Source of the DNA: Parvivirga hydrogeniphila
GTDB taxonomy: Bacteria; Actinomycetota; Coriobacteriia; Anaerosomatales; Anaerosomataceae
NCBI RefSeq assembly: GCF_023371205.1
Contig: NZ_JAMCCO010000001.1
Span: 120,662 to 184,661 of the forward strand
Length of the DNA: 64,000 nt
Direction of reading: 5' to 3'
Made by a program: the position numbers and the translations under genes. The notes under the pieces are model-generated. The model was not told where the DNA came from and made no database searches. It saw only the letters and a program-made list of their open reading frames with translations. Shown here piece after piece: positions 1-64,000 of the stretch (positions are counted from its first letter, which is position 1; each line of letters begins with the position of its first letter).

Positions 1-187
1 CCAGCGCCGCGCGCGCCTGGACGAGCCCGACGCCGACGTCGCCTGCCGCCACGCTGGTGGGCGCCATTCCTTGCGCGAGCAGCGTCGGCTCGGTTTCCGG
101 GAAGCCCGAAAGGCCATCGAACGCCGAGACCACCGTGGTGGTCGAGCCGATCTCGGCGACCAGCGCGTCTATGCGGCGTGCGCTCAC
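1..187 (-). CDS. GlmL/MutL-like B12-mutase accessory protein, N-terminal part only
   Basis: The gene begins with GTG at 187 behind an AAGGGGG ribosome site and runs off the window start, so only about 62 residues are visible. Residues 10-23 read LVAEIGSTTTVVSA, the phosphate-binding start of the ASKHA-fold GlmL/MutL family that accompanies glutamate mutase and ornithine aminomutase. No glutamate mutase genes are visible, but oraS and oraE are encoded 5-7 kb upstream on the same strand. A role in reactivating or assembling the OraSE enzyme is therefore the best inference. It lies 34 bases after the pabB stop. A decayed paralogue lies at about 2085-2452. The family call is fairly firm; the partner is inferred. 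Confidence 0.72.
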   Translation of the reverse strand, partial: MSARRIDALVAEIGSTTTVVSAFDGLSGFPETEPTLLAQGMAPTSVAAGDVGVGLVQARAAL

Positions 188-221
188 AGTGGTCCCCCTT
201 CGCGTGCTTGCATGCAGCGTA

Positions 222-1355
222 TCACGCGAGAAGCGTGCCGGCCGAGCCGAGCACCGGGCACGCTTTCAGCATCGCCTCGTCCCACTCGGCCGGAGGATCG
301 CTGTCGATCGTGATGCCGCACCCGGTCCCCCACGTCGCGTGGCCGTCTCGCGTGATCTCCAAGGTGCGGATGAGCACCGACGAGTCGATCTCGCCGGGAC
401 GCGCCACCACGAGCGAGCCGCAGTAAGCACCGCGCGTCGAGCGCTCCAGCTCGCTGATGACGCGCATCGCGGCGCGTTTCGGCGCGCCCGTCACCGACCC
501 GCACGGGAACGCCGCCTCGAGCACGGCTGCGACCGGTACGTCCGCACAGAGCAGCCCGCGCACGCACGAGACCATCTGCCAGCAGTACGGCGTGGGAACG
601 ACCGAGCGCAGCGAACGAACCACGACCGAGCCGGGCAGCGCGACCCTGCCGATGTCGTTGCGCTCCAGATCGACGATCATGGTGTGCTCGGCGCGCTCCT
701 TCTCACAGGCGACCAGATCCGCCGCAAGCGCACGGTCCTCCGACGCCGTGCGGCCGCGCGGCCTGGTGCCCTTTATCGGCCACACCTCCACCGAGACACC
801 TTCCAGCTCGTCTCGCAACCGCACGAACCGCTCGGGAGATACAGACGCGAGCATCCGGCCGTCTGGGAGCACGACGAAGGCCGACATCGCGCCTGCTCCG
901 CGTGCCAGCAGCGTCGAGAACGCAATCGCGGAATCGTGCGCAAGGCGACCGGTGATTCTGCGCGTCAGGTTCGCGACGTACACGTCGCCTCCCCTTATGC
1001 GCTCGTGCAGAGCGTCGACAGCGGCCATGTACTCCTCGCGGCCCATGTCAGTGTACGGCTCCGCAAGAAGCGGAAGGTCCGCGGGCAGCGGCGTGGGCCA
1101 CGCCACATCGGCTGCCGGCACGACGTGCTCGAACAGCGCAACTTCGGGCGTCCCGTCGTACGGGAGGACTGCGACCGCGAGCGCGCTGCCGCAGCCGCGG
1201 AACACTCGCTCGAGCAGCTCGGCCGCTTCGCGCAGCCCGCACGCGGGACGGTGCTCGACAGGCGATGCTGCAACGAGAGCGGTGCCGCCGAACCAGCCCT
1301 CGGCGCCTGCTGGCGCCAGCACCACGCCGCCTGCAGTCAGGATGTCTTGCAGCAC
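222..1355 (-). CDS. pabB: Aminodeoxychorismate synthase component I-like chorismate-binding enzyme
   Basis: This is a 377-residue chorismate-binding protein that would convert chorismate plus ammonia to 4-amino-4-deoxychorismate for folate synthesis. The family signature PIKGTRPRG is at 193-201 and includes the Lys typical of PabB. GGDVYVANLTRR is at 122-133 and CGSVTGAPK at 285-293. It is shorter at the N terminus than full-length PabB (about 450 residues), as in many compact PabB proteins. GTG 1355 is preceded by GGGAGG. No glutamine amidotransferase (PabA) or lyase (PabC) is adjacent. It follows a decayed locus and precedes the GlmL-like gene. Anthranilate or isochorismate synthase is less likely given the PIKGT motif. 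Confidence 0.85.
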   Translation of the reverse strand: MLQDILTAGGVVLAPAGAEGWFGGTALVAASPVEHRPACGLREAAELLERVFRGCGSALAVAVLPYDGTPEVALFEHVVPAADVAWPTPLPADLPLLAEPYTDMGREEYMAAVDALHERIRGGDVYVANLTRRITGRLAHDSAIAFSTLLARGAGAMSAFVVLPDGRMLASVSPERFVRLRDELEGVSVEVWPIKGTRPRGRTASEDRALAADLVACEKERAEHTMIVDLERNDIGRVALPGSVVVRSLRSVVPTPYCWQMVSCVRGLLCADVPVAAVLEAAFPCGSVTGAPKRAAMRVISELERSTRGAYCGSLVVARPGEIDSSVLIRTLEITRDGHATWGTGCGITIDSDPPAEWDEAMLKACPVLGSAGTLLA

Positions 1356-1358
1356 TCA

Positions 1359-2452
<1,094 letters not shown>

Positions 2453-2603
2453 GAAAGACTCCTTCCGTCAGGCGGCCCGTGGCACCTCCCCCAAGGATGC
2501 GACTCCCGTGCAGCGGTGTGTCCACCCGAACACGCACGCATTAAGCGCGCGCCCGGGGCACCAATCGGCTAGACTTGCCGTACCGGCCGAACAGGGAGGA
2601 CCG

Positions 2604-3227
2604 ATGCGTACACGTACGATCGTTTCCGCTGCGCTCGCAGTGATTCTGATGCTGCTGCTTCCGGGGTGCGCGTGCGCTCCCGAAGACCCCGGGACGCCCG
2701 CCGACACGGGAGCCGAAGCCCCCGCGCCGGCCGGTGAGCCCGAGCCGGACACCGAGCCCGAACTGCCGCCGCTCGAGCATGAAGAGCAGTATCTCGCCCT
2801 GCTCGGGATCGGCCTTGAGTTCTACGACCTCACGCCCGCAGACGGAGATGTCGTGGTCCTGGAGAGCATGGAGGGGTATGGCGCGCTGCAGTGGTCGAAG
2901 GGCGACCACGTCATCACCATCACGCTCCGCGACGTTGAGAACGACTGGCGGTGGGACTACGTGGACGACACGGTGAGCGTTGAGGGCGTCACACCCGACC
3001 CCATGACCGATGCCGAGCGGGCGAGCTTCCTCGAGCTTGCCGGGCGCATGGTGGAAGCCGTGGGCGGCGACAGCGCCACCGTGGTGGAACAGTACACGTG
3101 GAAAGCCGCCGATGGCATCAAGCAGGGCAACTACCTCTTCGGTAAGCCCGGGGACGAGCGGGTCCTGCACATCGCCACCGATGGCGAGGGTCACCTCGGC
3201 TACTCGTACATGACCAACGAACTGTAG
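2604..3227 (+). CDS. Putative lipoprotein, unknown function
   Basis: This encodes 207 residues with a lipoprotein signal: a basic start MRTRT, a hydrophobic stretch, then a lipobox ending at Cys (LLLPGCAC, about residues 17-24). A Pro/Glu/Asp-rich linker of about 30 residues follows, then a soluble domain with no family that I recognise (about 60-207). GGGAGGA precedes ATG 2604. It stands alone on the plus strand between two decayed loci, so neighbours give no functional hint. It is predicted to be anchored to the outer face of the membrane. Confidence 0.75.
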   Translation: MRTRTIVSAALAVILMLLLPGCACAPEDPGTPADTGAEAPAPAGEPEPDTEPELPPLEHEEQYLALLGIGLEFYDLTPADGDVVVLESMEGYGALQWSKGDHVITITLRDVENDWRWDYVDDTVSVEGVTPDPMTDAERASFLELAGRMVEAVGGDSATVVEQYTWKAADGIKQGNYLFGKPGDERVLHIATDGEGHLGYSYMTNEL

Positions 3228-3260
3228 GGGCCGACCACCGGCGGAACCGGCACGGCTGCG

Positions 3261-3905
3261 CTAAAGCCGCACCACGAGGGGCACGTCGCCCACCGCGGTC
3301 ACGCTCACCGGCACGCCGTACACGTGCGAGACGTTCTCGGACGTGATGACCTCACGCCCGCCGCACGCATGCACACGGCCGTCCGCCAGCAGGCAGAACG
3401 CGTCGGCGAAGCGGAGCGCGAGGTTGAGGTCGTGCATCACCGCGATCACCGCCACCCCCTGCGCCGAGGTCACGCGCTTCACCGTTGCGAGCACGTCGAG
3501 CTGATTGCGCAAGTCCAGGCTCGACGTGGGCTCGTCGAGCAGCAGGACGCAGGGCTCCTGGGCGAGTGCGCGAGCGATGACCGTCTTCTGCAGCTCGCCG
3601 CCGGAGAGTTCGTCGATCGGACGCATCGCAAGGTCTTCGAGTCCCAACTCGGCCAGCACGCGCTCCACCCGGAGCATCATGCCGACCGCCTCCTCGCCAC
3701 CAGAAGCTACAGGAAGAGGGGTGCGCCGAGGAACGACGTGATGGCGGCCGTGGCGAACGCGGCCGCGAGCTTCTCCACCAGCGTGCGCCTTCGTGACGCA
3801 CACCCACATCCTATCCAACCCCCGGAAGCGTCTCGACGTACGAACACGCCGAGCATCCTCAGCGGCCCGACACGATGGAGAAGCATGGTGGGCAGAATCC
3901 GCCCG
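3261..3905 (-). pseudogene. Decayed FecCD/FecE-type ABC importer (permease tail plus ATPase without Walker A)
   Basis: On the minus strand, bases near 3800-3708 read EKLAAAFATAAITSFLGAPLFL and then TAG (3709-3707). Beyond the stop the frame continues LLVARRRS, which is how a FecCD-type siderophore/B12 permease normally ends, so the Tyr-like position seems to have become a stop. Directly fused after it is the C-terminal part of the partner ATPase. That part has DELSGGE (signature), LLLDEPTSSLD (Walker B) and MHDLNLALR (H-loop), and ends at 3261. The whole ATPase N terminus with Walker A is missing. A longer upstream stretch to about 3905 looks like more scrambled permease. No intact transporter remains. 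Confidence 0.75.
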
Positions 3906-3913
3906 AGAGGGTC

Positions 3914-4663
3914 TCAGCCTCCCACTTCGATGACGGTGCCCACGCCAACCGGGACGTAGTCGTCGCCGAACTCGAGGGCGAAGCGTGTGCGTGCCGCGTC
4001 GCCCGTACAGTGCGTGGGCGCCACCCGCACAACGCCGAGCGTGCGCAACTCCTCAACCGTGGCCGCGATCTCGTGCTCTGTGGCGTCTTTGAGGTGGAAG
4101 CCGCCCATCACGAGAGCCGGGCGATTGCCGGATGCAGCCGAGCGCACGATCCGGACGATACCGGGATGCGCGCACCCGGTGATCACCACGGGGCCCGCGG
4201 CGGATCGCACCACGAGCGCCTGCTCCACGATCGAGGTTCCCAGTTCGCCCGTGGTACCCGCGCGAAGGCCTACCTTCGTCGGTCCCGTGACTCCCACCAC
4301 GGTGATCCGTGCCGCCAACCCATAGCGGAACTCATCGGCGAACGAGCGGGGAACGTACGCCACGGGCCGTGCGCCCGCATCGAGCAGCGCGTCGATCCCT
4401 CCCACGTGGCCCCAGTGCTCGTGGGAGATCACGAGCGCGTCCATGCCTGACGGATCGATGCCGAGGGCATGCATGTTGGCGATCAGCATCCCGCCATCGC
4501 TGCCCGTGTCGAACAGTATGCGGTCGTCAGCGGTCTCCACCACACACGCAAAGCCCCATGCGGTGCCGAGCCGAGGAACGGGATGCTCTCCGTCCGGTAC
4601 CGGGCCGTTGTTGTCGGACACGATCGTGATCCGGATCCGACTCCCCGCCTCTGCGTGTGCCAT
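3914..4663 (-). CDS. Metallo-beta-lactamase-fold hydrolase (COG1237-like)
   Basis: A 249-residue MBL-fold protein started at ATG 4663 behind GGGGAG. Upstream codons in frame exist but lack a ribosome site. The N-terminal strand ITIVSDN and the LFDTGSDGG segment (about 50-58) are typical of the COG1237 group annotated as dihydropterin ribofuranosylaminobenzene phosphate synthase-like. The metal motif is SHEHWGHVGG (about 80-89). The three His are present, but Asp of HxHxDH is replaced by Gly85. Later ligand candidates are the His in CAHPG and APTHCTG near the end. Substrate is unknown. A perfect palindrome at 4718-4732 sits upstream. Confidence 0.75.
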   Translation of the reverse strand: MAHAEAGSRIRITIVSDNNGPVPDGEHPVPRLGTAWGFACVVETADDRILFDTGSDGGMLIANMHALGIDPSGMDALVISHEHWGHVGGIDALLDAGARPVAYVPRSFADEFRYGLAARITVVGVTGPTKVGLRAGTTGELGTSIVEQALVVRSAAGPVVITGCAHPGIVRIVRSAASGNRPALVMGGFHLKDATEHEIAATVEELRTLGVVRVAPTHCTGDAARTRFALEFGDDYVPVGVGTVIEVGG

Positions 4664-4717
4664 GGACTCCCCATCCGCGATCGATCTGCCGCAATGGCGG
4701 CCGAGCGCGCATCTGCC

Positions 4718-4732
4718 GTGCACAGTGTGCAC
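4718..4732. promoter_or_regulatory. Perfect palindrome upstream of the MBL hydrolase gene
   Basis: GTGCACA-G-TGTGCAC is a perfect 7-bp inverted repeat about 55 bases upstream of the hydrolase start. It is a candidate operator. No regulator is adjacent, so its binding protein is unknown. Confidence 0.4.
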
Positions 4733-4747
4733 CGAGCGAAATCAGGC

Positions 4748-4766
4748 CGGGTCCCTGAAGGACCCG
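4748..4766 (-). terminator. Hairpin downstream of oraE
   Basis: CGGGTCC and GGACCCG form a 7-bp stem with a 5-base loop, about 95 bases past the oraE stop. The following minus-strand bases (GCCTGATTTCG) hold only a short T run, so it is a weak intrinsic terminator candidate for the oraS-oraE transcript. Confidence 0.4.
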
Positions 4767-4859
4767 ACCCGGTCTCCTGTCGCAGCACCGCCGAGCTATA
4801 AGGGGCGCTCTTCGCGCGGTCCCTTTAGCGCGCCTGGTAGCGTGCCGGGAGCGCGCCGA

Positions 4860-7112
4860 CTACATCCCGCGCTCGCGCATCGCACGCACGATGAAGCTTG
4901 CGACGTCGATACCGTGCGTGCCGCGACCGAAGCCGGCGTCCATCCCGCACTCGCGCGCCATCTCGTCGGTGACCTGCGTCCCGCCGGCGATGAGCAGCAG
5001 CCGCTGGCGCACGCCCTTTTCCACGGCGAGGTCGGCGAGCTTGCGCATCATCTCGCGGTGGACGTCGGCGTGCGTGATGATCGTGGAGACGAGCACCACC
5101 TGCGCTGCGTGCTCGATGGCGGCGTCGAGCAGCTTGTCCACGGGCACGCTCGTGCCGAGGTAGGTGACCGTGAAGCCCCACTTCTCGAGCCCGCCGTGCT
5201 TGATGTCGATGATCTCACGCATACCCACCGAGTGCTCGTCGTTGCCCACGGTGGCGGCCACCGCCTTGATGCCGTGTTCGCGCACGAACTCGCGGATCTC
5301 CTCATCGCTCAAAGCGGGCACCGGCTCCGGCACCACGAGCGTCGCAGGGTCGACCGCTGCCTCGAGCCGGCCTTTGAGCTCGACGAGGGTTCCTTCCGCC
5401 GGGTGCATCACGCGGCTGTGTATGACCTCGCACTCCACGAGGTTCATCGCACGCCCGAGCTCGAGCGCCGCGGCCTTCGCGACCTGCTCGGAGGCGGGCA
5501 GGAACATCGTCACGACGACGATGCCGTCCCCCGTCCACTCGACTTCCGGCTTGATGAGGCCGCGCTCGCGGAGCTCGCGCGTGGCGGCGAGGCGCGCCGC
5601 GGCGTTGTCGTCCGGGTCGAGCTCGTCGATGTAGGGGACCTTCGTGTCGTCGCACAGCGTGCAACCGCCGACCGCGTCGCACGGTTTGACGCCCTCGGGA
5701 AGGTCGAGCAGTTCGAGGTGGTTCTCGCCGAAGTGCGCGCACACCGGCGCGAGGTAGTCCTCCGCCCGCTTCACGATCGTGCCGGCCGCCACGCCGCCGT
5801 CGCTCGCGCGCGCGATGCCGTCGTCGTTGGTCTCCGGATACTCGCCCGAATCGACGAAGTACGCCTGCTCCACCGCGGCGAAGTACCCGCCGTCGCGGAG
5901 CATCGCCTCGAGGAACAGCACCGCACGCTCCTTGAGCTCGCGAACGCGCGCCTTGAGCTCCGGCGCCTCGCGGTCGACGCGCACCATCTCGCGCAGCCCG
6001 TCCATCCCCACGAGCGCCTGCTTGGCGGTGTCCACTGCGGCGACGTTGTTGTAGTGCCACGGGACGTTGCGCCCCTCGTCCGGCGTGATCGTGGACTGGA
6101 TGTCGGCCGAGGTAAGCCGCGAGATCACCATGTTGAGCACGTGCGAGACCGTCGCTTCGCGCGCGTCGGACTCCATGTAGCGGGTGTTCTGCTGAGCGCG
6201 CATCTTGAACCCGCGGAACAGGTCGCGCAGCGCGATCGCGTACGGCAGGTCCATGCGGATGCACGGAGCAGGCGGCGCGTCGGGCGGCACGGTCGAGAGC
6301 GCGATGAGCTCCCGCGGCATGCCGACCGCTTCGGAGTACGCGCAGTTGATGGCGTGCTGCACGAGCAGCTCGGGCATCACCTTCCACGCGCGCACCGCCG
6401 TTGCGTTGGCGTTGTGCGCCCCGTCGATCTGCAGCATCCCGACGTGCGCCATGACCCGCTTGGCCTCGGCCGCATCCACGAACGAGCGGTACATGTTGAT
6501 GTTGCGGTACAACACGTTGTACTGCGGGTCCTGGTGCGCGCCGTTCACGCCCTCCTCAGCGAACATCACGGCGATCTCCGGCCCGGCCACGCCGCTCACG
6601 TAGCTGTGGAAGTCGATCGGGCGGCCGACCTCGTCTTCGATGAGGTCGAGCGCGCGCCGCGTGAGCCGCACCTGCTTGCGCGTCACCGCGGTCCCGCCGA
6701 CTCCTTCCGGAGTACCCTCGATGAGGCCGTCCATGTGCGACTGCCCGGCCGTGCGGATCACCATGATGTGGTCGGCGCCGTGCCATGCCGCCATCCGCAT
6801 GCGGCGCACGTCGTCTTCCGGCCGCCCGGAGGCGATCTCGGTGGTGATGACGCAGTCCGGCTGCGGGTCGATGCCCTCGAAGTAGCGTGCTGCCGGCAGC
6901 GGCACGCCACGCGCCAGCGGCTCCGAGGTCTCGCGGTACTCGAACTCGTACAGGCGTTGTGCGGGAAGCCGGCGGCGCCACGTCCACCCGCGACGGCGCG
7001 GCCGGTAGCGGTCGAGGCCCGCAAGCAGCGCCTCGACGTCGAGCTTGGCGTTCGGGTCGAGCGCCGGGTCGCGGAGCGGAGCGCCGAAGCGCTCGTCGTG
7101 CTGCGCGCTCAT
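4860..7112 (-). CDS. oraE: D-ornithine 4,5-aminomutase, large (E) subunit
   Basis: A 750-residue protein that with OraS converts D-ornithine to (2R,4S)-2,4-diaminopentanoate using adenosylcobalamin and PLP. The N-terminal two thirds are the TIM-barrel mutase part (FHSYVSGVAGPEIAV, AWHGADHIMVIRT). The C-terminal Rossmann domain carries the B12 motif DEHSVG, with the base-off cobalt ligand at about His627. Eleven residues on is Lys638, matching the spacing of the known PLP Schiff-base Lys of the sticklandii enzyme (His618/Lys629). The second B12 element LLIAGGTQV follows. ATG 7112 overlaps the oraS stop as ATGA, so the two are translationally coupled. All key residues are present. Confidence 0.95.
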   Translation of the reverse strand: MSAQHDERFGAPLRDPALDPNAKLDVEALLAGLDRYRPRRRGWTWRRRLPAQRLYEFEYRETSEPLARGVPLPAARYFEGIDPQPDCVITTEIASGRPEDDVRRMRMAAWHGADHIMVIRTAGQSHMDGLIEGTPEGVGGTAVTRKQVRLTRRALDLIEDEVGRPIDFHSYVSGVAGPEIAVMFAEEGVNGAHQDPQYNVLYRNINMYRSFVDAAEAKRVMAHVGMLQIDGAHNANATAVRAWKVMPELLVQHAINCAYSEAVGMPRELIALSTVPPDAPPAPCIRMDLPYAIALRDLFRGFKMRAQQNTRYMESDAREATVSHVLNMVISRLTSADIQSTITPDEGRNVPWHYNNVAAVDTAKQALVGMDGLREMVRVDREAPELKARVRELKERAVLFLEAMLRDGGYFAAVEQAYFVDSGEYPETNDDGIARASDGGVAAGTIVKRAEDYLAPVCAHFGENHLELLDLPEGVKPCDAVGGCTLCDDTKVPYIDELDPDDNAAARLAATRELRERGLIKPEVEWTGDGIVVVTMFLPASEQVAKAAALELGRAMNLVECEVIHSRVMHPAEGTLVELKGRLEAAVDPATLVVPEPVPALSDEEIREFVREHGIKAVAATVGNDEHSVGMREIIDIKHGGLEKWGFTVTYLGTSVPVDKLLDAAIEHAAQVVLVSTIITHADVHREMMRKLADLAVEKGVRQRLLLIAGGTQVTDEMARECGMDAGFGRGTHGIDVASFIVRAMRERGM

Positions 7113-7471
7113 CGCGCATCCCCCCACCTCGCGACGACGATCTCCCAGCCCTCGCCGGCAGCGAGCCGACGCGCAGCCTCCGGAGCGGCGCAGCCCCACG
7201 CCCGCATGCAGACGAGCACCACGTGACCCGCGCCGTGCGGCAGCAGGCCTCGCGCTTCGCATTCAGCGACGACCGCCTTCGCGGTGATCGAGTCGACGCC
7301 CATGCGCATGAGCACGCTGCGCTCGATGGAGGGAGAGGTGTGCGTCCGGGCGAGCTCGATGAGCGGAGCGACGACCTCGCGAGCCAGGCGCCAGAAGCGC
7401 TCTTCGAGCTCCGCGTCGCTCAGGTCCGCGAGGTGCGCGCGCACTTCACGGTAGGTGTCGGGACGGACCAT
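7109..7471 (-). CDS. oraS: D-ornithine 4,5-aminomutase, small (S) subunit
   Basis: A 120-residue small subunit of ornithine aminomutase, the usual size for OraS. It supports the adenosylcobalamin/PLP enzyme formed with OraE. Recognisable stretches are ELEERFWRLAREVVAPLIELARTHTSPS and VLMRMGVDS (both typical of OraS), and the chain ends with a short basic tail. ATG 7471 follows AAGGGAGG at good spacing, so upstream in-frame codons were not used. It is the first gene of the oraS-oraE pair. The 120 bases upstream hold a motif that is also found before ord. Confidence 0.92.
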   Translation of the reverse strand: MVRPDTYREVRAHLADLSDAELEERFWRLAREVVAPLIELARTHTSPSIERSVLMRMGVDSITAKAVVAECEARGLLPHGAGHVVLVCMRAWGCAAPEAARRLAAGEGWEIVVARWGDAR

Positions 7472-7518
7472 CGGGGGCCTCCCTTCATGCGATTCGCGTT
7501 GCGGCGTATGCGTGCGTG

Positions 7519-7547
7519 TATGCACACGCCCACTCCGCTGATGCAAT
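7519..7547 (-). promoter_or_regulatory. Tandem TATGCA-type motif upstream of oraS
   Basis: On the plus strand TATGCACA starts at 7519 and GATGCAATCAT at 7540, exactly 21 bases apart. The same arrangement with the same 21-base step precedes ord (18814 and 18835). Read on the minus strand it could be a -35 TTGCAT with a weak -10 near CATACA at 18-base spacing. It could instead be two binding sites two helical turns apart. A GCGTGT/ACACGC inverted repeat (7515-7530) overlaps it. Confidence 0.5.
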
Positions 7548-7590
7548 CATACCGCGAATCGCGCTCAGGGAAGCACGCGCGGGGGGCGCC

Positions 7591-7836
7591 TCACGCGACG
7601 CCGGCCACGCGCCTCGCCACCTCGACGATCGCGTGCGTATCGATGCCTCCCGAACACGCAAGCTCGCCCCCCACCAGCACGAACGGGGGCTCCGCGCCGA
7701 ACGCTACCATCGCATCGAGCGCCGCATGACGGTCCTCGTCGGCGAGCTCGAACAGGCCCCTCTCGTCGACTGCGGCTTCGATGCCTTCTGTTTCGAGTCG
7801 TGCTTGAATCACGCGGGCACGCCACGTGGCTGGCAT
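7591..7836 (-). CDS. Thioredoxin-fold-like small protein, possibly the tail of a UGA-read-through fusion
   Basis: An 81-residue reading frame starting at ATG 7836. The start MPATWRARVIQARLETEGIEAAV resembles the helix after a glutaredoxin/DUF2007-type active site. The end, PPFVLVGGELACSGG, resembles the cis-Pro and last strand of thioredoxin-fold proteins such as ArsD, so the fold seems to lack its first strand and active site. No good ribosome site precedes ATG 7836. The frame is the same as that of the DUF2703 gene upstream, separated only by two TGA codons (7908-7906 and 7842-7840). It could be an independent gene, a remnant, or the C-terminal part of a selenoprotein. Confidence 0.5.
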   Translation of the reverse strand: MPATWRARVIQARLETEGIEAAVDERGLFELADEDRHAALDAMVAFGAEPPFVLVGGELACSGGIDTHAIVEVARRVAGVA

Positions 7837-7905
7837 GTCTCAAGTCGAGCCTTCTGGGACGACAGGAACGACCTCCGAACCGGGGTCGCACAGAAGCGAG
7901 CCACC

Positions 7906-8367
7906 TCAACCGCACTCGGGAGTCGTCACGATGAGCACGCGCATGGCGCTCTCTGAGACAGGTTCCGGCATCGCCGCGGCCTGCCGTATGGCGCGGACGA
8001 TGACGTCGGCCGTGAGCGCCTCGACCGGCTCGCCGGCCACCTCGTAGGTACGGCAGCACGCCGGCTCGCCAACGAGGTCTGCGCACGAAGGGCAGTCGCT
8101 CACGCTCACCGCCACCTCATCAGCAAGCCACTCCTCCACCGGCCTGCCATCGATGAAGACGCTGTTGGACTCGTCGATCCGGTCAGGCGGAAGCGGCCGC
8201 TCGATCAGGCGAACGCCTATGCCCGCGCCCGCGAGCTCGCCTTCCAGTTCGCGCACGGCGCGAAGCGCGGCGTCCCACGCATCGCCGCAGCGGACGCACG
8301 TGCGCCCGTCGATGACGAGCCGTTTGACCTCGACGACGACCTCTCGTTCTGGTGAGCAGCAGCCCAT
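7906..8367 (-). CDS. DUF2703 family protein of the arsenic island
   Basis: A 153-residue DUF2703 protein. The family is often found in arsenic and mercury gene clusters and its biochemical role is not known. The Cys-rich points are GCCSPE at residues 2-7, TCVRCGDAW, DCPSCADLVG and PACCRTYEV, which suggest thiol metal or metalloid binding. SNSVFIDGRPVEEWL is typical of the family. ATG 8367 follows GGAGGGG. The frame stops at TGA 7908-7906 in the context Glu-Cys-Gly-TGA-Gly-Gly, where a CGCGG metal-binding motif would be expected. The same frame then continues for 21 codons to a second TGA and into the next gene. Confidence 0.75.
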   Translation of the reverse strand: MGCCSPEREVVVEVKRLVIDGRTCVRCGDAWDAALRAVRELEGELAGAGIGVRLIERPLPPDRIDESNSVFIDGRPVEEWLADEVAVSVSDCPSCADLVGEPACCRTYEVAGEPVEALTADVIVRAIRQAAAMPEPVSESAMRVLIVTTPECG

Positions 8368-8383
8368 GTCCCCTCCGTATCGC

Positions 8384-9088
8384 TTACGAGATGTACACCA
8401 GGTATGCAGCAGCGAAAAGCAGACCGGCTCCGCCGACCTTCGCAAGCGTGTCCGCTCCGCGCCCGAGACGCTTCATGACGGCCATCGAGCCTGACGCCAC
8501 GCCGAGCAGCACGAGCGGCACGCCCTTCCCGAGGCCGTACACGAACAGGAGCGCTCCGCCGCGCACCGCATCACGGCCCGCCGCCGCGATCGTCGCGATG
8601 GCAGCGAGTATCGGCGTCGCGCACGGCGAGGCCACCAGCCCGAACAGCATGCCGAAGAGGAACGAACCCGCAAGACCGCGCCGTTCAGGCCGACGGACCG
8701 GCAAGAGCGCGTTCAACCGGTCGACCGGGAGCTGGACGATGCCGAGCATGTGCAGCCCGAGCACCAAGCACACCGCCGCCGCAGCGAAGTACGCCCACTG
8801 CCCGATGACGATGGCGCGGCCGAGCGCTCCGGCGACCACCCCGATCGAAGCGAACACCATGCTCATGCCGAACACGAACGCGGCGACGAGCACGAGCGCC
8901 CGGCCCGCGGCCGGTCGCGCATCGCGCTCGCCAGAGGCCACCGTACCGGTGATGTACCCGAACACGGCGGGGACCATCGGCAGGATGCAGGGCCCGAAGC
9001 CCGCCACGAGCCCGCCGACGAACGCGACCGCGAAGGCCGCCGGACCAGCCACGACGCCCGCCAGGAGCTTGTCTGCGAGCGCCTCCAT
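8384..9088 (-). CDS. ccdA: CcdA/DsbD-type cytochrome c biogenesis thiol-disulfide transporter
   Basis: A 234-residue protein with about six membrane helices, the CcdA form of the DsbD transmembrane domain. It passes electrons from cytoplasmic thioredoxin to thiol proteins outside the membrane. The two redox Cys are in FGPCILPMVP (first helix) and ASPCATPILAA (fourth helix). ATG 9088 overlaps the stop of the upstream thioredoxin-like gene as TGATG. In this operon it most likely recycles the membrane-anchored thioredoxin encoded just before it, rather than serving a cytochrome maturation cluster. Confidence 0.87.
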   Translation of the reverse strand: MEALADKLLAGVVAGPAAFAVAFVGGLVAGFGPCILPMVPAVFGYITGTVASGERDARPAAGRALVLVAAFVFGMSMVFASIGVVAGALGRAIVIGQWAYFAAAAVCLVLGLHMLGIVQLPVDRLNALLPVRRPERRGLAGSFLFGMLFGLVASPCATPILAAIATIAAAGRDAVRGGALLFVYGLGKGVPLVLLGVASGSMAVMKRLGRGADTLAKVGGAGLLFAAAYLVYIS

Positions 9089-9615
9089 CACTTCGCCTTC
9101 GCAAGCAGCGCATCGAGCCGGGCACGCATCTCGCTCTCGCTCATCGTCCCCGTGTACGAGTCGATGACCGACGTGGCGCCCGGCGACAGGAAGAACGACG
9201 TCGGGATGTACTGGAACGCGAACCGGTTCGCCAGTTGCGCGCCCGAGGAATCGTCGGTGATCGCGTTGACGAACGCGATTCGGTCTCGATACTCGGGCAC
9301 GACCTTGTCCGCCACCGCCGAAATCTCGATGCACGGCTGGCACGTGAGCGAGTGGAACAGCACGAAGATCGGCTTTCCAGAAGCAATCGCTCTGTCGAAG
9401 TCCGCCACCGCGTCGTTGCGCGTCGAGGTGAGCGAAGCGCCCCCGCCGGTCGGTGCCGTCGCCGACACGCTGGTGGGCGTGCCGCCGCCCGCCAGCTTCC
9501 ACACGACGAGCGCGGCGAACACGACCACGATCGCGAGCAGCACGACGCGCGTGCCGGCCGCAGAAGCCGGCGCCGCTTCCTGGCCGCCCTCAGTGTTGTC
9601 GGCCTTGGTGCTCAC
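9088..9615 (-). CDS. Membrane-anchored thioredoxin-like protein
   Basis: 175 residues with one N-terminal membrane helix (about 24-43), a short Gly/Thr-rich linker and a thioredoxin domain facing outside. The active site is SLTCQPCIE (CxxC), and the cis-Pro is in IPTSFFLSPG. It is probably a thiol-disulfide reductant or oxidant fed by the CcdA protein that follows. GTG 9615 overlaps the upstream stop (GTGA). It belongs to a run of coupled genes: permease, small thioredoxin-like protein, this gene, ccdA, DUF2703. Confidence 0.85.
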   Translation of the reverse strand: MSTKADNTEGGQEAAPASAAGTRVVLLAIVVVFAALVVWKLAGGGTPTSVSATAPTGGGASLTSTRNDAVADFDRAIASGKPIFVLFHSLTCQPCIEISAVADKVVPEYRDRIAFVNAITDDSSGAQLANRFAFQYIPTSFFLSPGATSVIDSYTGTMSESEMRARLDALLAKAK

Positions 9616-9854
9616 GACTGCGCCGCTGCGAGGATCTTGACGAGGTCGTCGACGGACGGCACCCGTCCGGCGAGCTTCACCTGCTCGTCGACGACGAGCG
9701 CCGGAGTCGTCATCACGCCGTAGGCCATGATGTCGGCGAAGTCCGTCACCTTCTCGACCTGCGCATCGATGCCGAGCCGCGCCGCGGCCTCACGCGCTGC
9801 CGCCTCCAGCCGCTGGCAGTTCATGCATCCCGATCCGAGCACTTTGATGACCAT
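9612..9854 (-). CDS. Small redox-active disulfide protein (thioredoxin fold)
   Basis: 80 residues, a compact thioredoxin/glutaredoxin-fold protein of the 'redox-active disulfide protein 2' type. The site GSGCMNCQRLE (CxxC, about Cys10/Cys13) follows the first strand, and TTPALVVDEQV holds the cis-Pro. Members are typically encoded beside ArsP-type permeases and ArsR regulators, as here. A cytoplasmic role in presenting or reducing metalloid-thiol substrates for the permease is inferred. It starts 13 bases after the permease stop and overlaps the next gene by four bases. Confidence 0.87.
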   Translation of the reverse strand: MVIKVLGSGCMNCQRLEAAAREAAARLGIDAQVEKVTDFADIMAYGVMTTPALVVDEQVKLAGRVPSVDDLVKILAAAQS

Positions 9855-9867
9855 GCTTGCTCCTTCC

Positions 9868-10845
9868 CTACCGGCCGAATGCCGGTATCGCCCAGTTGAA
9901 CAGGTATCCCGTGGCCGTGATGGTCACGAACCCGACCGCAGCGTAGATGGCGATGAGCTTCGGCTTCATGACCTTGCGCAGGATGATGAACTCCGGCAGC
10001 GAGAGCGCGGTCACGGCCATCATGAACGCGAGCACGGTGCCCATCGCGACGCCCTTCTCGGTGAGCACGCTCACCAGCGGGATCACGCCCGCGGCGTTGC
10101 TATAGAGCGGGATACCCATGGCCACCGCCACCGGCACCGCGAACGGGTTGCTCGGCCCGGCGATGTGCGCGAGCGCGTCTGCCGGGATGTAGCCGTGCAT
10201 GAAGCCGCCGATCGCGATGCCGACCACGATGTACGGCCAGACCTTCTTCACGATATCGCCGACGTACCCTCGCGCGTACGCGATCCGCTCCGCCCAGGTC
10301 ATCGTGGGGACCTCGGCCTCGCCCATGCGGATCTGCCGGACGTACTCCTCGATCTCGTCCTCCAGACCGAGCCGCCCCATGACGATACCGCCGACGATCG
10401 CCACCGAGAGGCCGGAAGCGAGGTAGAGCGCTGCGATCTTCCAACCGAACATCCCGAACAGCAAGATGAGCGCGACTTCGTTCACCATCGGGCTCGCGAT
10501 GAGGAACGAGAACGTCACGCCGAGCGGCACCCCGGACTCGACGAATCCGATGAAGAGCGGAACGGCCGAGCACGAGCAGAACGGCGTCACGACGCCCAAG
10601 AGCGCTGCAAGCACGTTGCCGACGTACTCGCGCGAGTGCGAGAGGTACTTGCGCGTCTTCTCCGGCGGGAAGAACGAGCGGATGATCGCCACTACAAAGA
10701 CGATGACGGAAAGCAGGATGAGGATCTTCGGCACGTCGAACAGGAAGAACGAGAGCGCAGAGCCGAGACGGCTGTCCTTCGCAAGACCGAGAAGATCGAA
10801 CGTTATCCAGTCCGCAAGCCACTGAAGCGGAGCGAAGACGTCCAT
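9868..10845 (-). CDS. arsP: ArsP-type (DUF318) permease
   Basis: 325 residues with about eight membrane helices. It belongs to the DUF318/ArsP permease family, whose characterised members export trivalent organoarsenicals. The family motif TPFCSCSAVPLFIGF lies about a quarter of the way in, with the paired Cys used for metalloid binding. A second conserved stretch, GIPLYSNAAGVIPL, is near the end. ATG 10845 is preceded by AAAGGTGAGG. It is transcribed behind arsR1 with the small thioredoxin-like protein. The actual substrate (organoarsenical, antimonite or other thiophile) is not shown by sequence. Confidence 0.85.
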   Translation of the reverse strand: MDVFAPLQWLADWITFDLLGLAKDSRLGSALSFFLFDVPKILILLSVIVFVVAIIRSFFPPEKTRKYLSHSREYVGNVLAALLGVVTPFCSCSAVPLFIGFVESGVPLGVTFSFLIASPMVNEVALILLFGMFGWKIAALYLASGLSVAIVGGIVMGRLGLEDEIEEYVRQIRMGEAEVPTMTWAERIAYARGYVGDIVKKVWPYIVVGIAIGGFMHGYIPADALAHIAGPSNPFAVPVAVAMGIPLYSNAAGVIPLVSVLTEKGVAMGTVLAFMMAVTALSLPEFIILRKVMKPKLIAIYAAVGFVTITATGYLFNWAIPAFGR

Positions 10846-10881
10846 ACCTCACCTTTCCTATCGTGACCAGAAGAGGTCAGC

Positions 10882-11196
10882 TCACAGGTCCGCGATGGCG
10901 CGGGCGACCTGCTCAAGACGCGTCCGGTCGAGCGAGTAGTACACCCACGTGCCGTCCTTGCGAGCGCGCACCAGGCCCGCCTCGCGAAGCAGCGCCATGT
11001 GGTGCGAGACGGTCGACGCCGCCAGTCCGAGCCGCTCGGAGATCTTGCAGGCGCACACCTCGTCGATCGCGCAGCAGGCCGTGCCAGCAACGCGCGACTC
11101 TGCAAGGATGCGCACGATCTCGCGGCGCTGCGCCGACGCGAGCGCCTTGAGCGCGGCGTCGAGCTCGGCTTCGGTGAGTGCGTGCAACACGGCCAT
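10882..11196 (-). CDS. arsR: ArsR/SmtB family metalloid-responsive repressor 1
   Basis: A 104-residue winged-helix repressor. The recognition helix is SERLGLAASTVSHHMALLREAGLV. Just before it are Cys41, Cys42, Cys48 and Cys50 (CCAIDEVCAC), a thiol site suited to As(III)/Sb(III) or soft metals and different in place from the classic ArsR helix-5 CxC. It heads the permease operon. An operator (11211-11226) abuts its -10 box, so autoregulation is likely. The same operator occurs before the MFS gene at 15861, so it probably controls both. Confidence 0.88.
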   Translation of the reverse strand: MAVLHALTEAELDAALKALASAQRREIVRILAESRVAGTACCAIDEVCACKISERLGLAASTVSHHMALLREAGLVRARKDGTWVYYSLDRTRLEQVARAIADL

Positions 11197-11210
11197 CGGT
11201 GACTCCTTAG

Positions 11211-11226
11211 TTCGATGATTGTCGAA
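11211..11226. promoter_or_regulatory. ArsR1 operator, site A
   Basis: TTCGATGATTGTCGAA is an inverted repeat (TTCGA-N6-TCGAA) between the arsR1 ribosome site and its -10 box. A near-identical copy lies at 15879-15894. Confidence 0.7.
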
Positions 11227-11254
11227 GTATATCCGCCCGGCGTCCGTGGCGCAA
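11226..11254 (-). promoter_or_regulatory. Promoter of the arsR1-permease operon
   Basis: On the minus strand TTGCGC (11254-11249) and TATACT (11231-11226) are 17 bases apart. The -10 box touches operator site A, so repressor binding would block transcription directly. Confidence 0.6.
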
Positions 11255-11303
11255 GCCCCGATCTCGACGCTGTTGACTGCAACCGCTGCGCCCTGTATCG
11301 TTC

Positions 11304-11319
11304 ATCGGCGATTACCGAT
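11304..11319. promoter_or_regulatory. Candidate operator of arsR2-acr3
   Basis: ATCGG-CGATTA-CCGAT is a 5-bp inverted repeat with a 6-base centre, about 23 bases upstream of the arsR2 start. It has the same geometry as site A but a different sequence, as expected for a second repressor with its own specificity. Confidence 0.5.
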
Positions 11320-11341
11320 TGTCTGTCACGACAGGAGCCCC

Positions 11342-11656
11342 GTGGACGACGCACGCATCGCGAAGCTCGCCAAGGCGCTTGCGCATCCGGCGCGCGTGCG
11401 CATCGTGCGCCTCTTGGCATCGCACCCCGAGTGCGCCGGCAAGGAGGTCTTCGCCGAGCTCCCCCTCGCGCAGTCCACGGTGTCGCAGCACCTCGCAGTC
11501 TTGAAGGACGCTGGCGTGGTGACGGACCACGCCGTCGGCGCGTCGCGCGTCTACTGCCTGGACGCGAGCGCGCTCAGCGAGCTCGCGCGCGCGATCGGCG
11601 ACGTCGCGGACCGATCAGCGGCTTGCGTGCAGTCTTCTGACCGACCGAAAGGATGA
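11342..11656 (+). CDS. arsR: ArsR family repressor 2, upstream of ACR3
   Basis: A 104-residue ArsR-type winged-helix repressor starting at GTG 11342 behind CAGGAG. The DNA-binding helix region is [24 protein letters not shown]. Its three Cys are at 31 (HPECAGKEV), 72 (RVYCLDAS) and 95 (AACVQSS), a pattern unlike repressor 1, so the two sense ligands differently. The acr3 gene follows within six bases, so autoregulated control of arsenite efflux is the likely job. It is transcribed divergently from arsR1. Confidence 0.88.
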
Positions 11657-11661
11657 TCCGC

Positions 11662-12738
11662 ATGCCCGGAACCACGAAGCAGCTCTCGTTCCTCGACCGG
11701 TACCTCACGCTTTGGATCTTCCTCGCGATGGCAGCGGGCGTCGCGCTCGGCGCGCTCGTGCCGTCGATGCCGCAGTTCATCGACACGCTGTCGGTCGGCA
11801 CCACGAACATCCCGATCGCCATCGGCCTCATCCTGATGATGTATCCGCCCTTGGCGAAGGTGAAGTACGAGGAGCTGCCCGACGTCTTCCGCAACAAGAA
11901 AGTGATGGGAATCTCGCTTGCGCTCAACTGGATCGTCGGTCCGCTCATCATGTTCGCGCTCGCGACGACGCTTCTGCGCGACCGTCCGGAGTACATGGTC
12001 GGCCTCATCCTCATCGGCCTGGCGCGCTGCATCGCCATGGTGCTCGTGTGGAACGACCTCGCACACGGAGACGCCGAGTATGGGGCCGGCCTGGTGGCGC
12101 TCAACGCCATCTTCCAGGTGCTCTTCTACGCTCCGATGGCGTGGCTGTTCATCACGGTGCTGCCGCCGGTCGTGGGCCTCGAGGGCATGGCGGTGCACAT
12201 CTCACCGTGGGAGATCGCCAAGAGCGTGCTCGTCTACCTCGGCATCCCGTTCGTCGCCGGCGCGCTCACCCGGTTCGTTCTCGTGCGGTCGAAGGGCGCT
12301 TCGTGGTACGAGCGCGAGTTCGTGCCGAGGATATCCCCGATCACGCTCGTCGCGCTCCTGTTCACCATCGTCATGATGTTCTCGCTGAAAGGCGAGCTCA
12401 TCGTCGACATCCCGTTCGACGTCGTGCGCATCGCAATCCCGCTCGTCGCCTACTTCGTGCTCATGTTCTTCTCGGCGTTCTGGCTCAGCCATCGCCTCGG
12501 GGCGGACTATCCGAAGGCAACGTCGGTGTCGTTCACGGCAGCGGGCAACAACTTCGAGCTCGCCATCGCGGTGGCCGTCGCGACGTTCGGGCTGAACTCC
12601 GGACAGGCCTTCGCCGCGGTCGTCGGGCCGCTGGTGGAGGTGCCGGTGCTGATCACGCTGGTGAACGCAGCGTTCGCGCTCCGTCGCAGGTGGTGGCCCG
12701 AAGCGCTGGATGCCGAGCCGTCCGTGACGACGGCGTAG
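11662..12738 (+). CDS. acr3: ACR3 family arsenite efflux transporter
   Basis: A 358-residue ACR3-type arsenite/proton antiporter with about ten membrane helices. [19 protein letters not shown] in the fourth helix carries the Cys essential for As(III) transport. [18 protein letters not shown] in the ninth helix carries the conserved Glu. ATG 11662 was preferred to ATG 11653, which overlaps the arsR2 stop but leaves no room for the AAAGG ribosome site. It is co-transcribed with arsR2. No arsenate reductase (arsC) is in the window, so the locus handles arsenite directly, which suits an anaerobe. Confidence 0.93.
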
Positions 12739-12749
12739 CCGCCCTCGCC

Positions 12750-13598
12750 TCAGCCGCGCCTGAGCGCGTCTGCGAGCGTCTCGGGGAAACCGGCGTCGAG
12801 CATCGCTCGCACGACGGCCTCGACGTCGTACGGCACCCGATGCACGACGAGCCCGAGCCAGACGTCCGTCGTGCCGATGGGGCCAGCGGCGGGGTCGTCT
12901 GGCGCCGCGTCGCGCACCTCGCGCTCATCGCCCATGACGAGATCCACCCAGCACGCACGTGGATCGCCGTCCTTCGGCTTTCCCACAGACCCGCTCGACA
13001 CGTAGTGGATGCGGCCCTCGGTCGGCGGAAGCTCGCGCGCGCCTCGCAGGCGCATGTCCGCTGCTGCTGCGGCGTCGAGCGCGCGGTGGTACGGGATGTG
13101 GATGTGGCCGTGACAGACGACGTGCGCCCCGGCCTCGATCGCGAGCCGAGCGAGCTGCGCGTCGGTCCTGTCGAGCAGGAGGTACTCGTTGATGCGGCGC
13201 GGGCTTCCGTGCGTGAGCAGGACGGACGCCCCTTCGTGCTCGACCCACAGGTGGTGCGGGAGCCCGAGCAGCCACTCTGCGTCACCCGCTGAGAGCAGGC
13301 GCTCGGTGATGCGATAGCTCGCCTCGCCGTCCTCCTTCGCCTGCTCGGTCCCGTAGTAGCAGCCGCACTGCCCGCGGTGCGCTGCCACCCCATCGTCGTA
13401 GTTGCCGACGATCGTGGGGACGCCGAGCGACCGGACGCGCTCGACGACGCCGCCCGGATCGGGCCCGTAGCCGATGAGGTCGCCGAGGCAGTAGCGCTCG
13501 ACCGCCGCCCCCAGCCCGCTCGCTTCCATGTCTGCGAGCACGGCGTCGAGCGCGACGAGGTTGCCGTGTATGTCGGAGAACAGCGCGATGCGCCTCAT
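12750..13598 (-). CDS. Calcineurin-like metallophosphoesterase
   Basis: A 282-residue metallophosphoesterase of the YfcE/diadenosine-tetraphosphatase-like group. The metal ligands are in order: SDIHGN (about 8-13), GDLIGYGP, GNYDD (the GNHD motif with Tyr for His), and CHGHIHIPY. LTHGSPRRINEYLL between them is the other His-containing loop. Substrate is not predictable. It starts eight bases after the CDF gene stop, so the two probably share a transcript. It ends just beyond the acr3 gene on the other strand. Confidence 0.8.
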   Translation of the reverse strand: MRRIALFSDIHGNLVALDAVLADMEASGLGAAVERYCLGDLIGYGPDPGGVVERVRSLGVPTIVGNYDDGVAAHRGQCGCYYGTEQAKEDGEASYRITERLLSAGDAEWLLGLPHHLWVEHEGASVLLTHGSPRRINEYLLLDRTDAQLARLAIEAGAHVVCHGHIHIPYHRALDAAAAADMRLRGARELPPTEGRIHYVSSGSVGKPKDGDPRACWVDLVMGDEREVRDAAPDDPAAGPIGTTDVWLGLVVHRVPYDVEAVVRAMLDAGFPETLADALRRG

Positions 13599-13605
13599 GG
13601 CCGAC

Positions 13606-14571
13606 CTACTTCCGCCACGCTTCCTCGTGTGGGAGCAAACACTGTGCCCCGGCGCACTCGCCGCCAACGCACTCGAGCTCGAGCGTGCTGTGCGCGATGC
13701 CGTGGTGCGCCGCCAATTCCGCTTTGATGCGCGCGACCGACTCGGAAAGGTCCGCCAAGTCGGTGCAGTCCGTGACGAGGTGGGCCGACAGAGCGCGTTC
13801 GGTGGAGGAGAGCGACCACACGTGCAGGTCGTGGACCTCGACGACGTGCTCTTCGCCGAGGATCGTGCGCTGCACCTCGCCGAGCACCACGTCGGCGGGC
13901 ACGGCGTCGAGCAGCACGTCGGTGGACGCCCGGACGATGCCGAACGACTCCCGGATCATCCATAGCGCGAGTGCGATCGAGACGACCGCGTCCACGGCGC
14001 TCCACCCCGTGAGCAGCATGATGACGCCCCCGGCGACCACGCCGAAGGACGTGACGGCGTCCGCCACGAGGTGCAAGAACGCGCTCCGGACGTTCAAGTC
14101 CCGCCCGCCGCGGAGCAGCACGGCAGCGCCCGCGTTCGCCACGAGCCCGACGCCTGCAAGGACCGCGACGAGCCCTCCTTCGACCGGCTGCGGGTGCAGC
14201 AGGCGGCCCACCGCCTCGACGAGCACCCACACCGACACGGCGAGCAGGCCGGCCGCATTGACGAAGGCGGCGAGCACCTCCGCGCGCTTGAAGGCGTAGG
14301 TGCGGCGCTCGGTCGCTGGGAGGCGCCCTGCGCGGTTCGCCGCGTAGGCGAGCACGAGGCCCAGCACGTCGCTCGCGTTGTGCGCAGCGTCCGAAAGCAG
14401 CGCGAGGCTGCCCGCCAGAACGCCGCCGACGACCTGCGCGACCGTGATCGCGACATTCACGACGACGCTGGCAAGAAGCCTCGCGCTCATGTTCTCGGGA
14501 GCAGGGTGCGCGTGCACGTGCGGGCCGTGGCTATGGGCGCCGTGAGCGTGGCTGTCGTCTTCGTAGGGCAT
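13606..14571 (-). CDS. Cation diffusion facilitator (CzcD/ZitB-like) metal efflux protein
   Basis: A 321-residue CDF transporter that exports divalent cations (Zn, Cd, Co or similar) in exchange for protons. A His-rich N terminus (HAHGAHSHGPHVHAH) precedes six membrane helices. The metal-site motifs are SDAAHNASD in helix 2 and HLVADAVTS in helix 5 (HxxxD in each, the arrangement of Zn transporters). The cytoplasmic domain ends with a Cys-containing tail (CVGGECAGAQC), possibly a second metal-binding point. It is the first gene of a pair with the phosphoesterase and sits inside the arsenic/metal island. Confidence 0.9.
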   Translation of the reverse strand: MPYEDDSHAHGAHSHGPHVHAHPAPENMSARLLASVVVNVAITVAQVVGGVLAGSLALLSDAAHNASDVLGLVLAYAANRAGRLPATERRTYAFKRAEVLAAFVNAAGLLAVSVWVLVEAVGRLLHPQPVEGGLVAVLAGVGLVANAGAAVLLRGGRDLNVRSAFLHLVADAVTSFGVVAGGVIMLLTGWSAVDAVVSIALALWMIRESFGIVRASTDVLLDAVPADVVLGEVQRTILGEEHVVEVHDLHVWSLSSTERALSAHLVTDCTDLADLSESVARIKAELAAHHGIAHSTLELECVGGECAGAQCLLPHEEAWRK

Positions 14572-14673
14572 GACGCTCCTTCAGGACACCGTGCCCGCAA
14601 GTCTAGCAGAGGACGGACCTCTTCCCGGCCCGGCCGTTCCGTCTCGCGAGCGGACGACTTCCAGCGCGAAGCC

Positions 14674-15861
14674 CTACGCCGCGACCGGCTCCATCTGGCG
14701 CGCCTCGGCCTGCGCGAGCGCGGGCACCGCGAGCAGCGCAAGCAGCGCCAGACCGACACCGTACACGAGGTACACGCGATCGAGCGAAGCGCTCGTCGCG
14801 ATCCGCCCGCCGACACTGGTGCCGATCGCGCCGCCGAGCATGAAGCAGAACGTCACGAGCGACATCGCGGCGCCACGGGCCTTCTCGGCGAACTCGGTGG
14901 CGATCGTGAGCAGCGTCGAGTGCGCGGTCATGAAGCCGAAGCCGAGCGCGAAGATGCCGACTGCCGTCAGAAGCAGGCTCGGCGCACCGAGCAGCACGAG
15001 ACCGTCCGCCAGGGCAGCGGTGGCAAGGCCGAGCACCGCGGTGTTCCTGCGCCCGAGACGTGCCGCGATCTTCCCGCTCGTCCGGCCACCGATGACAGCG
15101 GCGATGCCGAACGCGGTCATCACGCCGCCGATGGCGAGGAAGGTCAGCCCATACCGCTCGGCAAGCGCCGTTCCCAGGTAGCTGAAGCTGCCGAGGAGGA
15201 AGATCCCCTCGAGCAGGATGATGGCGTAGGTGCGCGCGCTGGGGCCGTGGCTCACGAGCTTTGCGTACGGCGAGAGGAAGCGGGCCTCCGGGTTCCGGGT
15301 CTCCTGCGCCCGCACGTCCGCCAGGCCGCGCCACAGCACGACCGTCACCGCTGCGGAGAAGACGGCGTACGCGACAAAGACGCCGCGCCAGTCCAGGAAG
15401 TACGCGATCGCTCCGCCGATGCCCATCGACAGGGCCTGGCCGAGGAAGGAGATGCCCATGAACGAGCCGATGGCCTGCTGCCGGCGCTCCATCGGCACGG
15501 CATCGCCGATGAGCGCAAGCGAGATCGGCATGGTCGCGGCAGCGAAGACGCCCGTGAGAGCACGGAAGACCGCGAGTCCGGTGAGCGTGGCCCCCGTAGC
15601 GCACAGGCCCGTCGCGACGGTGAACGCCGCGAGCGTGCCCAAGACGATCCGGGACTTTCCGTACCGGTCTGCGAGCGGGCCGAAGATGAGCTGGAACAGC
15701 CCGAACGGCAGCATGTATGCCGCGATGAGGACGCCTGCTGAGGCCGCCTGGACGCCGAGGCTCTTGGCGATGGCGGGAAGGATGGGCGAGACCACCCAGT
15801 TGTCGGCCATCACGATGAAGCCCGCGAGGCCGAGCAGCACGACGAGCCGGTTCTCTTTCAC
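14674..15861 (-). CDS. MFS efflux transporter under ArsR-type control
   Basis: 395 residues with twelve predicted membrane helices, of the drug/arabinose-efflux-like MFS group. The loop motif GPLADRYGKSR between helices 2 and 3 matches the MFS signature. GTG 15861 was chosen because AAGGAG sits nine bases before it. The substrate is unknown. The promoter carries an operator like that of arsR1 (15879-15894), so it is likely part of the metalloid response and may export a metalloid conjugate. It is the last gene before the ortB block. Confidence 0.82.
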   Translation of the reverse strand: MKENRLVVLLGLAGFIVMADNWVVSPILPAIAKSLGVQAASAGVLIAAYMLPFGLFQLIFGPLADRYGKSRIVLGTLAAFTVATGLCATGATLTGLAVFRALTGVFAAATMPISLALIGDAVPMERRQQAIGSFMGISFLGQALSMGIGGAIAYFLDWRGVFVAYAVFSAAVTVVLWRGLADVRAQETRNPEARFLSPYAKLVSHGPSARTYAIILLEGIFLLGSFSYLGTALAERYGLTFLAIGGVMTAFGIAAVIGGRTSGKIAARLGRRNTAVLGLATAALADGLVLLGAPSLLLTAVGIFALGFGFMTAHSTLLTIATEFAEKARGAAMSLVTFCFMLGGAIGTSVGGRIATSASLDRVYLVYGVGLALLALLAVPALAQAEARQMEPVAA

Positions 15862-15878
15862 GACGATGCACTCCTTAC

Positions 15879-15894
15879 TTCGATGTTTGTCGAA
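15879..15894. promoter_or_regulatory. ArsR1-type operator, site B (MFS gene)
   Basis: TTCGATGTTTGTCGAA differs from site A at one central base and has the same TTCGA-N6-TCGAA arms. It lies just after the predicted transcription start and before the AAGGAG ribosome site. Confidence 0.7.
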
Positions 15895-15906
15895 CGATGA
15901 TGGGAT

Positions 15907-15935
15907 ACTATACCCCTGGCGGTATGTGTGTGCAA
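15907..15935 (-). promoter_or_regulatory. MFS gene promoter with a CsoR-like palindrome in the spacer
   Basis: Minus-strand TTGCAC (15935-15930) and TATAGT (15912-15907) are 17 bases apart. Across the spacer lies ATACCCCTGGCGGTAT (15910-15925), arms ATACC/GGTAT, resembling CsoR/CstR operators. Two repressors could therefore act here; no csoR gene is visible. Confidence 0.5.
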
Positions 15936-16028
15936 GCCGCGCCGTCGCCTCGTCTTTGGGGCGCGGCGAGCTCGATTCCGGGCACGCCCGCTCAGCGCGC
16001 AGCGCGCCTCGGCCCTGGGCGTTCCCCT

Positions 16029-17441
16029 CTAGCCCTGGGCGAGCTCTCGGATGATCCCTTCCACGGCCTCCGGCGTCGTGTGGGCGTCCTCGGCCAAGAA
16101 GCGGACGTCGTCCTCGGTGGGCGTGTAGCCCTCCGGAGCGTGCGCGAGCGCGTTGCGCACGTACGAGCGGCGCAAGCGCTCGAGGTCGACGTCGCGCACG
16201 GACAGCTGCTCGGGCCACTCGGGGACGACGATGCTCGTGCCGGGCACGCTCTCAGCCGGATCCCCCAGGCGCACCTCGATGCCGTTCGCGCGCGCGAACG
16301 CGATCTGCGACCAGTGGTGCTTGCCCGCCCCCGTGTACTCGGTCTCCTGCACGACCACCGTCGCCTCGCGCGGCAGATCCCGCGCAAGCGCCATCGCCGC
16401 CGCAAGCGCCGTGTTGCCGCTCGGCCCGCGCTCCAGCCCCTCGAGCTTGCACAGCGCCTCGGTGGCGTAGAAGACCTCGCCTTGGCTCACAGTCACGTAG
16501 CGGTCCATGTACCGGAGCGCGCGCGCAGCGTTGCGCGGCACGTCGGCGCGGTCCGGCCAGGTCGCGAACGGGACGCCGAAGCCGGTGTGCCCCGTCGTGA
16601 AGCTCTTGCGGTTGAAGTCGGTGTCGCTCGCCATGTGCAGCCCGCTCAGGTCCACCGACGCGCTCACCACCTGCGTTTCGCGCGCGCCCGCCTTCGCGAG
16701 CCCTCGAGCGGTGCCGGTGGTGTTGCCGCCGCCGGCGTGGGTGACGACGACGTGGCTGGGCGGAGCGCCCGTGAGCGCGCGCATCTGCTCGGCGATCTCG
16801 AACCCGAGCGTCTCGATGCCCGCCACGCCGAACGGCGAGTAGAGCGAGGCGGCGAAGTAGCCCGTTTCTTCCAAAAGCTCGAGCATCACCACGAAGAGCT
16901 CCGGTCCGACGGTGAGCTGCACGACCTCTGCCCCGAACGCCTCGCACAGCCGCGACTTCTCGATGATCTCCGGCTGGCCGACGTGTCTGGAGTCGAACGC
17001 CTCCTGCACGATGATGCACTTCAGGCCGGCACGCGCCGCCTGGCTCGCAACGGCCGCGCCGTAATTTCCCGAGGTGGCGGCGATGACGCCGTCGTATCCG
17101 CGCTCCTTGGCCACGTGGATGCTCACACTCGCGCGGCGGTCCTTGAAGGACCCGGCGAGGTTGGCGGCCTCGTCCTTCACGAAGATGCGGGCGCCGAAGC
17201 CGGGCGGCGCGTACGAACGCACGAGGTCGGTGAGGTTCCTCAGCTCGATGAGCGGTGTGTCGCCGACACCGGCCGCTCGCTGGATGGCCCGCACGTCCTC
17301 GATCGTCAGGCCGTGCGAGGCCATGAGCCCCTCGTAGTCGAACGCGATCGGCGAGCGCTCGAAGGCCGCGTAGTCGAACCCGAGCGCGGCTTTCATGATG
17401 GCGCCGCGCCGAGCGAGGACGGCCGCAGACGTGCCGCCCAT
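16029..17441 (-). CDS. ortB: 2-amino-4-oxopentanoate thiolase, beta subunit
   Basis: A 470-residue PLP protein of the threonine-synthase fold. With OrtA it cleaves 2-amino-4-oxopentanoate with CoA to acetyl-CoA and alanine. The PLP Lys is in LAGSFKDRRAS, the phosphate-binding loop is HAGGGNTTG, and SGNYGAA matches the substrate loop of fold-type II enzymes. The N terminus (ARRGAIMKAALGFDY) matches OrtB rather than threonine synthase. ATG 17441 follows the ortA stop by one base. It is the third gene of ord-ortA-ortB. About 170 bases separate its stop from the MFS gene of the inserted island. Confidence 0.93.
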   Translation of the reverse strand: MGGTSAAVLARRGAIMKAALGFDYAAFERSPIAFDYEGLMASHGLTIEDVRAIQRAAGVGDTPLIELRNLTDLVRSYAPPGFGARIFVKDEAANLAGSFKDRRASVSIHVAKERGYDGVIAATSGNYGAAVASQAARAGLKCIIVQEAFDSRHVGQPEIIEKSRLCEAFGAEVVQLTVGPELFVVMLELLEETGYFAASLYSPFGVAGIETLGFEIAEQMRALTGAPPSHVVVTHAGGGNTTGTARGLAKAGARETQVVSASVDLSGLHMASDTDFNRKSFTTGHTGFGVPFATWPDRADVPRNAARALRYMDRYVTVSQGEVFYATEALCKLEGLERGPSGNTALAAAMALARDLPREATVVVQETEYTGAGKHHWSQIAFARANGIEVRLGDPAESVPGTSIVVPEWPEQLSVRDVDLERLRRSYVRNALAHAPEGYTPTEDDVRFLAEDAHTTPEAVEGIIRELAQG

Positions 17442-17442
17442 C

Positions 17443-17769
17443 TTAGCGGCCCTCCCTGGCGCGGTACGCCGCGACGCGAGCTCGCAGGTCGCGCCCGATC
17501 GCGACGAGCTCTTTTGGCGGACGCCCGAACGTGTGGGTGTAGCCAGGCAGGACGTCGGTGAGCGTGCCTTCGACGACACGCCCGGTCATGGTCTCGACTT
17601 CGACCTTCTCACCGATGCGTGCCGCGGCGCGCGCAAACCCCTTCACCCACATCTTCAGCGGCTGGCGCGCCGTGTCCTCGGGAAGCCCGTCGGCGCGTTC
17701 GCCCGGCTCGAGCACGACGCGCTCGACCTCGACCCAGTCGCCCGCCTGGCACCCCGTGCGCTCGTTCAC
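17443..17769 (-). CDS. ortA: 2-amino-4-oxopentanoate thiolase, alpha subunit
   Basis: A 108-residue small thiolase subunit. GDWVEVERVVLEPGERADGLPEDT near the start and MWVKGFARAAARIGEKVEVETMTGR are typical of OrtA; the rest is a short beta-rich domain. GTG 17769 was chosen because GAGGTGATC, a near-perfect ribosome site, precedes it. That site overlaps the stop codon of ord, so translation of the two is linked. The usual OrtA length is about 100 residues. Confidence 0.9.
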   Translation of the reverse strand: MNERTGCQAGDWVEVERVVLEPGERADGLPEDTARQPLKMWVKGFARAAARIGEKVEVETMTGRVVEGTLTDVLPGYTHTFGRPPKELVAIGRDLRARVAAYRAREGR

Positions 17770-17774
17770 CGCGA

Positions 17775-18794
17775 TCACCTCGCGCCGGCCGAGGGCGCCC
17801 AGTACCGCGGGACGGGCATGTCGGTCACTGTGAGCAGACCCGGCGGCGCGTCCACGATGAGCGGGATGTAGTTGCCCGTGCTCGCGTAGGTGCCCTTGCC
17901 GCCAGGGACCTCGGGCTCGTTGCGTAGGTGGAGCTCGGGGTCGCCGTAGATATGGATGTAGTCGCCGGTGGCCACGCCTTCGGCTTCGGGGCGGATCTGC
18001 TGCGGGTGGACGAGCTCCACCCGCAGGACGTCGCCCTCGTACCCGCGCCCGACGTGCCGGCATCCGGCGACCTGCCCGGGCGCCACGTGGACGTGCGGGG
18101 TCGAGCGCTCCACCGACGAGACGATCGGCTCGCGGGACTCCTCGACGCGGTCGATCCGCCATCCGAGCGCGTCAGCGATAAGCCCGATCGATTCCGGGAA
18201 GCCGATGTGCCCGACGATGCGGCCCTCGGCCACGCCCCGCTCGAACTCGTCCACGCTCGTCCCGACGCCTTGGCTCGCCATCACCGTCGGGCCGAACGGC
18301 GAGAGGTCGTTCACGCGCTCCGCGACGATGCGATCGACACGCAGGCACACCGATGTCAGCGTCACGATGAGCGCGTCGAGCACGAACCCCGGGTTGATGC
18401 CGCAGCCGAGCACGCTCACGCCGTGTTCCTCGGCAAGCTCGTCGATGCGCTGCGCCCAATCGGCGTCGCTCGCCCACGGGTACGCGAGCTTCTCGGCGAT
18501 GCACAGCACGTTGCAGCCCGCTTCGATGGCCGGGACGATCTGCCCTTCGACCTCGTCGAGATTGCTTTGGGTGCAGATGCACACGACGTCGGGCCGCTTC
18601 GCGAGGACGGCGGCCGCGTCGGTGGTCATGCGGACGTCGCAGTCGCGCCCGATGAGCTCGCCGACCGTCATGCCGTCCTTCGCGGGGTTGGTGACGATCG
18701 CTCCGACGATCTCGACGTCTGCGGGACGGTCGAGCAAGTAGCCGAGAAGCCCTTGCCCCATCATCCCTGTGCCCCACACAGCGACCCTGATCAC
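17775..18794 (-). CDS. ord: 2,4-diaminopentanoate dehydrogenase
   Basis: A 339-residue NAD(P)-dependent dehydrogenase that oxidatively deaminates 2,4-diaminopentanoate to 2-amino-4-oxopentanoate. The N-terminal Rossmann loop is VAVWGTGMMGQG. INPGFVLDALIVTLTSVC in the middle is typical of the dihydrodipicolinate-reductase-like Ord family. GTG 18794 follows AGGGGG. It is the promoter-proximal gene of ord-ortA-ortB. A tandem TATGCAAT motif lies 20-48 bases upstream, also found before oraS. Confidence 0.92.
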   Translation of the reverse strand: MIRVAVWGTGMMGQGLLGYLLDRPADVEIVGAIVTNPAKDGMTVGELIGRDCDVRMTTDAAAVLAKRPDVVCICTQSNLDEVEGQIVPAIEAGCNVLCIAEKLAYPWASDADWAQRIDELAEEHGVSVLGCGINPGFVLDALIVTLTSVCLRVDRIVAERVNDLSPFGPTVMASQGVGTSVDEFERGVAEGRIVGHIGFPESIGLIADALGWRIDRVEESREPIVSSVERSTPHVHVAPGQVAGCRHVGRGYEGDVLRVELVHPQQIRPEAEGVATGDYIHIYGDPELHLRNEPEVPGGKGTYASTGNYIPLIVDAPPGLLTVTDMPVPRYWAPSAGAR

Positions 18795-18813
18795 GGCAGG
18801 CCCCCTCTCGTCG

Positions 18814-18842
18814 TATGCAATACCCGTACGCCGCTATGCAAT
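18814..18842 (-). promoter_or_regulatory. Tandem TATGCAAT motif upstream of ord
   Basis: Plus-strand TATGCAAT occurs at 18814-18821 and again at 18835-18842, 21 bases apart. The upstream oraS region has the same arrangement. On the minus strand a -35 TTGCAT and a weak CATACG -10 at 18-base spacing is the alternative reading. Confidence 0.5.
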
Positions 18843-18870
18843 CACACGGGGAGCCGCTGTGCCAGACGCT

Positions 18871-20256
18871 TCAGGCCTTGCGGAGGATGGCGCGCGCGGC
18901 GTGGATACCGCTCGCACTCGACTGCAGCAGACCGCGGGTCACGCCAGCGCCGTCGCCGATGGCGTACAGGCCCGCGATCTGCGTCTGCAGGTCCGCGCCG
19001 AGCTCGAGACGCGACGAGTAGAACTTCACCTCGACGCCGTACAGCAGCGTGCCGTCGGCTGCGACGCCCGGTGCGAGCTTGTCCATCGCATCCAGGAACT
19101 CGAGGATGTCGGCGAGGTGCCGGTACGGGAGCACGAACGAGAGGTCGCCCGGCGTCGCCGAGGGCATCGTGGGCTCGACGACCGACTGGGCGATGCGCTT
19201 CTGAGTCGAGCGCCGCCCCGCGCGCAGGTCGCCCAGGCGCTGCACGAGGATGCCGCCGCCGAGCAGGTTCGCAAGCCGGGCGATCGACTGCCCGTAGGTG
19301 ATCGGGTCGTTGAACGGGTGCGTGAAGGTCTGGCTCACGAGCACCGCGAAGTTCGTGTACGCGGTGCGCTCTTCAGCATACGAATGCCCGTTCACCGTCA
19401 CGATGTCGCCGTACGACTCGGTGGTGACTTCGCCGTATGGATTCATGCAGAATGTGCGGACCTGATCGCCGAACCGCTTGGAGTAGTAGATGAGCTTGGC
19501 TTCGTACAGCGGCTCGGTAAGAGGCTCGAGCACGGGGGCAGGCACCTCGACCCGCACGCCGATGTCCACCGCGTTGCTCGCAAGGCCGATGCCCAGAGCG
19601 CGCGCCTGCGCGGCCAGCCAGTCCGCGCCGTCGCGCCCGGGAGCGAGCACGACCGTCTCCGAGAGGAGCGTGGAGCCGTCCGCGAGCTCGACGCCGACGA
19701 CGTGACCCGCGTCCACGAGCACGCGCACCGCTTCGGTGCCGAGGCGGACCTCGACTCCGTGTTCGACCAGCCAATCGTGCATGGCCTGGAGCACCGCCGG
19801 CGAGCGGTCGGTCCCGATGTGGCGCACGCGCATCGGCACGAGGCGCATCTCTGCAAGCGTCGCCGCTCGGCACAGCCGCTCGGCGGTCGCCTCGTCCGGG
19901 CCGTGGACCTCCTCTGTGGCGCCGAACTGAACCCAGATGCGGTCGGCGTCCGAGAGCAGACGGTCGAGCGTCTCGCGTCCCACGTAGTCGCCGAGCCACC
20001 CTCCGACCTCTGCCGACAGCGTGAGCTTGCCGTCCGAGAACGCGCCCGCGCCGCCCCACCCGCTCATGATCGCGCAGGTCTCGCACCCGACGCAGTGCGT
20101 CTCGCGAGCCGGGCAACGCCGCTTATCGATCGCCTTGCCGCGGTCGACGATCGCGAGCCGTCCCGCGCGGCCGGACCGTGCCAGCTCGAGCGCCGCGAAG
20201 ATGCCTGCCGGGCCCGCGCCGACGATCACCACGTCGAACCGTTCGCGTGCACTCAT
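18871..20256 (-). CDS. FAD-dependent oxidoreductase (COG2509-like)
   Basis: A 461-residue FAD enzyme. The dinucleotide loop VIVGAGPAGIFAALELA is at about 9-25. A Cys cluster follows at CPARETHCVGCETCAIMSGWGGAGAFSDGKL (several Cys in about 15 residues), which is characteristic of the COG2509 group of uncharacterised dehydrogenases. A second FAD contact, GLYAIGDGAGVTRGLLQSSASG, lies near the C terminus. The electron partner and substrate are unknown. It is transcribed upstream of ord on the same strand, but the 76-base gap holds the ord motif, so it is probably not in that operon. Confidence 0.8.
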   Translation of the reverse strand: MSARERFDVVIVGAGPAGIFAALELARSGRAGRLAIVDRGKAIDKRRCPARETHCVGCETCAIMSGWGGAGAFSDGKLTLSAEVGGWLGDYVGRETLDRLLSDADRIWVQFGATEEVHGPDEATAERLCRAATLAEMRLVPMRVRHIGTDRSPAVLQAMHDWLVEHGVEVRLGTEAVRVLVDAGHVVGVELADGSTLLSETVVLAPGRDGADWLAAQARALGIGLASNAVDIGVRVEVPAPVLEPLTEPLYEAKLIYYSKRFGDQVRTFCMNPYGEVTTESYGDIVTVNGHSYAEERTAYTNFAVLVSQTFTHPFNDPITYGQSIARLANLLGGGILVQRLGDLRAGRRSTQKRIAQSVVEPTMPSATPGDLSFVLPYRHLADILEFLDAMDKLAPGVAADGTLLYGVEVKFYSSRLELGADLQTQIAGLYAIGDGAGVTRGLLQSSASGIHAARAILRKA

Positions 20257-20284
20257 GCCACCACCTCCGAACCCGCCCGTCGAG

Positions 20285-21685
20285 CTACGGCTCCTGCCTG
20301 GCCAGCGGTACGAACTTCGTGTAGCGGTCGAGGTACGAGACGCGGCAGACCCCCGTCGGGCCGTTGCGGTGCTTCGCTACGATGATCTCGGCCTCGCCTT
20401 TCGGGGGGACGTCGTCGCGGGAGCGCGTGTCGTCCTCGTCAGCGCCTCGCGGGAACGTGTCCCGGTGGATGAACATCACGACGTCGGCATCCTGCTCGAT
20501 CGCCCCCGATTCACGCAGGTCCGAGAGCACTGGACGCCCTCTGCGCTGCTCGACGGCCCGAGAGAGCTGCGAGAGGGCAAGCACCGGGACGTTCAGCTCC
20601 TTGGCGAGGATCTTCAGCCCGCGGGAGATGTCCGCCACGTCCTGCTGCCGGTTCTCGGACCGCCGGTTCTGCGGCTGCATGAGCTGGAGGTAGTCGACCA
20701 CGATCAGTCCGTCTTCCTTGTCGCGGAACAGCCGCCGCGCCTTCGCGCGGACCTCGACGATCGAGGTCGATGCCGTGTCGTCGACCCACAGCGGCATGTC
20801 GCCCAGCCGTCCCGCCGCATCCACAAGCGCCGGCCAGTCGGCGTCGTTGAGGTACCCGGTCCGCAAGCGGTGCGAATCGACGCGCGCCTCCGCACACAGC
20901 AGGCGCTGGACCAGCTGTTCTGACGACATCTCGAGGCTGAAGATCGCCACGGGGTAGCCCTTGCGGGCCGCTTCCACGGCGATGTTGAGCGCGAGCGCCG
21001 TCTTGCCGACCGATGGCCGCGCCGCAAGGATGACCAGGTCGCCCCGGTGAAGGCCGGCGAGTATCTTGTCCAGGTCCGGGAACCCCGTCGGGACGCCGGT
21101 GACGTGCTCCTTGCGCTCCGCGAGGACCTCGATCTGCTCGAAGCTCGTCTTGAGCAGCTCCCGCATCGGCCGGAAGTTGCTTGAGACGCGCTTCTTCGTG
21201 ACGTCGAACAGCCGCTTCTCGGCTGTTTCGATCGCCTCGTCCAGGTCGTCGACGCGCTCGTACCCGAGCGTGGCGATGTCGGTGCCTGCCCGGATGAGCT
21301 CGCGAAGCGTCGAGGTGCGTTTCACGATCTCCGCGTAATGCCCGGCGTTGGAGACGAGCGGGACGCGATCCACGAGCTCGATGAGGTACGGCTTGCCGCC
21401 GGCCTCTTCGAGACTGCCGGTGGCTTGGAGCCGGTCGGCCACTGTGATCTGGTCGACTGCCTCGCCGCGGTTGTAGAGGTCTCTGATGGCGCCGAAGATG
21501 ACGCCGTGGCGCGGCAAGGCGAAGTCGGCAGGCTCGACGGCGCTCAGACCGACTTCGACCGCCTCGGACGACATGAGCATCGCCCCGAGAAGCGACTGCT
21601 CGGCCTCCTCGTTGTACGGGGGAACGCGGCCGCCGCGGTCTGCGACCGGCCTCGGCCCGTCTTCGTCCTTCGTCCTTCGCGCCAC
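20285..21685 (-). CDS. dnaB: Replicative DNA helicase DnaB
   Basis: A 466-residue hexameric helicase that opens the replication fork. The N-terminal DnaB domain begins PPYNEEAEQSLLGAMLM (about 22-38). The RecA-like domain has Walker A ARPSVGKTAL at 222-231, Walker B region DGLIVVDYLQLM and the ALSQLSRAVEQR motif. No intein is present; intein-free dnaB is the simple state. It closes the rpsF-ssb-rpsR-DUF2232-rplI-dnaB run, a common arrangement in Gram-positive bacteria. Confidence 0.96.
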   Translation of the reverse strand: MARRTKDEDGPRPVADRGGRVPPYNEEAEQSLLGAMLMSSEAVEVGLSAVEPADFALPRHGVIFGAIRDLYNRGEAVDQITVADRLQATGSLEEAGGKPYLIELVDRVPLVSNAGHYAEIVKRTSTLRELIRAGTDIATLGYERVDDLDEAIETAEKRLFDVTKKRVSSNFRPMRELLKTSFEQIEVLAERKEHVTGVPTGFPDLDKILAGLHRGDLVILAARPSVGKTALALNIAVEAARKGYPVAIFSLEMSSEQLVQRLLCAEARVDSHRLRTGYLNDADWPALVDAAGRLGDMPLWVDDTASTSIVEVRAKARRLFRDKEDGLIVVDYLQLMQPQNRRSENRQQDVADISRGLKILAKELNVPVLALSQLSRAVEQRRGRPVLSDLRESGAIEQDADVVMFIHRDTFPRGADEDDTRSRDDVPPKGEAEIIVAKHRNGPTGVCRVSYLDRYTKFVPLARQEP

Positions 21686-21703
21686 GCGCTCACATCCCAG
21701 CGT

Positions 21704-22255
21704 CTACTCGGTAGCCGGCTGCTCCTCGACCGCGCCCGCAGCCTCATCGGCAGGCTCCGCCTCGGCACCCGTTGCGCTCGCCGCCTCCGCGACCGCTGCG
21801 GCGCCCTCTCCCACGCGCACCACGCGAACTGTGACGTCCACCGCGACGTCAGCATACAGGTGCGCAGTGACCGGATAGTCGCCGAGCGTCTTGATGTGCG
21901 TGCGGAGCTCGAGCTTGCGCCGGTCGAGATCGACGCCGAGCTGCGCATTCATCGCCTCTGCGATCATGCCGGAGGTGACCGAGCCGAACAGCTTGCCCTC
22001 GTCGCCGGCCTTCGCCTCGACCACGACGGTCTTGCCAGCGATGGCGCCGGCGACCCGCTCGGCCTCCGCCCGGCGCTCCGCCTCACGCTTCGCGATGTTG
22101 TGCTTGCGGCCCTCGAGCTGCTTCAGGTTGCCGGGCGTCGCTTCTACCGCCATCTTGCGCGGCAGGAGGTAGTTGACCGCGAATCCCCGGGCGACCTCGA
22201 TCACGTCGCCTTCGGATCCGCGACCTTTCAAATCAGTCAACAGGATGACCTTCAT
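21704..22255 (-). CDS. rplI: 50S ribosomal protein L9
   Basis: A 183-residue L9 that binds 23S rRNA at the L1 side of the large subunit. It begins MKVILLTDLKGRGSEGDV and has the GFAVNYLLPRKMA motif and the long connecting helix, then the C-terminal domain. It is longer than usual (about 150), because of an Ala/Glu-rich acidic tail of about 30 residues. ATG 22255 was preferred over upstream in-frame codons since it matches the family start exactly. Confidence 0.96.
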   Translation of the reverse strand: MKVILLTDLKGRGSEGDVIEVARGFAVNYLLPRKMAVEATPGNLKQLEGRKHNIAKREAERRAEAERVAGAIAGKTVVVEAKAGDEGKLFGSVTSGMIAEAMNAQLGVDLDRRKLELRTHIKTLGDYPVTAHLYADVAVDVTVRVVRVGEGAAAVAEAASATGAEAEPADEAAGAVEEQPATE

Positions 22256-22363
22256 CGCTTCTCCTACTCTGTCCCCATGGCCCGAACGGGCCGTGCGACA
22301 CATTCCACTCTAGTGCTGCTCGGACGCATCCGCCACTGAGATGCGACGGTGGCGCCGAGCCTA

Positions 22364-23338
22364 TCAGACGGACGGTCGGCTTGCGTCCGTTCGTCCGTCG
22401 CGCGGCAGCTTCCGGAAGTTCAGCCAGACGTCCACGAGCCCGGTCAGGCTCACCAGCGGAACGAAGGCCTCGGTGATCGCAAGCGTGGCATACCCGAACG
22501 CGCGGCCCGCCTTCGACACCTTCACGCGCTCGTACAGGCCCGCGAACACGGCGACGCCTTGCGCGAACAGCACCCAACGCATCGTGAGAAGAAGGTTCTC
22601 TCCGACCACGCCGAGCAGCCCGCCGCGCCATCCGTGGCTGAACTTGTCAACCGCCATCAACACGAGCGCCGCGATGAGCGCCCACACCACGCGCGGGTCG
22701 AGGTCGAACTCCGCGAGCGGCGGGACTCCGCGGACCTCGACGCCGAGGCGCCGCAGGACCACGGTCGCGGCTCCGACCGATCCCACCGCGGTCACTCCGG
22801 CAAGGAACGCCAGCACCGCGGGGAGGATGCGGACCATGGTCGAGACCAGTTCTTCGACCTGGCGCTTGGCCTCCGCGCTGCCGATGCCCGCTTGCGGGGC
22901 GCCGACCAGACCTTGGCTCACTGCCTGCTGCATGGTGGTGCGGAACATCGTCGCCACGTCTGTGCCTTGCGCGGCCGCCGCGCCGACGACCGCTCCTGCC
23001 CACACCGCTGCGACCGCGACCGCGACGGCCAGCACGGCCGACTCGAACCGGGACCGCTTGAGCAGCCCCACGGTGACGGGGCCCACGACGAGCAGCCACA
23101 GCGTCACGTACAGCGGGCCGGTCGGGTCGAGCACGAACGTCGCGGCTCCTGCCACGAACGCCGCCGCGGCCGCGGCGAGCGCTCCGTGGCGGACGTGCAG
23201 CCGGACGAGCCCTGCTGCCGCCAGCGGCAGCCCGATCGGCGGGAACGCCAGGCTCACGAGCGCACCGGCCACCACCGCGAGCAGCGCTGCGGCGGGCCGA
23301 GCCCGCCTTGGCTCGCCGCTATCAGCGACGCTTGCCAT
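22364..23338 (-). CDS. DUF2232 (YybS-like) membrane protein
   Basis: A 324-residue protein with about eight membrane helices, of the DUF2232 family that sits between rpsR and rplI in many Gram-positive genomes. Its function is not established. It overlaps the end of rpsR by 17 bases and is followed by rplI after about 110 bases. The helices are very Ala/Val-rich. The family call rests mostly on position and topology together with the C-terminal half ([18 protein letters not shown]). Confidence 0.7.
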
Positions 23339-23582
23339 CGACCCTTCCGCTCACGACCGGGACCGTGTACGGCACGAGCGCCATCTCACGGGCGCGCTTG
23401 ATCGCCATCGCCAGCTGGTGCTGGTGCTGTGCGCAGTTGCCGGATACGCGACGCGGCTTGATCTTCCCGCGGTCGGTCATGAACTTCTTGAGCGTGTTGA
23501 CGTCCTTGTAGTCGATGTACTCGACCTTGTCCTTGCAGAACTGGCAGTACTTCCGCTTGGGCTTACGAGCGTAATCGCTCAC
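23322..23582 (-). CDS. rpsR: 30S ribosomal protein S18
   Basis: An 86-residue S18. [19 protein letters not shown] carries the CxxC zinc pair, and [22 protein letters not shown] carries a third Cys and His, so this is the Zn-binding (C+) form. GTG 23582 follows GGAGG. It forms a heterodimer with S6 on 16S rRNA. It is encoded after ssb in the usual order. Confidence 0.96.
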
Positions 23583-23671
23583 TGGCTCTGCCTCCTTTCC
23601 CACGGCTCGGGAGAGCCGCGCGTGCGCCACGCCGGGGCGGGAGGGGCCCGCACCGCGGCCGGCATCTGCCC

Positions 23672-24079
23672 CTAGAAGGGGATCTCTTCTCCGTCGATGT
23701 CCTCGACCGGCATCGGTGCTTTCGCAGACGACGCCGCAGGACCGTCCTCGCGCGCGGAGAGGAACTCGATCTCTTCCGCCACGACTTCCAGTTTGCTTCG
23801 CTTGTCGCCGTCAGGCGTCTCCCACTGGCTCCAGCGGAGACGGCCCTCGATCGCCACTTTCGTGCCCTTCTTCAGGTACCGCGCGAGCGCGGTCGCGCGC
23901 GCACCGAAGAGCACGACGTCGATGAAGTTCGGCACGTCTTCCCACTCGCCTGTGCTCTGGTTCTTGCGACGGTCGTTCACCGCCACACCGAGCCTGAGCA
24001 CATCCGTACCGCCTGCCGTGGCCCGGAGCTCCGGGTCGCGGGTAAGGTTGCCTGAGATGACGACTCTGTTGATGCTCAT
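23672..24079 (-). CDS. ssb: Single-stranded DNA-binding protein
   Basis: A 135-residue SSB. The OB-fold starts [19 protein letters not shown] and continues to about 108, with [25 protein letters not shown] short linker and the acidic tip DIDGEEIPF follow, the tail that recruits repair and replication proteins. It lies between rpsF and rpsR and is the only ssb in the window. Confidence 0.96.
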
Positions 24080-24134
24080 GTGTTCCCACCTCGTTCGTGC
24101 GGCATGAAGCCGCTCCTGGTCCGCTCCCGACCCG

Positions 24135-24428
24135 TCAGTCGAGATCGTCGCGACGGATGATCTTGAAGCGGACGACCGGATCCGTGATCTTCAGGACGCG
24201 GTCGAGCTCAGCGACAGTGGCTGCGTCAGCGTGGAACATGAGCACGTGGTAGTCGGCCTCGGAAAGCCCTGCGATCTCGTACGCGAGTTTTCGCTTGCCC
24301 CACGCGTCTTCGGAGTCGACGACACCGCCGGCGGCGGTGATGACTCCGCGGACCTTGCTCAGAAGCGCCTCGCGACCATCGTCGTCGAGCGAGGGGTTGA
24401 TGATGAGCATGACTTCATACGCCTTCAC
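24135..24428 (-). CDS. rpsF: 30S ribosomal protein S6
   Basis: A 97-residue S6. It begins MKAYEVMLIINPSLDDDGRE and has KRKLAYEIAGLSEADYHVLMFHAD and a basic C-terminal RRDDLD. It partners S18 in the small subunit platform. It is the first gene of the rpsF-ssb-rpsR operon. A GC-rich hairpin lies in the leader (24454-24484). Confidence 0.96.
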   Translation of the reverse strand: MKAYEVMLIINPSLDDDGREALLSKVRGVITAAGGVVDSEDAWGKRKLAYEIAGLSEADYHVLMFHADAATVAELDRVLKITDPVVRFKIIRRDDLD

Positions 24429-24453
24429 TTGTTCACCTCCTCTGGGCTAGACG

Positions 24454-24484
24454 GCCCCGGGACTCGAAGGCGTCAGCCCGGGGC
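24454..24484 (-). promoter_or_regulatory. Leader hairpin upstream of rpsF
   Basis: GCCCCGGG and CCCGGGGC form an 8-bp stem with a 15-base head, 26 bases upstream of the rpsF start. Its position fits the S6:S18-binding leader that represses rpsF-rpsR in many bacteria, but I could not match the protein-binding CCG/bulge with certainty. A terminator is the alternative. Confidence 0.4.
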
Positions 24485-24569
24485 AGGAAATGAAGCCCTC
24501 GCAGTGTACCAGAGTCCCGCCGCGTCCACAATTCCATACCCCACGGCTCTGACACGCTGCGCTTTCCCC

Positions 24570-25553
24570 CTATACAACACGCTGCACCCCCAGCACCTTT
24601 CGCCGCGCGCGCATCGTGGCGGCGACCGATAGCACGCCCGCCGCGATCGACAGCACCGCACTGCGCGTCGCGAGCGCTGAGGGCGGCGCCGCCACGCCGA
24701 GCGTCTGCACGGCGCGATTGCGCTCGGCCGCGACCGGTCGCGCGCCCCATCTCGCCGCTGCGCTCGTCTGCTGCATCGCTTGGATCGAGCGGAAGATGGA
24801 CTGCCGCACCGTCCGCTGACCGGCAGCAGGGCAGGCGGCATCCGTCCCCCGCCACGCGCCAGGGCTCGCGCCGTTCAGCGCTGGGTCGTGCGGAGAGCGC
24901 TCCGCACGAAGACCTTCCGCCTGACCCTCGCTCGCCGGCTGGATGCCAGGAACCTCACCGGCCGCCGCAGTGCCGTCGACAGCCGGCGACCCGGATGGCG
25001 TTGGCCGCTGCACGGACGTCTCTCCCGTATCACCTGTCACCGGAAAGCCCGGCGCCTCCTCGTCCGCGCTGCCGCCAGCGGCGAGCAGCGGCTCGGGGTC
25101 GACGTACCGCCCCTCGACCCGCACGCTCAGGTGTACGTGCGGCGACTCGCAGGACGCGTCGCCTGCCGATGCGAGCTCGCCGACGCCCGTTCCGGGCACG
25201 ACCTCCGCTCCCGCGCTCACCCAGAGGTCCTGAAGCGGCATGACCGTGACGAGAGCACCGTCTGCAGTCTCGACAGTGACCGCGCCGCACCGCCCCCCAC
25301 CGTCGGCCGGCACCAGCCCAGCGAACCGCACGCGGCCTCGGCACGGGGCCGCGACGGCCTCGCCGGCCGTGCCGAGGATGTCCAGCCCCCGGTGCGTGCA
25401 GCACGATCCTGCAGCGACGTAGGTCTCTCCGAACCGCAGAGCGATGGCTCCTGGGACCGGCGTAGCAAGCGGCTCCAGAGCGGACGCGTGCGCTGGCGCG
25501 ATGAGCGCACACATGAAAACGGCGAGCACCGCTCGGTGACTGATGCCCTTCAT
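24570..25553 (-). CDS. Exported M23 (LytM) peptidase with C-terminal anchor, probable LexA target
   Basis: A 327-residue exported protein. A signal peptide (about 1-25) is followed by a LytM domain (about 35-160) with the zinc ligands in CTHRGLDILG (His, Asp) and SPHVHLSV (HxH). The domain would cut peptidoglycan peptide bridges or be an activator. A long Pro/Gly/Ala/Ser linker (about 165-265) follows, then one hydrophobic helix (about 300-318) and a short basic tail. ATG 25553 has no strong ribosome site. A LexA-type box lies 51-64 bases upstream, so DNA-damage induction, possibly as a division inhibitor, is inferred. Confidence 0.78.
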   Translation of the reverse strand: MKGISHRAVLAVFMCALIAPAHASALEPLATPVPGAIALRFGETYVAAGSCCTHRGLDILGTAGEAVAAPCRGRVRFAGLVPADGGGRCGAVTVETADGALVTVMPLQDLWVSAGAEVVPGTGVGELASAGDASCESPHVHLSVRVEGRYVDPEPLLAAGGSADEEAPGFPVTGDTGETSVQRPTPSGSPAVDGTAAAGEVPGIQPASEGQAEGLRAERSPHDPALNGASPGAWRGTDAACPAAGQRTVRQSIFRSIQAMQQTSAAARWGARPVAAERNRAVQTLGVAAPPSALATRSAVLSIAAGVLSVAATMRARRKVLGVQRVV

Positions 25554-25603
25554 CCCACGCCTCCGTAGCCCGGTCGCCGCGGAGACGGGAGGGAGCGGCG
25601 GAA

Positions 25604-25617
25604 CGAACGTTTGTTCG
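25604..25617. promoter_or_regulatory. LexA-type SOS box
   Basis: CGAACGTTTGTTCG matches the Gram-positive LexA consensus CGAAC-N4-GTTCG exactly. It lies upstream of the M23 peptidase gene; the only other nearby feature is the tRNA, which points away from it and is not an expected target. Confidence 0.65.
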
Positions 25618-25690
25618 TATGGTATGGCGCTCGCGCCGGCCGTGCAAGCAGCGCGCGACGAACGGCAGAAGGCGGTGACGAGCGGCCTAC

Positions 25691-25716
25691 GAAAACGGCC
25701 GCCCAAGGGCGGCCGG
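25691..25716 (-). terminator. Intrinsic terminator after tRNA-Gly
   Basis: GGCCGCCC-AA-GGGCGGCC forms a stem of at least 8 bp, followed on the minus strand by GTTTTC. It sits about 10 bases past the tRNA 3' end. Confidence 0.75.
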
Positions 25717-25725
25717 TCATCACGC

Positions 25726-25801
25726 TGGAGCGGGCGACGGGTCTCGAACCCGCGGCCTAGAGCTTGGGAAGCTCTCGCTCTACCAACTGAGCTACGCCCG
25801 C
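25726..25801 (-). tRNA. tRNA-Gly (anticodon CCC)
   Basis: A 76-base cloverleaf on the minus strand. It has acceptor arm GCGGGCG/CGCCCGC, D arm GCTC/GAGC, anticodon stem AGAGC/GCTCT with loop TTCCCAA (anticodon CCC, reading GGG), and T arm GCGGG-TTCGAGA-CCCGT. The 3' CCA is encoded. Confidence 0.96.
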
Positions 25802-25877
25802 CTCTGGCACCCGCGTATTCTACGGCACCACGCTGCGTCTCGCAACGCGCGGCCGCTCTCGCCCGACGCTGCGAGAC

Positions 25878-26369
25878 CTACACGAACCGCGCGAGCACGA
25901 TCACGTCGATGGGCGTCCCGTCGCGCTTGATCGCGCCGCGCAGCACCCCTTCTCGCTCGAACCCGAGCCGCTCGTAGAGCGCGACGGCCCACGGGTTGGT
26001 CGCCCACGCGTGCGCTTCGATGCGCTCGACCCCGTGCAGGGGCGCCCACGTGAGCAGCCGCTCGATCAGCGCGGTGCCCACGCCCCGCCCGCGCCACCCG
26101 CTGCGCACGCTGACGCCGAACGTCCCGGCGTGCCGGTTCTCCGGCAGCGTGCCGCCCGCGAAGTCCAGCAGCCCGATCACCGTGCCGCCCTCCTCAGCCA
26201 GAAGAAGGGTGGAGTTCGCCGGCTCGAGCCTGCTCCGGATGAACGCCGTCTCGTCTTCGAGCGAAGGCGCCGGCCGCGCGAATATACCCGGCAGCTTTTC
26301 GCTGAACAGCTCTGCGGCGTACTCCGCCAGGGCGGCCGCGTCTTCGATTGTCGCTTCCCGGATGACCAT
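25878..26369 (-). CDS. GNAT family N-acetyltransferase
   Basis: A 163-residue acetyltransferase that moves an acetyl group from acetyl-CoA to an amine. The acetyl-CoA loop is RSGWRGRGVGTALIERLL (Q/RxxGxG/A motif). The C-terminal motif NPWAVALYERLGFEREGVLRGAIKRDG is typical of the RimJ/PhnO-like subgroup. ATG 26369 follows GGAGG. Substrate not predicted. It is divergent from the SdpR-like operon. Confidence 0.87.
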   Translation of the reverse strand: MVIREATIEDAAALAEYAAELFSEKLPGIFARPAPSLEDETAFIRSRLEPANSTLLLAEEGGTVIGLLDFAGGTLPENRHAGTFGVSVRSGWRGRGVGTALIERLLTWAPLHGVERIEAHAWATNPWAVALYERLGFEREGVLRGAIKRDGTPIDVIVLARFV

Positions 26370-26438
26370 GCGACCTCCTTGCCCGTCCTCCTGCTGCGCT
26401 TCGCTGCCCGCAGTTGCATACGATACCGCAGTCGTGGT

Positions 26439-26458
26439 ATTTAGACGTTTGGCTAAAT
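26439..26458. promoter_or_regulatory. Candidate operator of the sdpRI-like operon
   Basis: ATTTAG-N8-CTAAAT, a perfect 6-bp inverted repeat in an otherwise GC-rich gap, 28 bases upstream of the repressor start. It is probably the autoregulatory site. Confidence 0.55.
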
Positions 26459-26485
26459 CTCTAACCGCGCACAGGAGCGGCACCG

Positions 26486-26770
26486 GTGCCAGGCGACGTG
26501 TTCAAGGCCCTGTCCGACCCGACGCGACGCGAGATCCTGCGGCTGCTGCGAGACGGCGACCTCACCGCAGGCGCGATCGCGGAGCACTTCGACATCTCGA
26601 AACCGTCGATCTCGCACCACCTGGCCTCGCTCAGGCATGCCGGGCTCGTCACGGCCGAGCGCCGAGGACAAGAGATCCTGTACTCGCTGGACGCGACGCT
26701 TTTCGAAGAGCTCATCGCCTACTTCCTCGATCTGGTGGGCGAGAGCCGAGAACGAGGAGTCGAACCGTGA
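26486..26770 (+). CDS. SdpR-like ArsR-fold autorepressor
   Basis: A 94-residue ArsR-fold repressor with no Cys for metal sensing. The DNA-binding region is [49 protein letters not shown] is the standard SdpR start. GTG 26486 follows AGGAG. The stop overlaps the next gene as GTGA. In Bacillus, SdpR is sequestered at the membrane by SdpI once the killing peptide is sensed; a related switch is possible here. Confidence 0.82.
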
Positions 26771-27465
26771 ACCCGAAAGAGATGCCGAGACTCCCGCTCG
26801 TGCTGATCGCCGCGATGTTCGTCGCAGGCGCGATCGCCTACCCGCACCTGCCAGCGCGCATCCCCACGCACTGGAACGCTGCAGGGCGGATCGATGCGTG
26901 GGCCGAGCGTTCGTTCGCAAGCGTCTTCTCTGAGCCGCTCCTTGCGCTCGGCATGTACGTGCTGTTCATGGTGATGCCGTACTTCGACCCGCGCCGGCGG
27001 AACGTCCTGCGCTCGAAACAGGTGTACTTCCTCGTGCTCGAACTGGTGACGGGCCTGCTCGCCGCCATCTTCGCCGGCACCGTCCTTGCAGCGTTCGACC
27101 CGACCTTCCGGATGGACCGCCTGGTCTTGGTGGGGACCGGGGTGATGTTCGTCGTGCTCGGCAACCACCTCGGCCGGGTCAAGCCCAACTGGACGATGGG
27201 CGTCCGCTACTCGTGGACGCTTTCAGACGAGGTCGTGTGGGTGAAGACGAACCGGCTGGGCGGGCGGCTGTTCGCAGCAGGCGGCCTGCTGACGATCGCC
27301 TGCGCGTTCGTGCCGCCGCCCGCCAACGTGGTCATCATGCTGGGATGGGTGCTCGGCATCCTGCCCGTGACGTACGTGTACTCGATGCGCCTGTACAAGC
27401 AGCGCCACCCGGAGGAGATGGCGCCCCCAGAGGCCGACGGCAGTCAGGCGACCGGCGAGGACTGA
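26767..27465 (+). CDS. SdpI/DUF1648 family membrane protein
   Basis: 232 residues with about six membrane helices. [19 protein letters not shown] near the start is the DUF1648 signature, and [32 protein letters not shown] is the SdpI-type central loop. SdpI confers immunity to the SdpC toxin in Bacillus and signals to SdpR. No sdpABC-like toxin genes are visible. It is coupled to the upstream repressor and overlaps the convergent VanW gene by 22 bases. Confidence 0.85.
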
Positions 27466-28295
27466 GCCGCTTCCGGCAGGAACGGCGCGTACATCATGCG
27501 CGCATCGTTCACCGCCACCAGCTCGATCTCAGTGCGCCCGTCGGGGCAGACCGCCTCTCGCCACAGCTCGTTGTGCCGTACGTAGACGCCGGGCCCTTCG
27601 TGCGTGATGCGGTGGTTGCGCTCCTCGATGCGGTAGCGCGCGCACGCAGGCTCCGGAGCCGTCCACGCGCCGACGAGGTGCGTGTCGGTCACCGTAAGCG
27701 AGAGCTGGTACGGGACAGAGGTCCGGTTCTCGATCTGCAGGTCGAGCATCGGCCACGCCACCGTCGCGCCGCTCCCGAACGGCTGCGTCCGGGCCGCGTC
27801 GGGGAAGACGTCGTAGCTGTGCCGCCACCGCTCGACGACGGTGAGCGGCGTATGCAGCGTCATCCAGAACAACAGGTTCGACATCTGGCACAGCCCGCCG
27901 CCCACGCCCGTCCCAAGCCGCCCCTGACGCAGCACGAGCCCTTCGAGAAACCCGCGCCGAGCGGTCGGTTTGCCGACCTCGCGCCAGAACGATAAGCGTT
28001 GCCCCGGTTGAAGCACCACGCCGTCGAGGCACGCGGCCGCGATCCTCAGATTGACGGCCTTGTTGCGCTGCAACCGTTCGTCGACGCCCGCCAGCCGCCG
28101 CATGAGCGGGGTCGCGTGCTCGGCCACGACGTGCTCGAACGGCGCTGCACCGTGGACGACTTCGAAATCCACGCGTCTGTCGCGCCACTGCAGTTCGCGC
28201 CGCAGACGGCGGACGGCCGCACCGACCGTCGTGCTCGCCACCTTCCTGACGGCGCCTGAAAGACCGCTGCCCCCCGCGAACCGATCCGATGGCAT
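27444..28295 (-). CDS. VanW family protein
   Basis: A 283-residue VanW-domain protein. The core is LQPGQRLSFWREVGKPTARRGFLEG, followed by GVGGGLCQMSNLLFWM (the conserved GGGLCQ motif) and WRHSYDVFP. VanW occurs in some vancomycin-resistance clusters but also widely outside them, and its activity is unknown. No other van genes are here. There is no clear signal peptide from ATG 28295, which follows GAGGGGG. Confidence 0.85.
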   Translation of the reverse strand: MPSDRFAGGSGLSGAVRKVASTTVGAAVRRLRRELQWRDRRVDFEVVHGAAPFEHVVAEHATPLMRRLAGVDERLQRNKAVNLRIAAACLDGVVLQPGQRLSFWREVGKPTARRGFLEGLVLRQGRLGTGVGGGLCQMSNLLFWMTLHTPLTVVERWRHSYDVFPDAARTQPFGSGATVAWPMLDLQIENRTSVPYQLSLTVTDTHLVGAWTAPEPACARYRIEERNHRITHEGPGVYVRHNELWREAVCPDGRTEIELVAVNDARMMYAPFLPEAAQSSPVA

Positions 28296-28388
28296 CGATG
28301 CCCCCTCTGCCTCGCCGCACGCCTTGAGAGCGAAGGATACGCGGGCCCGGCGACATCCGGCCGACGGAAGAAGCACAGGTCGGCAACG

Positions 28389-29036
28389 TTACAGAGACGC
28401 GATCCCGAACGCCACCAGGATCTGCCCTGCATAGTACGCCGGAAGCCCGATAGCCTTCGCCGCCAGACCGCGGCCGAAGAAGCGCTCCGCCGCGACGGCG
28501 AGGTCCGACCCGACGACGAGCGCAGCGCCGAGGCCGATCTGCCAGACGCCTGCAGCACGCGCCGCGCCTGCCGCCGCCACAGCCATGGCGATCGCCACAC
28601 ACGCGTACGCGCCCGCAGCGACCGGAAGCGCTCCTTGTGCGCGCCCAGAAAGCCAGCGCCGCACAGCGATCCCGCCGGCAGCTCCGAGCACGGCTGCGGG
28701 CAGGAGCCATGCCTGCCCTGCCCTCGCGGCGAAGCCGCTCGCCGCGAGCGTGTGCGCAAGCGCGAAGCCGGCCATGCCGGCGACGAGACCGGTGCGACCG
28801 GGGACGGCGAGCGCCACGTCGGAGACGGCCGCCACCGCAAGACCGGCCGCGACCAGGGCCGCCGGCACCTCCAGGTGCGCGCCGACCGCTGCGGACACGC
28901 CCACGACGACGAAGCCCGCGCTCGCGAGCGCCTTCGCGATGCCGTACGCGAGCGGCCGCCCGGCGCGTGCCGCGAGGAGCGCGGCGCCAGTGCCCGCGGC
29001 CGTCATCGCCGCGGCCCCTGCCGCAAGCGGGATCAC
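28389..29036 (-). CDS. YhhN (lysoplasmalogenase-like) membrane protein
   Basis: 215 residues, mostly hydrophobic, with about eight helices of the YhhN/TMEM86 family. Animal members hydrolyse the vinyl ether of lysoplasmalogen. Plasmalogens are common in anaerobic bacteria, so that role is plausible but unproven here. Conserved acidic residues are in AVSDVALAV and VVGSDLAVAAERFF. GTG 29036 overlaps the upstream stop as GTGA. Confidence 0.72.
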   Translation of the reverse strand: MIPLAAGAAAMTAAGTGAALLAARAGRPLAYGIAKALASAGFVVVGVSAAVGAHLEVPAALVAAGLAVAAVSDVALAVPGRTGLVAGMAGFALAHTLAASGFAARAGQAWLLPAAVLGAAGGIAVRRWLSGRAQGALPVAAGAYACVAIAMAVAAAGAARAAGVWQIGLGAALVVGSDLAVAAERFFGRGLAAKAIGLPAYYAGQILVAFGIASL

Positions 29037-29611
29037 GCCTTCAAGCCGCCCGTGATCGCACGATCCGCGACGAACAGCGCGCCCGCAGCGAGCGAGAGAG
29101 CGATCGCCCACACGAGCTTGGCGGGCTTCGGCTGATCGACCACCGCGTGCCCCCGGCGCACGATCTCGAGCGTCTGGGCGTGGATGTCCGTGTCGCCGCC
29201 GTGGTCCGGGCACGCTGCATGGAACACGCCGGTCACGCGTACGATGTCGCCTTCGTGCTTGTAGTCGCCGAACGTGCCGATCTTCCGAGCCAGGTCCGCG
29301 CTCACCCAGACCGGCATGCCGCTGTTCTGTCCGCCGAGCGGCGCGCCCTCCTCGATGTTCTTCTCGAAGTACGCGTCGTCGTTGAGGTGGATCCACGCAT
29401 GGCTGCCGCGCGCCATGGCCTCGCCGACCGCCTCGCCTTCGAAGGTGACGGTCATGCCGTCGTATTCCTTCATGTGCTCGACGAGATCGCCGCTCGAGAG
29501 GCGGTTGGGGCTGTCAGGCGCTGCGCCGCCCTGAGGCCGCTCGACACAACCGGCAGCGAGCGCGATCAGCAGGATCGCGACCGCACCGAAGAACGCGTGG
29601 CGGAGCCTCAC
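29033..29611 (-). CDS. Lipoprotein with OB-like domain and C-terminal membrane helix
   Basis: 192 residues. A signal with lipobox LAAGC places Cys22 as the lipidated residue. The region 40-155 reads like an OB-fold (MTVTFEGEAVGEAM, HEGDIVRVTGVFHAAC). A single hydrophobic helix (about 168-187) follows near the C terminus, so the protein would be anchored at both ends. Function unknown. It is coupled to the YhhN gene downstream and starts one base after the trkH stop. Confidence 0.7.
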   Translation of the reverse strand: MRLRHAFFGAVAILLIALAAGCVERPQGGAAPDSPNRLSSGDLVEHMKEYDGMTVTFEGEAVGEAMARGSHAWIHLNDDAYFEKNIEEGAPLGGQNSGMPVWVSADLARKIGTFGDYKHEGDIVRVTGVFHAACPDHGGDTDIHAQTLEIVRRGHAVVDQPKPAKLVWAIALSLAAGALFVADRAITGGLKA

Positions 29612-29612
29612 G

Positions 29613-31112
29613 CTACTTCCCCCTCACCATCGAGATGCCGTATCCCACGAGCGCGAAGACCGACATGAACTCGAGGCGGCCGAGCCACATCGCGACGATG
29701 TAGAGCGCCTTGAGCGCCGCAGGCATGTTCGGAAGCGTCACGCCGCACGAAAGCCCGGTGTTCGACGCAGCAGACACCCCTTCGAACGCCGCCTCGACCA
29801 CCGGGTAGCCCGAGAGCACGCCGGCGACCGTGACGACGAGGTAGAGCACGACGTACGCGAGCGTGATGGTCATCGCGGTGCGCACCACCGCGTCTTCGAG
29901 CACCACATCGCGCACGTGGTGGTACTTCGTGCGCACCACCGCGGATTCCGGCGAGAGCATCGTGCGGACGTCGTGGAAGAACGCCTTCGCGATGACGCCG
30001 ACTCTTATGCCCTTGATGCCGCCCGCCGTGGAGCACGCCGATGCGCCGATCGCCATGGCGATGGTCGTCGCGAGCATCCCGACAGGACCCCACTGGGTCA
30101 CGAACGCACGGGAGAAGATGGTGGAAAAGCCGGTCGTCGTGTGGCCCGACGCCAACTGGTAGAAGACCTTTCGCACCACAATGACGGCATCCGTGTAGAC
30201 GCGGGCGCGTGCGAGCACGAACGTCGCGAGCAGGACGAGCGAGGTGAGCGTGATGGCGAACGACACCGTCTCGACGTTCTTCCGGATCTCCGTTCGCTTG
30301 CCGGTCCAGACCGCCCAGTGCAGCGCGAAGTTGAATGAGCCGGCTATGAAGATGATCGCGCAGAGCACCTCGTAGACGATCGAGTGGTAGTACATCGTGT
30401 TGTACGACTGCGGCGCGAACCCGCCGGTCGACCACGCTCCCATGAAGACCCACAGCCCGTGGAGGAGCGCACGCACAGGGCTCTGCCCGAGCGCGGCCCC
30501 CGTGATAGCGAGCGCGATCCAGCCGAACGCCAGCCACACGAGCGAGACCAGCCAGATCGCCCGCGCCGTGTTGATGACGTTCGGCAGCAGCCGCTCGTCT
30601 TTACCCTCGCCGACGTAGACCTTGTACGCGCCGGCCGTGCCGCGGAACAGGAATGTGAGCGCGATAACGACGATGCCCTGGCCGCCTGCGTACGTGAGCA
30701 GATGCCGCCACATGTTCAGCCCGAAGGAAGCATGGTCGAGGTCTTGCAGCAGGTACAGCCCCGTGGTGGTGTAGCCGCTCATGACGTCGAACATCGCGTC
30801 GAGGTAGGAGCCCTCGTGACCTGACAGGAAGTGCGGCAAGGCGCCCAGAGCGGTCGCGACGATCCACGAGCCTGACGCCACCACGAGACCGTGGCTCCAC
30901 TCCAGGTCCTTGTCCGTGCGGCAGACGAGCTGCGTCCCGAACCCGAAGATGAAGCACGCTGCCATGCCGATGACGAAGTCGAGCGCCGTGTCCCACTCCG
31001 CGAACGCGAGAGAGGTCAGAAGCGGGATCGTCATCAGCAGGCCCACGCCGATGATGACCTTGCCCGTGTACCGCCCGATGACGAGATGGTCTTCGAGACG
31101 CGGTTTGAGCAT
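29613..31112 (-). CDS. trkH: TrkH-type potassium channel subunit
   Basis: A 499-residue Trk potassium uptake channel with about ten membrane helices. The selectivity loops include MSGYTTTGLYLL, STGGF, SGHTTTGFST and STAGGIKGIRVG and NTGLSCG, with Gly/Thr at the expected places. ATG 31112 overlaps the stop of the upstream small gene (TGATG). It works with the two TrkA-type RCK proteins encoded just before it. Confidence 0.93.
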   Translation of the reverse strand: MLKPRLEDHLVIGRYTGKVIIGVGLLMTIPLLTSLAFAEWDTALDFVIGMAACFIFGFGTQLVCRTDKDLEWSHGLVVASGSWIVATALGALPHFLSGHEGSYLDAMFDVMSGYTTTGLYLLQDLDHASFGLNMWRHLLTYAGGQGIVVIALTFLFRGTAGAYKVYVGEGKDERLLPNVINTARAIWLVSLVWLAFGWIALAITGAALGQSPVRALLHGLWVFMGAWSTGGFAPQSYNTMYYHSIVYEVLCAIIFIAGSFNFALHWAVWTGKRTEIRKNVETVSFAITLTSLVLLATFVLARARVYTDAVIVVRKVFYQLASGHTTTGFSTIFSRAFVTQWGPVGMLATTIAMAIGASACSTAGGIKGIRVGVIAKAFFHDVRTMLSPESAVVRTKYHHVRDVVLEDAVVRTAMTITLAYVVLYLVVTVAGVLSGYPVVEAAFEGVSAASNTGLSCGVTLPNMPAALKALYIVAMWLGRLEFMSVFALVGYGISMVRGK

Positions 31113-31279
31113 CACGGCCAGATCACCTTCGCGACAAGCGCGATGATGAACGCGGCGACGGTCAGCGCCAGAACGTACGCCGCCTCCGTCATCATCCCCG
31201 CCAGGTATCCCGGCCAGCGCCGAGGGTCGGTCAGGCTGCGGGGGATCTCGCTGCTGCGATCAGCAGCCACCTTGCTCAC
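31112..31279 (-). CDS. 55-residue membrane protein between trkA and trkH
   Basis: A very small protein with a basic, Arg/Pro-containing cytoplasmic start (SEIPRSLTDPRRWPGYLAG) and one hydrophobic helix (MTEAAYVLALTVAAFIIALVAKVI). GTG 31279 overlaps the trkA stop as GTGA, and its own stop overlaps the trkH start as TGATG. This tight coupling supports real translation. By analogy with KdpF in the Kdp complex it could be a stabilising subunit of the Trk channel. I know no named family for it. Confidence 0.7.
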   Translation of the reverse strand: MSKVAADRSSEIPRSLTDPRRWPGYLAGMMTEAAYVLALTVAAFIIALVAKVIWP

Positions 31280-31941
31280 GCCCCCGTCAGCGCTCGCTTG
31301 AGGATCGCCTCGTGCTCTACACGCGTGAAGGCGATGACCACGTCGCCGGGCTTGAGCGTCGTATCGCCGTGGACGGTGATGACCTCGTCTTCGCGGATCA
31401 ACGCGACGAGGATGCAGTCCACGGGCAGCTTGAGCTCGGCGACGGCCTTGTCGCACACGACGCACCGGTCGGTCGGCAGCTCGATCTCCACCACCGCCAT
31501 GTTGCCCTTGCGCAGGGCCGCCAGCGTGCGGATGTCTCCGATGGTGGCCTCTTCCTCGATCATCCGCGAGATGATCGTCGTCGAGGAGATGCCTTCGATG
31601 CCCAGCGCGTTGAAGATGCGTTCGTTCTTCGGGTTGTTGACACGCGAAACCGTGCGCGGCACGCCGAACGCGGTCTTGGCGAGCTGGCAGGACACGAGGT
31701 TGTCGTCGTCGTCCCCGGTCGCGGCCACGAAGACGTCCGCTCGGCCGACGCCCGCATCTTCCTGGTACACCGAGTCGCAGCCATCGCCGAGGATGATGAG
31801 CGGGTCCCCGGGAAGCTCGCCGGCCAGCTTCTCTGCGACTTCGCGCCGCTTCTCGATGAGCGCGACGGTGTGCCCGCGCTCGAGGAGCGTCCGCGCGAGG
31901 TACGAGGCGACCTTCCCGCCGCCGTTGATGACCACGTACAC
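31276..31941 (-). CDS. trkA: TrkA-type potassium regulator 2
   Basis: A 221-residue RCK protein. VINGGGKVASYLARTLLERGHTVALIEK is the N-terminal nucleotide-binding loop, with Gly-rich motif GGGKVA in place of the usual GxGxxG order. The C-terminal RCK_C domain ends with VITVHGDTTLKPGDVVIAF. It gates TrkH in response to nucleotides. GTG 31941 follows GGAGGAC, one base after the upstream trkA stop. Confidence 0.92.
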   Translation of the reverse strand: MYVVINGGGKVASYLARTLLERGHTVALIEKRREVAEKLAGELPGDPLIILGDGCDSVYQEDAGVGRADVFVAATGDDDDNLVSCQLAKTAFGVPRTVSRVNNPKNERIFNALGIEGISSTTIISRMIEEEATIGDIRTLAALRKGNMAVVEIELPTDRCVVCDKAVAELKLPVDCILVALIREDEVITVHGDTTLKPGDVVIAFTRVEHEAILKRALTGA

Positions 31942-31942
31942 G

Positions 31943-32584
31943 TCAGTCCTCCATGTAGGGCTGGATGCGCTGATACTGGTCGGTGTGCACGGCACCGACC
32001 AGGATGTCGCCCGCCTTGAGCTGCGTGTCTTCGTCCGGAACGATGCTATTGGCGCCACGCAGGATCGCCGCGACGCGGAAGCCCCGAGCGACCTCGACGT
32101 CGCGAACGCGCTTGCCGTCCACCTCGGCGCTCGCCTTGAACTCCACGAGCTCGATATCGCCGACCGCGTTCAGGTGGTGCCCGTGGCCGGCCTTGATCTT
32201 CTCGACGAGCGATTCGGCCACCAGCGTGGTGCCGCACACGTAATCGAGCCCGAGCTGCTGGTACGTGCGCTCGCGCACCGGGTTGTACAACCGCGCGACG
32301 ACGTGTCGAACGCCGAACAGCTTGCGCGCGACCTCGGCTGCCATGAGGTTCGTGTTGTCGAGGTTGGTGACGGCCGCGAACACGTCCGCTTCGTGGATGC
32401 CCGCCTCCTCGAGGACTTCCTCGTCGAAGCCGAGCCCGCGGATACTGATGCCGTTGAAGGTGGTTCCGAGCCGTTTGAACGCCGCCTCGTCCCGGTCGAT
32501 GACGGTGACGTTGTGACCTTCGACCGAGAGCATCGTGGCCAACTGCGAACCCACTCGTCCGCACCCCACGACGATGATGTTCAC
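31943..32584 (-). CDS. trkA: TrkA-type potassium regulator 1
   Basis: A 213-residue RCK protein. The N terminus IIVVGCGRVGSQLATMLSVEGHNVTVIDRD has the classic GCGRVG loop with acidic D at the ribose-binding end. The C-terminal RCK_C domain holds LVEFKASAEVDGKRV. Two separate single-RCK TrkA proteins form the gating ring here, rather than one tandem TrkA. GTG 32584 follows GGAGG. First gene of the trkA-trkA-small-trkH operon. Confidence 0.93.
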   Translation of the reverse strand: MNIIVVGCGRVGSQLATMLSVEGHNVTVIDRDEAAFKRLGTTFNGISIRGLGFDEEVLEEAGIHEADVFAAVTNLDNTNLMAAEVARKLFGVRHVVARLYNPVRERTYQQLGLDYVCGTTLVAESLVEKIKAGHGHHLNAVGDIELVEFKASAEVDGKRVRDVEVARGFRVAAILRGANSIVPDEDTQLKAGDILVGAVHTDQYQRIQPYMED

Positions 32585-32688
32585 CTCGCGCTACCTCCGC
32601 CTACGATGCGCTTCCGCCTCGGACATTCCCGCAGACTAGCCCTGCCCACATGCTCCGTCAATAGCGGTACCGGGCCACGGAACAGGAC

Positions 32689-32719
32689 GGCGGGCGCCGC
32701 CTTCCGGTCGACGCCCGCC
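32689..32719 (-). terminator. Hairpin downstream of the DUF5679-like gene
   Basis: GGCGGGCG and CGCCCGCC form an 8-bp stem about 20 bases past the stop at 32739, with a weak T tract (GTCCTGTTCC). Confidence 0.5.
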
Positions 32720-32738
32720 GCTGTCTGCAAGCGTTGCG

Positions 32739-32885
32739 CTACTTGCCGATCTTGAAGATCTTCGTCCCGCACACGGGGCAGACGCCCTGCGTGGCCGGAC
32801 GGCCGTTCTTCATGGTGATCTCCTGCGCGTCCTTGATCTCACGCTTGGCCTTGCACTTGACGCAGTACCCTTCCTTCGCAGCCAC
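32739..32885 (-). CDS. Small zinc-ribbon-like protein (DUF5679-like)
   Basis: 48 residues with two Cys pairs, YCVKCKAKR and VCPVCGTKIF, the pattern of a single zinc ribbon. The central basic helix-like part (AQEITMKNGRPATQG) matches the DUF5679 type found near housekeeping genes in Actinomycetota. GTG 32885 follows AGGAGGTGAG at eight bases, so it is well translated. Function unknown. Confidence 0.78.
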   Translation of the reverse strand: MAAKEGYCVKCKAKREIKDAQEITMKNGRPATQGVCPVCGTKIFKIGK

Positions 32886-33000
32886 TCGACCGCTCACCTC
32901 CTTGTTCCGTTGACACCCGACGCGATCCCCCGTACCGCTCGGGACCTCCTCGAACGGACATCCCGAAGCAAGTGTACATGTTCTTGCCGATTTGTGAATA

Positions 33001-33687
33001 TTAATCGCCGAACGGCGCATGCCCCGCACGGGCGGGACGCTCATCGAACAGCCTCCGCACGAACCGGGACACGAGCAGCAGAACGACGCCGCCCGCCGCG
33101 ACCAGCACGGCGAACGCAGCCCCTGCCATCGTCCAGAACCGCTCTGGGAACAGCCGGATGATGAGCGCGTCGTCAGGGAACAGCCACCCGCCCTGCGGGA
33201 AAAAGACCTTGTGGAACGCCACGAACGCCGAGGAGAAATCGGCGAGACCCGCAGACGCCAGCGCTGCCGCCACGACAAGCAGCGCGCGACCGCCCCATTT
33301 CAGCCCGCGCGCAAGCTCCGCCTGCGTCCCGTGCGCGACCGCGTGCGCCACGAGATTCGACAACGCCACGAGTGCGGCGATAGTGACCCAGCGAACCGTC
33401 GCCACAACGCGTCTGACGTCATCGAGGTGCTTCGCAGTCGCAACGTCGAACGCGAGGGACTCGCCGATGCGCTCCGGAAGGACGTCGGTGCGTCCTGTCG
33501 CGTACCGGCGCGCCGCTTCCGCTGCCTCCAGTGCGGCGCCCTTCCCGAGCTGGACGACCGCAGGGGCGCCCGCGACGCGGACCCCCACGCTCGTGAACCA
33601 CGGCATCAGCAACACGGCGACCGCCAGGCCAGCGGCCGCCACCGCGGCAGAGACCGCCGTCAGCAGCGAACGCAGCTGCCCGCTCAC
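33001..33687 (-). CDS. DUF1461 (TIGR01906) integral membrane protein
   Basis: 228 residues with about five membrane helices and a soluble outer loop after the first. The loop has the family-like FDVATAKHLDDVRRVV (HLDDV), followed by a helix and FVAFHKVFFPQGGWLFPDD, both characteristic of TIGR01906 proteins. Function unknown. GTG 33687 overlaps the GGDEF gene stop as GTGA. Confidence 0.82.
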   Translation of the reverse strand: MSGQLRSLLTAVSAAVAAAGLAVAVLLMPWFTSVGVRVAGAPAVVQLGKGAALEAAEAARRYATGRTDVLPERIGESLAFDVATAKHLDDVRRVVATVRWVTIAALVALSNLVAHAVAHGTQAELARGLKWGGRALLVVAAALASAGLADFSSAFVAFHKVFFPQGGWLFPDDALIIRLFPERFWTMAGAAFAVLVAAGGVVLLLVSRFVRRLFDERPARAGHAPFGD

Positions 33688-34931
33688 GAAGCGCCCTCCT
33701 CGTCGCACTGCGCGTCAGGCAGCACGACGCGGTTGCCGCCGCAGCGTACGGCCTCGGCGAGCAGCTCGTCCGCCGCATCGAGAAGGGCGTCGGCCGTGAG
33801 CCCGTCGCGTGGCAGCACCGCGACCGCGACCGATACGGTGGCCGTCACACCGTGCGTCACAGCGCGCTCCATGGCCGCCCGGAACCCCTCCGCGATCTCG
33901 ACGGCCCGGCTCGTCGCGCCGCTCTGCGCGTCGCCGTCCTCGGCCGCCACCGATGGGACGACGACAGCAAGCTCGTCGCCACCGACGCGACAGGCGACCT
34001 CCGGACCGGGCGGCGCGTCGGGCCGTCCGGTGCGAATCGCCGCGCGCAGCAGCTCGCCTGCGCGCGCGATGACCTCGTCGCCGATGTCGATGCCGAAGCG
34101 GCCGTCGATCGCCGCGAGCCCGTCGACGTCCGCGAGGACGAGCGCGAGCTCGCGCCCGCTCCGCTTCGCTCGCTCGACTTCGGCGTCGAGCACGCGATGG
34201 AAGTACTGCCGGTTGAACAGGCCGGTGAGCTCGTCGGTGAACGAGCACTCCTGCAGCTCCAGCTCCCGCTCGCGGATGCGGCGCATCATGAGCATGCCGA
34301 CGGTGGCCGCTCCGCACAGCATGGTGACTTCCCAGAGGTAGCGGACGAGCACGTACGTGCCGTGATGCCACAGGTCGTTCTCCACGAACGGCATCTGGAT
34401 GTGCGGGAGCCACCGCGCCCACTCGGCGAGCAGCACGCCGCCGTACATCGCCGAGGCGGCCGCTACCACGAACCACACGTCGCTGCGGCGGGGCAGGATG
34501 AACGCGGCCTCGAGGACGAAGAGCAGGTACATCGTCGTGAACCACGAGTACACGCCGCCGCTGTAGTACACCAGCACGGTGACGACGATCATGTCGAGCA
34601 AAAGCTGCGCGTGGTTGAGGAAGGCGACGTTGCCGAGCTTCCGGTACGTGGCCTGGTACATCGCGTTGTACGCGACCACGAACGCGAGCGCGATCGCCGG
34701 GACGACCATGTTGTCGAGGAAGACGTCGATCCGAACCGCGCGCGTGTACACGAATGCTGCGACGATCGAGAATGTCGCGAGCGCGGCGACGATCGCCCAC
34801 CGCACGCGGATGACGGTGCCGACGCGCTCGATGTTCGCGCGGATGGCCTCGATGTCGTACTGGGTCGGTTGCTCGCGCCACGCGACCTTCGCCGCGCGAG
34901 CGATGCGCTTCACGATCCTGCCGGTGCCCAA
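33684..34931 (-). CDS. Membrane-bound GGDEF protein
   Basis: A 415-residue protein. Six membrane helices (about 45-245) form the sensory part, followed by a GGDEF domain (about 250-405). The active-site loop reads RVGGDELAVV, so GGDEF is GGDEL, and the I-site RxxD is not clear. Di-GMP synthesis is possible, since the catalytic Gly-Gly-Asp/Glu core is kept, but not certain. The start is TTG 34931 behind AGGAG at seven bases. It is followed by the DUF1461 gene. Confidence 0.82.
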   Translation of the reverse strand: MGTGRIVKRIARAAKVAWREQPTQYDIEAIRANIERVGTVIRVRWAIVAALATFSIVAAFVYTRAVRIDVFLDNMVVPAIALAFVVAYNAMYQATYRKLGNVAFLNHAQLLLDMIVVTVLVYYSGGVYSWFTTMYLLFVLEAAFILPRRSDVWFVVAAASAMYGGVLLAEWARWLPHIQMPFVENDLWHHGTYVLVRYLWEVTMLCGAATVGMLMMRRIRERELELQECSFTDELTGLFNRQYFHRVLDAEVERAKRSGRELALVLADVDGLAAIDGRFGIDIGDEVIARAGELLRAAIRTGRPDAPPGPEVACRVGGDELAVVVPSVAAEDGDAQSGATSRAVEIAEGFRAAMERAVTHGVTATVSVAVAVLPRDGLTADALLDAADELLAEAVRCGGNRVVLPDAQCDEEGAS

Positions 34932-34973
34932 GCGTCGTCTCCTGTCTCAGAGAGGTGCGGCGTCGGCGCTTTC

Positions 34974-36653
34974 TTACAGCTCGCGCACGACTTCGGTGAC
35001 GAGATCGACGGCCGCCAGAAGAGCGTCTTCGCTCACGGCGTCCGCGGTGTCGCCGAGCGTATGGCGCTTGGCGACGCGCCCGTTTATGTCGAACGCCATG
35101 AGGGTGAGCGCCCGGAAGCGGCGCGCGAGCGCGACCGTCGCGTCGGTCATGCCGACAGGCGCGCTGCGCGGCTTCATGGGCAGCTCGCGTTCGCGCACGA
35201 CACGCTTGACGATCGCGCCGAGACGTCTGTCGCCGTGGTAGGTCCGGGCGTCGCCCTCGTGCTCCAGCCACGCGAGCGAGCCTGCGCCGACGCTGTCGAG
35301 GTTGATGATGAGCGCGTCGCGCAGGTCTGGGCCGTACGCGTCGAGGAGCGCGCACATGCCCCAGCCCCCAGGTTCCTTGGCGCCGGTCGCGACGAACCAC
35401 ACCTCTTTCTCCGCGAGCGCGCGGTCCACGCCGGCCGTCACCTTGCGGCGGATGCGGGCCGCCTCTTCCGCCGCGAACGGGTCGCCGCCAGCGGTGCCGC
35501 CTCGGAACCCGAAGCCGTCCTCGTCGTCCTCGTCCTCGAGCTCGAGCCGGTCCCAGCTCTTGATCTTCTTGCCTTCCTGACGCGGATCGAACTCTCCGCG
35601 CAGGCCGAGCCAGTCGCTCACGCGATGCGCTCGCTCGCCGTCCTCGCGACGCTTCCCGAACAGCCGCCTCGGCTTCCGCTCAGGCTCCTCGGCCTGCGGG
35701 CGGGCTTGAGCGGCCGGCTCCCCGCCCCACGCGGCGTCCAAGTCGAGCGACGCCTGGCCTGAAGCAGGCCCTGACGGCTCGCGGGCCTCGTCCCAGTCGA
35801 CGTCGCCGAAGCCGCCGAACGGCGCGGGCGCGGGCGACACCGGCGTGTACTCGAGCAGGGCCTCGTCGATGACGACGTCGGCCTCCCTCGCCGCCTCCGG
35901 CGTGCGTCGCATCGGCGCGGTGTCCATCGCCATCGTGGTCGTGGCGTCCGGCTCCGGCACGATGCGCTCCAGCACGCCGAGCATCGCCGCGACGCCCGAC
36001 GCGTTGTCGTTCCCGCCGTCCACGGGCGGCGCGACAAGCGCGTGGGCGCGGATCGCGAGCGGGAGCAGCAGCGCCGCTCCGACGACGAGCGCCGCGTACC
36101 ACACCGCCATGGTCCCCGCCGCCACGCGCAGCACGGCGAGGAGCGCGACGAGGGGGACGAGCGCCGTCGCCCCGAGCGTGAGGGCCCGAAGCCCGTTCGC
36201 TCTCCGTACGAGCGCCGGCCGCGCGTCCAGCGTCGCGAATGCGGTGTCGTAGTGCGCGACGATCACGACCTTGCGCGGACGCTCGCCGCGCCGGGCCTTC
36301 GGCACGTGACGCGCGATGACGTTCTGGCTGGGGCCTTTCGGGAGGAAGCGGGCGACGCCGCGGCGAAGGTCGAGGTCGAGCCAGAGGGCGACTGCCGCAA
36401 CGGTCCCCACAAGGAGGCTCGCCCACGGCGCCCAGCGCACGAGCACGGCCGCGACGATCGAGAGCAGGTGCTCGACCGCGAACGCCAGCGCGTCGTTGCG
36501 CGGCGCGTCGAACTCCTGGCGCTCCACGTCAAGACCGCGCGTGCGCATGACGCGCTCGAGGTAGTCGGCCGCTCGGGCCTCGGCGTCTGTGGTCGCTGGC
36601 CGCGGGCCGATCTCGCCCGCGAGCTCTCGCACGTGCTCAGCAAGCTGCGACAT
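34974..36653 (-). CDS. M28-family metallopeptidase with membrane helices and a long insertion
   Basis: A 559-residue protein. The peptidase elements are HYDTAFATLD (the HxD loop), DNDNASGVAAML (bridging Asp) and EVWFVATGAKEPGGWGM (Glu of the active site), plus late His KRHTLGDTADAV. Two hydrophobic segments lie between the first and second elements, and about 170 charged, Pro/Asp/Glu-rich residues separate the second from the third. The insertion looks disordered. It may be cytoplasmic or membrane-bound. ATG 36653 is the only good start. Aminopeptidase function is inferred from the fold. Confidence 0.75.
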   Translation of the reverse strand: MSQLAEHVRELAGEIGPRPATTDAEARAADYLERVMRTRGLDVERQEFDAPRNDALAFAVEHLLSIVAAVLVRWAPWASLLVGTVAAVALWLDLDLRRGVARFLPKGPSQNVIARHVPKARRGERPRKVVIVAHYDTAFATLDARPALVRRANGLRALTLGATALVPLVALLAVLRVAAGTMAVWYAALVVGAALLLPLAIRAHALVAPPVDGGNDNASGVAAMLGVLERIVPEPDATTTMAMDTAPMRRTPEAAREADVVIDEALLEYTPVSPAPAPFGGFGDVDWDEAREPSGPASGQASLDLDAAWGGEPAAQARPQAEEPERKPRRLFGKRREDGERAHRVSDWLGLRGEFDPRQEGKKIKSWDRLELEDEDDEDGFGFRGGTAGGDPFAAEEAARIRRKVTAGVDRALAEKEVWFVATGAKEPGGWGMCALLDAYGPDLRDALIINLDSVGAGSLAWLEHEGDARTYHGDRRLGAIVKRVVRERELPMKPRSAPVGMTDATVALARRFRALTLMAFDINGRVAKRHTLGDTADAVSEDALLAAVDLVTEVVREL

Positions 36654-36761
36654 CGAGCCTCCCCAACGTCGCTCGCAACGAGCCGGCGCGCAGGCCGGCG
36701 GCCGCGCGCTGTGCGCGGTCGCCTGCCAGTATACCGCGCACGTGCGCGCTGAACGCAGCGG

Positions 36762-37076
36762 TCAGTGGCAGGAGGAGCACTCCCGGAGCCGCCTGCGCGC
36801 GTGCTGGGCCTGAAGGACCGGGTCGTTGCTGTGGCAGACGCAGCCCGGGACGGGCACGACGAACCGCGCGGGAAGGGCCGGCTGCTCGTGGCGCTCGACC
36901 ATCGCTTGGTACGCGGCACGCATCTCAGACGTCCTCACCCACATCCCGCCGAACGCGTACAGGACGACGCCGGCCAGGACGAGGGCGAGGGCCGACCACC
37001 CGACGATCCGCGGCCAGCGGCGGCGCCGTGAGGGTGCTGGAGCGGAGCCGGTCAGCGTCCCTGGGCGCTGGCTCAC
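36762..37076 (-). CDS. Small membrane-anchored haem-binding-like protein
   Basis: A 104-residue protein with a single membrane helix (about 24-45) and an outer tail. The last five residues are CSSCH, a CxxCH haem site at the extreme end. VPGCVCHSNDP about 30 residues earlier resembles a haem site but with one residue less between the Cys (CxCH). It is the last gene of the hcp operon, with GTG 37076 overlapping the hcp stop. It could be an electron donor for the hybrid cluster protein or nitrogen-oxide chemistry. Confidence 0.65.
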   Translation of the reverse strand: MSQRPGTLTGSAPAPSRRRRWPRIVGWSALALVLAGVVLYAFGGMWVRTSEMRAAYQAMVERHEQPALPARFVVPVPGCVCHSNDPVLQAQHARRRLRECSSCH

Positions 37077-38710
37077 GCTGCCCCCAGTATCTCGCGCAGG
37101 TCGTCGTTCGCGCTCGCCCCGATGGGCCGGATGCCGAAGCTCTTCACGAGCACGTCCATCACGGCGGGGGTGATGAACGCTGGAAGCGTCGGACCGAGCC
37201 TGATGTCTTTGATGCCAAGGTGCAGCAACGTGAGCAGGATCGCCACGGCCTTCTGCTCGTACCACGACAGCACCAGCGAGAGCGGCAGCTCGTTCACCGA
37301 CATGCCGAACGCGTCGGCCAGCGCGAGTGCGATCCTGATCGCGGAGTAGGCGTCGTTGCACTGCCCCACGTCCATGAGCCGCGGGATACCGTCGATGTCG
37401 CCGAGCTTTCGGTCGAAGAAGCGGAACTTCCCGCACGCGAGCGTGAGCACGACGGTATCATGCGGCGCTCCCTCGACGAACTCCGTGTAGTAGCTCCGCC
37501 CGGGCTTGGCCCCATCGCACCCGCCGACGAGGAAGAAGTGCCGGATCGCGCCGCTCTTGACCGCCTCTACGACCTTGGGGGCGATAGACAGCACAGCCTC
37601 GTGCGCGAAGCCGACCGTGACGGTTCCGCCGTCGACCTCGTCCGTGAAGCCCGGCAGCTTCAACGCCCGCTGGATGACCGGGCCGAAATCGCCGTTCGCG
37701 ACGTGCGTCGTGCCAGGGAATGCGACGCGGCCGGTCGTGAAGATGTTGGCGGCGTAGCTCTCGCGCGGAGCCTGGATGCAGTTCGTCGTCATGAGGATCG
37801 CGCCCGGGAATGCATCGAACTCCTTGCGCTGGTTCTGCCAAGCCGTCCCGTAGTGGCCGTAGAAGTGAGGGTGCTTCTTGAGCTCGGGGTAGCCGTGAGC
37901 CGGCAGCATCTCGCCGTGCGTGTAGACGTCGATGCCGAGACCTGCAGTCTGCTCGAGCAGGTCCTTGAGGTCCTTCAGATCGTGCCCGGACACCAGGATG
38001 GCCTTGCCCGGTCGATGGCCCAACGGGACGGTCGTGGGAACGGGGTCGCCGTATGCCCCGGTGTTCGCTGCATCGAGCAGCTCCATCACCTTCAAGTTGA
38101 CTTCCCCTGTCTTGAGGGTGAGCGCGACCCAGTCCTCAAGCCCGAGCGAGCGGTTCGAAATGGCGTCGAGCAGCTCGTGCATGAACCGGAACACCGATTC
38201 GTCCTCGTGGCCCAGGATGTGCGCGTGGTCCGCGTACGCTGCAATGCCCTTGAGGCCGTACACGGCGGTCTGCTGCAGCGCGCGGACGTCTTCGTCCCGC
38301 TCTGCGTCCGGGAAGTGGCCGACCTCCTCGCCTTGTTCGATGAGCTCAGCGAGGCTGCCGGCCGGCGTGAACGCCACGCCCGGCTTCGCGTCGTCGACCA
38401 CACCGCCTGCCGCTTCGACCGCGGAGCGAAGCGCGCGCTTGATGCGATCCCCCGCGTGTATGACTTCGGCGAGGTGCTCGGGATCGAAATCGACGTTGGT
38501 GACCGTGGAGAACAGCGCCTCTGCCGTGAAGATCTGGGCCGTCCTGTCAGACACGCCCGCTTCGTACCCGGCCATCGCGATCGAAGCGATGCCTTTGAGC
38601 TGATGGATGATCAGGTCCTGGAGGGCCGCTGCCTCCGGCGTCTTGCCGCACACGCCGACGCGCGTGCACCCTGTTCCGCCTGACGTCTGTTCGCACTGGT
38701 TGCAGAACAT
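37073..38710 (-). CDS. hcp: Hybrid cluster protein (hydroxylamine reductase)
   Basis: A 545-residue hybrid cluster protein, which reduces NO and hydroxylamine in anaerobes. The N-terminal cluster Cys are at positions 3, 6, 15 and 21 (CNQCEQTSGGTGC, VGVC), the spacing of strict-anaerobe HCPs. Hybrid-cluster ligands include GHDLKDL, THGEMLPAHGYPEL, TTNCIQAP, GGCDGAKPGR and CGKFRF, then VGQCNDAYSAI. ATG 38710 follows GGGAG. It is the third gene of an operon with a NosSP-like protein and ferredoxin. Confidence 0.96.
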   Translation of the reverse strand: MFCNQCEQTSGGTGCTRVGVCGKTPEAAALQDLIIHQLKGIASIAMAGYEAGVSDRTAQIFTAEALFSTVTNVDFDPEHLAEVIHAGDRIKRALRSAVEAAGGVVDDAKPGVAFTPAGSLAELIEQGEEVGHFPDAERDEDVRALQQTAVYGLKGIAAYADHAHILGHEDESVFRFMHELLDAISNRSLGLEDWVALTLKTGEVNLKVMELLDAANTGAYGDPVPTTVPLGHRPGKAILVSGHDLKDLKDLLEQTAGLGIDVYTHGEMLPAHGYPELKKHPHFYGHYGTAWQNQRKEFDAFPGAILMTTNCIQAPRESYAANIFTTGRVAFPGTTHVANGDFGPVIQRALKLPGFTDEVDGGTVTVGFAHEAVLSIAPKVVEAVKSGAIRHFFLVGGCDGAKPGRSYYTEFVEGAPHDTVVLTLACGKFRFFDRKLGDIDGIPRLMDVGQCNDAYSAIRIALALADAFGMSVNELPLSLVLSWYEQKAVAILLTLLHLGIKDIRLGPTLPAFITPAVMDVLVKSFGIRPIGASANDDLREILGAA

Positions 38711-38727
38711 CGCTCTCGCTCCCTCTC

Positions 38728-39111
38728 TCAGCCGTGGATGAGCGCCGGCAGACAATGCGTGCATACCCATTCGCTGCGACCCTGATGCCGGACGGGAAGC
38801 AGGGGCGCGGCGTCTTCGTCCGTCCCGCAGCGGAAGCAGGTCTGCGGGACGTACTCCTGCTGTTTGGCCGCCGCTACAGGCTCCGCGGCCTCGTGGTCGA
38901 ACGGGACCGTCTCGCGCACCTCGATGGTGAGCGCCCCCGTCGGACACACGCCGAGGCAGAACCCCGCCCCATCGCAGAGCTCCTCGCGCACGACGCGCGC
39001 CTTTCCGTCCACGATCTCGATGGCGCCCTCAGCGCACGGGCTCACGCACAGCCCGCACCCGGTGCACCGCTCCTCGTCGATCCGCACGATCTGCCGCCGT
39101 ACCGTGTTCAT
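38728..39111 (-). CDS. Ferredoxin with extra zinc-ribbon-like C terminus
   Basis: 127 residues. Two 4Fe-4S motifs are at ERCTGCGLCVSPC and ELCDGAGFCLGVCPTG; the second has Gly where a Cys of CxxC would be, so it keeps three of the four (CDGAGFCLGVCP). The C-terminal third has QTCFRCGTDEDA and WVCTHCLPAL, two CxxC pairs typical of zinc ribbons. It is likely the electron donor for HCP. ATG 39111 overlaps the upstream stop (ATGA). Confidence 0.85.
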   Translation of the reverse strand: MNTVRRQIVRIDEERCTGCGLCVSPCAEGAIEIVDGKARVVREELCDGAGFCLGVCPTGALTIEVRETVPFDHEAAEPVAAAKQQEYVPQTCFRCGTDEDAAPLLPVRHQGRSEWVCTHCLPALIHG

Positions 39112-39563
39112 CTCGCGTCCTCTCCAGCCGATGTCGCCCGGCGCTGGGCCGCGCGGTGCGCTCGCGATTCGAGCGCGTGTCTTATCGCATCGATCGCATG
39201 CCCCCTGAGCACCGACCGCGGCCCGCTGTAGCGCATCATCTGCCGCTGCCACTCGCGCTCATCGCTCTTGTAGCAGTGCGTGTCGCAGTGCGCGCAGAAC
39301 GGCTTCGGGTCTTTCGGGCAGAGCGCGCGCCGCTTCTCGCCGTACGCGAGGTGCGCCTCGCACTCCTCGCACAGCCGCGGCGGTCGCGCGCCGTACACGC
39401 CCAGCTCGGCTGCGAGCGTCGCCGCCGGGCGCCGATCGCGGTCCTTGTGGGTGCCGGCGCAGAAGATCTCGATGAAGTCTCCGAGCGTGCGGACGTCGTG
39501 AGCGACCTTCCGGTCGCGCATCCGCGCCGCGATCCTCTCACGCACGGTCAGGGCGTCAGCCAT
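39108..39563 (-). CDS. Nitrous-oxide-stimulated promoter (NosSP)-family protein
   Basis: A 151-residue protein. The family core is FIEIFCAGTHKDRDR, then a Cys-rich set: LCEECEAHLAYGEKRRALCPKDPKPFCAHCDTHCY and the closing MMRYSGPRS. Family members are Cys-rich and linked to nitrogen-oxide or anaerobic regulation, biochemically uncharacterised. First gene of the ferredoxin-hcp operon, ATG 39563 behind AAGGAGG, with a Fnr/HcpR-like site at about -41. Confidence 0.87.
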   Translation of the reverse strand: MADALTVRERIAARMRDRKVAHDVRTLGDFIEIFCAGTHKDRDRRPAATLAAELGVYGARPPRLCEECEAHLAYGEKRRALCPKDPKPFCAHCDTHCYKSDEREWQRQMMRYSGPRSVLRGHAIDAIRHALESRAHRAAQRRATSAGEDAR

Positions 39564-39618
39564 CGTGCCTCCTTCGTCTCCGACGCCACGACCGTACCGC
39601 CCGTGCTCGCGCGGTTCC

Positions 39619-39632
39619 TTGACTCATGTCAA
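39619..39632. promoter_or_regulatory. Fnr/HcpR-like palindrome between hcp operon and regulator
   Basis: TTGACTCATGTCAA (TTGAC-N4-GTCAA) is a perfect palindrome. For the hcp operon, with a possible -10 TACGGT at 39596-39591, its centre is 41.5 bases upstream of the likely start, the activator position for Fnr-type proteins. It is also about 34 bases upstream of the regulator gene start, so autoregulation is possible. Confidence 0.65.
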
Positions 39633-39665
39633 AATCGGCCGGTCCGGATCGAACGAAGGAGGCTC

Positions 39666-40370
39666 GTGGCAGGGACCCGACCAGACGTCGTCGCAGCGAT
39701 GCGCGCGTGCCGCCTCTGGCGTGGCGCCTCGACCGAGGCGATCGAGCGCCTGGCTTCGTCCGCTCGCGTGACGGACGCCACGCGCGGCACAGTGCTCGTG
39801 ACCGAGGGGGAGCCGGCCGTCCGCTTCGGGGTGGTCGTCGCCGGAAAGGCGCGCGTGTGCCACGTGCAGGCCGACGGCAGGACCGTCGTCCTCGAGACCG
39901 TCGAGTCCGGCGGGGCGTTCGCCGCGGTCTCGGCGCTTGCTGGTGGCCGCTATCCTGCGACGGTCGAGGCCGCCACCCCTGTCACGATCGCGTGGGTGGA
40001 GCCTGCGAGCGTCTTCACGATGCTCGAGACCGAGCCGCACGTGCTCCGTTCGCTCGTGGCGGACCTCGCCGCCAGGGTGGTCGACCTCACGTCCGTCGTG
40101 CAGACGCTCGCGCTCGACGTCCCGGAACGCCTCGCGCGCTATCTCTTCCAGCGCTCGCTCGCCGTCGGCGAAGCCACGCCGGAGGGGCTTCGCGTGCCGC
40201 TCGGCATGACCAAGAGCGAGCTCGCGGCCTCGCTCGGCACGGTGCCCGAGACGCTCTCGCGCGCGTTCGCGCGCCTGCGCGACGACGGTGTCATCACCGT
40301 GCGTGGCAGCGAGGTCGTCGTGCACGACGTGGGCGCGCTCGCACGCCTCGGCTCGCGATACGAGGAGTGA
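39666..40370 (+). CDS. Crp/Fnr family regulator, HcpR-like
   Basis: A 234-residue regulator. The cyclic-nucleotide-like domain (about 1-150, VTEGEPAVRFGVVVAGKARV) is followed by a helix-turn-helix (about 165-225, MTKSELAASLGTVPETLSRAFARLRDDGVI). No N-terminal Cys cluster is seen, so unlike Fnr it is not a clear iron-sulfur sensor. Next to hcp, it is likely a nitrosative-stress activator. GTG 39666 follows GAAGGAGG. It is divergent from the hcp operon with the palindrome between. Confidence 0.85.
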   Translation: MAGTRPDVVAAMRACRLWRGASTEAIERLASSARVTDATRGTVLVTEGEPAVRFGVVVAGKARVCHVQADGRTVVLETVESGGAFAAVSALAGGRYPATVEAATPVTIAWVEPASVFTMLETEPHVLRSLVADLAARVVDLTSVVQTLALDVPERLARYLFQRSLAVGEATPEGLRVPLGMTKSELAASLGTVPETLSRAFARLRDDGVITVRGSEVVVHDVGALARLGSRYEE

Positions 40371-40388
40371 TCGGCCGCCGGCAGCGCG

Positions 40389-41138
40389 TCAGGAGCGTCC
40401 GGCCGCCTGCTCCTCCGAAAGACGCTGCTTGACCGCCTGCGCGCCCTTCTCGAGCGTTCCAGCCATCAGGAAGCCCGCGAGGAGGATCGCGCTCGCGATC
40501 ATCTCAGCGGGGTACAGCCCCACCGTCCGCCCGGCGCGCGCCATCGAGCCCGCACCCGCGATGACCAGCGTGCCGACGATGATGAGGACGTTCGCCCACA
40601 CCCGGTAGCGGTACTCGCGCTTCGGGAGGAACCGGATCACCGAAAGGGTCGAGCCTCCGAGCAGAAGGAGCGTTCCGGTGATGTTGAACGGCAGCGACAT
40701 CACGCGCGGGAACGAGCCGCCGGGACCGAGCGCCGTGCCGCCGACCGTGATGCCGGGGATGAGCTTGTCGTACAGGAGCTCGGTCGTGAAGGTGCCGTAG
40801 AAGAAGACCGCCAGGCACACGACGAGGAACGCCAGGTAGGCGTGCCCCCAGATCGGACGCTTGCTGATGAGGTAGAGCGTACCGAGCCCGAGGAATCCGA
40901 CGAGCGAGGCAGCGAGCACGATGTAGATGCGGTACACCGTCGGGTCCCACGCGCCTGTCCGCTCCGACCACGCCTCCATGACGGCGGCGACGGCGTAGAA
41001 CAGGAAGCCGATCGCCCAGGCCAGCTGGTGCGGCTTCCTGCGCTGGAGCCACTGCCTCACGAGCAACGCAACGTAGACGAACCCGATGAGCCCTGTCGCC
41101 GCGGGCCACCACCAGCCCGACCAGAACGCCTCCGACAT
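40389..41138 (-). CDS. Seven-helix membrane protein, unknown
   Basis: 249 residues with about seven membrane helices and no known catalytic residues; I recognise no family. Conserved-looking loops are QRRKPHQLAWAIGF and SERTGAWDPTVYRIYIV. It starts at ATG 41138 behind AAGGAGG. It is the third gene of a probable operon with a sensor-like protein and a coiled-coil membrane protein. Confidence 0.7.
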   Translation of the reverse strand: MSEAFWSGWWWPAATGLIGFVYVALLVRQWLQRRKPHQLAWAIGFLFYAVAAVMEAWSERTGAWDPTVYRIYIVLAASLVGFLGLGTLYLISKRPIWGHAYLAFLVVCLAVFFYGTFTTELLYDKLIPGITVGGTALGPGGSFPRVMSLPFNITGTLLLLGGSTLSVIRFLPKREYRYRVWANVLIIVGTLVIAGAGSMARAGRTVGLYPAEMIASAILLAGFLMAGTLEKGAQAVKQRLSEEQAAGRS

Positions 41139-41175
41139 CTGCGCCTCCTTCGCCAGCCGACCGTTGACCGTGCCG

Positions 41176-42096
41176 TCACTCCCCGCTGAGCGAGCGCACT
41201 TTCGCGTCCGCCGACCGAGCACGTTCGCGCGCCTCGAAGTAGGCCGTCACGTCCGGCTCCACGATGCGTTTGTAGGCGTTCGCGAGCGCAGAGGCCGGCG
41301 TGCCGGGCAGCTTCTTGGCCTGCTCGGCCACCTGCTTCTCCTTGGTGTTGTACGCTCCGAGCATGGCGTTCGCGTCGGCCACCTTCCCGGCCAGCCAGGC
41401 AGCGTCGATCTTCCGCGACTCCGCGAGCAGCGCCCGCTTGGCATCGATGTACGCCACGAACGGGGCGAGATCGGCCTCCGGCACGTCGGCCGCCGCCGTC
41501 TCGAGCAACGAACGGGCGCGCGCGAGAAGCTTGTCTGCTTCCGTGGTGAGCTGCGTCGAGCGCGTGACGCCGTCTTTCGTGTGCTTGTTGAACGCGGCGA
41601 CTGCCTCGTCCGCCCGTTTCTCCGCCTGCGCGACGAGGGCCCAGGACTCCGTCGCTGCCTGGAGCGCCGAAGCGACCTTCGCGTCCGTCTCCAGGATGGG
41701 GCGTGCGCGCTCCAGCATCGCCAGCCGCGCCTCGATCGAGTCCTCGAGCGCGTCGGCGAGCGCGACGTCGCGTTCGGCAAGGCGAGGCCGCGCGCGTCGC
41801 ACCGTCTGTTGCGCCTCGCGGAGCGTGCTCGCGGCCGCGTCGATCCTGTCGATGGCGTCGCGCGCCGTCTCGGCAGCGGCCGTCGTCACTTCGCTCCGCA
41901 CCGCCTGGTCGATGGCGAGCACCGCCGGCTCCGCTTGCGAGATCAGCCCCGAAGCGTCCGCGAGCATCGTGCGTGCGGCGCTCGAAGCGGTCGCAGCGCG
42001 GTACGCGACGACCCCCGCCGCCACCAGCGCCACGACCACAGTGGCCAGGAGCACCCGCCGCCAGCGCGTCCGGCTCACATCATCGGTACCAGCCAT
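41176..42096 (-). CDS. Membrane-anchored coiled-coil protein
   Basis: 306 residues. One N-terminal membrane helix (about 13-33) is followed by about 260 residues of almost pure Ala/Glu/Lys/Arg-rich helix, typical of a coiled coil. Several stretches (DAIDRIDAAASTLREAQQTV, ERADEAVAAFNKHT) resemble the periplasmic helical bundles of sensors, but no output domain follows. It could be a structural or signalling partner of the sensor-like protein encoded before it. ATG 42096 follows GAGGAGGCGGC. Confidence 0.7.
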   Translation of the reverse strand: MAGTDDVSRTRWRRVLLATVVVALVAAGVVAYRAATASSAARTMLADASGLISQAEPAVLAIDQAVRSEVTTAAAETARDAIDRIDAAASTLREAQQTVRRARPRLAERDVALADALEDSIEARLAMLERARPILETDAKVASALQAATESWALVAQAEKRADEAVAAFNKHTKDGVTRSTQLTTEADKLLARARSLLETAAADVPEADLAPFVAYIDAKRALLAESRKIDAAWLAGKVADANAMLGAYNTKEKQVAEQAKKLPGTPASALANAYKRIVEPDVTAYFEARERARSADAKVRSLSGE

Positions 42097-43604
42097 GCCG
42101 CCTCCTCGTGCCCATCGTGCAACGGCAGGCGCAGCTCGATGCGCGGGACGATCGCGGCGGCAGGTTCGAGCCGCAGGTCGCCGCCGTGCGCTTCGACTGC
42201 TATGCGGGCGAGGTGGAACCCGACGCCTGACTCGGAAAGCACCTGCTCGGGAAGACCCGCCTGCCGCACCGTCCGCACACCGGCCTCCTCCGTGACGCCG
42301 GCCGGCGGATCGAGCGTCACGACCACCGACTGCTGCTCCGTGCGGACGCCCACGCGGACAGGGTCGCCGTGGTCCGCGGCCCGCGCGATGCAGCGGAACA
42401 AGCTCTCGAAGGCGTGGGTCGCGCACAGCCGATCCACGAGAACGCTGCCGCTCTCGCCCGTCTCTTCCACGCGAAGCACCGCCGACCCATGCTCGGCGTT
42501 CACGCGCGACGCGGCCTGCGCCACGATCTCACGCAGGTCGGCGGTCTCGACGATGAGCCCGCTCGCGCGCTCGAGCCCGGCGAGGAGGGAGAGGTCCTTC
42601 AGGAGGCGCTCGATCTCTCGAGCGCGGTCGGCAAGCGCCCGGCACACGCGGTCGCGCTGGGCCGGGTCTTCTGCTATCGACGTTCGCGACAGGAGCTCGG
42701 CGTACCCTTTGATCGCAGTGAGCGGGCTTGCGAGCTCGCGCTCTACGAGCGACGCGAGGTACGCCTGCCGGAGCGAGCCGGTCTGCTCGGCGGCCTGCGC
42801 GTGCTGGCACACGACGAGCACCGCAGTCGCGCTCTCCTCCTCGCTCGCGACGGCAAGCCCGACCCCCTGCGATCGCACAACGCTTCCGTCCGCGCACGCG
42901 AGGTCGATCTGAAGCGGGAACGGCTCCTCCGTCGCTGCGCCGGTCCGAAGGTCGAGGAGCACGCGCTCCATCGCGTTGTCCGCGACGGGCAGCTTCCGCC
43001 CGCGAAGGTCCTGCTCGCGGTAGCCGAAGCGCTCCTCCACCCCTGTGCCCCACCGCACGACGCGCCCGTCCAGGTCGACGACGAAGCACGCGGCCCCGCT
43101 GCCGATCATGCCAGACACGAGACGCCGCGCGGTGCGTTCGCTCGCCTGAAGCCTGCGCTCCAGGGCCTCGATCCTCCGGGCGGAATGGATGTCGGACGCG
43201 ATCGCCTCGCCGGCGAACGCGAGCTGTGCGAGGGCGCGCTCGTCCACCTCGCGGTCGAACGCAGCGACCGCCACGCCGACCGGTCCGTCGGGACCTCGAA
43301 GCGGGATCGCCACGCAGGCGGCCCCTCTCCGCGGCAGCGCCGCGCACGCGCCCGGATCGAGGCGCGCGGGCGCGTCGGCGTACAGCGCCTCGAACAGCTC
43401 TGGCGCCTCGTCCGGACCGAGAGCGCCTGGCGCTGCGGTCGCAGGCGGAAGCGTCGCTTTGAGCCGGAGCTTGCCGTCTCGGCCAAGCAGGAAGCCGAAC
43501 ACCGACGCGCACCCGTACGCGCGCGCGAGCCGGTGCACGCCGTCTGCAAGCGCTCCGGATGCGCCCGTGGGTCTTCCGCGCACTCGCCTGATGACGTTCG
43601 CCAT
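42075..43604 (-). CDS. GAF-PAS sensor with degenerate histidine-kinase core
   Basis: 509 residues. A GAF domain (about 20-140) is followed by a coiled linker, a PAS domain (about 165-285) and a HisKA-like helix. In the His-box VERELASPLTAIKGY, Arg replaces His, so the phospho-acceptor is missing. The ATPase-like domain lacks the clear N box and the DxGxG loop (VTLDPPAGV instead). It therefore looks like a pseudokinase or a signal integrator. It is soluble in the visible sequence. No response regulator is nearby. ATG 43604 follows GAGGGAG. Confidence 0.75.
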   Translation of the reverse strand: MANVIRRVRGRPTGASGALADGVHRLARAYGCASVFGFLLGRDGKLRLKATLPPATAAPGALGPDEAPELFEALYADAPARLDPGACAALPRRGAACVAIPLRGPDGPVGVAVAAFDREVDERALAQLAFAGEAIASDIHSARRIEALERRLQASERTARRLVSGMIGSGAACFVVDLDGRVVRWGTGVEERFGYREQDLRGRKLPVADNAMERVLLDLRTGAATEEPFPLQIDLACADGSVVRSQGVGLAVASEEESATAVLVVCQHAQAAEQTGSLRQAYLASLVERELASPLTAIKGYAELLSRTSIAEDPAQRDRVCRALADRAREIERLLKDLSLLAGLERASGLIVETADLREIVAQAASRVNAEHGSAVLRVEETGESGSVLVDRLCATHAFESLFRCIARAADHGDPVRVGVRTEQQSVVVTLDPPAGVTEEAGVRTVRQAGLPEQVLSESGVGFHLARIAVEAHGGDLRLEPAAAIVPRIELRLPLHDGHEEAAWLVPMM

Positions 43605-43730
43605 GTCGCTCCCTCGTCCTGGCCTGTTGTATCCCGTTTGGGGCTCGAGGGCAAGCACAGGATAGCGTCGTCGCCTGGCGAGCCTCCCGCTCGGCTCTCG
43701 TCGTACAATCGCAGAAACGAAGGGAGGGCC

Positions 43731-44696
43731 ATGACTGCAGCTCACGAACGGCTCGTCAATCTGGCGCTGTACCTCGCGTCGCGCGCGCGTCCCGTCACTA
43801 TCCAGCAGTGCCGCGAAGCGGGCCTGGGGTATCCGGACGACGCCGACGATGCCGCGTTCCAACGCATGTTCGAGCGCGACAAGGACGCTCTTCGGGCAGC
43901 CGGCATCGCTATCGTCGTTGACGAGGAGGGCCGCTACTCCATAGACGCCGCGCAAAGCTTCGCCGCGGAGGTCGATCTCACAGACGCGGAGTGCGCGGAG
44001 GTGCGGGTGCTCGCTGCAGCACTCGTGAACGATCCTTCCTTCCCCTTCGGCGACGACCTCGCCCTGGCAGTGGCGAAGATGGACCTCGGCCCGTTCCCCG
44101 ACGAGCCGGCACGCTCGACCCTCGCGCTGGAGGATCCGGAGCGGCAATCTTCGCTGGCCCGCGCCGCAGCTGACGCGGTCGCACGGCGCAAGCGCGTGCG
44201 GTTCGCTTACACCAACGCGCGCGGCGAGAGCAAGTTTCACGAGGTCGAGCCATACGGCCTCGCGTTCCGTCGCGGGCGCTGGTACCTCGTCGGACGCGAT
44301 GTCGCAATCGGCGAGGTGCGCATCTACGCGCTCGTGCGCGCGAGCGGGCTCGAGGTGAACGCCGCAAGCCCCAAGAACCCTGACTTCGAGCCGCCTGCGG
44401 GCTTCCGCATCGAGGACTGCCTGGTGCTGCCGTTCCAGATCGGGAGCGACCGCGTTCAGGGCTCGGCGCGCTTCGAGCCCGATGCGGCGTGGCGAGCCGC
44501 GCATCTCACGGAGGGCAAGGGGCGCCTGAACGCCGACGCGGACGGCGGCCTCCGGTGGGAGGTCGAGATCGCCTCGCCGCGCGCATTCGCCTCCTGGTGC
44601 ATCGCGAACGGCCCCGGCATCGTCCCGCTCGCACCAGCGTCGGCGGTCCGCGCGTACCGCGTCGGTCTTGAGGAGGTGGCTGCGCGCCATGAGTAG
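43731..44696 (+). CDS. pafC: WYL-domain transcriptional regulator (PafC-like)
   Basis: A 321-residue regulator. The N-terminal helix-turn-helix covers about 1-80. The central WYL domain has RWYLVGRDVAIGEVRIYALVRA and the C-terminal WCX-like region includes WEVEIASPRAFASWCIANG. In mycobacteria a PafB-PafC pair senses DNA damage and activates RecA-independent repair genes. ATG 43731 follows AAGGGAGGG. It overlaps the next WYL gene by eight bases, so a PafBC-type complex is likely. Confidence 0.82.
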   Translation: MTAAHERLVNLALYLASRARPVTIQQCREAGLGYPDDADDAAFQRMFERDKDALRAAGIAIVVDEEGRYSIDAAQSFAAEVDLTDAECAEVRVLAAALVNDPSFPFGDDLALAVAKMDLGPFPDEPARSTLALEDPERQSSLARAAADAVARRKRVRFAYTNARGESKFHEVEPYGLAFRRGRWYLVGRDVAIGEVRIYALVRASGLEVNAASPKNPDFEPPAGFRIEDCLVLPFQIGSDRVQGSARFEPDAAWRAAHLTEGKGRLNADADGGLRWEVEIASPRAFASWCIANGPGIVPLAPASAVRAYRVGLEEVAARHE

Positions 44697-45624
44697 AGCT
44701 TCGTCCTCGCAGCGGGCGCGCATGATGCTTGCGCTCATCCCGCACCTTCGCCGCGGCGCGACCTTGCGGCTCTCGGACCTCGCAGCGACGCTCGGCGCCT
44801 CTACCGAGGAGGTCGCCGGCCTGCTGGAAGACATCGTGCTCTGCGGCGTCCCGCCGTTCAGCCCCGACGCGCTCATCGACCTCGACATCCAGACCGACAG
44901 CGTCACCGTGCTTGCGGACCCGCCGGCGCTCGACCGACCGCTCCGACTCACGCATGCGGAGCTGCGAGCGCTCATCGCGGCCCTCGAGACAGCAGGAGCG
45001 GACGCCGACGACCCGCTTGCCACGAAGCTTGCAGGAGCAGCCGCAGCAGCCGGGTCGCTTGAGCGTCTCGCCCAGACGCTGTGCACGAGCCCTGCGGTCG
45101 GTGCCGCGCAGACCTACGCAACGCTCGCCGACGCGATCGAGTCGTCGTGCAAGGTGCGCATCGCGTACCTCTCGGCGCACGACGAGACGCCGCGTGAGCG
45201 GGTGGTGCGACCGCTCGAACTCGTGAACCGCAACGGCGTGTGGTACCTGATCGCGTTCTGCGAGTCCGCCGGAGCCGAACGCACCTTCCGCCTCGACCGC
45301 ATCCGCGACGCCGAGGGGCTCGCCGAGCGCTTCGCCCGGCCCGCAGCCGCGGCGCGGAGCGTCGTCCCGGACTTGGCGGCGCAGCCGGTGGCTACGCTGC
45401 GCGTCGCGCCCGGGTGCTCCATCGAGAACCGGGACTGGCCGGGTGCGGTGGTTGAGCCACAGCCGGACGGATCGCTCGTCGTCCGCCTCCCGTTCGCATC
45501 CGCCCACTGGATCGCGCGCGAGGTCTGCTCCGGCCTCGGGGCCATCGAGGTCGTGGAGCCGGCGGACGTCCGTGCTGAGGTGCGGGCGATGGCGGAGCGG
45601 CTGCTGGCCGATCTGACCGCCTAG
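44689..45624 (+). CDS. pafB: WYL-domain transcriptional regulator (PafB-like)
   Basis: A 311-residue WYL regulator. The helix-turn-helix is at about 25-55 (RLSDLAATLGASTEEVAGLLED). The WYL domain has NGVWYLIAFCESAGAERTFRLDRI. The C-terminal domain ends DVRAEVRAMAERLLADL. ATG 44689 has AGGAGGTGGC upstream inside the first WYL gene. Its stop overlaps by four bases that of the convergent DinG gene. Which of the two corresponds to PafB or PafC is uncertain. Confidence 0.8.
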   Translation: MSRASSSQRARMMLALIPHLRRGATLRLSDLAATLGASTEEVAGLLEDIVLCGVPPFSPDALIDLDIQTDSVTVLADPPALDRPLRLTHAELRALIAALETAGADADDPLATKLAGAAAAAGSLERLAQTLCTSPAVGAAQTYATLADAIESSCKVRIAYLSAHDETPRERVVRPLELVNRNGVWYLIAFCESAGAERTFRLDRIRDAEGLAERFARPAAAARSVVPDLAAQPVATLRVAPGCSIENRDWPGAVVEPQPDGSLVVRLPFASAHWIAREVCSGLGAIEVVEPADVRAEVRAMAERLLADLTA

Positions 45625-48491
45625 CACCCCTTCCCGAACCGCGCTGCGATGGTCTCCCGCAAGCGCTCCACCGGCACGCGCTCGACATCGCTCACGGGAA
45701 GCGCGGAGAGGAAGCGGCGCGCGTAGGGCACGTCAGTGGACAGCCGGCTGTCCGCGAGCACGAGGCAGCCGGTGTCCGTGGACGACCGGATCAGACGGCC
45801 CGCCGCCTGCTTGAGCTCGATGATCGCCTCCGGCAGGTAGTAGCGGTCCCACCACACTGAGCGCTCACGCTCCTTGCGCGCTTCCATGAGCGGGTCGGTG
45901 GGCTGCGCGAACGGCAGGCGCACGACCACCACGCAGCGCAACGTGTCGCCTTTGGCGTCGAAGCCCTCCCAGAACGACTTCGTGGCGAACAGCGACAGCT
46001 GCTCGTCAGCGATGAACTCGTCTGCCACGCGCTTCGCGGAGGTCCCGCGTGACTGCACGATGAGCCGCAGGCCCTCGCTCCGCAACCGCTCGGCGAGCGT
46101 CCCATACAGTGTGCGCATGTCCTTGGTGTTCGTGAACAGCGTGAGGACCGAGCCGCCCATGGCCACATGGACGTCGAAGAGCACGCGTTCCAGGTCCTCG
46201 AGATAGCGGGACGAGCGGGGTGGGGCAATGCCTGTCGGAACGTACACGGTCATCTGCCGGTCGAAGTCGTACGATGAGGCGAGACGCAACGTCGTGTACG
46301 AGCCATCCGGCAGCCGGTCGAGGCCGACCGCATGCTCGAAGTGCGAGAAGTCGTCGCCCGCAGCGATGGTGGCAGAGGTGTAGATGACGCTCATCACCTC
46401 GGGGTAGAACAGCTCGGCGAGCGCTTCTCCCACATCGTACAGGAGCGATTCGACCGTCACCTCGACAGACTCGCCCCGACGTTCGGACCGCACGACGTGC
46501 ACGAAGCGCTCGTCGTCCCCCTCCAAGATGAGCACGAGCGCCTCCCTCGCATCGGCGAGCGCCGTAAGCTGGCCGACCAGATCGGCCTTGAGCTCGCTGT
46601 CGTCCTCGGCGGCCTCGAGGGCGGTGACGACCGCCGCGCCTTCGGCGAGCAGCCGGTCGAGCCGCTTGACGAGCGACCAGCCCACCGCTGCTGCACGGCT
46701 CCACGGCCCTTCAGCGCGCTCGCGTGCCGTGATGCGTTCGGCTTCGCGCCCGTACTCCCCGGGCACGACGATCTCTTTGAGCTCGGAAAAGAACGACTCC
46801 GCGATCGTTGTCGCCTCGTGGACGAGCGCGATGAGCGCGTCAGCTCGCGCGCGTGCGTCGTCCCCGGCGTCGAGTTGCGCCCGGACCGACTCCAGCAGCC
46901 CTCCTCGACCTCGCGTCGAGAGCGCAGAGAGCGACGAGGTGCAGGCGGACGACGATACGGCGTTCGACAGCTGTTCCCGGGCCTCGGCCTCCGCGCCGTG
47001 CGCCTCGTCGACCACCCAGTGGCGGATCGGTGGCAGGATCTGGTTGCCTGAGACCGCGTCGCGGAACAGGAGCGAGTGGTTCGTCACGACCACGTGCGCG
47101 TCTCGTGCACGCCGGCGCTGGCCGTGGATGTAGCAGACGGCGTTGTACGGGCAGCGCTTCTTCGTGCACTCCGGCGCGCTCGCCGCGACCGCCCGCCTGA
47201 TATCCTGCCGCCAGTGGACGTTCACCGCGTCGAGATCGCCCCATGACGTCGAGGCGACCCACGAGACGAGCATCGCCGCAACGGCACGGGCCTCCGCCTC
47301 TGCGGGCCCGCCCGCGCCGATCAGGCGTCGGAACTTGCGCAGGCACAGGTAGTGCTCGTATCCCTTCAGCCCCACGTACCGCAGGCGCGGCATCTCTCTC
47401 GCAAGCGCCGGCAGCTCGCGGTACAGCAGCTGGTCCATGAGCGCATTCGTCTTCGTGGCGACGCCGACAGGCACGCTGTTCTCGAGCGCGAACCGGGCGG
47501 CCGGGACCAGGTACGCCACCGACTTGCCGACGCCAGTACCTGCCTCGACGGCCAGGTGCCGGCCCTCGTTCAGCGCCTCGGTCACGGCGCGCGCCATCTC
47601 GACCTGCTCCGCACGCCGTTCGTAGTCCGCATACATGCGGCCCACCGCGCCCGCCGCGTCGAACTCAGCGGCGATCTCGTCCACGGAAAGCGACGCGATC
47701 TCGGCTTCGCGCGCGTCTTTGAGCGTGCTCGGACGCTCCGCGCGCAACCGTTCCTGGCGTAGTCGCTTGAGGTCGAAGCTCGTCTGCGGGCGCGCGGCCG
47801 CCACGTGCGCGAGCACGCGCGCGAGCGAATCCCCGGAGCCCGTGAAGAGTCCGAGCACGCCCGCCAGCGCGCCAGGCGGCAAGTCGTCGAGCGCCACCAG
47901 CAGAACCCGCCACAGCCGTGCGAGCGTCTCGACGTCCCCCACCGCGCGGTGCACCGGCTCCACGAGAAGCCCGAACGCGCGAGCGAGGTCGGTCTGGCGG
48001 TGGCTCCGCATGCGGGGAAGGGCGATCCGCGCGAGGTCCAGGCTGTCCAGCCACGCAGCCTCGCCGCGTGGGTGTTTCCAGCCGGCGGCCTCTGTGAAGG
48101 TCCTATCGAAGATTGCGTTGTGCGCGACGACATCCCGGTCGCCGACGAGCTCGGCAACGCCTGCAAGCGCTTCGTCGACGCGAGGAGCGTCGGCGAGCAT
48201 CGCGTCGTCGATTCCCGTGAGCTCTGCAATCTCGAGCGGCACGGGTCGCTCGGGCCTGACGAGCGTCGAGAAGCGGGCGCGGATCTCTGGCCCTTTCGCC
48301 ACGACGGCAGCGACCTCGATGATCTCGTCGCGCCCTGGATCGAATCCCGTGGTCTCCACGTCGAGGAACGCGATTTCGTCCTCGAAGCCGAAAACCGCGT
48401 CGCGGGCGCGCTCCCCGTATGACGCGTACGCGGCAGCGACGTCCGGATCGGTGCCGGGCTGGAGCAGTTCGAGAAGCGCCTCGGTCCTCAT
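45621..48491 (-). CDS. dinG: DnaQ exonuclease-DinG helicase fusion
   Basis: A 956-residue two-part DNA repair enzyme. Residues 40-200 are a DnaQ-like 3'-5' exonuclease (FLDVETTGFD, then HNAIFDRTF and HRAVGDVETL, holding DEDDh acidic residues). Residues 280-950 are a DinG/XPD-type helicase with Walker A EAGTGVGKS (316-324), a four-Cys iron-sulfur site (one Cys in YLCLRKF, three in CTKKRCPYNAVC), DEAH box and C-terminal QAAGRLIRSSTDTG. It would unwind and degrade damaged DNA structures. It is convergent to the WYL pair. Confidence 0.93.
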   Translation of the reverse strand: MRTEALLELLQPGTDPDVAAAYASYGERARDAVFGFEDEIAFLDVETTGFDPGRDEIIEVAAVVAKGPEIRARFSTLVRPERPVPLEIAELTGIDDAMLADAPRVDEALAGVAELVGDRDVVAHNAIFDRTFTEAAGWKHPRGEAAWLDSLDLARIALPRMRSHRQTDLARAFGLLVEPVHRAVGDVETLARLWRVLLVALDDLPPGALAGVLGLFTGSGDSLARVLAHVAAARPQTSFDLKRLRQERLRAERPSTLKDAREAEIASLSVDEIAAEFDAAGAVGRMYADYERRAEQVEMARAVTEALNEGRHLAVEAGTGVGKSVAYLVPAARFALENSVPVGVATKTNALMDQLLYRELPALAREMPRLRYVGLKGYEHYLCLRKFRRLIGAGGPAEAEARAVAAMLVSWVASTSWGDLDAVNVHWRQDIRRAVAASAPECTKKRCPYNAVCYIHGQRRRARDAHVVVTNHSLLFRDAVSGNQILPPIRHWVVDEAHGAEAEAREQLSNAVSSSACTSSLSALSTRGRGGLLESVRAQLDAGDDARARADALIALVHEATTIAESFFSELKEIVVPGEYGREAERITARERAEGPWSRAAAVGWSLVKRLDRLLAEGAAVVTALEAAEDDSELKADLVGQLTALADAREALVLILEGDDERFVHVVRSERRGESVEVTVESLLYDVGEALAELFYPEVMSVIYTSATIAAGDDFSHFEHAVGLDRLPDGSYTTLRLASSYDFDRQMTVYVPTGIAPPRSSRYLEDLERVLFDVHVAMGGSVLTLFTNTKDMRTLYGTLAERLRSEGLRLIVQSRGTSAKRVADEFIADEQLSLFATKSFWEGFDAKGDTLRCVVVVRLPFAQPTDPLMEARKERERSVWWDRYYLPEAIIELKQAAGRLIRSSTDTGCLVLADSRLSTDVPYARRFLSALPVSDVERVPVERLRETIAARFGKGC

Positions 48492-48521
48492 GTCCGAAGG
48501 GTATCACGCCGGTCTGACGCA

Positions 48522-48548
48522 ACGGGGCGGCGCGTGGCGCCGCCCCGT
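48522..48548 (-). terminator. Strong hairpin between 48572 gene and dinG
   Basis: ACGGGGCGGCGC and GCGCCGCCCCGT form a perfect 12-bp stem with a 3-base loop. It lies 24 bases past the stop of the gene at 48572. No T tract follows, so termination may need a partner. Confidence 0.55.
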
Positions 48549-48571
48549 GATGCGCGCGATGCGGTCCGTAG

Positions 48572-49108
48572 CTAGTTCATGCCGGGAAGCGTGCGCGACT
48601 TGAGCAGCCAGTCGTTCCCGTCCTTCACGAACGTCCACAAGTACTGGAAGCTGCCCCCGGCCATCGAGGCCGTGGCGAGCACCTGGGTCTCGCCGTCCTT
48701 CTCCGTCACGTTGTCGATCGTGTACGAGCTGATGCCGTAGCCCTTGAGCTGCTCGGCGAACGCGGCCTCGTCCTGCGCGGCTTTCTTGTCGGCAGGAAGC
48801 AGCTCGTAGGCAGTCGCGAAGTCGCCCTTCACCACTGCGTCGAAGTACGCCTTCACGTGGTCCTCAGGGGTCTTGCCTGCTACGACCTTGGTCGCGGTCT
48901 TCGGATCGAACGGCACATCGGCAGGCATGCCAGCCGGCATGCCGCTCGTGCCGTTGGCCGCCGTGCCGTTGGCGGGCGCGGCCGGCGCGGCCGGCTTGTT
49001 CAACACCACCAGTCCGACGATGACCCCGACGAGCACGACGACCACCGCAGCGAGCGCAATGACGACTTTGCTCTGACCGCCGCTGGCGGCCTGTGGTGCT
49101 TCTGACAT
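48572..49108 (-). CDS. Membrane-anchored protein with NTF2-like domain
   Basis: 178 residues. A membrane helix (about 15-35) is followed by a Pro/Ala/Gly-rich linker and a C-terminal domain (about 80-178). That domain has PEDHVKAYFDAVVKGDFATAYELLPADKKAAQDEAAF, typical of an NTF2/DUF4878-like cone fold, and ends YLWTFVKDGNDWLLKSRTLPG. Function unknown; probably faces outside. ATG 49108 lies 12 bases from GGAACG, a weak ribosome site. Confidence 0.72.
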   Translation of the reverse strand: MSEAPQAASGGQSKVVIALAAVVVVLVGVIVGLVVLNKPAAPAAPANGTAANGTSGMPAGMPADVPFDPKTATKVVAGKTPEDHVKAYFDAVVKGDFATAYELLPADKKAAQDEAAFAEQLKGYGISSYTIDNVTEKDGETQVLATASMAGGSFQYLWTFVKDGNDWLLKSRTLPGMN

Positions 49109-49225
49109 GTGCGTTCCTTTCGATCGCTTGCCTGAACAGCGCGAGACGCGCCGCACGAGCATACGCCCCTGGCTGCATCCGGGCAACCACGCGCGCACAC
49201 CGCGCTCGGCGAGTACAATCAGCAC

Positions 49226-49897
49226 ATGCCACGCCAACGCAGCCTGTTCGACATCATCGGGCCCGTGATGATCGGACCCTCGTCCAGCCACACCGCGGGT
49301 GCTGCGCGCTTGGGTGCGCTTGCGCGCGCCATCGTCGGCGGCACGCCGCGGCGGGCCCGGGTTACGCTGCACGGCTCCTTCGCCACGACCGGCCGTGGCC
49401 ACGGCACCGACCGAGCACTCGCCGCAGGACTGCTTGGCATGCGCCCCGACGACGAACGCCTCCCGGACGCGCTCGAGCTCGCAAACGCGTCCGGGCTGGA
49501 GGTCACGTTCGTATCGGGCGATCTCGGCGACGTGCATCCGAACACCGCACGGCTCGAGCTCACCGACGCCTTCGGGCGTGCCCACCTCGTGCAGGGCTCG
49601 TCGCTCGGCGGCGGCGATGTGGTCGTCACGCTCATCGACGACTTCCCCGTCGAAGTCACCGGCGAGCTGCCGCTTCTGGTGGTCGTCCACCACGACCAGC
49701 CTGGCGTGGTGGCGGCCGTGACCGCTCGCCTGGCGGCCGACGTCATCAACATCGCGTCCATGCAGGTCTCCCGTGAGCGGCGCGGCGCCCGTGCGCTCAT
49801 GCTCATCGAGACGGACGAGCGCGTCCCCGACGAGGCGATCGCCGGCATCGCGGCCATCGACGGCGTCGTCGAGGTGCGCTCCGTGCCGGCCGTGTGA
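49226..49897 (+). CDS. sdaAB: L-serine dehydratase, iron-sulfur dependent, beta subunit
   Basis: 223 residues. The serine dehydratase beta domain starts SLFDIIGPVMIGPSSSHTAGAARLG (1-30). A C-terminal ACT domain (about 145-220, LLVVVHHDQPGVVAAVTARLA) is the regulatory part that senses serine in related enzymes. With the alpha subunit it makes pyruvate and ammonia from L-serine using a 4Fe-4S cluster. The separate alpha/beta form is typical of Gram-positive anaerobes. ATG 49226 follows the promoter-like TACAAT. Confidence 0.94.
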   Translation: MPRQRSLFDIIGPVMIGPSSSHTAGAARLGALARAIVGGTPRRARVTLHGSFATTGRGHGTDRALAAGLLGMRPDDERLPDALELANASGLEVTFVSGDLGDVHPNTARLELTDAFGRAHLVQGSSLGGGDVVVTLIDDFPVEVTGELPLLVVVHHDQPGVVAAVTARLAADVINIASMQVSRERRGARALMLIETDERVPDEAIAGIAAIDGVVEVRSVPAV

Positions 49898-49911
49898 CGG
49901 AAGGTTCCCGC

Positions 49912-50802
49912 ATGTCGTACGCGTCCTTCGCCGAACTCCTCGCTGCGGCCGACGACCACGGCTCGATCTCTGCGGCAGCCATCGCGCTCGAATGCGAGGA
50001 GACGGGCGCTGACGAAGCACAGGTGATCGCCCGGTTGTCGGACGCGCTCGCGGTGATGGAAGCGGCAGTCGAGCGCGGGCTTAGCGAGGAGCTGCGCTCC
50101 CGCTCCGACCTTGTCGGCAGATCAGGGCGCGCGCTCGCAGCATCCGCGCCGCGCCTGACCGATGCGACGTTCGCGACCGCGCTGTCGCGGGCCCTCGCAG
50201 GCGCAGAGGTGAACGCGTGCATGGGGCGTGTGGTCGCCGCGCCAACCGGCGGCGCCTCGGGCGTGCTGCCGGCCGTGCTGCTCACCGCTGCCGAACGGCT
50301 GGGCGCGCCGCGCGAGCGGGTGGTGGCCGCGCTCGCTGCCGCCGGAGCCGTCGGCGGGGTGATCGCGGCGCGGGCCACTCTCTCGGGAGCCGCCGGTGGA
50401 TGCCAGGCCGAGACCGGGGCCGCGGCAGCAATGGCGGCGGCGGCCGCAGTCGAGCTCGCGGGCGGCACGCCGGAGCAGTCCGGACACGCGGCCGCGTTCG
50501 CGCTCCAAGGGCTCTTGGGGCTCGTCTGCGACCCGGTCGGCGGGCTCGTGGAGGTGCCCTGCGTCGCCCGCAACGCGACTGCGGTGGCCGTGGCACTGGC
50601 CGCGATCGAGATGGCGCTCGGCGGCCTGGCGTTCCCGATTCCTGTCGACGAGGTCATCGATGCGATGGGGCATGTCGGTCGCAGCCTTCCCCCTTCGCTT
50701 CGCGAGACCGCGCTCGGCGGCCTGGCGGCGACGCCGACGGGGCGCACCCTTGCATCCTCGCTTGCCAGCGGGTATCGTCCGCACAGTGACGAAGGGGAGT
50801 AG
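49912..50802 (+). CDS. sdaAA: L-serine dehydratase, iron-sulfur dependent, alpha subunit
   Basis: 296 residues. The cluster Cys are in VNACMGRVVAAPTGG, GAAGGCQAETG and LVCDPVGGLVE, with the SxxG-like segment between. ATG 49912 with GGAAGG upstream is preferred to GTG 49894, which overlaps the beta stop. The stop codon TAG (50800-50802) is part of the GGGGAGTAG of a manganese riboswitch, so the 3' end of the gene and the aptamer share bases. Confidence 0.94.
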   Translation: MSYASFAELLAAADDHGSISAAAIALECEETGADEAQVIARLSDALAVMEAAVERGLSEELRSRSDLVGRSGRALAASAPRLTDATFATALSRALAGAEVNACMGRVVAAPTGGASGVLPAVLLTAAERLGAPRERVVAALAAAGAVGGVIAARATLSGAAGGCQAETGAAAAMAAAAAVELAGGTPEQSGHAAAFALQGLLGLVCDPVGGLVEVPCVARNATAVAVALAAIEMALGGLAFPIPVDEVIDAMGHVGRSLPPSLRETALGGLAATPTGRTLASSLASGYRPHSDEGE

Positions 50803-50890
50803 CGACCTCGCCCGTGCGAGGGAGGCAGGCCGACAATCCCGGGCTTCGGCCCCGGTCCTGCCGACGCGAGAAGCGACGCAAGACCTTCGG
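50791..50890 (+). promoter_or_regulatory. yybP-ykoY manganese riboswitch
   Basis: The conserved 5' element GAAGGGGAGTAGCG (50791-50804) and the 3' element GACGCAAGACCTTCGG (about 50874-50889) match the yybP-ykoY consensus, which senses Mn2+. The paired arms around them include GGCAGGCCGAC and CGGTCCTGCCGAC. It sits directly before a P-type ATPase, a known yybP-ykoY target class, and overlaps an intrinsic terminator, so Mn2+ would permit expression. Confidence 0.85.
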
Positions 50891-50911
50891 CGATGACGCC
50901 GGAGGTCTTTT
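50881..50911 (+). terminator. Riboswitch-controlled terminator before the P-type ATPase
   Basis: AGACCTTCGGCG pairs with CGCCGGAGGTCT (12 bp with one wobble, loop ATGA), then TTTTCC. Its left arm shares bases with the aptamer 3' element, so the two folds compete. Confidence 0.8.
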
Positions 50912-50928
50912 CCTTTGAGGAGGCGCTG

Positions 50929-53670
50929 ATGGACGAGAGCCGCGAGACCGCGTGGCACGTGATGCCGGTGCGCGAGGTCGCCGCCGCGCTCGGGACCGAC
51001 CCTGAGTGCGGCCTTTCGGCCGAGGAGGCGGCTCGACGCCTGGCCGAGCACGGGCAGAACCTGCTCGCACCGCCGGTGAAGGTCCCCGCCTGGAAGAAGT
51101 TCCTCGCGCAGTTCAACGACTTCATGATCTGGGTCCTCATGGCAGCGGTCGTGATCTCGGCGATCGAGCATCAGCTGCTCGAGGCCTTCGCCATCACCGC
51201 GATCCTGCTTCTGAACGGCTTTCTGGGCTTCATCCAGGAGTACCGCGCCGAGCAGGCGCTCGAGGCGCTGAAGCAGATGGCGGCACCGACGGCGACCGTG
51301 GTGCGCGACGGCGTCGAGCAGGAGGTGCCCGCTGCCGAGCTCGTGCCGGGCGACGTCGTGATCCTCGAGGCCGGCGACAAGGTGCCGGCCGACGGCAGGC
51401 TCATCGAGGCGGCCTCGCTCAAGGTGGACGAGTCCTCCCTCACAGGCGAGAGCCGCCCTGTCTCCAAGCACGCTGATGCGGAGTGCGAGCTGCACTGCGC
51501 GCTCGGCGACCGCTCGACGATGGTGTACGCGGGCACGACGGTCGCCGTCGGACGCGGCCGCTTCATCGTCACCGAGACCGGTCAGGCCACCGAGATGGGC
51601 CGCATCGCCGACCTCCTCGCGCAGCAGGAGGAGGAGGCGACCCCTCTGCAGCGCGAGCTCAAAGGCGTGGGCAAGCGCATCGCCACGCTCATCCTCGCCA
51701 TCGCAACGATCGTCTTCGCCGTCGGCGCGTGGCAGGCCTACAACGCGTCGGGCGAGACATCGCTTTTCGCCGCGCTCGCCCACGAGGCCTTCCGCGCACG
51801 GCTGACCGTGGCGTTGCTCGTGGCGATCTCGCTCGCAGTCGCGGCCATCCCGGAAGGGCTTCCCGCGATTGTGACCGTCGCTCTCTCGCTCGGGGTCCGC
51901 AAGATGGCCGAGCACAACGCGATCGTGCGGAAGCTCCACGCGGTGGAGACGCTCGGGTCCACCACCTTCATCTGCTCGGACAAGACCGGCACCATCACGA
52001 GGAACGAGATGGCCGTCAGGCGCGTCGTCGTTGGGTTGGATGGGGCCGACATCTTGCCCGACTGGGCGCTCCAGCCAGACGACCTGACGCCGGACCCCGC
52101 CGGCCTCGACCTGCTCCTCGAGATCGCGGCGTCGTGCAATGATGCCCACTTCACGGCCGACGGCACGCTCGTAGGAGACCCCACCGAGACGGCGCTCGTC
52201 GTGGCCGCCGACGCGCTCGCCGAGTCGCGCCGGCGACCCCGCCGCGTCGCGGAGATCCCGTTCGACTCCGAGCGCAAGCGCATGACGACCGTGCATGTCG
52301 TCGATGGCAGGCCAGTCGCGTACGTGAAGGGCGGCGCCGACGTCGTGCTCGGCCTGTGCACCCACGCGCTCGTTCGCGGGAAGCGCGTCGCGCTCGATGA
52401 GACCATGCGCCACCGCATCCTTGCTATCAACACGGAGCTCGCCGCGTCTGGGTTCCGTACGCTCGCCATCGCGTTCCGCGAGCTCGACGACGCGACAGTC
52501 GACGAGCCGAGCGCGGTGGAGCGCGACCTCACCTACGTCGGCATCGTGGGCCTCGTCGACCCCCCTCGCCCCGAGGCCGCCGAGGCCATCGCTACGTGCC
52601 GCCGCGCGGGCATCGAGGTCGCGATGGTCACCGGCGACCACGCGCTCACCGCACGCGCCATCGCTCAACAGGTCGGCCTCAGCGACGATGGCGAGGTGCT
52701 CACCGGTGTCGAGATCGAACGCATGTCCGACGACGAGCTGTATGAAGCGGTGGCTCGGACGCGCCTCTATGCCCGCGTCGACCCCGCTCACAAACTGCGC
52801 ATCGTCGAGGCCCTGAAGCGGCACGGGCACATCGTGGCCATGACCGGCGACGGCGTGAACGACGCGCCTGCCCTCAAGCGGGCCGACATCGGTGTGGCGA
52901 TGGGCCGCGTCGGAACGGACGTCTCGCGCGAGGCGGCCGACATGGTGCTCGCCGACGACAACTTCGCGACGATCGTGGAGGCGGTGCGCATGGGCCGCGC
53001 CGTCTACGACAACCTCAAGAAGTTCATCCTCTTCTTGCTCTCGTGCAACGTCTCTGAGGTCCTCATCATCTTCGTCACGACGTTCTTCGCCGATCGGCCG
53101 GCGCTCCTGCCGCTGCAGATCCTGTGGATCAACCTCATCACCGACGGTTTCCCCGCGCTCGCGCTGGGCGTGGATCCGGCCTCGCCGCGGGTGATGGAGC
53201 GGCCTCCCCGCGATGCGAGCGAGTCGGTGCTCGCCCGCAAACGTCAGGCGCAGGTGCTTTGGCAGGGCGCTCTCATCACGGTCGCCGGCCTCATCATGTA
53301 CGTGTGGGCCGACCTGTTCATGCCCGGCCACTCGTTCGAGCGCGCGCAGACGATGCTCTTCTCGGCGATGGTGCTGGCCCAGCTCGTCCACGCGTTCTCG
53401 TTCCGGTCAGAGAGCCGCAGCATATTCAGCGCGTACTCGCTCAAGAACCGGTGGCTGAACGTCGCCTTCGCGGGCTCGCTCCTCTTGCAGCTCGGTGTCG
53501 TCTACCTGCCGCCGCTGCAGCGCGTGTTCAAGACGCAGCCGCTCTCGGTCTCGGACTGGCTCGCGGTGATCGCCGCCGCGATCGTGCCGACGGTGCTCAT
53601 CGACATCACGAAGCGCCTGGTCGCGCGGTCGTCCGCCCGCTCGGCTCCGACGGAGCCCGTTTCGGCCTGA
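50929..53670 (+). CDS. P-type (PII) cation ATPase, probable Mn2+/Ca2+ exporter
   Basis: A 913-residue P-type ATPase of the SERCA/PMR1-like group. SSLTGES is the actuator motif, AAIPEGLPA the helix-4 site, DKTGT has phospho-Asp at 351, and TGDGVNDAP the hinge. ILWINLITDGFPALALGVD in helix 6 holds the Asn and Asp of the ion site. Because of the manganese riboswitch upstream, Mn2+ export is the most likely main function, with Ca2+ also possible. ATG 50929 follows TTGAGGAGG; an earlier ATG at 50893 lies in the terminator loop and was rejected. Confidence 0.92.
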   Translation: MDESRETAWHVMPVREVAAALGTDPECGLSAEEAARRLAEHGQNLLAPPVKVPAWKKFLAQFNDFMIWVLMAAVVISAIEHQLLEAFAITAILLLNGFLGFIQEYRAEQALEALKQMAAPTATVVRDGVEQEVPAAELVPGDVVILEAGDKVPADGRLIEAASLKVDESSLTGESRPVSKHADAECELHCALGDRSTMVYAGTTVAVGRGRFIVTETGQATEMGRIADLLAQQEEEATPLQRELKGVGKRIATLILAIATIVFAVGAWQAYNASGETSLFAALAHEAFRARLTVALLVAISLAVAAIPEGLPAIVTVALSLGVRKMAEHNAIVRKLHAVETLGSTTFICSDKTGTITRNEMAVRRVVVGLDGADILPDWALQPDDLTPDPAGLDLLLEIAASCNDAHFTADGTLVGDPTETALVVAADALAESRRRPRRVAEIPFDSERKRMTTVHVVDGRPVAYVKGGADVVLGLCTHALVRGKRVALDETMRHRILAINTELAASGFRTLAIAFRELDDATVDEPSAVERDLTYVGIVGLVDPPRPEAAEAIATCRRAGIEVAMVTGDHALTARAIAQQVGLSDDGEVLTGVEIERMSDDELYEAVARTRLYARVDPAHKLRIVEALKRHGHIVAMTGDGVNDAPALKRADIGVAMGRVGTDVSREAADMVLADDNFATIVEAVRMGRAVYDNLKKFILFLLSCNVSEVLIIFVTTFFADRPALLPLQILWINLITDGFPALALGVDPASPRVMERPPRDASESVLARKRQAQVLWQGALITVAGLIMYVWADLFMPGHSFERAQTMLFSAMVLAQLVHAFSFRSESRSIFSAYSLKNRWLNVAFAGSLLLQLGVVYLPPLQRVFKTQPLSVSDWLAVIAAAIVPTVLIDITKRLVARSSARSAPTEPVSA

Positions 53671-53693
53671 CCGTTTGATTGACTGCGCGAATG

Positions 53694-53708
53694 CGCCGAT
53701 AATCGGCG
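53694..53708. promoter_or_regulatory. Palindrome upstream of the sensor kinase gene
   Basis: CGCCGATAATCGGCG has perfect 7-bp arms around one A, 29 bases upstream of the kinase start. A similar CGGTTATCGG follows at 53718-53727. Candidate operator, no known binder. Confidence 0.4.
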
Positions 53709-53736
53709 TGATACGACCGGTTATCGGGAGTTGCCC

Positions 53737-55866
53737 GTGGCTCGTCTCCGCACACGGCTTCCGCTTCTGCCTGCCACGTTGCAGGCGCGGCTCTCCGGCT
53801 CCCTTGTTCTGGGGAGTTTGCTTCTGTTCCTCGTCGTTTTCGGCGCGACGCGCGTCGCCACAGCGGCGTTCACGCGCGCGACCGTCACCCACGACGCACG
53901 CCGCACCCTCGTCACCGCCCACGCGATCCTCGACGCGCAGGCAGACGTGCTCGACTCCTACGTCGTGGCCTATACGGAGTGGGACGAGTTCTACGAGCGA
54001 ACGCTCCGTCCGAGCGACGCGTTCATCACTGAGGAATTCGACCCGTGGCTGCGGGACAAGTCCGGCGCAGATGACGTGCTGTGGGTACGCTCGTCGGGGG
54101 TCCCGGTCTTCTCGTACGGAGACGCACCAGACCTCGATGCGCTTCGGTCGGTCGCTTCGGGCACCACAGGCCCGCGCGCCGGCGTCGTGCTCCTTCCGTC
54201 CGGGCCTGGTATCGCGGCCGTCCGCCCGATCGTCGGAGGGTCGCCGACCGCGAGTCCCGCAGGGTGGCTCGTCGTAGCCCGTCACCTCGACCTTGCCGAG
54301 CTCGGCAAGACGCTCGGCGTCCAGGCCGGTTTCGAGCCGGTGAGCGAACGGGTCACCGGCGAGGGCGCGCTCGGCACGGTGCCGGGGTTCGTCTCCGCTG
54401 CGGCGTGGCTTCGCGGAGATGCATTCGAGGCGCGCGGCACGCTCGCCGGGCTCGACGGCCGGCCCGCAGGCACGCTCGTCCTCACCGAGCCACTGCGCGG
54501 CGACCCCGTCCTGGCCAGCTGGACCTTCCCGCTCTCGATGGGCCTCGTATCGCTGCTCTTCGGGTTGGCGTTCGGAACAGCGCTCTCCCGGACGGTCGTG
54601 CGCCCGCTCGATGCGACGCTCGCCGTGCTGCGGGACGAAGGGCTGCGCGCGGTGCACGGCGAGCCGCCCGCGGAGACGCCGCCGATCGACCCCGCGCTTC
54701 CCGCCGAGTTCCGCGAGCTCGCGGAAACCGTGCGCGAGCTCGTCAGGCTGCTGGCCGTCCGTGAGCGCGAGCTTGCCGCAGCCACGGACCAGGCGCTGGC
54801 AGCCGAACAGGCGCTCAGGACGGTGCTCGACGAGTCGGCAGAGGCGAAGCTGCTCGTGCAGCGAGGCGTCGTGGAGGTCGCGAACCCCGCCTTCGCGGTC
54901 TGCGTCGGGCGCCCCCTCGGCTTCATCCTCCGCAAACCGCTCGAGGATCTGCTCGCAGCGATGGACATCGCCACGCCCGAAGGCGAGCCGCTCTCGCCTG
55001 CCGAGCTCGTGGAGCGCGCGCTGGAGAACGAGGTCGTGGTGCGCTGCAACGCCCCGAGCCACGGCGAGCGCTGGATGGAGGTGCGCGCTGACGTGACAGC
55101 CGCGCCTGATGCGTTCGTGCTCTCTGTGCGAGACATCACCGAGCAGTACCGGCTCGAGAAGCTGCGCTCCGAGATCCTCTCGCTCGTGTCGCACGACCTG
55201 CGAGCGCCGCTCACGGTGCTTTCCGGATACGTGCAGATGCTTGAGCGCGACCTCACCGACGAGCAGCGCGTGCGCATCGTCGCCTCGATGCGCGAGTCGA
55301 CCGAACGGATGCGGTCGCTGGTGGAAGACCTGCTCGACTCGGCGCGAGCCCAGCAGGCGCTCGGTCCTAGCACGGTCGAGCCGGTCGACCTGGCCGCTCT
55401 CGCCGCGCAGGCCGCCCAGGCCGCGCGGGTGGCGTTCGGACGAGAGGTGACGGTGGTCGCGCGCTCGCAGGTGGAGGCCGACGGTGACCCGAAGCGGCTC
55501 CGCCAAGCGCTCGACAACCTCGTCGGCAACGCCATCAAGCACACATCAGCCGAGGCGAAGGTCCGCATCGTCGTCGAGCGTGCGCAGGACCGGGCGTTGC
55601 TCGCCGTCGAGGACACCGGCCCTGGCGTGCCCCCGGACGCGCGCGAGGCGGTCTTCGAGCGCTTCGCGCAACTGGAAGAGGGTACCGGAGGCGCGGGACT
55701 CGGCCTGTACATCGTCAAGACGATAGCCGAGACGCACGGCGGTCGCGCGTACGTCGACGATGCCCCCGGAGGCGGGGCGCGATTCGTGATCGAGCTGCCG
55801 CTCGCGCAGAAGGCCCGCCGGCCCCGCTCGGCTCAGGCTTCCGAAGACGAGTCCCCGAGCGCGTAA
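53737..55866 (+). CDS. Sensor histidine kinase (extracytoplasmic sensor, PAS, HisKA, HATPase)
   Basis: 709 residues. Membrane helices at about 24-46 and 265-290 enclose an outer domain (about 50-262) that resembles CHASE4 (EWDEFYER). A HAMP-like linker and PAS domain (about 345-470) follow. The His box VSHDLRAPLTVLSGY has phospho-His486. The ATPase has N box (LDNLVGNAIKH), DTGPGVP and GTGGAGLGLYIVK. All kinase residues are intact. No response regulator is adjacent, so the partner is elsewhere. GTG 53737 follows CGGGAG. Confidence 0.9.
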   Translation: MARLRTRLPLLPATLQARLSGSLVLGSLLLFLVVFGATRVATAAFTRATVTHDARRTLVTAHAILDAQADVLDSYVVAYTEWDEFYERTLRPSDAFITEEFDPWLRDKSGADDVLWVRSSGVPVFSYGDAPDLDALRSVASGTTGPRAGVVLLPSGPGIAAVRPIVGGSPTASPAGWLVVARHLDLAELGKTLGVQAGFEPVSERVTGEGALGTVPGFVSAAAWLRGDAFEARGTLAGLDGRPAGTLVLTEPLRGDPVLASWTFPLSMGLVSLLFGLAFGTALSRTVVRPLDATLAVLRDEGLRAVHGEPPAETPPIDPALPAEFRELAETVRELVRLLAVRERELAAATDQALAAEQALRTVLDESAEAKLLVQRGVVEVANPAFAVCVGRPLGFILRKPLEDLLAAMDIATPEGEPLSPAELVERALENEVVVRCNAPSHGERWMEVRADVTAAPDAFVLSVRDITEQYRLEKLRSEILSLVSHDLRAPLTVLSGYVQMLERDLTDEQRVRIVASMRESTERMRSLVEDLLDSARAQQALGPSTVEPVDLAALAAQAAQAARVAFGREVTVVARSQVEADGDPKRLRQALDNLVGNAIKHTSAEAKVRIVVERAQDRALLAVEDTGPGVPPDAREAVFERFAQLEEGTGGAGLGLYIVKTIAETHGGRAYVDDAPGGGARFVIELPLAQKARRPRSAQASEDESPSA

Positions 55867-56789
55867 CCCACGAGCAGAGCGCACAGCTCGGGGAACTCGA
55901 TGCCGGCGGCCCGCGCCGCGTCCGGCAGCAGGCTCGTGCGCGTCATGCCCGGTATCGTGTTCACCTCGAGCACCCACGCCTCGCCGCTCGGCTCGACGAT
56001 GATGTCGGTCCGCGACACGCCTCTGCACCCGAGCGCTTCGTGCGCGGCTACCGCGAGCTTGGCGCACAGCTCCCGCGCCTCCTCGGGCACGCGTGCGGGG
56101 ATGATGTGGCGGCTCATGCCGGGCACGTACTTCGACTCGTAGTCGTAGAACTCGTGCGCTGGGACGATCTCGAGCGTCGGCAACGCGAACGGCGGATCGA
56201 CGCCGAGCACCCCGACAGTCACCTCGGTCCCGTCGATGAACCGCTCGACGAGCACCACGCTGTCGTGCCGGAAGGCCTCCGCGATAGCCGGGGCGAGCTC
56301 CGACGGGTCGTGGACGATCGTCACGCCGATCGCGGAGCCTTCGGACGCTGGCTTGACGACGCACCGAGGCCCGACGGCGTCGACCACCTCCTCGTCGCTC
56401 CACGGCCGGCCCTCGCGCACCACCACGTACGGGGGCGTCGGCACGCCACACGCGGAGAACACGTGCTTGGACGCGACCTTGTCCATCGCGAGCGCGCTTG
56501 CCAGCACTCCTGACCCCACGTACGGAAGGTCGAGAAGCTCGAGCAGCCCCTGCACCGTGCCGTCCTCGCCGTACCTGCCGTGCAGACAGATGAACGCGAC
56601 GTCTGGCTTGGTGACCCGCAGCTCGTCGATGAACGACGGCTGCGCGGTGTCGATGGGAAACGCGTCCGCTCCCCGCTCGAGCAGCGCTGCCACCACCTGC
56701 TCGCCCGTGTTGAGCGACACCTCGCGCTCGGCCGAGCGCCCGCCCATCAGCACCGCCACCCGCACACCCGCTATGTCAGGCGCTTGCAC
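55833..56789 (-). CDS. ddl: D-alanine-D-alanine ligase
   Basis: A 318-residue ATP-grasp ligase that joins two D-alanines for peptidoglycan. The N terminus is VAVLMGGRSAEREVSL. ATP-grasp elements include PRCVVKPASEGSAIGV (with the Ser-Glu-Gly-Ser loop), ERFIDGTEVTVGVLG and EVNTIPGMTRTSLLP. Tyr216-like is in FYDYESKYVPG, the usual Ddl (not VanA) Tyr. GTG 56789 follows GAGGAGGG. Its 3' end overlaps the kinase gene by 34 bases. Confidence 0.95.
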   Translation of the reverse strand: MQAPDIAGVRVAVLMGGRSAEREVSLNTGEQVVAALLERGADAFPIDTAQPSFIDELRVTKPDVAFICLHGRYGEDGTVQGLLELLDLPYVGSGVLASALAMDKVASKHVFSACGVPTPPYVVVREGRPWSDEEVVDAVGPRCVVKPASEGSAIGVTIVHDPSELAPAIAEAFRHDSVVLVERFIDGTEVTVGVLGVDPPFALPTLEIVPAHEFYDYESKYVPGMSRHIIPARVPEEARELCAKLAVAAHEALGCRGVSRTDIIVEPSGEAWVLEVNTIPGMTRTSLLPDAARAAGIEFPELCALLVGYALGDSSSEA

Positions 56790-56812
56790 AAGGACCCTCC
56801 TCGAACGAGCGC

Positions 56813-57184
56813 TCACGCGCCTCTGCAACACATGTCGAGCGCGAACAACGCGACGAGCCAAAGCACCGCTCCCACGAGCGCAGCCCCGCCGCCTTTGAGC
56901 AGAGCGTCTGCGAGCAGCCCCCTCCGGTGCTCCGGGGGCCGCACCGCGCGCGTCACGATCCACACGGCGAGCGCGAGCGCCGGCCCCATCGCCGCCAGCA
57001 CGAGCCCCGCGGCCGCGACGCGCCCGTAGTTTACCGACCACAGCACCGCGCCTGCGGCCGCATCGTCTTTCAGCAGCACGAACGACGAGATCGCAAGCAC
57101 CACCCACGCCAGGAGGTACAGCGAGAACGGCACGAGGCTCACGCCGCGCGGGCCAGCAGGCGAAGCGACTTCGTCTTCGAACAT
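56813..57184 (-). CDS. Small three-helix membrane protein
   Basis: 123 residues with three membrane helices and a short acidic start (MFEDEVASPAG). The last residues MCCRGA hold two Cys. No known family. ATG 57184 follows AGGAGG at six bases; it is 23 bases upstream of ddl, so it may be co-transcribed with it. Confidence 0.65.
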   Translation of the reverse strand: MFEDEVASPAGPRGVSLVPFSLYLLAWVVLAISSFVLLKDDAAAGAVLWSVNYGRVAAAGLVLAAMGPALALAVWIVTRAVRPPEHRRGLLADALLKGGGAALVGAVLWLVALFALDMCCRGA

Positions 57185-57344
57185 CACGGGCCTCCTCTTG
57201 CTTGAGCCAGTCTAGAGGAGCGCTGGCTCGACGCACAACTCGCGGGCACCTGTGAGAATCCTGTGCGTTCGAGCGCCCGGCCCGGACGGGCAGGCCGTCC
57301 GTCGTGTAGTCTAGTGGCAGGGCTGAACGATAGGGAGGACAGCC

Positions 57345-58658
<1,314 letters not shown>

Positions 58659-58662
58659 GCAG

Positions 58663-58693
58663 AAGGGCCGGCACCGCTGCGCTGCCGGCCCTT
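58663..58693. terminator. Bidirectional hairpin between htrA-like gene and cytochrome
   Basis: AAGGGCCGGCA and TGCCGGCCCTT form a perfect 11-bp stem with a 9-base loop between two convergent genes. It ends with CTTCTT on the plus strand. Confidence 0.75.
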
Positions 58694-58715
58694 CGCGCTT
58701 CTTGTGGCGTTTTGC

Positions 58716-60062
58716 CTACGCCTTCCTCCGAGCGATGACGATCGCCGCTGCGACGCCCGCAGCAAGCACGACGGCCGCCGCAATCCACGTGGCTAGACCG
58801 CCCATGCCGCCGTCGCCCTCTGGCGCGGGCACCGCGGCCTTCGACTTCTCTTCTGCGGACGTGTAGACGACCTTCTCGGCCTTCGCCATCTCGGTGGTCG
58901 GGATCTCCACGCCTGCGGCCTTCGCCATCTCCTCGGGCGCAGAGCGGTAGTACAGGACCGCGCTGAGGGTCACCGCGCCGTCCGGCATCGTGAAAGCGAC
59001 CTCGTCGGTGCTCGAGCCGCGCGGCGGGATGCGGTCGTCCTTGTAGATGCCGACGGCGTCCCACAGCTCCACGGGGTGGTTGCCCTTCGCGTCCTCAAGG
59101 ACGGTGCCGAACTCGTGCTTCGTGCTGGCGATCTGTTTGCCGGCAGCGTCGAGCGCCTTCACTTCCAGCCACATCTGGCGGACCTCGGTGAGCCCCGTCG
59201 GGATGTAGTGGCCGGCGCCCACATTCGTGACCGTCACCACGGCCTTCGTCTGTTTCCCGGGCTCCACCACGTCAGGAACGTCGATCTCGACCTTCGCCGC
59301 CGCCTTCAGGCGCTCCTCGGCCCTCGCCGCATCGCCGAGTCCGACATTGCCGCCCGCGAACGTCATCGTGTAGATGTGCTCGCGCTCAGGGCCGCCCGCC
59401 GCGGCCTTCCCGGGGTTCGGCTTGGTGACGCCAGGGCCTGGGGTCATGTGGCAGTCCTGGCACACGATCCCTTCCTTGGCGTACGGGCCCTTCTTCCACT
59501 CGGAGTACGTCATCTCGAGGTGCATGCCGTTCACCGGGTGATCCACGTTGTGGCAGTTGCCGCAGAACTCCGCCGACTCATGGAACGCCGAGTACGCCGT
59601 CGCGTGGACGGGTGACACGGCATCTTTGAGCTGCGCGTGCTTCGCTCCGTCGGCCTGCACCTTGAGCGAGGTGTTGCCAAGCGCGCCTTCGGTTCCCACG
59701 ACCTGGTGGCACAGGTCGCAGCCCACCCCCTGCTTGCCCTGCGGCGAGACTTTGCTTATGTCAAGCCCAGAGATCTCGCCCCCCATCACGGCCACGGGTG
59801 CGTGGCATCCGGTGCAGTAGGGGCCGAGAGCGCCCTTGGTCGCCTTGTCGGCCTCCGCGACCTTGTGGAGGTACAGCGGGTCCGTGAGCGCTTTCGCGTG
59901 CATCGACGCTTGCCACTGGTCGTAGAGCCCCGCGTGGCACCCGCACCCCTCCGCCGGCTGGAACTTGCTGCTCGGTATCGAGGGCAGGCCCCACGCCGCC
60001 GACGCTGCGCCGACCAGCAGCAGCGCTGCTGCGGCGCCGACGAGCGCCTGTTTGGATCTCAT
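58716..60062 (-). CDS. Membrane-anchored multihaem c-type cytochrome
   Basis: A 448-residue exported cytochrome with a signal (about 1-22) and a C-terminal membrane helix (about 425-445) followed by a basic tail. Four CxxCH haem sites are CTGCH, CDLCH, CGNCH and CQDCH; one more, EGCGCHAG, has CxCH. The haem region (about 40-215) resembles the cytochrome c-554-like group. The second half (about 240-400) is a beta-rich domain without haem sites. It would carry electrons on the cell face. ATG 60062 lies close to GGGAG. Confidence 0.85.
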   Translation of the reverse strand: MRSKQALVGAAAALLLVGAASAAWGLPSIPSSKFQPAEGCGCHAGLYDQWQASMHAKALTDPLYLHKVAEADKATKGALGPYCTGCHAPVAVMGGEISGLDISKVSPQGKQGVGCDLCHQVVGTEGALGNTSLKVQADGAKHAQLKDAVSPVHATAYSAFHESAEFCGNCHNVDHPVNGMHLEMTYSEWKKGPYAKEGIVCQDCHMTPGPGVTKPNPGKAAAGGPEREHIYTMTFAGGNVGLGDAARAEERLKAAAKVEIDVPDVVEPGKQTKAVVTVTNVGAGHYIPTGLTEVRQMWLEVKALDAAGKQIASTKHEFGTVLEDAKGNHPVELWDAVGIYKDDRIPPRGSSTDEVAFTMPDGAVTLSAVLYYRSAPEEMAKAAGVEIPTTEMAKAEKVVYTSAEEKSKAAVPAPEGDGGMGGLATWIAAAVVLAAGVAAAIVIARRKA

Positions 60063-60160
60063 AGGCTCGCTCCCTTCGCTCTCCCTTGGCGGCCGCGATG
60101 GTACGGACGCGGGTATCATCTGTCGTGACCGTTTATTCCCTACAATCGGAAGGAGACGCC

Positions 60161-60670
60161 ATGGTCGAGCGCTATCGCTGCAAGGGTTGCGGCTACTACC
60201 ACGTCGGACCCGCACCGGAGCGCTGCCCGGTGTGCGGCGCGCCCCAGTCGTTCTTCGTGCCGTACGAAGGTCCCGGCGACCTTGCTGGCACCAAGACGCT
60301 CGAGAACCTGAAGGCGGCGTTCGCCGGCGAGTCGCAGGCCAACCGCCGCTACACGCTCTTCGCGCGCATCGCCCGCCTTGAGGGCGACGAGAGAGCTGCC
60401 GCTGCGTTCGAGCACGCGGCCGAGGAGGAGACCGCGCACGCCCTCGGCCACCTCGCGTACATGCGCGCGTTCGGCTCCACGGCGGACAACCTCAAAGCCG
60501 CAGCCGAGGGCGAGAACTACGAGACGGTCGACATGTACCCGTCCTTCGCCGAGATCGCCGAGCAGGAGGGCTTCCCGGAGATCGCGCAGTACTTCCGGGC
60601 GGTCGGCGGCTTCGAGCGGAAGCACCGCGACCGCTACCACGAGGTGCTCGAAAAGGAAGGCGGCGAGTGA
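60161..60670 (+). CDS. Rubrerythrin with N-terminal rubredoxin domain
   Basis: 169 residues. The rubredoxin-like iron site Cys7, Cys10, Cys22 and Cys25 comes first, then the four-helix ferritin-like di-iron domain ([31 protein letters not shown] and its partner with [11 protein letters not shown]). This 'reverse' order is common in Clostridia and is involved in peroxide and oxygen defence. ATG 60161 follows AAGGAG with TACAAT as a possible -10. The next gene overlaps it as GTGA. Confidence 0.93.
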
Positions 60671-61698
60671 GCCTTCCTGACATCGCAGCGTACGACCGTG
60701 CCGGGCTCGAGCGTCTGTTCTCAGAGATGGGCGAGCCGCGCTATCGGGCCCGGCAGGTCCTGCGCTGGCTGTGGGTGCGCGGCGCATCTTCCTTCGAGGA
60801 GATGACCGACCTTGCGGCGTCGTTGCGCCAGACGCTGGCTGAGCGCTTCACGATCGGCCGGCCCGAGCTCGTCGCACGCGAGGTCTCCTCGGACGGCACC
60901 AGGAAGTACCTGTGGCGCCTCGCCGACGGAGCGACGGTCGAATCGGTCGGTATCCCTTCGGGAAACCGGCTCACGGTGTGCTTCTCGACGCAGGCAGGGT
61001 GCGCGATGGGCTGCGCGTTCTGTGCAACAGGCGCGTCAGGATTCACACGCAACCTCTCCGCTGGCGAGATGGCCGCGCAGGTCGCCGGCGTTGCGCGCGA
61101 CTTCTCCGCGCGGGTGTCGAACGCCGTCGCGATGGGTCAGGGCGAGCCGTTCGCGAACTATGACGCGACGCTTGCCGCGCTCCGGATCCTCAACGACCCG
61201 GACGCGCTCGGCATCGGCGCACGGCACATCACGGTGTCGACCTGCGGCATCGTTCCCGGCATCGAGCGCTTCGCGGCCGAGCCGGAGCAGTTCACGCTCG
61301 CAGTGTCGCTGCACTCGGCCGTCCAGACGACGCGCGACCGCCTGATGCCCGGCGTGCGTCGCTACCCGCTTGCCGCGCTCAAGGACGCACTCCTTCGGTA
61401 CTTCGCGGCGACCGGCCGCCGCCCGACGCTTGAGGTCGCGCTCATCTCAGCCGTGAACGACACCGACGAGGAGATCGACTCCCTCGTCGCGTTCTGCACA
61501 GGAATGCCCGTGCACGTGAACCTCATCCCGATGAATCCCGTCGAGGGCTCGCCGTTCTCGCGCGCGAGCGACGAGCGCGTGCGGAAAGTGCTGCACGCGC
61601 TCTCGGATGCCGGCATCGAGACCTCGGTGCGCGCCGAGCGAGGCGCCGACATCAGCGCTGCGTGCGGCCAGCTCCGGCAACGCGTCTCGGGGGCCTGA
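60667..61698 (+). CDS. rlmN: Dual-specificity 23S rRNA/tRNA (adenine-C2) methyltransferase
   Basis: A 343-residue radical-SAM methyltransferase that methylates A2503 of 23S rRNA and A37 of some tRNAs. The cluster Cys are 112, 116 and 119 ([13 protein letters not shown]). The methyl-carrying Cys333 is near the C terminus (AACGQLR). GQGEPFANY follows the expected place. GTG 60667 overlaps the rubrerythrin stop. It overlaps the convergent helicase gene by 47 bases. Confidence 0.95.
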
Positions 61699-64000
61699 CC
61701 GAGCACAGGCCCCCGAGAGCCGGACAGCCGACGCACGCGTCGTGCCGGTACGCCCCGAGCGGCCGGAACCCGCCCGCGGCGATCCGCCCTACGAGGTCGC
61801 GCGCCTCGGCGTCCAGAGCGGCAGCGTCTGCGGCCCCGAACGACCAGGAAGCGCTCACGCTGCCTGAGCCGACGTCGTAGACGAGCGCCTCGACGCTCCT
61901 CGCTCCGGCTGCAAACCCCGCGAGGGCGTAGCAGCCCATCTGTCGGCGATACCGTTGCGCGTCGTCGCGCCCAGAGCCTGACGCCGGCCTCGCATGCCAC
62001 TTGAAGTCCACGACGAGGGCCTCGTCGTCGGATGTGGCGAACACGTCCATGCGTCCCGACAGCACCGTCTCACCGAGCGCGAAGGCGAACGGCGCTTCTG
62101 CCAGCACGCGCTCGTGCGCCCGGAGCGCTGCGGCAAGCTCGCTTCGGTCGAAGGTCTGCACCGCTTCGACGAGGCGCGCTTCGTCCTCGTGGGACATGCG
62201 GTGCCGGCGGCTTACGGCCGCACGCCTGTCGGCGTTCCACGTGCCTGTCACCGCGTAGCGGAGCGCTTCGTGGACGATCGTGCCGAACTCGGTCGCGCCG
62301 CGGTCGGCGTGCGGATCCGCCAGCCTGAGCACGTGGCTTGCGTAGTAGCGGTAGGGACACCGTTCGAAGTCCTCCAGCCCCGACGGCGACACGCGGCGCG
62401 GCGCGTGGCCCGCCTGCTCGAGCGGCGGCCGTGGGCTGCGCTTTTTCTCGAGCGGGCCGCTCCTGAGAGGCGCAGCATCGAAGTCCCGCGCACCGTCGGC
62501 GTTGCGCTCCGCGGCCGCATCCGGGACCGTACGAGCGCCTCGGGCCGCGGCGTCATCCTGCCGCCCGTTCGGTGCCGGCCCTCCTGCTGTCTGAAGCGCT
62601 CGGCGCACGACGGGAACCGCGACCCCGCCGGCGACGACTGAGTCTTGGTCGGAAGCCGCCTCCAGCTCGATGCCGAGCGCTTCGAGCACGGCCCGCCGCG
62701 CGCCCCCGGGACGCCCTGGCGCCGCGCCGACCACGAAGAGCGCTTCTTCCGCACGGGTGAACGCCACGTACAGCAGCCGTTTCTCCTCCTCTTCGCGCTC
62801 CTTCTTCTCCTTCTCTTCGAGGAAGGCGTACGCGAACGGCTTCGGCTTCTTGGAGCTTCTCGACAGCGTCTCTGTCCCGCTCAGCAGCTCGGTCGGCATC
62901 CTGGTCGCGACCCTCGCCACCTCCCCCGAGCAGTCCACCATCGCGTCAGGGCTGTCGGACTTCTCCTGCTCGGTCATGCCCACGACGAACACCACGGGGA
63001 ACTCGAGGCCCTTGGCTCCGTGCACAGTCATGATGCGAACGGCCTCGGTGCCCTCTGGGACCGGAGCCTGCGCGACGCCGAGCGCGGCGAGGTCCTTCTG
63101 GTCGGCCAGAAACCCCCGGATGCCGCGCCCCGACAACGCGTCGCTTTCGTCGGCGAGCCGGGCAAGCAAGAGCAGGTTCTGCCAGGCCCGCGCGCCCGCC
63201 GCACCTTGCTCGGCGAGGCGGGCGTCGTGCCCCATCGCCACAAGGGCGTGCACGAGGACGTCGCCTGGAGACAGCGCGCCGCGCCGCGATCGAGCGGACT
63301 CGACGGCGCTGCGCACCCGGCGGACCCGCTCGAGATCCGTCCCTGCGAGCACGGATTCTGCCTCGCGGACAGCCGACCACAGGCCGGCCTTCCCAGAGGC
63401 GTGGCGGAGACGGTACAGCCCGCCGTCGCTGACCCCGCCGAGACCGCCCGCGAGCACGTGCACCCACGCTTCGTCGTCGTGCACGTTGTCGATGACCCTC
63501 AGCAGCATCACGCCGTCTTGCGCCTCTGGCGTCGCGAAGAAGTCGCCGGCCGTGCTCACCGACTCGATGCTTCGCCGCCTCAGCGCCTCCTCGAACACGC
63601 GCGCCCGGCCGCTCAGCTGCCGCGAAAGGATCGCCACGTCGGAGGGCTTCACGATGCCCGCGTCGCACAGCCGCGCGATCTCCTCGGCCACGAGCGCGGC
63701 CTCTGCACGCCGCGCTTCGTGCGCTCGAGCGCCCTCGCCCACCGCGAGCAGCACGCGCACGCGCGGCTCGTGCGCAGGCCACGAGACCCGCTCCTGCTGG
63801 CGTGCGGGACGCAACCTGTCGTGCGCTGGGCCGAACAGCGCCGGGGCGCCGAACACGTGGTTCACGACCGCCAGAACGTCCGGGTGCGACCGCCGGTTCT
63901 CGGTGAGCGTCTTCACCACGCCCGTTCTCGCGAGCTCGTCGAAGACCGTCACGTCGGCGAATCGGAACCGGTAGATCGACTGCCGTTTGTCCCCCACCGC
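61652..64000 (-). CDS. AddA/UvrD-type helicase-nuclease, C-terminal part (continues beyond window)
   Basis: At least 782 residues of a double-strand-break repair helicase-nuclease. Visible helicase motifs are GDKRQSIYRFRFADV, LTENRRSHPD, IMTVHGAKGLEFPVVF (motif V) and LLYVAFTRAEEALFVV (motif VI). The C-terminal nuclease has the RecB-family elements FERCPYRYYASHVL, HEALRYAV, EALVVDFKWHA (catalytic Asp, Lys) and CVGCPALGGLCS, the last being like the iron-sulfur site of AddB/Cas4 nucleases. The N terminus with Walker A is outside the window. Confidence 0.9.
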   Translation of the reverse strand, partial: AVGDKRQSIYRFRFADVTVFDELARTGVVKTLTENRRSHPDVLAVVNHVFGAPALFGPAHDRLRPARQQERVSWPAHEPRVRVLLAVGEGARAHEARRAEAALVAEEIARLCDAGIVKPSDVAILSRQLSGRARVFEEALRRRSIESVSTAGDFFATPEAQDGVMLLRVIDNVHDDEAWVHVLAGGLGGVSDGGLYRLRHASGKAGLWSAVREAESVLAGTDLERVRRVRSAVESARSRRGALSPGDVLVHALVAMGHDARLAEQGAAGARAWQNLLLLARLADESDALSGRGIRGFLADQKDLAALGVAQAPVPEGTEAVRIMTVHGAKGLEFPVVFVVGMTEQEKSDSPDAMVDCSGEVARVATRMPTELLSGTETLSRSSKKPKPFAYAFLEEKEKKEREEEEKRLLYVAFTRAEEALFVVGAAPGRPGGARRAVLEALGIELEAASDQDSVVAGGVAVPVVRRALQTAGGPAPNGRQDDAAARGARTVPDAAAERNADGARDFDAAPLRSGPLEKKRSPRPPLEQAGHAPRRVSPSGLEDFERCPYRYYASHVLRLADPHADRGATEFGTIVHEALRYAVTGTWNADRRAAVSRRHRMSHEDEARLVEAVQTFDRSELAAALRAHERVLAEAPFAFALGETVLSGRMDVFATSDDEALVVDFKWHARPASGSGRDDAQRYRRQMGCYALAGFAAGARSVEALVYDVGSGSVSASWSFGAADAAALDAEARDLVGRIAAGGFRPLGAYRHDACVGCPALGGLCSVRPPRRVAGAGRTQR

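Follow-up and report, generated by a model that had tools for sequence, protein, structure and literature searches.

A probable manganese riboswitch with a compact 5' border, sharing its aptamer TAG with the stop codon of sdaAA in Parvivirga hydrogeniphila

At the end of the serine dehydratase gene sdaAA of Parvivirga hydrogeniphila, we found a triplet with two roles: TAG at 50800-50802 is an invariant triplet of a probable manganese riboswitch aptamer and also the stop codon of sdaAA. The window, meaning the whole stretch of 64,000 nucleotides that was analysed, most probably holds (at a probability of about 0.8) an ordinary transcriptional manganese ON riboswitch with a compact 5' border and an intragenic promoter, placed before a probable Mn2+-exporting ATPase. 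Promoter, structured RNA and the tail of a protein would here be packed into common bases. The shared stop codon reads as a by-product of this compaction, neat DNA packing rather than demonstrated new control.

The riboswitch class itself is already known. What is new is the predicted intragenic promoter, the stop positions in the relatives, and a synonymous freezing limited to promoter and aptamer. In the open-access literature, we found no description of a riboswitch that overlaps an upstream stop codon or gene in this arrangement. The coordinates of the features are collected in Table 1.

Table 1. Features of the sda-riboswitch-ATPase region (positions of the window)
Feature	Position	Strand	Basis
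Probable sda -10, TACAAT	49214..49219	+	6 nt before the sdaAB ATG; promoter role predicted
sdaAB, beta subunit of serine dehydratase, with an ACT domain	49226..49897	+	TIGR00719, 205 bits (cut-off 161); Pfam SDH_beta, ACT
sdaAA, serine dehydratase alpha subunit, stop TAG 50800-50802	49912..50802	+	TIGR00718, 269.3 bits (cut-off 243.2); PF03313, 237 bits
Probable -35, TTGCAT, in sdaAA codons	50750..50755	+	TTGn3-N16-18-TAnnnT comparison
Probable -10, TATCGT, in sdaAA codons (Tyr-Arg)	50773..50778	+	Invariant in 4/4 genus genomes
Manganese (yybP-ykoY) aptamer	50790..50889	+	R1 match (44.2 bits, E 2.9e-9); fold
P1.1, CGAAGG with CCTTCG	50790-50795 with 50884-50889	+	Fold
L1 consensus GGGGAGTAG, holding the shared TAG	50794..50802	+	Pattern search
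L3 GACA, within CCGACAAT (50830-50837)	50832..50835	+	Order-level alignments
3' consensus GCAAGACC	50878..50885	+	Pattern search
Intrinsic terminator GACCTTCGGCG-ATGA-CGCCGGAGGTC-TTTT, 5' arm holding the 3' strand of P1.1	50882..50911	+	Fold, terminator scan
P2A-type cation ATPase (PMR1/SPCA- and LMCA1-like)	50929..53670	+	TIGR01522, Pfam domains; ATG 50929, GAGGAGG 50917-50923

The aptamer and its switch

To identify the aptamer, we used a covariance model (R1) made from 55 diverse pattern-matched manganese riboswitches of many phyla, with the window and its genus excluded. These 55 were picked among at least 123 matches to the pattern, found in 120 stretches of the collected genomes; a Coriobacteriia sequence (L099) is among the 123 matches listed and not among the 55. 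R1 had a single match in the whole 64 kb, at 50790-50889 (44.2 bits, E 2.9e-9). A search with the pattern GGGGAGTAG-N(55-85)-CAAGACC likewise gave one match in the window, and none in 100 shuffles. The whole riboswitch, from the start of P1.1 at 50790/50791 to the end of the terminator T-run at 50911, agrees with the original prediction, which had placed a manganese riboswitch at 50791-50911 and is borne out by the R1 match.

Two marks of the class were found in the window: the L1 consensus GGGGAGUAG at 50794-50802, and an L3 with the conserved CA, here as GACA at 50832-50835. GACA and AACA forms of L3 occur in other phyla too. In the alignment of the 55 sequences behind R1 (A1, n=55), the outermost P1 pairs vary on both sides (the first and the second pair in 18/55 sequences each), and the base pairs of P3 likewise vary on both sides. 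The predicted fold of the window has P1, P2, P3 and a short P4. Across seven order sequences, 100% of the cells of P1 and of P3 were paired, as were 85% of those of P2, where three pairs showed double changes; P4, as drawn for the window, was paired in 38%. The aptamer core was invariant in these seven sequences, as was GACA (7/7).

A search of 69 genomes of the order with R1 gave 51 places, spread over 44 genomes, and an ATPase relative followed the riboswitch in 42 of the 51. One of the nine without it (L140) has only 269 bases present downstream. When the search was extended to the class (396 genomes), 42 of the 43 genomes with a match belonged to the order. GAGTAG was present in 51/51 R1 matches of the order, although the invariance of GGGGAGTAG is partly built in, R1 being made from pattern-selected sequences.

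The Rfam model RF00080 scored 14.4 bits on the window against a cut-off of 45, giving no match at the gathering threshold and a weak one at a permissive threshold. This gathering score is a database threshold and not a property of the class. On nine control loci with typical manganese riboswitches, including Lysobacter, Acinetobacter and Clostridia, RF00080 reported two at E 0.1 or better; thus, it is too narrow to exclude the window from the class, and the miss is a fault of the Rfam model. Judged by its sequence, the region 50790-50911 is well supported as a member of the yybP-ykoY manganese riboswitches, and we expect it from its class to respond to Mn2+. Manganese control is probably under-annotated in this order, the Rfam model missing its common riboswitches.

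The terminator has its arms at 50882-50892 and 50897-50907, followed by T at 50908-50911, and in the computed folds it excluded P1.1 and was excluded by it. The full RNA reached -68.5 kcal/mol in the terminator form, compared with -56.2 kcal/mol when P1.1 was enforced. When the RNA was folded at stepwise lengths, P1.1 was part of the best fold at 3' ends from about 50888 to 50902 and was lost from 50904. Over seven order sequences, including the window, 97.8% of 91 terminator cells were paired, and a stem using the aptamer end was found in 21/51 order places. Without Mn2+, the 3' strand of P1.1 would pair into the terminator (50882-50911) and transcription would stop. With Mn2+, the docked aptamer would keep P1.1 together (50790-50795 with 50884-50889), and with the terminator blocked the ATPase would be transcribed.

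For the downstream gene, Pfam domains confirmed a P-type ATPase. Its best family matches were to calcium pumps of the PMR1 and SERCA types (TIGR01522, 748 bits for a cut-off of 798; TIGR01116, 679 bits), both slightly under their cut-offs, and the closest PDB structures are Listeria LMCA1 (lmo0841) and human SPCA1. SPCA/PMR1 pumps carry Mn2+ as well as Ca2+. The assignment of Mn2+ to this ATPase, also part of the original prediction, gains support from the riboswitch class together with the gene type. We regard it as a probable Mn2+ exporter, the metal being assigned only through the riboswitch and Ca2+ or both being possible. A longer start at ATG 50893 is unlikely, as it sits in the terminator loop.

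A promoter and a stop codon at the 5' border

The genes upstream encode the two subunits of a serine dehydratase. SdaAA passed the TIGR00718 cut-off as the alpha subunit of an iron-sulfur L-serine dehydratase, and ATG 49912 is preferred over GTG 49894 as its start. Before sdaAB, TACAATCAGCACATG (49214-49228; TACAAT-CAGCAC-ATG) is identical in 4/4 genus genomes, and the sdaAB mRNA is probably leaderless. In 49100-51100, the terminator of the riboswitch was the only terminator-like site found, with no second one on the + strand between sdaAA and the ATPase. Since the sda genes have a promoter-like element of their own and no other terminator, read-through RNAs from the sda promoter are likely. 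The riboswitch terminator is also the sole visible terminator of the sdaAB-sdaAA operon, so transcription passing from sda into the ATPase should be Mn2+-dependent.

A promoter for the riboswitch itself very probably lies within sdaAA, where TTGCAT-N17-TATCGT spans 50750-50778 in the last codons of the gene. These hexamers have 7/12 consensus bases, and a strict sigma-70 scan of 49100-51100 gave no promoter; the call therefore rests on comparison across the 51 places of the order. In 23 of them, TTGn3-N16-18-TAnnnT was present in the 50 nt ahead of P1, compared with 0/876 control windows; TAnnnT at -22 to -5 from P1 was present in 50/51 places, compared with 70/2436 control windows. Such promoter-like elements, at fixed spacing, also precede riboswitches without sdaAA nearby. 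Transcription is predicted to start at about 50785, 6-8 nt past the -10 and a few nt before P1.1, so that the RNA would include the TAG without transcription of sdaAA. This start lies upstream of 50802, in keeping with the original prediction, against which a start past that position would speak.

The third codon positions of sdaAA point to the same elements. Among four genus members they were identical in 8/9 sites within the -35, the -10, P1.1 and L1, in 3/18 outside these elements in the same 79 nt, and in 58/200 in the 600 nt upstream (Fisher p 0.0004 for the synonymous-site contrast). Five of the nine element sites belong to the riboswitch and four to the promoter, with three of the four promoter sites identical. 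Synonymous constraint in the sdaAA tail appears only where promoter or aptamer lies, and the comparison suggests that these elements explain it.

The sdaAA stop had been placed within the conserved GGGGAGTAG, and this was confirmed: TAG 50800-50802 ends the SdaAA frame. Numbered from the first G of GGGG, the stop is at +6, the aptamer TAG, in 4/4 genus members. Elsewhere in the order it stands at -18 (G006), -47 (G008), -51, -53, about -55 (L154, where it is also a TAG), -58 and -77. Twelve of the 51 order places have sdaAA upstream, on the same strand, one of them (G020) at a distance of 1.4 kb; so does G055, where R1 missed the aptamer, though the aptamer start is visible. Eight other order genomes (seven and G055) have sdaAA close upstream of a manganese riboswitch without stop overlap, so whatever links both genes does not require the overlap.

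In the relative G006, the sdaAA stop is a TAG inside the -10 hexamer, TAGCGT, where the window has TATCGT. Its codons after the stop read, in frame, CGT ACG CAC TTT GAA GGG GAG TAG; those of the window after TAT read CGT CCG CAC AGT GAC GAA GGG GAG TAG. A single base therefore decides whether SdaAA ends there or nine residues later at the aptamer stop. In the SdaAA tree, G008 adjoins the genus (95/92) and G006 is placed elsewhere, with weak forks. The tree gives no order of states; TAG-to-TAT in the -10 may be the actual step.

Putting these elements together, the promoter in the last sdaAA codons (-35 at 50750, -10 at 50773) would start the riboswitch RNA at about 50785. UAG 50800-50802 would be present because the L1 loop needs it. 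The sdaAA frame crosses the promoter and would use the aptamer triplet as its first in-frame stop. This outlines a simple route: every aptamer of the class has the UAG, and an upstream gene losing its own stop would be caught by the sensor, leaving the sensor unharmed.

Stop sharing is not presented here as a common event. Among the 123 matches listed, five have a TAG-frame of at least 80 codons, and one of these five (L080) has a Pfam match. TAG-frames of up to 463 codons also exist at other places among the 51 of the order; the eight that were scanned had no Pfam match and have the look of spurious GC-rich frames. Leader peptides ending at the UAG were rejected, since no more than a few nt separate the predicted transcription starts from P1.1. 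One genus and one distant contig (L080) showed the exact overlap.

Other readings of the overlap

An Rfam score under the cut-off is what we would see if the aptamer-like sequence were decayed or a product of chance, and if a terminator for sdaAA were the only functional part. This is hardly credible beside an independent R1 match, a core invariant in seven sequences, a covarying P2 and an ATPase relative downstream in 42/51 places. If the riboswitch is real, the sda operon could still supply all of its RNA, with no promoter of its own, making serine catabolism and Mn2+ export one operon. sdaAA is close upstream in 11/51 order places and in G055, with G020 as a twelfth at 1.4 kb, and the strict promoter scan was negative. 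However, promoter-like elements stand at a fixed distance before nearly every riboswitch, including those without sdaAA near, and synonymous constraint extends over the -35 and the -10, which makes a purely operonic origin of the RNA very unlikely.

The original prediction had also proposed that ribosomes finishing sdaAA cover the aptamer and might thereby interfere with Mn2+ sensing. A terminating ribosome covers about 15 nt on either side of its stop codon. The sdaAA stop lies within L1, 4 nt past the 5' strand of P1.1, so both P1.1 and L1 are in reach, and on sda read-through transcripts such cover is possible. A ribosome at the UAG would then block docking, favour the terminator and shield the ATPase from sda transcription regardless of Mn2+. 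In line with this, no other + strand terminator was found between sdaAA and the ATPase, the sda promoter-like element is kept in 4/4 genus members and the overlap is fixed in all four. As the main story, however, the proposal gained no support: the riboswitch very probably has a promoter to itself, and RNA from it would lack the sdaAA start codon and the ribosomes that go with it. Moreover, other sdaAA-riboswitch pairs have no overlap, release would presumably be brief compared with the ~100 nt still ahead of RNA polymerase, and most of the conservation in the tail codons falls on sites that DNA or RNA elements explain. We consider ribosome interference unlikely, and equally doubtful or slightly more so that sdaAA translation serves as a second, Mn2+-independent input, holding the exporter off on sda transcripts and leaving Mn2+ control to the intragenic promoter. 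The effect depends on the timing of the ribosome relative to RNA polymerase, and nothing in the data calls for it. If it were true, one RNA sensor would be read differently on two transcripts, and translation of one gene would gate the riboswitch of the next. An ordinary ON riboswitch with a compact 5' border stays our preferred reading.

Related units and comparison with known systems

Within the order, several genomes (G007, G012, G022, G024, G026 and G033) carry two or three manganese riboswitches. Two kinds of riboswitch-ATPase unit were seen (L142, L148, L151, L153-L155, L158 and others). Where the ATPases have ~60-88% identity, the unit mostly has a terminator sharing P1; where they have ~37-49% identity, mostly no stem was found, and these units may act on translation. 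At L143, L169, L173, L176, L179 and L183, the available downstream stretch has no ATPase relative, and thus other target genes are likely. Besides, the contig L140, from a genome of the same family, has a sub-threshold match to the Rfam ALIL pseudoknot at 418-531 (28.7 bits, cut-off 50). The ALIL pseudoknot is usually a frameshift element of insertion sequences.

A likeness to the stop sharing described here is found in L080, a goat-gut Clostridia contig (4740-4960). The aptamer TAG of its manganese riboswitch ends the upstream frame, and a terminator-like stem comes next. The frame is that of a Na:alanine symporter (PF01235, E 1.6e-90). It differs from the window in phylum and in upstream gene, and being a single contig, its tail may not be the usual end of the gene. 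L080 is a possible independent case.

One known system close to the window is the yybP-ykoY riboswitch of Lactococcus lactis yoaB, yoaB being a P-type ATPase. As in that riboswitch, the window has L1 as GGGGAGUAG, L3 with CA and the discriminator A, and GCAAGACC. It also has a 3' strand of P1.1 common to the switch helix and an intrinsic terminator (PMC11087558), and a metal transporter gene downstream. P1.1 of L. lactis is described as critical for antitermination, its 3' segment going to the terminator without ligand (PMC11087558). The Mn2+ site is described there as formed by the phosphates of G9, U39, C40, U44 and C45 and by N7 of A41, the residue that discriminates Mn2+ (PMC9190785). L1 is reported to adopt a sarcin-ricin-like motif (PMC6754395).

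By alignment, G9 would map to 50797, A41 to A50835, and the UAG to 12-14 of the L. lactis numbering. U39 is replaced by A in the window, which looks tolerable, the contact there being a phosphate. The shared UAG triplet would thus be structural, L1 forming the sarcin-ricin-like motif. Unlike L. lactis yoaB, the window has a GC-rich Coriobacteriia form, with GACA in L3 where L. lactis has GUCA. Its P1.1 and L1 double as sdaAA codons, its UAG is a used stop, and its probable promoter lies inside the upstream gene.

Finally, the B12 riboswitches of Mycobacterium tuberculosis resemble the window, as far as they are described in PMC11260477, in having an actinobacterial leader that is partly coding, the termination of this coding part bearing on the gene downstream. 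In that description, the leader contains a short uORF; one RNA serves for its translation and for the gene behind it, to which the uORF is coupled (PMC11260477). In the window, by contrast, what is encoded is the last part of a complete enzyme gene that has a separate promoter, and the arrangement does not imply a restart.
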